Translations under genes and position numbers: made by a program
In this document: positions 1 through 33,363 of the stretch, piece by piece
Layout of the letters: each line of letters starts with the position of its first letter
Numbering within the stretch: position 1 is the stretch's first letter
The notes under the pieces: model-generated
Told to the model about the DNA's origin: nothing
Databases searched by the model: none
Seen by the model: the letters and a program-made list of their open reading frames with translations, nothing else
Assembly: GCA_029068505.1 (NCBI GenBank)
Contig: JAIECN010000053.1
Span: 1-33,363, forward strand
From: Alistipes sp.
Lineage (GTDB): Bacteria > Bacteroidota > Bacteroidia > Bacteroidales > Rikenellaceae
DNA: 33,363 nt
Direction of reading: 5' to 3'

Positions 1-30
1 CTCCCCCTCCCCCCCCCGCGCTGATCAGGT

Positions 31-64
31 GTCTCGTGGGCTCGGAGCTGTGTATAAGACACAG
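31..64 (+). other. Sequencing adapter remnant (Nextera read-2 transposase adapter, 2 mismatches)
   Basis: gtctcgtgggctcggagctgtgtataagacacag versus GTCTCGTGGGCTCGGAGATGTGTATAAGAGACAG: 32/34 identical; preceded by a low-complexity C-rich run at 1-20. Confidence 0.95.
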
Positions 65-547
65 GCCAAGGAGGGCCAACGGGCCTTGATCGCATTCGGA
101 CTGCTGGACGAACCCGTCGACCACTATGACTACAACGCCGTCATGTACGGCATCGTCGACATCTTCACCTCCGAAGCCCGCATCGTCGGCAGTCAAGAGG
201 AGCTGGACGAAATTCCCGACCACTCGGTACTCGAAGTCGCAAACCAACAATTCGCCGGCGACTGGTTGACCTTGGGCGTGATCTACACGATCGCGGACGA
301 CGAGAAACACGACTTCCACTTGATCGTCAACGACATCGCACCCCAAAACACCGATGCGGCATACCTCGATGTCGAACTGCGCCACGACAGAGGAGGCGAC
401 GAAGAAAAAGCCTACCGCCAAAACTATGTTTCGTTCAACATCCAGGCACTCAAACCGTTACTCGAAGGCAAGAAAGGCGTCAACCTCCGGTACAAGAACG
501 ACAGCAACCAAGACGAATACATCAGAATCGACCGAGATTTCGAATAG
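65..547 (+). CDS. 5'-truncated protein, tentatively the C-terminal part of a NigD-like beta-sandwich lipoprotein
   Basis: Open frame from the adapter junction to TAG at 545-547; the residues before AKEGQRALIAFG in the supplied ORF are adapter translation. Family guess from general pattern (VSFNIQ..L..., tail NLRYKND). Confidence 0.45.
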   Translation, partial: AKEGQRALIAFGLLDEPVDHYDYNAVMYGIVDIFTSEARIVGSQEELDEIPDHSVLEVANQQFAGDWLTLGVIYTIADDEKHDFHLIVNDIAPQNTDAAYLDVELRHDRGGDEEKAYRQNYVSFNIQALKPLLEGKKGVNLRYKNDSNQDEYIRIDRDFE

Positions 548-567
548 CGGTTTCTTTCCGGGAACAC

Positions 568-598
568 AACGACCTGCTGTAAAGGCAGGTCGTTTTTT
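568..598 (+). terminator. Rho-independent terminator
   Basis: aacgacctgc-tgtaaag-gcaggtcgtt, perfect 10-bp stem followed by a T run, 20 nt after the stop at 547. Confidence 0.9.
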
Positions 599-721
599 GT
601 CTCGCCGACCCAATTCGAGTACGGCTTACCCCCTCCATTATCTTTGCCCGAAAGGCCCCCTATCCCGGCATAATCAAGCCGGCGTTTCCTTTTTACCCGA
701 TCTTGGGCTTCGTCAAATAAA

Positions 722-753
722 TTTGGCATTGCGCTCGCCTTGCGCTATCTTTG
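722..753 (+). promoter_or_regulatory. Bacteroidetes-type promoter for ruvB (TTTG-N20-TATCTTTG)
   Basis: TTTG 722-725, 20-nt spacer, TATCTTTG 746-753, ATG at 758. Confidence 0.75.
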
Positions 754-757
754 CATC

Positions 758-1762
758 ATGTCTATCGTACGCAACACCGAAAGCGATCTCGAATTCGAGA
801 ACAAGATACGCCCGCAGGAGTTGGAAAACTTTTCCGGGCAGGAGAAGATCGTCGAGAACCTGCGCATCTTCATCAAGGCCGCCCTCATGCGGGGCGATTC
901 GTTGGATCACGTCCTGCTCCACGGCCCCCCGGGTCTGGGCAAAACGACCTTGGCCAACATCATCGCCAACGAAATGGGGGCGCAGCTGCGGCTCACCTCC
1001 GGTCCCGTGCTGGACAAGCCGGGCGACCTGGCCGGACTGCTGACGAACCTCAACCCGGGCGACGTGCTTTTCATCGACGAAATCCATCGGTTGAGTCCCA
1101 TCGTCGAGGAGTACCTCTACTCGGCAATGGAAGATTACAAAATCGACATCGTGCTCGACAAAGGGCCGGCCGCCCGGTCGATCCAGATCGAGCTGGCTCC
1201 TTTCACGCTCATCGGCGCCACGACACGCAGCGGCCTGCTTACGTCGCCCCTGCGGGCGCGGTTCGGCATCCAGTGCCACCTGGAGTACTACGACGCCCCC
1301 GTGCTGGCCGGCATCGTCCGCCGCTCGGCCCGTATTCTCGATGTCTCGATCGACGACGACGCGGCGCACGAGGTGGCCCTGCGTTCGCGCGGCACGCCCC
1401 GTATAGCCAATGCGCTGCTGCGCCGCGTGAGGGATTTCGCCATGGTCAAGGGCGAAGGGCATATCGACCTCGAAATCACTCGCTTCGCCCTCTCCGCCCT
1501 GAACATCGACTCGCGCGGTCTCGACCGCATGGACAACAAAATCCTGGGTACGATCATCGAGAAGTTCGGCGGCGGCCCCGTGGGGTTGAACACCGTGGCC
1601 ACAGCCGTGGGCGAGGAAGCCGGCACGATCGAGGAGGTCTACGAACCGTTCCTCATCAAGGAAGGGTTCCTCAACCGCACGCCCCGCGGCCGCGAAGCCA
1701 CCGAACTGGCCTACAAACACCTGGGGTATACCCTCCCGGGATCAGACAACACACTCTTTTAG
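758..1762 (+). CDS. ruvB: Holliday junction branch migration DNA helicase RuvB
   Basis: [65 protein letters not shown]. Confidence 0.97.
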
Positions 1763-1768
1763 AACATC

Positions 1769-2632
1769 ATGAACCACATCGCAATCGATCCCGAGCGTTG
1801 CATCCGGTGCGGACGATGCGTCAAGGCATGCCCGTCGATGGTCTTCGTGCAAGAGCAGGCCGGCGCTGCCGTAACGGTCGATGCACCGGAGAGTTGCATC
1901 GTCTGCGGCCATTGCGCAGCCGCATGTCCTGCGACCGCCGTGCAGCATTCCGAGTTCCCGCCTGAGAAGATACACCCCGTCGACCGGACGCAGCTGCCCT
2001 CGCCCGAGCAACTCATGCTCTTGTGCAAGGCGCGCCGTTCGAACCGCGCCTTGAGCCGCAAGCCCGTGCCGCAAGATTGCCTCGACCGCATTCTGGAGGC
2101 CGCGCACGCCGCCCCCACGGCCAGCAATCTCCAGCAAGTGAGCTATACCGTGCTGACCGAGCCGGCCGACCTGCGGTTCGTAGTCGAATATACGCTCGGC
2201 TTCTGCCGCCGCATGCTTCGGCTGCTCGAAATGCCGGTGCTCGGCCCGCTCGTCCGCAAATGCGTGAAAGGAGCCGATCGTTACCGCCAGTCTATCCATC
2301 GCCTGCTCGACGAATACGACCGGCTCGGCCGCGACCGCGTGCTGCGCGGTGCCACAGCCTTGATCTTCATCCACACGCCCGCAGGCAGCCGTTTCGGCGC
2401 CATCGACAGCCAACTGGCCTACCAGAACGGCTCGCTGATGGCCGAAGCGCTCGGCGTGAGCCAGATCTATACGGGGTTCGTGCTGACGGCTTCCAACGCC
2501 GACAAAAAGAAGCGGCTGGCCCGGCATTTCGGAATCGAGGGCACCATCCACGCAGGCATGGCGCTCGGCATGCCGGAATTCCAGTTCCCGAACCGTATCG
2601 ACAAAAAACCGATCGACATCGCAAAGAAATAG
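1769..2632 (+). CDS. 4Fe-4S ferredoxin / nitroreductase fusion protein
   Basis: Two CxxCxxCxxxC motifs ([24 protein letters not shown]) followed by a nitroreductase-like domain ([34 protein letters not shown]). Confidence 0.85.
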
Positions 2633-2678
2633 TTCCCGGGCGCGGTATTTGCTTCATGCTACAGCAAAACGACATGGC

Positions 2679-3959
2679 ATGAACTCCATTTCCGACCAAG
2701 AAGCCCTACGCTACCATGGCGAGGGGCGCCCCGGCAAGATCGGCATCGAACCGACCAAACCCAGCCGCACGCCGCACGACCTTTCGCTGGCCTACTCGCC
2801 CGGCGTGGCGGCTCCGGCACGCGCCATTGCGGCCGATCCGGCCGACGCCTACCGCTATACGAACAAAGGCAATCTGGTGGCCGTGCTTTCCAACGGCTCG
2901 GCCGTGCTGGGCCTGGGCGACATCGGGCCGTTGGCCTCCAAACCCGTCATGGAGGGCAAGAGCATGCTTTTCAAGCGTTTCGCCGGAATCGACGCGTTCG
3001 ACATCGAAATCGACGAACACGATCCCGAGGCATTCGTCCGCATGGCCAAGGCCCTCGCCCCCACTTTCGGGGGCATCAATCTGGAGGACATCAAGGCGCC
3101 CGAATGCTTCGAAATCGACCGGCGTCTGCGCGAAGAGCTGGACATTCCGGTGATCCACGACGACCAGCACGGCACGGCGACCATCGTGTCGGCAGCCGTA
3201 ATCAACGGAGCGAAAATAGCAGGAAAAAGCATCGGCAAGCTCCGCATCGTCATCAACGGAGCCGGTGCGGCGGCCATCGCCTGCGCACGTATGTTCTTGA
3301 CTCTGGGCATCCCGCGCGAGCAGATGATCCTCTGCGACAGCCGCGGCGCCGTCACCCGCTACCGCGACGATCTGAATCCGCTCAAGCGCGAATTCGCCAC
3401 CTCGCGCCGTCTCGCCGGCCTGGGCGAAGCGCTGCACGGCGCCGACCTCTTTCTGGGACTCTCCAAGGCCGACGTGCTTACGGTCGAAATGATCCGCACG
3501 ATGGCCGGCAATCCCATCGTTCTGGCACTGGCCAACCCCGATCCCGAAATCGCCTACGACGCGGCTATGCGCTCGCGGCCCGACATCATCTTCGCCACCG
3601 GACGTTCGGACTACCCCAACCAGGTGAACAACGTGCTGGGATTCCCGTTCCTTTTCCGCGGGGCGCTCGACGTGCGCGCCACGCAAATCAACGACGCCAT
3701 GAAACTTGCAGCCGCGCATGCGCTGGCCGAACTGGCCCGACGCCCCGTGCCGGAACATGTGCTGCGCACCTACGGTCTCGAAAAATTGGCGTTCGGCCGC
3801 GGCTGCATCATCCCCAAGCCGCTCGATCCGCGGCTGCTCTCCACGGTTTCGACCGCCGTAGCCCGCGCCGCCGTGGAATCGGGCGTCGCCCGGCAGCCGA
3901 TCGATGACTGGAATGCCTATGCCGAACGCCTGCACGGACTCGAAACCGAATACACATAG
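2679..3959 (+). CDS. NADP-dependent malic enzyme, single-domain (no phosphotransacetylase domain)
   Basis: [82 protein letters not shown]; ~426 aa. Confidence 0.92.
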
Positions 3960-3986
3960 AATATAAGGAACTCTTGAGAAAAAATC

Positions 3987-4015
3987 GCCCCGGCTGCGTC
4001 TGTCGCAACCGGGGC
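3987..4015. terminator. Bidirectional-looking hairpin between convergent genes
   Basis: gccccgg-c-tgcg-tctgt-cgca-a-ccggggc; minus-strand reading is followed by a T6 run (aaaaaat on plus). Confidence 0.75.
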
Positions 4016-4072
4016 ACCCTTTTGTTAAAACGTTTTAGCCCGCCTAATTCGTTCCATATCGGGCATCCGTTT

Positions 4073-5092
4073 TCATCCGCTCACTTTTTCGGCGAATTCC
4101 TCCACCGGCATGGGCCGCACCTCGCAATCGCCGATCCCTACGGGCAACACGATGCGCAACACGCCGTCTTCGCTCTTCTTGTCCTTGCCCACCTCGGCGA
4201 GCAGACGTCCGACGGGCACCGGAGGCACAAGATCGAAGCCCAGGGCGCGCAGCAGCCCCACGATGCGATCCCGGTCGGATGCCGACAACACCCCTTCGCG
4301 CACGGCAACGTCGGCGATCATGGCCGTACCCACGGCCACCGCTTCGCCGTGGTTCATCCGCGACGAACACTTCTCGATGGCATGGGCCAGCGTATGGCCC
4401 AAATTGAGCTTGCGCCGCTCGCCCGTTTCACGTTCGTCGCGCTCCACGATGTCGGCCTTCACACGGATCGCCGCCGAAACGGCATCCGCCAGCAGATCGG
4501 TATCCTTGCGCAACGTCTCGAACGAAGTGCGCTCCAGCCGCGCGAAAAGGTCGGCATCGGCGATGATGGCCGTCTTGACCGCCTCGGCCAGTCCGGCCCG
4601 GAACTCGCGGTCGGGCAGCGTGCGCAGAAGCGCCGGATCGCAGATGACGAAATCGGGCTGGCTGAACGTCCCGGCCATGTTCTTGTAACCATCGACATTC
4701 ACGCCGTTCTTTCCGCCGACCGAGGCATCGACCTGCCCCAGCAGCGTGGTCGGCACGAAACCGAACTCCAGCCCGCGCATATAGGTCGACGCGGCGAAAC
4801 CGGCGACATCGGTCACGATGCCGCCGCCCACGGCCAGCACGAACGTCTTGCGGTCGACGCCCAGCTCGATGAAACGCCGGTAGAGCATTTCGACCGTGCG
4901 CAGCGTCTTGTTCTCCTCGCCCAGGCCGATCGCAACCTTGTCGAAAGGCGCGAGCCACGGCGCGAACAGCTTCTCGGTCACGGTGTCGCACACCGCGACC
5001 GTGCGTCCCTCGGGCAAGAGTCCGGGCAGGAGATCGGCCGCCGGGCCTATGTAGATTCCGCTTTGCTCGCGGATGTTGAAAGCAGGCTTCAT
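4073..5092 (-). CDS. aroB: 3-dehydroquinate synthase
   Basis: AVGGGIVTDVAGFAASTYMRGLEFGFVPTTLLGQVDASVGGKNGVN and NLGHTLAHAIE; start at MKPAFNIREQ. Confidence 0.96.
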   Translation of the reverse strand: MKPAFNIREQSGIYIGPAADLLPGLLPEGRTVAVCDTVTEKLFAPWLAPFDKVAIGLGEENKTLRTVEMLYRRFIELGVDRKTFVLAVGGGIVTDVAGFAASTYMRGLEFGFVPTTLLGQVDASVGGKNGVNVDGYKNMAGTFSQPDFVICDPALLRTLPDREFRAGLAEAVKTAIIADADLFARLERTSFETLRKDTDLLADAVSAAIRVKADIVERDERETGERRKLNLGHTLAHAIEKCSSRMNHGEAVAVGTAMIADVAVREGVLSASDRDRIVGLLRALGFDLVPPVPVGRLLAEVGKDKKSEDGVLRIVLPVGIGDCEVRPMPVEEFAEKVSG

Positions 5093-5118
5093 GCTTTCCG
5101 ATTTTTTTAAGAAACAGA

Positions 5119-5126
5119 CAAATTTA
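5119..5126 (-). promoter_or_regulatory. -7 element TAAATTTG for aroB
   Basis: CAAATTTA on plus strand, 27 nt upstream of the aroB ATG. Confidence 0.5.
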
Positions 5127-5148
5127 GCACAATTTACCCGGATTTTGC

Positions 5149-5156
5149 TACCTTTG
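5149..5156 (+). promoter_or_regulatory. -7 element TACCTTTG for typA
   Basis: TAnnTTTG consensus, 19 nt upstream of the typA ATG at 5176. Confidence 0.6.
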
Positions 5157-5175
5157 CACCACAAAACCCATTTCT

Positions 5176-6978
<1,803 letters not shown>

Positions 6979-6992
6979 AACCGTTCCGTCCC

Positions 6993-7307
6993 ATGTCCCA
7001 TTTCATGCTTTCCCTTTGCGTCGGTGCCGCAGCAGGTGTGCTCGACGTCATTCCGATGATCGCACGGCGGCTCTCGCTGCGCTCGTGTCTCTCGGCGTTC
7101 TGCACCTATCTGTTCGCCGCTGTCATCATCTTCCACAGCGACCTGCCCCGCCTGCCCTGGTGGGCCGACGGCATGGCCGTGACGTTGATGCTGGCTGTGC
7201 CCGTGGTGCTCAACTTCTCCGGCAAGGAGCGCAAGGCTGCACCCATCGTTCTGCTCAACGCATCGGTGTTCGGTTTTCTGATCGCCGTTGCGGAACGTTT
7301 CCTTTAA
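6993..7307 (+). CDS. Small hydrophobic (putative membrane) protein
   Basis: ATG 14 nt after the typA stop; 104 aa with several hydrophobic segments (MSHFMLSLCVGAAAGVLDVIPM...). Confidence 0.65.
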   Translation: MSHFMLSLCVGAAAGVLDVIPMIARRLSLRSCLSAFCTYLFAAVIIFHSDLPRLPWWADGMAVTLMLAVPVVLNFSGKERKAAPIVLLNASVFGFLIAVAERFL

Positions 7308-7382
7308 GCCGAGGGCAGAGGAAACCTGCACGAAGTGAATGTGAACGTTTTTTGCAGTAGATCGGATTAAAACCGAAAAACC

Positions 7383-7823
7383 ATGAAAAAGATTGGCATC
7401 GCCTGCGACCATGCAGGCTACGAAATGAAAGAATTTTTGGTCGGATACCTCGACGCCATGGGTTACGAGGTGCTCGACTTCGGCACCCACTCGCCCGAGA
7501 GCGTCGACTATGCCGATTACGCCCATGCGCTGGCCGAAGCGATCGAAAGCGGCGAGGCGGAGCGCGGCATCGGCCTTTGCGGTTCGGGCGAAGGCATGGC
7601 CATGACGCTCAACAAGCACCAGAGCATCCGCGCCGGGCTGTGCTGGAATCCCGAAATCGCCGCACTCATCCGCCAGCACAATGACGCCAACATCCTTGTT
7701 CTGCCGGCCCGCTTCGTCTCCAACGACGAGGCAGTGGCTATGCTCGACGCGTTCCTTTCGGCTTCGTTCGAAGGCGGACGCCACGAGAAGCGCATCGCAA
7801 AAATGGGAGTGAAGAAGTGCTGA
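7383..7823 (+). CDS. rpiB: Ribose 5-phosphate isomerase B
   Basis: KIGIACDHAGYEMKEFL, GIGLCGSGEGMAMTLNKHQSIRAGLCWN, HNDANILVLPARF. Confidence 0.95.
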   Translation: MKKIGIACDHAGYEMKEFLVGYLDAMGYEVLDFGTHSPESVDYADYAHALAEAIESGEAERGIGLCGSGEGMAMTLNKHQSIRAGLCWNPEIAALIRQHNDANILVLPARFVSNDEAVAMLDAFLSASFEGGRHEKRIAKMGVKKC

Positions 7824-7857
7824 AATCCTGATTTCAGAACGCTACGCAACTTTGAGC

Positions 7858-8673
7858 TTATTCCATCTTGTAAACGTAGGGCGTCTGCGATAGCAGGCGC
7901 CTTGCTTTTTCCGCGTCCTTGAAGAGTCCGAAGACGGCCGAACCGCTGCCCGACATCGACGCATAGAGCGCTCCTGCAGCCAACAAACCCTCCTTGACGG
8001 CCCGGATCGCAGGATGCGCCGCAAAGACCGACGGTTCGAAATCGTTGGTCACCCTCCCCTGCCACTCTGTCACGGAACACTGCAGCCGCTCGGCAAGAGA
8101 CACTTGCGGCACCCGGGGCGTCGCTCCGGCATAGGCTTCGCGGGTCGAAACGCTTTCGTCCGGCTTCACGATGACGAGCCATAGCCCTTTGAGATCAAGC
8201 GGATAAGGAGTCAATATTTCGCCCCTCCCAGTGCAAAGCTGCGGAACGTTGCGCACAAAAAAGGCGGTGTCGCTGCCCAATGCCGCGGCGCAGTCGATCA
8301 ACTCCGCTTCTGACAGATGCAGTCCGAACAGCTTGTCGAGCGCCAGCACGACCGCCGTAGCATCGGACGAACCGCCGCCCAGACCGGCACCGAACGGCAC
8401 CCGCTTGTCGAGCCGGATATCCGCACCGTCGATCCCGTAGCGTTCGTGCATCAGCCGGAACGCCCGAAGGCAGAGGTTCTGTTCGGGCGGACAATCGACG
8501 ACCGTCCCCTCGGTGCGGAATCCGACGCCGGCAGCTGCGCGGCGCGTCACCTCGATTTCGTCGAAAAGACCCGGCACAGGCACCATCACGGTCTCCACGT
8601 CGTGAAAACCGTCATCGCGACGACGCAAGATGTCGAGACCCAGATTTATTTTACAGTTCGCATGCAGAATCAT
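7858..8673 (-). CDS. ispE: 4-diphosphocytidyl-2-C-methyl-D-erythritol kinase
   Basis: ANCKINLGLDILRRRDDGFHDVETV, VPFGAGLGGGSSDA, GALYASMSGSGSAVFGLF. Confidence 0.96.
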   Translation of the reverse strand: MILHANCKINLGLDILRRRDDGFHDVETVMVPVPGLFDEIEVTRRAAAGVGFRTEGTVVDCPPEQNLCLRAFRLMHERYGIDGADIRLDKRVPFGAGLGGGSSDATAVVLALDKLFGLHLSEAELIDCAAALGSDTAFFVRNVPQLCTGRGEILTPYPLDLKGLWLVIVKPDESVSTREAYAGATPRVPQVSLAERLQCSVTEWQGRVTNDFEPSVFAAHPAIRAVKEGLLAAGALYASMSGSGSAVFGLFKDAEKARRLLSQTPYVYKME

Positions 8674-8677
8674 ACAA

Positions 8678-8685
8678 CAAAGGTA
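8678..8685 (-). promoter_or_regulatory. -7 element TACCTTTG directly abutting the ispE start
   Basis: CAAAGGTA on plus strand; only 4 nt separate the element from the ispE ATG (8673-8671). Confidence 0.55.
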
Positions 8686-8778
8686 AGAAAATTCGTAATT
8701 TTGTACATTGCTTTTTTATAAAACCAGCGTGGCAATCGAGAATATCTTATTGAATTTTCTTATTTCCGAAAATATCCC

Positions 8779-9750
8779 ATGCAATTCCGCACCGAAATAA
8801 AAATCGCGCCGCTCGGCATCCGCCTCGGCTACTCCGACCATATCCTATTGTTCGGTTCGTGTTTCGCCGACGAAATGCGCGAGCGGATGCGGCGAGCGAA
8901 GCTCCGGGCCGCCGGCAACTTCACCGGCCCGTTGTTCAATCCGGCTTCCGTCGCCGCCCTGCTGCGCCGTGCGCAAGAGCCGGCCCGCGCCACGGCCGCC
9001 GAACTGCGGCAGGATGCCGACGGCTGGTGGTTCCACTACGACGCCAATACGCTTTTGAGCGCCCCCGACCCGGACACGGTGCTGCTGCGCTACAACAATG
9101 CGCTGGACACCCTGCGCACGCTCCTGCCGAGTGCCCGCTGCGTCATCGTCACTTTCGGCACAGCCTGGGTCTATCGGCTGCGCGAAGACGGCCGGATCGT
9201 AGCCAACTGCCACAAACAACCCCAGGCGCTCTTCCGACGCGAACGGTTGAGCGTCGAACAGATCGTCGCCGAGTGGTCGGAGCTGCTCGCCGGGCCGCTC
9301 GCCGGCAAGGAGACGATCTTCACGGTCAGCCCCGTGCGCCACATAGGCGACGGAGCGGAAGGCAATTCGCTGAGCAAGGCGACGCTCCGAGTAGCCATCG
9401 CGGAGCTGACCGAACGGTTCGCCCAAGCGCACTATTTCCCGGCCTGCGAAATACTCATGGACGATCTGCGCGACTATCGGTTCTATGCCGACGACCTGGT
9501 GCACCCCTCGCCGCAAGCGGTGGAATATGTGTGGGAGCACTTCGCGCAGGCGGCCCTTGCCGCACCGACGCTCGCCCTGCTGCCCGAAGTCGAACGGCTG
9601 GCCGCCTGCTGCGCCCACCGTCCGCGCCGCCCCGACAGCGAAGCCGACCGCCGGCTGCGTTGCCGCCTGCTCGACCGCATGGCCGAACTGGAACGCACGG
9701 CCGGAATCGATTTTTCACAAGAAATAGCACAACTTTGCGGCGACAGATAA
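8779..9750 (+). CDS. GSCFA domain-containing protein
   Basis: ILLFGSCFADEM near the N-terminus, VTFGTAWVY, TVSPVRHI, DDLVHPS. Confidence 0.9.
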   Translation: MQFRTEIKIAPLGIRLGYSDHILLFGSCFADEMRERMRRAKLRAAGNFTGPLFNPASVAALLRRAQEPARATAAELRQDADGWWFHYDANTLLSAPDPDTVLLRYNNALDTLRTLLPSARCVIVTFGTAWVYRLREDGRIVANCHKQPQALFRRERLSVEQIVAEWSELLAGPLAGKETIFTVSPVRHIGDGAEGNSLSKATLRVAIAELTERFAQAHYFPACEILMDDLRDYRFYADDLVHPSPQAVEYVWEHFAQAALAAPTLALLPEVERLAACCAHRPRRPDSEADRRLRCRLLDRMAELERTAGIDFSQEIAQLCGDR

Positions 9751-9790
9751 CGTTAAATTTCGTATTTTTGCCTTTCGGAACATTCGAACG

Positions 9791-11362
9791 ATGAAAAAAC
9801 TGCTTCTGCTGCTTCTCGGAGCGCTCTGCTCCGCTCCCATACAAGCCCGCACGCCCCGCCCCCGGCTGATCGTGCAGATCGTCGTCGGCTCAATGCGCGC
9901 CGAAGACCTCGACCGCTATGCGGCCCACTTCGGCGAAGCGGGATTCCGCCGTCTGACCGAACAAGGCGCCCGCTTCACGGGTGCGCGCTACGACTACCAG
10001 CAGACCACCACCCCCGTATCGCTGGCCACCCTCACCACGGGCGCCATGCCCTCGACCCACGGCGTGATCGGCTCCCGATGGCAGGACTACACGGACAACA
10101 AGACCGTATGGCTCACGGCAGGCCGCAAAGGCGACGGTCCCTATCATCTGATCGCCCCCACGCTGGGCGAAACGCTGGTGCGCCAGGTGCCGGAAAGCCG
10201 CTGCGTGACGGTGGCCGCCGAAGCCGAATCGGCCGTAGTGATGGGCGGACGCACCGACCATGTGTTCTGGCTCGATCCGCAGCATGCCGGCTGGACGACC
10301 TCCTACTACTATGCGGACTCCGTGCCCGAATGGGTCGCCCGCAACAACCGCGAACGCTACACCCTCTCCTACATCGCCACGCCGTGGCGGACGCTCTACG
10401 ACCGCACCAACTACCGCAACACGCGCCACTGGGACATCGTGCCGTCGGGCCGCACGCGCAAGGAGAACGACCGCGAGACGCCCGCCGCGAAACGTCTGGC
10501 GCTCGAAAACGACTACGAACGGCTGCTCTACACACCGGCCGGCAACACGGCCGTGCTGGACTTCGCCAAGCAGGCGATCGCGCAGTTCAAATTGGGCGCC
10601 GACACGACGCCCGACCTGCTGAACGTCTGCCTGGACGCCTCGCGCCGCATCATCGAAGCCTACGGCCCCGAATCGATCGAAGCCGAAGACATGTACTACC
10701 GGCTCGACCGCGACCTGGCCGACTTCCTGACCTTTCTTTTCGCCCAGGTGGAGCGCGACGAAGCGGTGGTGATCCTCACGTCGGATCACGGCACCAGCCC
10801 CTCCTACGACCTGGCCGCCACACAGGCCGACCGGTTCAATGCCCGCCAGTTCGAAGTGATCGTCAACGGATTCCTCAACGTCCGCTACGGCGCGGGCAAC
10901 TGGGTGACCGACTATTCGGGCAACTGCATCCGGCTGAATCACAACCTAATTTACGAACGCGGTCTGAATCTTGCGGAGGTACAGAACGAAGTGGCGATCT
11001 TCGCCATGCAGTTCGAAGGGGTTTCGCACGCGCTGGCCGCAACGGCCATGCGCACGAGCTACTTCGGCAGCGGCTATGCCCGGCGTCTGCAAAACAGCTT
11101 CTACCCCCGCCGTTCGGGCGATGTGATCCTCAACCTGATGCCGGGCTGGATCGAGGAGCGCGACCGCTGCCACTCCTCGTCGGGATCGATGTACGGCTAC
11201 GACACGGAGGTGCCGCTGCTCTTCTACGGCATGGGAATCGCACCGCAACGCATCCGGCGCCGTGTGGACATGACCGCCATAGCTCCGACCGTGGCGCGCC
11301 TGCTGGAAATTTCCGAACCGGCAGCCTCCGAAGGCGAAGTGCTGGAAGAAATAACCGAATAA
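9791..11362 (+). CDS. Alkaline phosphatase family protein (PafA-like, secreted)
   Basis: Signal peptide MKKLLLLLLGALCSAPIQA; QTTTPVSLATLTTGAMPSTHGVIGSRW; VVILTSDHGTSPSYD. Confidence 0.88.
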   Translation: MKKLLLLLLGALCSAPIQARTPRPRLIVQIVVGSMRAEDLDRYAAHFGEAGFRRLTEQGARFTGARYDYQQTTTPVSLATLTTGAMPSTHGVIGSRWQDYTDNKTVWLTAGRKGDGPYHLIAPTLGETLVRQVPESRCVTVAAEAESAVVMGGRTDHVFWLDPQHAGWTTSYYYADSVPEWVARNNRERYTLSYIATPWRTLYDRTNYRNTRHWDIVPSGRTRKENDRETPAAKRLALENDYERLLYTPAGNTAVLDFAKQAIAQFKLGADTTPDLLNVCLDASRRIIEAYGPESIEAEDMYYRLDRDLADFLTFLFAQVERDEAVVILTSDHGTSPSYDLAATQADRFNARQFEVIVNGFLNVRYGAGNWVTDYSGNCIRLNHNLIYERGLNLAEVQNEVAIFAMQFEGVSHALAATAMRTSYFGSGYARRLQNSFYPRRSGDVILNLMPGWIEERDRCHSSSGSMYGYDTEVPLLFYGMGIAPQRIRRRVDMTAIAPTVARLLEISEPAASEGEVLEEITE

Positions 11363-11371
11363 ACAACGGAT

Positions 11372-11809
11372 ATGGACAAAATACAAGACGAAATCATCGA
11401 CGAATTCTCGGTCTTCGACGACTGGCTGGACAAATACGACTACCTCATAAGTCTGGGCGGGCAGCTGCCGCCCATCGCACCGGAACACCGCACCGAACGC
11501 TACCAGATCAACGGCTGCCAGTCGCGCGTGTGGATCGACGCGACGCTCGACGACCAGGGCCGCATGCGTTTCACGGCCGACAGCGACGCCATCATAACGA
11601 AAGGCATCATCGCGCTGCTGATCCGTGTACTGGACGGACGGACACCCCAGGAAACGGTCGATCTGGAACTCTACTTCATCGACGCCATCGGCTTGAGCGC
11701 CAACCTCTCCCCCACGCGGGCCAACGGCCTGGCGGCGATGGTCAAGCAGATGCGGCTCTACGCCCTGGCCTACGCGGCGAAGAACGACTCTAAAGAAAAA
11801 GCGCAATGA
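11372..11809 (+). CDS. sufE: SufE family Fe-S cluster assembly protein
   Basis: RYQINGCQSRVWI motif, TADSDAIITKGIIALLIRVLDG. Confidence 0.93.
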   Translation: MDKIQDEIIDEFSVFDDWLDKYDYLISLGGQLPPIAPEHRTERYQINGCQSRVWIDATLDDQGRMRFTADSDAIITKGIIALLIRVLDGRTPQETVDLELYFIDAIGLSANLSPTRANGLAAMVKQMRLYALAYAAKNDSKEKAQ

Positions 11810-12126
11810 CACCGGAAGAGATATTGAAAGTCGAACAAGACATCGTTCTGACGCTCAAAAACATATACGACCCGGAAATCCCGGTCAACATCTACGACCT
11901 GGGGCTGATCTACGAGATCGACTACACGCCCGACGGCGCGGCGACGATCCGCATGACCCTCACGGCGCCCAACTGCCCGATGGCCGACATGCTGGTCGAA
12001 GACGTCAACGTGCAGGTGGGCAAAGTGCCGGGCGTGGAATCGGTGAACGTGATCCTGACGTTCGATCCCGTGTGGGATCGCAGCATGATGTCGGAAGAAG
12101 CGCTGCTTGAACTCAACATGCTCTGA
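11806..12126 (+). CDS. DUF59 / SufT-like metal-sulfur cluster assembly protein
   Basis: LKNIYDPEIPVNIYDLGLIYEI, MTLTAPNCPMADMLVEDV; overlaps the sufE stop by 4 nt. Confidence 0.92.
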   Translation: MTPEEILKVEQDIVLTLKNIYDPEIPVNIYDLGLIYEIDYTPDGAATIRMTLTAPNCPMADMLVEDVNVQVGKVPGVESVNVILTFDPVWDRSMMSEEALLELNML

Positions 12127-12129
12127 ACC

Positions 12130-13167
12130 ATGCAGACGGAGCAGGCGCGACAAGCATTGGAACGGCTGCAGGCCGGAGCTGCGACGTGCGCCTGCGGCGG
12201 CTACCTGACGGGCCTCGATCCGCTGCAACGCAACGGAATCTACACGGCGCTGGCTTTCGACCGCCTGGAGCGCAAGATGCGCATGGTCGAAACGCTCTAT
12301 CGCGAAGCCAACGAAAACTGGAATCAGACATTCTACCTGCTCTACTTCCGCACCTTGGGCGACCGCCAGAACCAGGAAGCCTACCTGCGGCTGGCACGCC
12401 GCGTACCCTACAAGGCCGTGCTGCGCGAACGCATGGCGCCGCACGCAGTGGAAGCGATGCTCTTCGGCACATCGGGGCTGCTGGAACTCTACCGCCACGA
12501 CGCATACACCCTCGACCTGCGGCGCACCTTCGAACATCTGTCCGCCAAATACGACATCGAGCCGATGCGGCCCAACGAATGGGAACTCGGCAACATCCGC
12601 CCTGCGAACCACCCGGTGCTGCGTCTGGCGCAGGCCGCCGCGTTCTTCGCGCAGGACGAATTCGTCATGGGCCGGGCCATGGCCTGCCGCACGGAGAACG
12701 ACATCCGGCAACTCTTCTGCATCGAAGCGTCGAAATATTGGCGCACGCACTATATTCCGGGCGCGGCGAGCGACGAACAACCCAAGCGCATCGGCACATT
12801 CAAAGCCAACATCATCGGCATCAACCTGGTAGCCATTCTTCAATTTGCCTACGGCAGCTATACGGGCAACGACACGTTGCGCGACAACGCCCTGGCGCTG
12901 CTCGAACGGCTCCCGGCCGAGGAGAATCGCTACATTGCGGCTTGGCGCAGCACGGGACTCGCTCCGGTCAACGCATTCGAAACGCAGGCGCTGCTGCAAC
13001 TCGCCACGGAATATTGCGCACCCGGCAACAACGACCCGAATGCCCGGGCGCACTCGCGCAAAAGCATTTTCTCCCGCCGCTCTGCTCCTCCGGCAACGCC
13101 TCGCTGCAACGCGTGCCTTGTCGGACGCCGGATACTCCAAAAGATAACGGCCGAAAGCGAAAAATAA
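12130..13167 (+). CDS. DUF2851-like protein (resembles the C-terminal half of the family only)
   Basis: ALAFDRLERKMRMVETLYREANENWNQTFYLLYFRTLG, RPANHPVLRLAQAAAFFA, YWRTHYIPG, CNACLVGRRILQK; family assignment from memory of the motif order. Confidence 0.65.
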   Translation: MQTEQARQALERLQAGAATCACGGYLTGLDPLQRNGIYTALAFDRLERKMRMVETLYREANENWNQTFYLLYFRTLGDRQNQEAYLRLARRVPYKAVLRERMAPHAVEAMLFGTSGLLELYRHDAYTLDLRRTFEHLSAKYDIEPMRPNEWELGNIRPANHPVLRLAQAAAFFAQDEFVMGRAMACRTENDIRQLFCIEASKYWRTHYIPGAASDEQPKRIGTFKANIIGINLVAILQFAYGSYTGNDTLRDNALALLERLPAEENRYIAAWRSTGLAPVNAFETQALLQLATEYCAPGNNDPNARAHSRKSIFSRRSAPPATPRCNACLVGRRILQKITAESEK

Positions 13168-13170
13168 AAA

Positions 13171-13196
13171 CCCGCCGCAAACCTCTGTGCGGCGGG
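13171..13196 (-). terminator. Rho-independent terminator for the minus-strand polysaccharide export operon
   Basis: cccgccgca-aacctctg-tgcggcggg; on the minus strand followed by TTTTTATTTTT. Confidence 0.85.
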
Positions 13197-13237
13197 CAAG
13201 GAATTATCTTCTATTGTAGGAAAGAGTCGCAAAAGTC

Positions 13238-14341
13238 TCAATCTTCGGAACAATTCCTGCATTTCCCATAGAAGTCGCGGCCGAAAAGAATCCAACACAT
13301 GGCCGCCACGCCGGCCAGGAAGACGCACCCCACGAGGATCAGCGCTTTCGACGGCGCCGACGGCTTGAGCGGCACGGTGGCCGGCTGCACGATCACATAG
13401 ACGGGCGTGCTCTCCTGCACCTTGGCCTTGGAGAGCTGCAACTGCTGGGCCACCTGGTTATAGACATTGTAAGCCAGTTCGGCTTCGTTCTCCAAACGCT
13501 CCTGCTCGGTGCGCACCGAGCGCAACACGATATTCTGGTTGGCATCCACATAGCGTGCATACTGCTGCTGGGCCTCATAATAGCTCTGTTTCGCCTCGTC
13601 GAAAAGCTGCTGCGTGAACTTCAGATCGTTGCGGGCCTTGTTGGTGCGGTATTCGGTGATGTATTTCTGCAAGTTGTACATCACCGTGTCGGCCAACATG
13701 GCGGCCACGACCGGGTCCTGCATCGTCACGGACAACGTAACGAGCGAGGTCTTTTTGTCGACCGAAACATCGATCCGCCGGTCGAGCGCACGGAAAACCT
13801 CGAACTGATCCTTGGTCAAACGGAACGGATCGACTTGCGTCCCGTTGTCGGGTTTATCCCCGAACAACGCCCTGATTCCCTTCAAAGCCCGGAACGGCAC
13901 TCTCAAGACGGCCTGCCACCAGGGTTTGCGCAAGTGGTTGTCCACATAATCGTAGATATCCGTCTGCAAATCGCCGTCGTGCGCGACGACCTGCACATCG
14001 AAAAGCTCGACAAGAAAAGGCACCGAAGCCACGATATCGGGGTAAAGCTCGGGATAGACGGCATCGGAACTGCTGCCCAGATTACCCACGTTGATGCCGG
14101 CCAGACTGGCCAGCGACCCCAGTCCGCTCAAGGAATTTTTCCCGTCGGAGGTCTCGGGCGCCAGCGTGGTCTCGACAGTATATTCTTTGGGGATGCTGAA
14201 CGCGACGGCCAATGCGAAGATCACGGCGTAGCCGCACCAGCGCAACACCATGCGACGTTCGGCCCAGACCTTGCGCACAAGTTCCATCAAATCGATCTGT
14301 TCTTCGCCCGCCCCTGCGGACTGCTGCATTTCGTTGTTCAT
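13238..14341 (-). CDS. Wzz/chain-length determinant family protein
   Basis: IDLMELVRKVWAERRMVLRWCGYAVIFALAVAFSIPKEYTVETTLAPE; C-terminal PATVPLKPSAPSKALILVGCVFLAGVAAM. Confidence 0.9.
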   Translation of the reverse strand: MNNEMQQSAGAGEEQIDLMELVRKVWAERRMVLRWCGYAVIFALAVAFSIPKEYTVETTLAPETSDGKNSLSGLGSLASLAGINVGNLGSSSDAVYPELYPDIVASVPFLVELFDVQVVAHDGDLQTDIYDYVDNHLRKPWWQAVLRVPFRALKGIRALFGDKPDNGTQVDPFRLTKDQFEVFRALDRRIDVSVDKKTSLVTLSVTMQDPVVAAMLADTVMYNLQKYITEYRTNKARNDLKFTQQLFDEAKQSYYEAQQQYARYVDANQNIVLRSVRTEQERLENEAELAYNVYNQVAQQLQLSKAKVQESTPVYVIVQPATVPLKPSAPSKALILVGCVFLAGVAAMCWILFGRDFYGKCRNCSED

Positions 14342-14392
14342 CCTGCGTAAAGTATAACGTATGGGACGTAATATCGGTTGGTCGGGAAACGA

Positions 14393-16963
14393 TTATTTAG
14401 TCAGACTCGCAATGCTCGCAGCCATCGTACCCAACGATGCGGCCGAAGTAGCCAGACCCATGATCTGCGTGATGCCCATGCCCGTGCGCTCGCGTTTGCT
14501 CGGCACGACGATTTCGCATCCCGGCTCGATCTTGTTCTTCTTCCGGGAAATCATGCCGTTCATGTAAACGATATAGGCCCGGCCTCGCTTGGCCCGGGTG
14601 GCATAACCGCCCGCCAAGTCGATATAATCCTTGAATTTCTTCCCTTTGGAATAAAGCACCGTATTGGGACGCATGACCTCGCCGGTGATCTTCACGGTGC
14701 TGACATATTCGGGAACGAACAGATTGTCGCCCTCGCGCAGCACCATGTCGTAATCCGACCCCGGATTGGCCAGCGCCTTATCCAGCTCGATACCCACGGT
14801 GTAGAGGTCGTTCTCGGTCAGCTTGTCCAGCGACAGCGAGTCCTTTCCGCCGTTGAGCCGCGCCATGCGCAATACGTCGTCGCGCAGCTGCCGCTCCTCC
14901 TCGTTCATGCGGCGGGTCAGACGTCCGCCCCGCAGGTAGGCATCGTTGGTCACGCCGCCGGCTCGCCGCACCAGGTCGGAGATGCGCTCGTTCTTATGCA
15001 CCAGCGTATAGTCGCCATCGAAAACCACCTCGCCCGAGACGGTCACCGACCGCTGCTCCTGGTAGGCGGGGCTGCGGCGCACGGTCACCACGTCGAACGG
15101 CTCCAACACGAATTCGGCCTGTCCGTCGACCACGAAACCGTCCTTGATCGAAAAGATGAAAACCTTGCTCAAATCGTTGGTCGCCGCGACGCTCCTGGCA
15201 TTCTTCAGACGCCGCGACACCTCCACGCGCACCGTGGAAGCACCGTCCAGCAGACCGCCGGCCTGCATGATCAGGTCTTCGAGCGTCATGTTTTCCACAT
15301 AGGGATACTCCCCGGGGCGCGCGATCTGACCGCCGATGGTGAACGGACCTTCCTCCTGCAAATCGTGCCGGCTGGGGATGACCAGCACATCGTTGCGCTG
15401 CAAGGCGACATCCGATGCCGTACCGTTCAGGATGCCCGCCAGATCAACGGCGACCATCTGCAACAACAAATCGTCGCGCTCGCGATAGAGCAAGGCTCGC
15501 GTCAAAAACGCCTCCTCCTTCAGCCCCTCGGCTCGTGCGACCAACTGCCCTACGGTGTTCATCTCGTCGCACAATTCATACATTCCGGGACGCAAGACCG
15601 CACCGCGCACCTCGACCCGATTGGCGAACCGGTCCAGCACGGCGTCGACCTCCACTTCGTCGCCGTTCTCCAGTGCGAACGATGCGAACGATGCGGCCGG
15701 CACCGAGAAAAGCTCATGCTCGCGGCCCGAACGGCGCACCACGCGCACCTCGCGGGTATAGGCATCGCCGGCAAAGCCTCCGGCATAGTCGATAAGCGAC
15801 TGCATGTTCTCTCCGGATTTGGTCTCATAGAACATGGGGCGCTTCACCTTGCCCTTGACCTCGACCAGCCGGTCGTAGGGAGCGACCAGGATCACGTCGC
15901 CCTCCTCCAGCCGCACGTCGGTCTCGAACTTGCCGCCGAAGATGAAGTCGTAGACATCCAGCACAGCGAAACGCCGCCCGTTGCGCAGCACCTCCACGTT
16001 GCGGAGCGTACCGATGCGCGTGACGCCGCCGGCCATATAAAGCGCATGGAACACCGAGGCGAACGACGTCAACCGATAGGTGCCCGGCACCTCGACCTCG
16101 CCCATCACGTGGATCAGAATCGTGCGTATCTGGCCCAACGACACCTGCACCTGGGACTCGGGGTGTTCGCCCGAGACACCGGCATACTTGCGGGCGAAGA
16201 TGGCGCGTATCTTCTTCCCGGCCTCGGCCACGGTCAGCCCGTTGAGATAGACCGGCCCGATCTGCGTGACCATGATGCTGCCCTCGGGCGAGATCGTCTC
16301 GCGGATGTTGTCCTCGTTGGCGCCCCAGATGTCGATGATCACCTCGTCGCCCGGCCCGAGCCGATAGTTTTCGGGCGTGGCCATGTTGGCGTTCGGTTCG
16401 AAAGAAAGGTATTTGCTGCTGAAAATGTTGCGTCCGAAGATCGGCGTCTCCTCGACCGTGTCGCGCGGCTGGAGCATCATCTTGTCCGGATCCATCATCT
16501 CCGACTCCATGTTCAGCCCCAGCAATTCGGCGTCGAGCATGTTCGCATCCGAAAGCACGGCGGTGCTTTTCCCTTTCTGCAAATAGCCTTTCTGGGTTTG
16601 CAGATAGCCGCTCTGCGAAGTCGGCATCCGATCCGAATCGTCGTTCGAGACGTCGCGGAACAAATCCGAGCGCTGCGTTCCGAGCGTCGTGCTCTGGCTG
16701 GAAGAACTCGAAGTGCGCGTATCGGAACCCTGCGTAAGTTTGGTGATGTCCGCACCGCTCTCTTCATAGCGTTTCTTCAGCTTTTCGATCTGGCTCATCG
16801 ACACGCCGCGGATAAGCAATTCCTTGCCGATCTGCTGCTGGCTCTTGCCGGAACTCAACCCCTGGACGACATACTCCATCACCTGGTTGTCGGTCATCTG
16901 CGCCTGCGCGCGACCCGCCAGACAAACCAAAGCGATGAAGACGAATAAAAATCTATGATTCAT
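14393..16963 (-). CDS. SLBB-domain polysaccharide biosynthesis/export protein (Wza-like)
   Basis: Signal peptide MNHRFLFVFIALVCLAGRAQAQ; NYRLGPGDEVIIDIWG; several repeats of the type V.GEV..PGTY / VEVRGAVLRPGMYEL / IGGQIARPGEYPY. Confidence 0.92.
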   Translation of the reverse strand: MNHRFLFVFIALVCLAGRAQAQMTDNQVMEYVVQGLSSGKSQQQIGKELLIRGVSMSQIEKLKKRYEESGADITKLTQGSDTRTSSSSSQSTTLGTQRSDLFRDVSNDDSDRMPTSQSGYLQTQKGYLQKGKSTAVLSDANMLDAELLGLNMESEMMDPDKMMLQPRDTVEETPIFGRNIFSSKYLSFEPNANMATPENYRLGPGDEVIIDIWGANEDNIRETISPEGSIMVTQIGPVYLNGLTVAEAGKKIRAIFARKYAGVSGEHPESQVQVSLGQIRTILIHVMGEVEVPGTYRLTSFASVFHALYMAGGVTRIGTLRNVEVLRNGRRFAVLDVYDFIFGGKFETDVRLEEGDVILVAPYDRLVEVKGKVKRPMFYETKSGENMQSLIDYAGGFAGDAYTREVRVVRRSGREHELFSVPAASFASFALENGDEVEVDAVLDRFANRVEVRGAVLRPGMYELCDEMNTVGQLVARAEGLKEEAFLTRALLYRERDDLLLQMVAVDLAGILNGTASDVALQRNDVLVIPSRHDLQEEGPFTIGGQIARPGEYPYVENMTLEDLIMQAGGLLDGASTVRVEVSRRLKNARSVAATNDLSKVFIFSIKDGFVVDGQAEFVLEPFDVVTVRRSPAYQEQRSVTVSGEVVFDGDYTLVHKNERISDLVRRAGGVTNDAYLRGGRLTRRMNEEERQLRDDVLRMARLNGGKDSLSLDKLTENDLYTVGIELDKALANPGSDYDMVLREGDNLFVPEYVSTVKITGEVMRPNTVLYSKGKKFKDYIDLAGGYATRAKRGRAYIVYMNGMISRKKNKIEPGCEIVVPSKRERTGMGITQIMGLATSAASLGTMAASIASLTK

Positions 16964-17051
16964 ACGATTGCAAATATATTTTCTCTCCTTGCGCGGTCGC
17001 AGCCGAACGGTCGCGCACAGCAAAACCCGAACGGACGGCATTCCAAGGCTA

Positions 17052-17083
17052 CAAAATTACATCAATTTATTTTCCCTGCCAAA
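17052..17083 (-). promoter_or_regulatory. Promoter TTTG-N20-TAATTTTG for the Wza-like gene
   Basis: Plus-strand CAAAATTA 17052-17059 and CAAA 17080-17083, exact 20-nt spacer; ~85-nt leader. Confidence 0.7.
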
Positions 17084-17191
17084 CAAATCGGCACAAATTT
17101 CCGGCGCCGAAAACCAGAATACAATCGATTGAAAATAAAACCATTGCACGACCATAAAATTTCCTCCGAACGGACTTTCGAACGGATGAGA

Positions 17192-17222
17192 CAAAAAAAA
17201 GGATTTCCTTTTCGGAAATCCT
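17192..17222 (-). terminator. Rho-independent terminator for the ROK kinase gene
   Basis: aggatttcc-ttttc-ggaaatcct, perfect 9-bp stem with a T run on the minus strand. Confidence 0.85.
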
Positions 17223-17288
17223 AAAATACGGATATCATATACCCCGCAGCAACAGCCGGCAGCCTCCCTGCACGGCAACGGCGGCCGC

Positions 17289-18296
17289 CTACTCGGCCGC
17301 CTGCTCCTGCCAGATGAGCGCCGAAGCGCCGAGGATGGAAGCATTCTTGCCCTGAATACCGCTGGGCAAAATCTTGACTTTATTTTTGAAGAAGAACATC
17401 ATATTCTCCTCCATATACCATTGCGTCGGCTCGAAAATTAGCTTCCCGGCCTTGGAAAGTCCGCCGAAAAGGAAAATCGCCTCGGGCGACGTGACCGTCA
17501 CCACGTCGGCCAAAGCCCGTCCCAGCAACTCGCCCGTGAAACGGAACGCCTCCTTGGCAACGGGGTCGCCCTGTTCGGCAGCCACCGAAATCATCGAAGC
17601 GTCGAGGTCGCTGAAAGCGATGTCGCGCAGCTTGCTCGGCTCCGACATCTTGGCCATCAGCTCGAACACCGTCCGCTTGATGCCCGTAGCCGAAACATAG
17701 GCCTCCAGACACCCGCGGCGTCCGCAGCCGCACTGGCGGCCGTTGCGCTCGACGATCACATGGCCGAACTCGCCGGCGAAACCGTCGTGACCGTAGATCA
17801 TCTTGCCGTTGGCGACGAACCCCGACCCCAAGCCTGTACCGAGCGTAATCATCACGAAATCGCGCATGCCCTTGGCATTGCCGTAGATCATCTCGCCGAT
17901 GGTGGCCGCATTGGCATCGTTGGTCATCAACGTGCACACGCCGTTGAAATTGCGGGCGATGTCGTCGACCAGCGTGAAGATACGGCGGCTCTCGTCGGGA
18001 TTCTTCTCGTCGTCTCGGAACTTCCACAGGTTGGCCGGGGTTTCGATCGTCCCACGGTGGTAGTTGGCATTGGGCGCCCCGATGCCGATGCCTGCCAGCT
18101 CGTAATCGAACGAGAGACTGTCGGCCAAAGCCCGCATCGCGTCGCACAGATCCTGCACGTAGGCCGGATAATCGTCGAAGTAAGGATATTTTTTGGTCGA
18201 GATGACCGATTCGGCATAAAGGTCGCCCTGCTCGTCGACCAAACCGAAAGCCGTATTGGTACCGCCGATGTCGATGCCGATAGCGAGTTTTTTCAT
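17289..18296 (-). CDS. ROK family kinase (glucokinase-like)
   Basis: AIGIDIGGTNTAFGLVDEQG, MITLGTGLGSGFVANGKMIYG, zinc motif CGCGRRGCLEAYVS. Confidence 0.93.
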   Translation of the reverse strand: MKKLAIGIDIGGTNTAFGLVDEQGDLYAESVISTKKYPYFDDYPAYVQDLCDAMRALADSLSFDYELAGIGIGAPNANYHRGTIETPANLWKFRDDEKNPDESRRIFTLVDDIARNFNGVCTLMTNDANAATIGEMIYGNAKGMRDFVMITLGTGLGSGFVANGKMIYGHDGFAGEFGHVIVERNGRQCGCGRRGCLEAYVSATGIKRTVFELMAKMSEPSKLRDIAFSDLDASMISVAAEQGDPVAKEAFRFTGELLGRALADVVTVTSPEAIFLFGGLSKAGKLIFEPTQWYMEENMMFFFKNKVKILPSGIQGKNASILGASALIWQEQAAE

Positions 18297-18371
18297 GGTG
18301 CGCTAAAATAAAAGATTTCAAAAAAAAGCGATGCGAGACAACGAACGCCTCCCGACTCGCTCCTTTTCTTA

Positions 18372-18402
18372 CAAAGATAATCCAAAATTCGGCAACTCCC
18401 AA
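18372..18402 (-). promoter_or_regulatory. Promoter for the ROK kinase gene (TATCTTTG with GTTG at 20-nt spacing)
   Basis: Plus-strand CAAAGATA 18372-18379; CAA at 18400-18402. Confidence 0.55.
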
Positions 18403-18412
18403 CTTTTTTTCC

Positions 18413-18420
18413 TAATTTTG
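18413..18420 (+). promoter_or_regulatory. -7 element TAATTTTG for the polyprenyl synthetase
   Basis: TAnnTTTG consensus 24 nt upstream of ATG 18445; no clear -33. Confidence 0.45.
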
Positions 18421-18444
18421 GGGCAAATTCAGAACCGGAAAACC

Positions 18445-19418
18445 ATGAAGACCAACGAGCAGCTGCAAACACTCTTCGAACACTACCTGGCCCAGACCGA
18501 CTTCCCGGCCGAACCGCAACTCCTCTACGCCCCGATCGGCTATTCGCTGGCCGGAGGAGGCAAGCGCCTGCGCCCGATGCTCACGCTGCTGTCCTATGCG
18601 ATCTTCGACGAGAACGTCCAGCAGGCACTGCCCGCAGCGGCGGCCGTCGAGGTGTTCCACAACTTCACGCTGCTGCACGACGACATCATGGACAACGCCG
18701 CCATCCGCCGCGGCAAACCCTCGGTCTATGCCAAGTGGGGGCGCAACGTGGCGATCCTTTCGGGCGACGCGATGCTGATCTACGCCTACCGGCTGCTCGG
18801 CGGCATCGCCTCGGCGCGGCTGCCGCAGGTTCTCGCCACGTTCAACGAAATGGCGCTCGAAGTGTGCGAAGGCCAGCAATACGACATGGATTTCGAGCAG
18901 AAACAGAAAGTTTCGGTCGTCGAATACATGCACATGATCGAGAGCTGAAGACCTCGGTGCTGCTCGCCGGCGCCGTGAGCATCGGCGCCATGCTGGGCGG
19001 CGCGCCCGACGAAGACTGCCGCAAGCTCAAGCGCTTCGCCATCGAACTGGGTCTGGCGTTCCAGCTGCAAGACGACCTGCTGGACAGCTACGGCGACCAG
19101 CGCCTGGGCAAGGCGATCGGCGGCGACATCCTGGAGGGCAAGAAAACATTCCTGACCGTCACGGCGATGAGCCATGCGGACGAGGCGACGCGCGAAGAAC
19201 TGCGCGACCTGCTCGCCGACAACCGAATGGCCGCCGAACAGAAAATCGCTTCCGTCAAGGCCATCTACGACCGTCTGGACATCCCCCGCCTGACCCAGCA
19301 GCAGATCGAGCTGCGGTTCGAGCGGGCGCTCGGCCACCTGGACACGCTGTCGGCCGACCCGCAGCGCACGGCCCGGCTCCGCGAATTCGCGGCCGGACTG
19401 CTGGGCCGAAACAAATAG
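18445..19418 (+). pseudogene. Polyprenyl synthetase, disrupted by a 2-nt frameshift at about 18940-18944
   Basis: N-terminal half MKTNEQ...LLHDDIMDNAAIRRGKPS...VEYMHMIES*; C-terminal half continues in another frame as ELKTSVLLAGAVSIGAMLGG...FQLQDDLLDSYGD. Deleting one 'ag' from gagag restores MIELKTSVLL and a 972-nt ORF. Confidence 0.85.
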
Positions 19419-19483
19419 AAAGAACCGTTCCGAACCGGCCCCGAATCCCTATTCAGCCGGGCGATCCAAGCAACATTCCGGAA

Positions 19484-20734
19484 ATGCAACGCAAAGATAT
19501 CGAAATCATGGCCCCCATGGGGTCGTACGAGGCATTGGCGGCCGCGATCCAGGCCGGCGCCGATTCGGTCTACTTCGGGATCGGACGCCTGAACATGCGC
19601 GCCGCCTCGGCGGCCAACTTCACGGAAGACGACCTGGCGGAAATCGTCGCCACGGCCCACGCCGCAGGACTGAAAGCCTATCTGACGGTCAACACGATCG
19701 TCTACGAAGACGAAATCGCCGCCGTCCACGAAGTGATCGACCGGGCCAAGGCCGAGGGCGTGGACGCCATCATCGCCACCGACATGGCCGCCATACTCTA
19801 TGCCCGGCGCATCGGCGTGGAAGTCCACATATCGACCCAGAGCAACATATCGAATTCCGAAGCCGTGAAGTTCTTCTCGCAGTGGGCCGACACGGTGGTG
19901 CTGGCCCGCGAGCTGACGCTGGAGCAGGTGGCGCGCATCCATCGGGAAATCGAGGACAACGACATCCGCGGCCCGCGGGGCGAGCTGGTCGAAATCGAGA
20001 TGTTCGCCCACGGCGCGCTCTGCATGTCGATTTCGGGCAAATGCTACCTCTCGCTCTACGAGACGGGGTGTTCGGCCAACCGCGGCGCCTGCCGCCAGCT
20101 GTGCCGCCGCAAATACACCGTCGCCGACAAGGAGACCGGTGCAGCGCTCGATGTCGACGGCCGATACGTATTGTCGCCTCAAGACCTCTGCACCATCGAT
20201 TTCCTCGACCGGTTCATCGACGCCGGCGTGCGCGTGCTCAAGATCGAGGGGCGCGCCCGGGGCGCGGAGTATGTGAAACGCGTGGTGGAGTGCTACGACG
20301 AAGCCCTGCGGGCGATCGAGACCGGCACCTACACGCCCGAACGGGCGGCCGAACTGAAAGAACGCCTGCGCACGGTCTTCAACCGCGGATTCTGGGAAGG
20401 CTACTATGCGGGGCGTCCGGTCGCCGAGCACAGCACCCGCTACGGTTCGTCCGCCACGCGCCGCAAAGTCTACGTAGGCAAGGTGACGAACTTCTTCAAG
20501 AAACTTTCCGTGGCCGAAGTGCTGGTCGAAGCGGCACCGCTGCATACCGGAGAAGAAATCTTCTTCATGGGCGCGACGACGGGCGTAGCGGAACAACGGC
20601 TGGAAGAACTGCACGGCCCCGACGGTGCGCCCGTGACGACCGCCGTGCAGGGCCAGCTTTGCTCCATCCGCACCCCGGGTGTGATCCGCCGCGGCGACCA
20701 GCTCTACAAATTCGAAAACGCCGAAAACGACTGA
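19484..20734 (+). CDS. U32 family peptidase / tRNA hydroxylation-type protein (TrhP/YegQ-like)
   Basis: IMAPMGSYEALAAAIQAGADSVYFGIGRLNMRA, ALCMSISGKCYLSLYETGCSANRGACRQLCRRKY. Confidence 0.92.
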   Translation: MQRKDIEIMAPMGSYEALAAAIQAGADSVYFGIGRLNMRAASAANFTEDDLAEIVATAHAAGLKAYLTVNTIVYEDEIAAVHEVIDRAKAEGVDAIIATDMAAILYARRIGVEVHISTQSNISNSEAVKFFSQWADTVVLARELTLEQVARIHREIEDNDIRGPRGELVEIEMFAHGALCMSISGKCYLSLYETGCSANRGACRQLCRRKYTVADKETGAALDVDGRYVLSPQDLCTIDFLDRFIDAGVRVLKIEGRARGAEYVKRVVECYDEALRAIETGTYTPERAAELKERLRTVFNRGFWEGYYAGRPVAEHSTRYGSSATRRKVYVGKVTNFFKKLSVAEVLVEAAPLHTGEEIFFMGATTGVAEQRLEELHGPDGAPVTTAVQGQLCSIRTPGVIRRGDQLYKFENAEND

Positions 20735-20805
20735 ATCGAACGGCCGTACGAACAGCCGCATTGTCCGGAACTCCGTACAACAGAATCTTCATAGGCATCT
20801 TCATA

Positions 20806-20881
20806 AAAAAGGTGCGGCGGCCTACTAATCTTTAGGACTTGTTATGGCAGTAACGGGTCTTTTTTACCGCCGCACCTTTTT
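20806..20881. terminator. Large nested hairpin, probable bidirectional terminator
   Basis: aaaaaggtgcggcgg (20806-20820) and ccgccgcaccttttt (20867-20881), perfect 15-bp arms; an inner 9-bp stem gacttgtta/taacgggtc (two G-U) is followed by T6. Confidence 0.8.
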
Positions 20882-21026
20882 CCCGACAGCAGCCATGCAC
20901 GACAACAGAGAATCCGCCCTCCGCAGAGAAAGAGTTCCTCGCGAGCCAGCCGCAAAACAATAAGAAAAACAGCAATACAATACCGAAACCGAACGCCTAT
21001 TCCTCGAGGCTTTCCGACATCGAATC

Positions 21027-21198
21027 GATCTGGCAGGTCTTCTGACTTGCTCGGGTTCCGAAGCCTTCCCGACCCGTACGGGCCAGTGGCAAAGAAGTTC
21101 GGAACATCCGGTGAGCTTCACAGCAGCGGGACTGTTCGGGATTCCCACCCGATTCCCTTTTCACCCGCTCCCCCGTCGGGAGAGGCAGGCACCAGATC
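21027..21198 (-). promoter_or_regulatory. Cobalamin (B12) riboswitch
   Basis: Minus strand: P1 gatctgg/ccagatc closes the element; conserved blocks GAATCCCGAACAGTCCCGCTGCTGTGAAGCTC, GCCACTGG, and B12-box-like AAGTCAGAAGACCTGCC. Confidence 0.93.
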
Positions 21199-21203
21199 TT
21201 CTG

Positions 21204-21211
21204 CAAAGATA
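21204..21211 (-). promoter_or_regulatory. -7 element TATCTTTG driving the riboswitch transcript
   Basis: Plus-strand CAAAGATA immediately outside the P1 5' arm (21198); -33 element not clear. Confidence 0.65.
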
Positions 21212-21357
21212 ATCATTTATTCCCGACTTGGCTGCTTTCCACCGATTTTTCTGCAAAAAACCGCAATCCGCCGGATCGGAAACGGCGCTTTGCCGGCTCC
21301 GGCCGATTCCGCGGCACGGCACGTGCAAAGTTGGCACAAAATTGTAGAGACCGGCTC

Positions 21358-21387
21358 TTGTTGTTTCGAAAGAAATCACTACTTTTG
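21358..21387 (+). promoter_or_regulatory. Promoter for secA (TTG-N19-TACTTTTG)
   Basis: TTG 21358-21360, TACTTTTG 21380-21387; ATG at 21429. Confidence 0.65.
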
Positions 21388-21428
21388 TAAGATTTAGAAT
21401 TCAAAACCTCTGCAAACAGAATCTACCT

Positions 21429-24400
21429 ATGGATATAGTTGCCAGTCTGATCAAAATGATCTTCGGCTCGAAAGCCGACAAGGATCGCAAGGAAATCGAG
21501 CCTTATCTCCAGAAGATCAAGGCCGTATACCCCGAAATCGAAGCACTCTCGAACGACGGCCTGCGCGCCCGGAGCGAGGAGCTGAAACGCCGCATCGCCG
21601 AGTACATCGCCGGAGACGAAGCCCGCATCGTCGAACTGCGCGCCCAACTGGAAAAACCGGAAACGACGCTCGAAGAGAAAGAGAAGATTTCCAAGGAGAT
21701 CGACGACCTGACCAAACGCATCGACGAACGCATCGAGGAGAAGCTCGACGAGATCCTGCCCGAGGCATTCGCCATCATGAAGGATACGGCGCGGCGCTTC
21801 GCTCAAAACGAGACCGTCGAGGTGACGGCCAACGATTTCGACCGCGAACTGGCCGCGACCAAAGACTTCGTGCGCATCGAGGGCGACAAGGCCGTCTATG
21901 CGACCCACTGGCTGGCCGGCGGCAACGACGTGAAGTGGGACATGATCCACTACGACGTACAGCTCTTCGGCGGCGTGGTGCTCCACAAGGGCAAGATCGC
22001 CGAGATGGCCACGGGCGAGGGAAAAACTCTGGTGGCGACGCTTCCGGTGTTCCTCAACGCACTGGCCAAGAAGGGCGTGCACCTGGTGACGGTCAACAAC
22101 TACCTGGCCAAGCGAGACAGCGAGTGGATGGGGCCGATGTATGAGTTCCACGGGCTGTCGGTGGCCTGCATCGACGACACGCAGCCCAACTCCGACGCCC
22201 GGCGCGCGGCCTACATGGCCGACATCACCTTCGGTACGAACAACGAATACGGCTTCGACTATCTGCGCGACAACATGGCCTCGTCGCCCAAAGACCTCGT
22301 GCAGCGCAAACACCACTTCGCCATCGTCGACGAGGTGGACTCGGTGTTGATCGACGACGCCCGTACGCCGCTCATCATCTCCGGCCCGGTGCCCAAGGGC
22401 GAAGACCAGCTTTTCGAGCAGTACCGCCCGGCGATCGAGAACCTCTACAACCTCCAGAAGAACCTGGTCACCTCGCTGCTGGCCGAGGCGCGGCAGCTGA
22501 TCGCCGACGGCAAGAACGAGGAGGGCGGCATCAAGCTCTACCGCACGCACAAGGGTCTGCCCAAGTACAAGCCGCTGATCAAATACCTCTCCGAGCAAGG
22601 CATCAAGGCGCTGATGCAGAAGACCGAAAACGTCTACATGCAGGACAACAACCGCCGCATGCCCGAGATCACGGACGACCTCTATTTTGTGATCGACGAG
22701 AAACTCAACTCGGTGGAACTGACCGACAAGGGTCACGAGGCGCTGTCGAAATACTTCAACGAAGACGGCTTCTTCGTGCTGCCCGACATCGGCGCCGAGG
22801 TGGCCGAACTGGAAAAGAGCGATCTCTCGGCCGAAGAACGGGCGCAGAAGCGCGATGCGGTCATCAACGACTACTCGATCAAGTCGGAGCGCGTACACAC
22901 CGTGCACCAGCTGCTCAAGGCCTACGCGATGTTCGAAAAGGACATCGAATATGTGGTCATGGACAACAAGGTGAAGATCGTCGACGAGCAGACGGGCCGC
23001 ATTCTGGAAGGACGCCGCTATTCGGACGGCCTGCACCAGGCGATCGAGGCCAAAGAGCACGTGAAGGTCGAAGCCGCGACGCAGACTTTCGCGACGATCA
23101 CCTTGCAGAACTATTTCCGCATGTACCACAAGCTGGGCGGCATGACCGGTACGGCCGAAACCGAGGCTTCGGAGTTCTGGTCGATCTACAAGCTCGACGT
23201 GGTGGTGATCCCGACCAACCGTCCCGTAATCCGCGACGACCGCCAGGATCTGATCTACAAGACCAAGCGCGAGAAATACAACGCCGTGATCGAGGAGATC
23301 GTGCGGCTTGTGGGCGAGGGGCGCCCGGTGCTGGTCGGCACGACGTCGGTCGAGATTTCGGAGTTGTTGAGCCGCATGCTCAAGCTCCGCGGCATCAAGC
23401 ATAACGTGCTCAATGCCAAGCAACACCAGCTGGAGGCCCAAGTCGTGGCCGAAGCCGGCCGCGCCGGACAGGTAACCATCGCCACCAACATGGCGGGCCG
23501 CGGAACGGACATCAAGCTGACGCCCGAAGTCAAGGAGGCGGGCGGTCTGGCCATCATCGGCACCGAACGCCACGAAAGCCGCCGCGTCGACCGCCAGCTG
23601 CGCGGCCGTGCAGGACGTCAGGGCGACCCGGGATCGTCGCAGTTCTTCGTCTCGCTCGAAGACGACCTGATGCGTCTGTTCGGCTCGGGCCGCATCGCCG
23701 CCATGATGGACCGCATGGGTCTGAAGGAGGGCGAAGTGATCCAGGCAGGCATGATGACCAAAGCCATCGAGCGGGCGCAGAAAAAAGTCGAGGAAAACAA
23801 CTTCGGCATCCGCAAACGCCTGCTGGAATACGACGACGTGATGAACTCGCAGCGCGAAGTGATCTACACGCGCCGCCGCCACGCCCTCTACGGCGAACGG
23901 ATCGAAATCGACCTGAACAACATCATGTACGACTTCGCCGACAACTTCGTGGAGACGCACCAGGGCATCGAATACGAAGATTTCCGCTTCGAGCTGATCC
24001 GCGAAATATCCGTCGAGCCGAGTTTCGACGCCGCGGCCTACGAAGCGGCCAAGCCGGGCGAGCTGGTGGAAATGGTCGTTGCGGACATCCGGGCCTCCTA
24101 TGCCCGCCGGGCCAAGGCCGTGGCCGACACGGTGCGGCCCGTCATGCAACGCATCTACGTGGAGAAGAAAGACCAGCTCGACTCGAACATCTACTTCCCC
24201 ATTACCGACGGCCACCTGGGCTACAACGTGCCCGTGAACCTGCAAAAGTGCAAGGACACCGACGGTGCCGAAATCTACAAGGTATTTTCCAAGGTAGTGA
24301 TGTTTACCTCGATCGACGACGCCTGGCGCGAGCACCTGCGCGAAATGGACGACCTGCGCCAGAGCGTGCAGAACGCCACCTACGAGCAGAAAGACCCGCT

Positions 24401-24722
24401 GCTGATCTACAAGTTCGAGTCGTTCGGGCTGTTCTCGAAGATGCTCATCGATGTCAACCGCGACGTGCTGGCCATACTGAACAAGGCCTACATTCCGGTG
24501 CGCGACCAGAACGCCGAAGCCATGCAGCGCGAACGGCAGCAACGCGCCAAGGTCGACGTCAACAAACTGCAAGCCTCGCGCATGCAGGCGGCGGCGCAGG
24601 CGGGCCAGGGCGACCAGCAGAAACCCATGCCCCTGCATGCGGAGAAGAAGGTGGGCCGCAACGACCCCTGCCCCTGCGGCTCGGGCAAGAAGTACAAAAA
24701 CTGCCACGGAAAAGGAATGTAA
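21429..24722 (+). CDS. secA: Preprotein translocase subunit SecA
   Basis: [53 protein letters not shown]-terminal zinc motif [18 protein letters not shown]. Confidence 0.98.
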
Positions 24723-24723
24723 A

Positions 24724-25170
24724 GTGGGTTACAACGAAGAAAAACAGCGGCAGCTGGACATGCGCTACCTGCGCATGGCGCGCATCTGGGCCGAAAACTC
24801 CTACTGCGTACGCCGCAAGGTAGGTGCCTTGATCGTCAAGGACCGGATGATTATTTCGGACGGCTACAACGGCACCCCCTCGGGGTTCGAAAACGTCTGC
24901 GAGGATGAAACGGGCAAGACCAAGGCCTATGTGCTGCATGCCGAGGCCAACGCCATAACGAAGGTGGCCAAAAGCGCCAACAACTGCGACGGTTCGACGC
25001 TCTACATCACTGCTGCGCCGTGTCTCGAATGTTCGAAACTCATCATCCAGGCCGGCATCCGGCGCGTGGTTTACAGCGAGGACTACCGCTCGGAGGAGGG
25101 ACTCGACCTCCTGCGCAAAGTCGGCATCGAATGCGTGCAGTGCACTTCGGAGATGGCCGGAAGCATATGA
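24724..25170 (+). CDS. dCMP deaminase family protein (GTG start)
   Basis: HAEANAI zinc motif, LYITAAPCLECSKLIIQAGIRRVVY; GTG at 24724 directly follows the secA stop and is in frame. Confidence 0.9.
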   Translation: MGYNEEKQRQLDMRYLRMARIWAENSYCVRRKVGALIVKDRMIISDGYNGTPSGFENVCEDETGKTKAYVLHAEANAITKVAKSANNCDGSTLYITAAPCLECSKLIIQAGIRRVVYSEDYRSEEGLDLLRKVGIECVQCTSEMAGSI

Positions 25171-25213
25171 TGAAGCCGAAAACAACACTTTAATATCCAA
25201 CGTTTAAGAAGCA

Positions 25214-25699
25214 GTGAAAGCCAGGATCGCGATATTTCTGCTTTTGGTTTGCGGCGTTGCCCTGCCGGTGCAGGCACAGCAGGCGGCAGCAGACTGCGCG
25301 CCGGAAAATTCGCCGGCAGAGGCACCCCGATACCTTTACTGCGAAATCATCTGCAACGCCCGGCCTCAGCCTTGGGGCATGTCCGTGATTTTCGACTTCG
25401 GGCAGGAGACCGATTACTGGCGATACAACATGCTGACCGACAGCGAGGGGCGCGACCTCGTCTTCAACTCGGGCATCCAAGCCCTCAACTACATGGTCGG
25501 CCGCGGCTGGGAGTTCGTGCAGGCCTATTCGTCGGGCGAGAAAGACAGTTATGTCCATATGCTGCTGCGCATAGCCACAAGCAAGCTGCCCAAGGAAGCG
25601 CTGGCGGCCGCACTCGCAGCCCCCGGCATTTCCAACCAGGCAAAACGAAAAAAGAGAGGAAGCGACTTTTCGGGCGACAGCAACCATGACGGCCGATAA
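25214..25699 (+). CDS. Uncharacterised secreted protein (GTG start)
   Basis: Signal peptide MKARIAIFLLLVCGVALPVQAQ; YLYCEIICNA..., DFGQETDYWRY, ALNYMVGRGWEFVQAY. Confidence 0.75.
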   Translation: MKARIAIFLLLVCGVALPVQAQQAAADCAPENSPAEAPRYLYCEIICNARPQPWGMSVIFDFGQETDYWRYNMLTDSEGRDLVFNSGIQALNYMVGRGWEFVQAYSSGEKDSYVHMLLRIATSKLPKEALAAALAAPGISNQAKRKKRGSDFSGDSNHDGR

Positions 25700-25734
25700 C
25701 GGCCGCTCCGTTCGGAAACGAATACGACCATCCG

Positions 25735-26466
25735 ATGAAACGCATCATCATCATGGGCGCCACTTCGGGGCTGGGCTTTGAAACGGCCCGGCTCTGCATC
25801 GGCGCAGGCTGGCGCGTGGGCGCCGCAGGACGCAATGCCGAGGCCCTCGTGCGGCTCCGTGCGCTGGCTCCGGAGCAGGTCGAGACCGCCGTCATCGACA
25901 TCACGCACGACGATGCGCCGCAGCGGCTCGATGAACTCGTCGGGCGCCTGGGCGGCATGGATATCTACTTCCACACCTCGGGCATCGGCTGCCGCAACAC
26001 CGAACTGCGGCCCGACATCGAGCTGGCCACGCTCCGCACCAACGGCGAGGGGTTCGTGCGCATGACGACCGCCGCGTTCGATTGGTTCCGCAGCCACGGC
26101 GGCGGCCATATCGCCGTCATCAGCTCCGTAGCCGGCACCCGCGGCCTGGGTTCGGCGCCCGCCTATTCGGCAACCAAACGGATGCAGAACACCTACATCG
26201 ATGCACTGGCGCAACTTGCCCGCATGGAGCAGCTCGCGATCCGTTTTACGGATATCCGGCCCGGCTTCGTCGCCACGCCTCTGCTCGCCGGCGACGACTA
26301 CCCGTTGCTCATGCAATCCGGCCCGGTCGCCCGGCGCATCTTCCAGGCGATCCGCCGTAGCAAACGCCGCATCGTCATCGACCGGCGCTATGCTGTACTG
26401 GTCTTTTTGTGGCGGTTGATTCCGGCTTGGCTGTGGGAACGGCTTCCGATTCGCAAAAACGGATGA
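25735..26466 (+). CDS. Short-chain dehydrogenase/reductase (SDR) family protein
   Basis: IIIMGATSGLGFETARLC, VISSVAGTRGLGSAPAYSATKRMQNTYIDALA (S...YxxxK). Confidence 0.92.
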   Translation: MKRIIIMGATSGLGFETARLCIGAGWRVGAAGRNAEALVRLRALAPEQVETAVIDITHDDAPQRLDELVGRLGGMDIYFHTSGIGCRNTELRPDIELATLRTNGEGFVRMTTAAFDWFRSHGGGHIAVISSVAGTRGLGSAPAYSATKRMQNTYIDALAQLARMEQLAIRFTDIRPGFVATPLLAGDDYPLLMQSGPVARRIFQAIRRSKRRIVIDRRYAVLVFLWRLIPAWLWERLPIRKNG

Positions 26467-26476
26467 TTTGCAGGAT

Positions 26477-26797
26477 TCAAGCGTTTTTTTCGGCCCACTC
26501 AAACAATTGCTCCAATAGCGGAACCAGCGACTCGCCTTTCGGCGTCAGCCGGTATTCCACGCGCGGCGGCACTTCGGGATAGACCTTGCGCGCCACCAGA
26601 CCGGCCTGCTCCAGATCGCGCACCGTGGCGGCCAGCATGCGTTCGGAAATCCCGCCGGGAATATTCCGCACCAATTCACTGAATCGCAACACCTTTCGAT
26701 CGCGCAACGCAAAGAGCGCCAACAATGCCCAGCGGCTGCCGAAGCGCTCGAACAGAGCGCAGGCAGGCAAAAGGGAAGAATTCTTTTCCATATTCAT
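26477..26797 (-). CDS. HxlR family winged-helix transcriptional regulator
   Basis: 106 aa: FGSRWALLALFALRDRKVLRFSELVRNIPGGISERMLAATVRDLEQAGLVARKVYPEVPPRVEYRLTPKGESL. Confidence 0.92.
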   Translation of the reverse strand: MNMEKNSSLLPACALFERFGSRWALLALFALRDRKVLRFSELVRNIPGGISERMLAATVRDLEQAGLVARKVYPEVPPRVEYRLTPKGESLVPLLEQLFEWAEKNA

Positions 26798-26932
26798 GCA
26801 ACTTTTTTCTGTCTCCGCAACTGCTTCGGCATCACAAAAACTGACTTCGACGTAAGCCCCTGACTTATAAGTATGTTCTTGTCCCGAATAAAAAATCGGT
26901 CTATCTTGCGGTCGTAAAATTACAAAATTTAT

Positions 26933-27829
26933 ATGACCGACCTGGAACAACTCCACTTTACGGGCACCGTATGGCGCCCGCCCTACGAAGCCTATTCCGT
27001 GCTGTTGCAGGCAACCATAGGCTGCACGCACCACGCCTGCAAGTTCTGCTCGCTCTACGGCGACCTGCGGTTCCGCCTTGCACCCTGCGAAGAGATCGAA
27101 GCCGACCTGCGGATCGCTGCACGCCACCAACCGCGCGCCCGCCGGGTCTTTCTGGTCGGGGCCAACCCGTTCGCTATGAGCTGCAATCGGCTTGTCCTGC
27201 TGGCCGACACCATCCGCGACCACCTGCCCAAGGTGCAGACCATAGGCATGTTCGCCCGGGTGACGGACATCGCAACGAAAAGCGACGAGGAACTGCGGGA
27301 ACTCCGTGCCCGCGGCATCACGGGTTTGACGATCGGCACCGAAACAGGCGACGAACCGTCGCTGGCCTTCATGCGCAAGGGCCACACGGCCGCCGACACG
27401 CTGGCACAATGCCGCCGGCTCGACGCCGCGGGCATCGAATACTACTTCACCTACATGACCGGGCTTGCGGGAGCCGGCAACGGACTGCGGGCCGCCGAAG
27501 CGACGGCGGCGCTTTTCAACCGGCTGCACCCATATATAATAGGTATCGTCTCGCTGACGCTTTTCCCCGAAGCACCGTTGGCGGCCGATACGGCTGCCGG
27601 CAGATTCCGCCAAGCCAGCGAACGTGAACGGCTCGAAGAGCTGCGCACGTTTCTCGCCCGGCTGACGATCCCCGCCACGATCATGGGCCACACCGTCTCG
27701 AACACCGTGCCGCTGCTGGGCCGCATGCCCGAGGAGCGCAGCCGCTTGCTGAACGAACTCGACAACGCACTCGCCCGCTTCTCCGAGAACGAGCTTGCCG
27801 CCTACCGCCGCGGAATCGATCACCTGTAA
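26933..27829 (+). CDS. Radical SAM protein
   Basis: CTHHACKFC (CX4CX2C), LTIGTETGDEPSLAFMRKGHTA, YYFTYMTGLAGAGNG. Confidence 0.88.
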   Translation: MTDLEQLHFTGTVWRPPYEAYSVLLQATIGCTHHACKFCSLYGDLRFRLAPCEEIEADLRIAARHQPRARRVFLVGANPFAMSCNRLVLLADTIRDHLPKVQTIGMFARVTDIATKSDEELRELRARGITGLTIGTETGDEPSLAFMRKGHTAADTLAQCRRLDAAGIEYYFTYMTGLAGAGNGLRAAEATAALFNRLHPYIIGIVSLTLFPEAPLAADTAAGRFRQASERERLEELRTFLARLTIPATIMGHTVSNTVPLLGRMPEERSRLLNELDNALARFSENELAAYRRGIDHL

Positions 27830-27883
27830 CCATAATGCAAAAAGGGTGCATCTGGAAAACCGTTCCCTTACGCCCCGAACGCC

Positions 27884-27918
27884 ATGCACCCCCGCCGAAA
27901 ACTTCGGCAGGGGTGCAT
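27884..27918. terminator. Strong intergenic hairpin between convergent genes (terminator-like, no clear U tract)
   Basis: atgcacccc-c-gccgaa-aac-ttcggc-a-ggggtgcat. Confidence 0.55.
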
Positions 27919-27979
27919 CATACGGACACAAATGGAATGTGCTCTTCGGTGTCTTTGCGTATCCGGACTGCCGCAACTA

Positions 27980-28516
27980 TCAGAACGGCAGATCGTCGGG
28001 ATCCTCGGCAGGCATGGACGGAGCTGCGGTAGGCTGGGCAGGCGCCGCAGCGGGCTGACCGGGAGCCGAATGTCCGGCAGCGCCTGCCGCCGCACCGGAG
28101 GGCTGCGCCGACCCGGCACCGCTCTGCGCAGCTCCATACGCCTGGGCAGAAGCACCGCCCTGCGTCCCGTCGGACATCGGGCTGTCGCTTCGCCGGCCCA
28201 ACAGATTCATGCTGTCGGCCAGTATCTCGGTAGTATATCGCTTGTTGTTGTCCTTGTCGACCCAATCGCGCGTCCGCAGACGCCCCTCGATATAAAGCTG
28301 CGATCCCTTGTGCACGTAGCGATCGACCACATCGGCCAGGCCGCGCCACAAGGTGACCGTGTGCCACTCGGTATGCTCGCGCGTCTCGTTGGTCTGACGA
28401 TCGAAAAACCGCTCGGTGGTAGCCATCCGCAAACGGGCGACCTTCACACCGTTCTCGGTCGCGCGAACCTCCGGCTCCATGCCGACGTTGCCGACCAAAA
28501 TAACCTTGTTGACCAT
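27980..28516 (-). CDS. ssb: Single-stranded DNA-binding protein
   Basis: MVNKVILVGNVGMEPEVR, WHTVTLWRGLADVVDRYVHKGSQLYIEGRLRTRDW, acidic tail DPDDLPF. Confidence 0.96.
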   Translation of the reverse strand: MVNKVILVGNVGMEPEVRATENGVKVARLRMATTERFFDRQTNETREHTEWHTVTLWRGLADVVDRYVHKGSQLYIEGRLRTRDWVDKDNNKRYTTEILADSMNLLGRRSDSPMSDGTQGGASAQAYGAAQSGAGSAQPSGAAAGAAGHSAPGQPAAAPAQPTAAPSMPAEDPDDLPF

Positions 28517-28522
28517 ATGCTT

Positions 28523-29329
28523 CTACAACTCTTTAATCATCCGCCGGAACAACGACTGCATCTTCACGCCGGCCTTTTTGCCCTGCAACTGTACGTCCTC
28601 GTGATCGCCGATTTCGTCGGAGAGGCCGCAGTTGGTGATGACCGAGACGCCGAACACGGGAATCGACATGTGCCGGGCGACGATCACCTCGGGAACCGTC
28701 GACATGCCGGCCGCATCGCCGCCGATGGCCTTGAAATAACGATACTCGGCCTGGGTCTCGAACGTAGGCCCCGTGCCGCCGACATAAACGCCGTACTGGA
28801 GCTTGATGTTCTCCTGCTCGGCAATGGCCGTGGCGCGGGCGATCAACTCCTTGTCATAACAATTGTGCATGTCGGGGAAACGAGGCCCCAACTCGGCGAT
28901 GTTCGGCCCGATCAAGGGATTGGGCATCAAATTGATGTGGTCGGTAATGACCATCAGGTCGCCGACGCGGAACGACGTATTGATGCCGCCCGAAGCATTG
29001 GAGACGAAAAGATAACCTATGCCCAGCTGCTGCATCACCCGCACGGGGAAAGTCACCTGCTGCATGGTATAACCCTCGTAATAATGGAAGCGGCCCTGCA
29101 TGGCGACGACCTTGCGGCCCTCCAACATACCGAAGATCAGACGGCCCTTGTGCCCCTCGACCGTCGAGACCGGAAACCCGGGAATCGACTTGTAATCCAA
29201 CGAATAGGCGGCCTCGATCTGTTCGGCGAAGTCGCCCAGGCCGGTGCCGAGCACGATGCCCACCTCGGGCCGGAATCCGGCGGTCTGCGCCTGGATCCAT
29301 GCGGCGGTCTTCTTAATTTCCTCTAACAT
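28523..29329 (-). CDS. Purine nucleoside phosphorylase
   Basis: GIVLGTGLGDFAEQI, VVAMQGRFHYYEGYTMQQVTFPVRVM, VSNASGGIN, GPTFETQAEYR. Confidence 0.95.
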   Translation of the reverse strand: MLEEIKKTAAWIQAQTAGFRPEVGIVLGTGLGDFAEQIEAAYSLDYKSIPGFPVSTVEGHKGRLIFGMLEGRKVVAMQGRFHYYEGYTMQQVTFPVRVMQQLGIGYLFVSNASGGINTSFRVGDLMVITDHINLMPNPLIGPNIAELGPRFPDMHNCYDKELIARATAIAEQENIKLQYGVYVGGTGPTFETQAEYRYFKAIGGDAAGMSTVPEVIVARHMSIPVFGVSVITNCGLSDEIGDHEDVQLQGKKAGVKMQSLFRRMIKEL

Positions 29330-30356
29330 CTTCTTCTAATCTTTGCAGAAAATCCGTTGCCGAATCCTCTATGAACGAAATATTGATCGGTTGATAATAC
29401 AAACTGCGCCGGATGTCGGCGGGAATCTTCTCCCGGTTGACCAACTTCACGGCATCCTTCTCGGTGGTGACGATCACGGCCCCGGGATGCACGGTGAGCA
29501 GCGCCCCGAGCGCCCGGATGTCGCGCACGCGGTAGACGTGGTGGTCGTCGAGCGTCATCTCGGCCACGACCTCGTAACGCTTGCGCAAGGTATCGAGGAA
29601 CGGCTCGGGATTGCCTATGCCGGAGAGTGCAATGACCTTGCCGCCCTGCGCCACCGGCTCGGGAGAAGCCTCCGACGGGAAGAGCGGCTGGGGGATGAAA
29701 CTCTCGAAACGCGTATAGTAGACCCGCTGGTAAGCGATCGAAATCAAGACCTTGCGCAAGATGCGCCGGTCGATGGGCGCCATCTTCTCGGGACACTTCG
29801 TGACGACGAAATAATGCGCCCTGTACAACTCGGAAGGCAGATCGCGCAACGTCCCGGCGGGCAACATCTTGTCGTGCTGGACGGGACGCGTGGCGTCGAT
29901 CATCACCACGTTGATCTTCGGCTCGATGTAACGATGCTGGAATCCGTCGTCCATGATGATGAGGTCGATCTCGGGATGCTCGGCGCAGATTCTCCGGATG
30001 GCATCGGCCCGCTTCTCGCAGACGACGACCAACGTATCGGGAAACTTGAGCTTGATCTGCAACGGCTCGTCGCCCACTTCGCGGTAGTGCGACGAACACT
30101 GCACCTCGCGGTATCCCTTGGTACGCCGGCCGTAACCGCGCGACAACAAAGCGATGTTGTAACGCTGCGACATGTAGGAAATGAGCATCTCGGCCATCGG
30201 CGTCTTGCCGGTGCCGCCTACGGTGATGTTGCCGATACAGATGATCGGAATGTCGAAACGCTCGCTTTTGAGGAACCCCCAATCGAAGAGACGATGACGG
30301 AACGTCACCCCCAACTTGTACAGAAAGGCCATCGGCGCGAGCAAACTTTTGGTCAT
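29313..30356 (-). CDS. lpxK: Tetraacyldisaccharide 4'-kinase
   Basis: ICIGNITVGGTGKTPMAEMLI, LSRGYGRRTKGY, IIMDDGFQHRYIEPKINVVMIDATRP, VVTTEKDAVKL. Confidence 0.95.
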   Translation of the reverse strand: MTKSLLAPMAFLYKLGVTFRHRLFDWGFLKSERFDIPIICIGNITVGGTGKTPMAEMLISYMSQRYNIALLSRGYGRRTKGYREVQCSSHYREVGDEPLQIKLKFPDTLVVVCEKRADAIRRICAEHPEIDLIIMDDGFQHRYIEPKINVVMIDATRPVQHDKMLPAGTLRDLPSELYRAHYFVVTKCPEKMAPIDRRILRKVLISIAYQRVYYTRFESFIPQPLFPSEASPEPVAQGGKVIALSGIGNPEPFLDTLRKRYEVVAEMTLDDHHVYRVRDIRALGALLTVHPGAVIVTTEKDAVKLVNREKIPADIRRSLYYQPINISFIEDSATDFLQRLEEDVRGN

Positions 30357-30387
30357 CTCTTCAAACTATGCAATTAACCGGAATTTT

Positions 30388-30418
30388 CAAAGATAACAAT
30401 ATTTCCCGACTTGACAAA
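30388..30418 (-). promoter_or_regulatory. Promoter for the lpxK-punA-ssb operon (TTTG-N19-TATCTTTG)
   Basis: Plus-strand CAAAGATA 30388-30395 and CAAA 30415-30418. Confidence 0.7.
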
Positions 30419-30542
30419 ATAAAAATTTGCAAATCTCAAGCCCGAATCAAAAACCGCCCTTCCGAAGGACGAAAAACAAGAATTCCCAGGCAGAAAAACC
30501 GGCGCAGAAACCGGAATACGCAAAACAACAGACGAAATTGGC

Positions 30543-30688
30543 GCGGCGTCTCGGCAAAACACGAAACGAAGTCGCTTTCCTGCTCGACCTGCACGATTTG
30601 CGGGAGACATGCTCCCGCTTAGATAGGCGGCGTCTCGGCAAAATGCAAACAAAGTTTGCTTTTGCGCTCGACTTGCACTATCTTTGCC
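30543..30688 (+). repeat. Tandem imperfect repeat (two units, period ~84 nt)
   Basis: Both units start with identical gcggcgtctcggcaaaa (30543-30559 and 30627-30643) and continue as gctcgacctgcacgatttgc / gctcgacttgcactatctttgc. Confidence 0.8.
30655..30686 (+). promoter_or_regulatory. Promoter for the M23 gene (TTTG-N20-TATCTTTG)
   Basis: TTTG 30655-30658, TATCTTTG 30679-30686. Confidence 0.75.
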
Positions 30689-30695
30689 TATGCGT

Positions 30696-31976
30696 ATGAA
30701 AAAAATTACCCTCTCCCTGCTTGTAACGCTGGCCCTGGCGGCCGGAGCATGCGACCGCACGGAACAACCGGTCGCCCAACAAAACCTGGTCTACGGCATC
30801 GACGCCGACAACTACCGCCTGGAAAGCAGCGAAATCGGCCCCGGCGAAACCATGGGCAAGATACTCAACCGCTACGGCGTCACGGCCCGCCAGATCGACC
30901 GGCTCGACCGCGCCTCCAAAGAGGTGTTCCCGCTGCGCAACATCCGCCCAGGCCACAAATACACGGTCTTCATCCACGAAGACTCGCTCTACAGCCCGCA
31001 CCTCGACTATCTGGTCTACGAAACCGGGCTGACCGACTACGTGGTGTTCGGATTCCACGACGCCGACTCGGTGTCGGTGCGCCAGGACACCAAACCCGTG
31101 ACCCTGCGCCGCACCAAGCGCAGCGCGGTGATCGAATCGTCGCTCTGGGGATCGATCATGGAGCAGAACCTCCCCTACGCCCTGGCGGCCGAGATGGAGA
31201 ACATCTACCAGTGGACGGTGGACTTCTTCGGCATACAGAAAGGCGACCGCTTCACGGTGATCTACGACGAACGCTTCATCGACGACACCATACCCGCAGG
31301 CATCAACCGCATATGGGGCGCCAAATTCACACAGGGAGGCAAAGAATACTACGCCATACCCTACCGCCAGGGCGGCAAGATCCAATATTGGGAAGCCGAC
31401 GGCACGAGCCTGCGCAAACAAATGCTCAAGGCGCCCCTCAAGTATACGCGCATCAGTTCGAAATTCACCTATGCCCGCAAGCATCCGATCTACAAGGTCT
31501 ACCGGCCCCACACGGGCGTAGACTACGCTGCGCCGAAAGGCACGCCCGTACATGCCGTCGCCGACGGCGTGGTGACGTTCAAAGGCTGGGCCGGAGGCGG
31601 GGGCAACACCCTCAAGATCAAGCACCCGGGCAACCTAATGACGGGTTACCTCCACTTGAGCGGCTATGCCAAGGGCATCGCCAAGGGCACACGCGTGTCG
31701 CAGGGCCAGCTCATCGGCTACGTGGGTTCGACCGGCGCTTCGACCGGCCCGCACCTCGACTACCGCATCTGGCGCAACGGCACGCCCATCGATCCGCTGA
31801 AGATACCCCAGCAGCCGGCAGAGCCGATTTCCAAGGCGAACCGCGAGACGTTCGAGTTCGTGCGCGACCGCATCATCGCCGAATTGAACGGCGAAGTACC
31901 CGACGAGGAGCGCATCACGCAGCTGGACTCGATCGTGATTCCGGCCGCCGTGCCGCAACCAGCTCCGGCCGAATAG
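30696..31976 (+). CDS. M23 family metallopeptidase (secreted)
   Basis: Signal peptide/lipobox-like MKKITLSLLVTLALAAGAC; VYRPHTGVDYAAPKGTPVHAVADGVVTFKGW; GSTGASTGPHLDYRIWRNG. ATG at 30690 is an alternative start. Confidence 0.94.
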   Translation: MKKITLSLLVTLALAAGACDRTEQPVAQQNLVYGIDADNYRLESSEIGPGETMGKILNRYGVTARQIDRLDRASKEVFPLRNIRPGHKYTVFIHEDSLYSPHLDYLVYETGLTDYVVFGFHDADSVSVRQDTKPVTLRRTKRSAVIESSLWGSIMEQNLPYALAAEMENIYQWTVDFFGIQKGDRFTVIYDERFIDDTIPAGINRIWGAKFTQGGKEYYAIPYRQGGKIQYWEADGTSLRKQMLKAPLKYTRISSKFTYARKHPIYKVYRPHTGVDYAAPKGTPVHAVADGVVTFKGWAGGGGNTLKIKHPGNLMTGYLHLSGYAKGIAKGTRVSQGQLIGYVGSTGASTGPHLDYRIWRNGTPIDPLKIPQQPAEPISKANRETFEFVRDRIIAELNGEVPDEERITQLDSIVIPAAVPQPAPAE

Positions 31977-31989
31977 CACAGCCCGACGG

Positions 31990-32694
31990 ATGGAACGCAG
32001 CGGGGTCATCATCGTGGCGGGCGGCGCAGGCCGCCGATGCGGCGGACGCCTACCCAAGCAGTTCGCCCTGCTGGGCGGCATGCCGGTGCTGGCGCGCACG
32101 GTCGGCAACTTCGCCCGGGCGCTGCCCGGCGCTCCGATCGTGGTCGTGCTGCCTGCCGAGCACATCGATTTCTGGAACAACCTGCGCGCCCGTTTCGACA
32201 CGGCGCCCCATACGGTGACGGACGGAGGTGCCGAACGGTTCCACTCGGTACGCAACGGGTTGGCCGCCCTGCCGGACGACGTGCGGCTGATCGCCGTTCA
32301 GGATGGCGTGCGGCCGTTAGGTTCGGCGAAACTGATCCGCCGCCTGGCTGCCGAAGCCGCAGCGCACGGCTCGGCGATTCCGGTCGTGGAGCCGGCGGAC
32401 TCTTACCGCGAAACGGACGGCGAACATTCGCACACGCTCGACCGCAGCCGCCTGCGGATCGTGCAGACTCCCCAGTTCTTCGACGCCGAAGTGCTCCGCG
32501 CAGCCTACCGGGCCGACTACCGTCCGGAGTTCACCGACGACGCCTCGGTGGTCGAACATGCCGGGCATGCCGTCCGTCTCTGCGAAGGAGAGCGGCAGAA
32601 CCTGAAGATCACGACGCCGGAAGATTTCGCAGTGGCCGAAGCGCTGCTTGCCGCCCGCGAAGAGAACGCCTACGAAGACCTGCCGACCGAATAA
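31990..32694 (+). CDS. ispD: 2-C-methyl-D-erythritol 4-phosphate cytidylyltransferase
   Basis: VIIVAGGAGRRCGGRLPKQFALLGGMPVLARTV, VQDGVRPL, QTPQFFDAEVL, TDDASVVEHAGHAVRL, NLKITTPEDFAVAEALL. Confidence 0.95.
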   Translation: MERSGVIIVAGGAGRRCGGRLPKQFALLGGMPVLARTVGNFARALPGAPIVVVLPAEHIDFWNNLRARFDTAPHTVTDGGAERFHSVRNGLAALPDDVRLIAVQDGVRPLGSAKLIRRLAAEAAAHGSAIPVVEPADSYRETDGEHSHTLDRSRLRIVQTPQFFDAEVLRAAYRADYRPEFTDDASVVEHAGHAVRLCEGERQNLKITTPEDFAVAEALLAAREENAYEDLPTE

Positions 32695-32707
32695 CGACAC
32701 GCCGCAC

Positions 32708-33226
32708 ATGGAAAACACCTACAAATATCGCTTCGACCGCCACACGATCTACTGGACGACGATCTACCTGATCGTCTTCGCGCTGCTGGGCGGCGGACTC
32801 TACTACCTCTACGAAGGCGGCTACCTCTCGGCCTGGTTCACCTCGTTCATCGTGGCGCTCATCGCGCTGATGGCGCTTTCGATCCCCCGCAAGATCGTGG
32901 TGACCGACGAAACGGTCGAAATACGCTGCCTGCTGGACATCACGGAAATCCGCCGCGACGAGATCGCAGCCGTGCGCCGGGTGGAGACCAAGCAGATGAA
33001 ATGGATCGTGCCGATGTTCGGCAGCTGCGGATTCTTCGGCTACTATGGCTACTATTTCGACCTCCATCGCTTCGAACAGGTAAAAATCTACGCCACGCAA
33101 TGGCGCAACTTCGTAGAAATCATCGACATCTACGAGGAACGGCTCTACGTGTCGTGCAGCGATGCCGACCGGCTGACAGCAGAGCTGACGCCGCCGGGCG
33201 GCAACCGGCCGATCGAAGAAGAATAG
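32708..33226 (+). CDS. Membrane-associated bacterial PH-domain-like protein
   Basis: Two N-terminal hydrophobic segments then IVVTDETVEIRCLLDITEIRRDEIAAVRRVE...FGSCGFFGYYGYYFD. Confidence 0.65.
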   Translation: MENTYKYRFDRHTIYWTTIYLIVFALLGGGLYYLYEGGYLSAWFTSFIVALIALMALSIPRKIVVTDETVEIRCLLDITEIRRDEIAAVRRVETKQMKWIVPMFGSCGFFGYYGYYFDLHRFEQVKIYATQWRNFVEIIDIYEERLYVSCSDADRLTAELTPPGGNRPIEEE

Positions 33227-33363
33227 ATAAAAAGCAACTTCATACCCGGAATGGCGGAGGTCACGGCTTCCGCCAGTGCGGTACGTAGATTCAGCAATCC
33301 ACTGACGGCGTAAGGCGCAGAAAAGAAGTTGATGCAAAAGTTCAGCGCAGAAAATTCGGTGCG

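Follow-up and report, generated by a model that had tools for sequence, protein, structure and literature searches.

The window analysed here, a stretch of 33,363 nucleotides of Alistipes DNA, carries between secA and a U32 peptidase-like gene a minus-strand cobalamin riboswitch that is probably what remains of a cobalamin-repressed gene, a leader still intact, with the coding part lost by deletion. This reading is drawn from sequence comparison with related genomes. The locus consists of the following features.

19484 to 20734, plus strand: U32 peptidase-like gene, an open reading frame convergent with the riboswitch; it neighbours the same cassette in the genomes G012, G009, and G071
20733 to 20792, minus strand: relic of a target gene of about 122 codons, codons 1-20 (MKILLYGVPDNAAVRTAVRF), from alignment with G167, G012, and G009
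20805 to 20881, minus strand: element R, a 13-bp terminator-like stem with a U-run, leader element of the small gene, from covariation, genus and locus scans, and folding
20980 to 21026, minus strand: probable expression platform, a conserved segment downstream of P1 containing a short hairpin, from alignment of relatives
21015 to 21211, minus strand: cobalamin riboswitch aptamer (RF00174), P1 at 21198..21027, from a covariance-model match and same-genus homologues
21204 to 21211, minus strand: −7 promoter box TATCTTTG of the Bacteroidetes type, directly upstream of P1, from sequence reading
21429 to 24722, plus strand: secA, an open reading frame divergent from the riboswitch, with the same arrangement in G167

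The aptamer is an ordinary member of RF00174. Minus-strand positions 21211-21015 match the model over its full length (positions 1-189) with 111.9 bits and an E value of 1.7e-27, the gathering score being 31.5 bits. An earlier note on this DNA had recognised a full cobalamin riboswitch, and the covariance-model check bears this out; the P1 helix (21198..21027), the B12 box, and the TATCTTTG motif at 21211-21204, at the 5′ edge of P1, hold on rereading, as do the spacer of about 150 nt, the strong hairpin, and the opposing U32 gene. Homologous leaders were found by scanning the genus with the window locus, and in most of these copies TATCTTTG or a close variant stands directly before P1. No clear −33 box is seen upstream of TATCTTTG in the window. 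The stretch 20980..21026, less diverged than the spacer that follows it, contains a short hairpin (CCU-CGAGGAAU-AGG in the window and CCC-CGnGGRAU-GGG in relatives) and probably serves as the expression platform. The similarity to RF00174 extends with a high score over all 189 positions; the usual targets of that family are btuB, cob, and nrd genes, whereas the target in the relatives of the window is an undescribed small protein and none is left in the window itself. The source genome contains two more cobalamin riboswitches, and one of its others (L004, contig C84 of G000, 6200-6397, minus strand) stands before an open reading frame (3803-5896) resembling NrdD, the ribonucleotide reductase that is anaerobic and independent of B12. 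In two genomes, G165 and G151 (L094 3159-3219 and L097 3154-3214), a SAM-II riboswitch is located some 2.4 kb away from the cobalamin riboswitch.

It had been stated that the riboswitch has no recognisable target gene. This is correct for an intact gene, which is absent downstream on the same strand and present in relatives, but a remnant of 20 codons of the usual target was overlooked. The relic MKILLYGVPDNAAVRTAVRF starts 12 nt past the U-run of the hairpin 20881-20805 and, in the alignment with relatives, runs after codon 20 straight into the 3′ end of the U32 gene, the small gene having lost about 300 nt; the approximately 20 surviving codons display no decay. At the secA/U32 locus of G167, G012, and G009, the small gene is present. 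In G012 and G009 it is an open reading frame of 121-142 aa beginning with MKILLYG, located 10-12 nt past the hairpin and ending at the U32 3′ end. In G167, the closest relative (secA 96% identical, same arrangement on the secA side), the frame is open up to the contig end at codon ~105. By these alignments, the absence of the target gene in the window is secondary. G071 contains a different remnant, truncated and devoid of its start codon, and the family genome scan revealed no second copy of the small gene in the window genome or in G071. Because the two remnants differ and other copies are lacking, the comparison indicates that the gene was lost at least twice in this group. The window would thus illustrate how an orphan riboswitch originates, with the target gene deleted and the switch left intact. 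In G026, the small-protein gene bears an in-frame TAA (L092, around 6000-6350), possibly another decaying copy.

The small protein of about 122 aa is present in 26 of 268 Rikenellaceae genomes, 25 of which belong to the genus of the window. A homologous cobalamin riboswitch lies upstream of the gene in 22 of these 26 carriers, directly in 18 and with an AspT/YidE-type permease (Asp-Al_Ex) interposed in four (G054, G063, G218, and G146, where the permease spans two contigs); four carriers have the gene with no riboswitch upstream. The gene next after it in G146 is cobA, encoding corrinoid adenosyltransferase, and in G061, where the small gene is absent, the riboswitch and element R precede cobA itself. 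The protein (A1, A5) has no matches in Pfam and NCBIfam. Its AlphaFold model displays an alpha/beta fold (pLDDT 85) with no fold match in the PDB by Foldseek at E<=0.001, and sequence-profile comparison with the PDB yields only E values of 0.4-1.3, none significant. The N-terminus MNIVLYG recalls adenylate kinase, with a loop devoid of GK and hence of the P-loop lysine; an adenylate-kinase or P-loop fold was considered and rejected, as the Walker A motif GxxGxGK[ST] is absent and there is no significant similarity. In Alistipes, which are common gut bacteria, an undescribed protein family is now tied to vitamin B12, and its genomic partners are an AspT/YidE-type permease and a corrinoid adenosyltransferase. 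As far as this analysis shows, the B12-linked family and element R are both new.

Element R comprises about 77 nt. The fold of 20881-20805 (about −32 kcal/mol, z −5.9) is more stable than those of all 200 shuffled sequences, and its stable G+C-rich stem followed by six U has the make-up of an intrinsic terminator. The hairpin had been taken as the terminator of a small RNA; terminator-like it is, but it is also a conserved leader element preceding the ATG of the small gene. Thirteen loci carry it (the window, G167, G012, G009, G071, G173, G146, G169, G063, G061, G064, G166, and G218), and G054 has a weak one. In ten of the thirteen, from ten species (G167, G012, G009, G173, G146, G169, G063, G064, G166, and G218) it lies 10-18 nt before the small-gene ATG. 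G218, which belongs to another genus and was left out of the element R models, scores 65 bits. On alignments of 6 and 11 sequences, 9 of 20 pairs are changed on both sides, compared with 2-3 in shuffles, none of 500 reaching 9; almost all double changes in the inner hairpin are owed to a single sequence, G169. Sliding the pairing partners along the element destroys the pairing.

Terminator stems in general keep their pairing. Like intrinsic terminators and attenuators, R has a strong stem and a U-run just before a start codon; unlike them, it carries an inner hairpin whose loop (CUGCCA in the window) has an invariant CUGCC, and a conserved unpaired GAUUAGU, and these features, retained beside a spacer that diverges by up to 71%, exceed the needs of a plain terminator. 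The element is absent in seven genomes of the An66-like clade that possess riboswitch and gene, and in several others; since it is missing in carrier genomes, R is dispensable, an accessory. In the four permease operons it comes after the stop codon of the permease, apart from the aptamer, so R travels with the small gene and not with the aptamer. The role of expression platform of the aptamer is ruled out for these four operons. Two other candidates were rejected: a mobile or genome-wide repeat, as strong matches in the genus and family (covariance model and pattern) lie essentially all at the small gene or its relics, and a leader peptide in the spacer or R, as reading frames are not kept among relatives. 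Elsewhere in the order no convincing matches to R were found, only short terminator-like ones, and the scan of 20730-21430 gave no relevant Rfam match for R at E<=10. Taken as a leader element, R is most likely an intrinsic-terminator attenuator of the small gene. As a structured element absent from Rfam, it is directly testable. Between R and cobA in G061 (L118 6577-6861) there are three TATCTTT(G/A) promoter-like boxes, each followed by a similar stretch, possibly a small repeat or promoter array.

The homology of the riboswitch, its association with the small gene, the loss of this gene, and the conservation and pairing of R are established on sequence, and from them the regulation, the ligand, and the action of R may be outlined. 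The order in relatives is promoter, cobalamin riboswitch, sometimes the permease, R, the ~122-aa gene, and once cobA. Cobalamin riboswitches usually act by repression in the presence of cobalamin (PMC11575231). Here, the cobalamin-bound aptamer would repress the downstream genes, which would be made when cobalamin is scarce. As a strong intrinsic terminator upstream of the small-gene ATG, R would constitute a second gate. In the permease operons, R follows the permease stop codon at a distance of about 2-8 nt, and a ribosome at this stop codon would cover the 5′ arm of R and let the polymerase through; the small gene would thereby be coupled to permease translation, and the control that the riboswitch exerts on permease translation would become read-through of R. 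Where R directly follows the aptamer, a ligand or protein would act on the conserved loops, or R would leak. In the window, the transcript would now end at R, yielding an orphan RNA of about 395 nt.

Contiguous or tandem riboswitches (PMC12452182), like the window, combine two structured regulatory elements within a single leader; they differ in that R is no known aptamer and in four operons a gene separates it from the aptamer. It can be proposed only tentatively, as a minority possibility, that R represents a new class of cis-regulatory RNA in series with the B12 riboswitch and that the RNA is still selected in the window and G071. R would then be an aptamer of its own or a protein-binding attenuator gating an undescribed B12-linked protein, and perhaps be autoregulated by the small protein.

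The preferred reading, a leader deprived of its gene, overlaps in part with one proposal of the earlier note, the remnant of a B12-uptake operon that was lost: it is a relic, but the lost gene encodes the small protein and is not a btuB-like uptake gene. The other proposal, a B12-controlled small RNA, found no positive evidence, although aptamer and hairpin are indeed intact in the window and G071; it is unsupported because in relatives the conserved hairpin serves the small gene as the leader element ahead of its ATG. The note took the intact core to speak against advanced decay, and the leader is essentially undecayed. Over 101 columns invariant in 19 gene-bearing homologues (gene-bearing ones being left out in turn), the window aptamer departs from 2, G071 and G061 from 0, and gene-bearing aptamers from 0-4. 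The window and G071 diverge by 13% in R and 12% in the aptamer versus 71% in the spacer. The window and G167 differ at 20% of secA fourfold sites and in 34% of the spacer, and rough arithmetic gives 10-17 aptamer changes expected on the window branch since the G167 split in the absence of constraint. The few changes seen against this expectation imply either that the loss is recent or that the leader is still selected; recent loss of the small gene would be the simpler reading. The partly broken inner hairpin of R in the gene-less G061 agrees with decay after gene loss.

Second best, behind the orphaned leader, is the reading that a B12-responsive regulatory RNA of about 395 nt, with R at its 3′ end, was kept and, like Rli55/EutX, acts in trans or binds a protein. 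It is unlikely. The aptamer and R are little decayed in the window and G071 even though both have lost the gene, their aptamers deviate at 2 and 0 of the invariant positions, 10-17 changes being expected in the window aptamer since the G167 split without constraint, and R offers a hairpin loop rich in C and an unpaired stretch that is conserved. However, a recent deletion accounts for this equally, wherever a gene-bearing genome has R it goes together with the small gene, and the inner hairpin of R is partly broken in G061. Rli55/EutX of Listeria and Enterococcus is a B12-riboswitch RNA that sequesters EutV (PMC6794450). It shares with the window a B12 riboswitch followed by a noncoding hairpin tail, with a total of about 400-450 nt, but its paired tail hairpins are bound by EutV, while the window has just one hairpin, with the CUGCC loop, enclosed in a terminator stem; at the loci homologous to the window the leader is followed by a protein gene, and no eut locus adjoins the window element. 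The ANTAR-type hairpin pair is the defining tail motif of Rli55/EutX-type RNAs. No such pair was found in the window tail, only the one inner hairpin with its CUGCCA loop.

That the truncation is an assembly artefact, the species carrying an intact small gene, is very unlikely. The source assembly is fragmented and of metagenome type (1.69 Mb, 117 contigs, 84.7% complete) and decay is not seen in the 20 codons left, but the locus lies within a 33-kb contig and a second genome, G071 (5 contigs), is truncated differently at the same place.

Barely credible is a riboswitch acting antisense on U32 (or secA), its minus-strand transcript interfering with the convergent gene: the nearly symmetrical R could terminate both transcripts, but the minus-strand transcript is predicted to end at 20805, leaving 71 nt to the U32 stop at 20734, riboswitch and small gene occur without a U32 neighbour in G023, G053, G173, and others, and G007 has secA-U32 with no riboswitch between. 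AspocR of Listeria, an antisense-acting cobalamin riboswitch on pocR (PMC9943018), is likewise transcribed toward a gene on the opposite strand, meeting it from its 3′ end, but in the window the predicted terminator lies before this gene and the neighbour is not conserved; the defining features of Rli55 and AspocR both appear to be lacking in the window.

For the permease, no report of a cobalamin-controlled AspT/YidE-family member or of a succinate-exporter role of the AspT-like protein was found in the literature searched. Since methylmalonyl-CoA mutase needs B12, a succinate-exporter link of the AspT-like permease, which has SucE-type relatives, would be plausible. In G016 (L044 1-2144), an AspT/YidE-type permease comes directly after a cobalamin riboswitch, the two being separated by a terminator-like hairpin of another kind (GTACGGCGAGC/GCTCGCCGTAC). 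The small protein has a second, divergent copy in G065 (contig C29, L099 5630-6469, minus strand); it is 279 aa long, has no riboswitch upstream, and carries a low-complexity insertion of about 100 residues.
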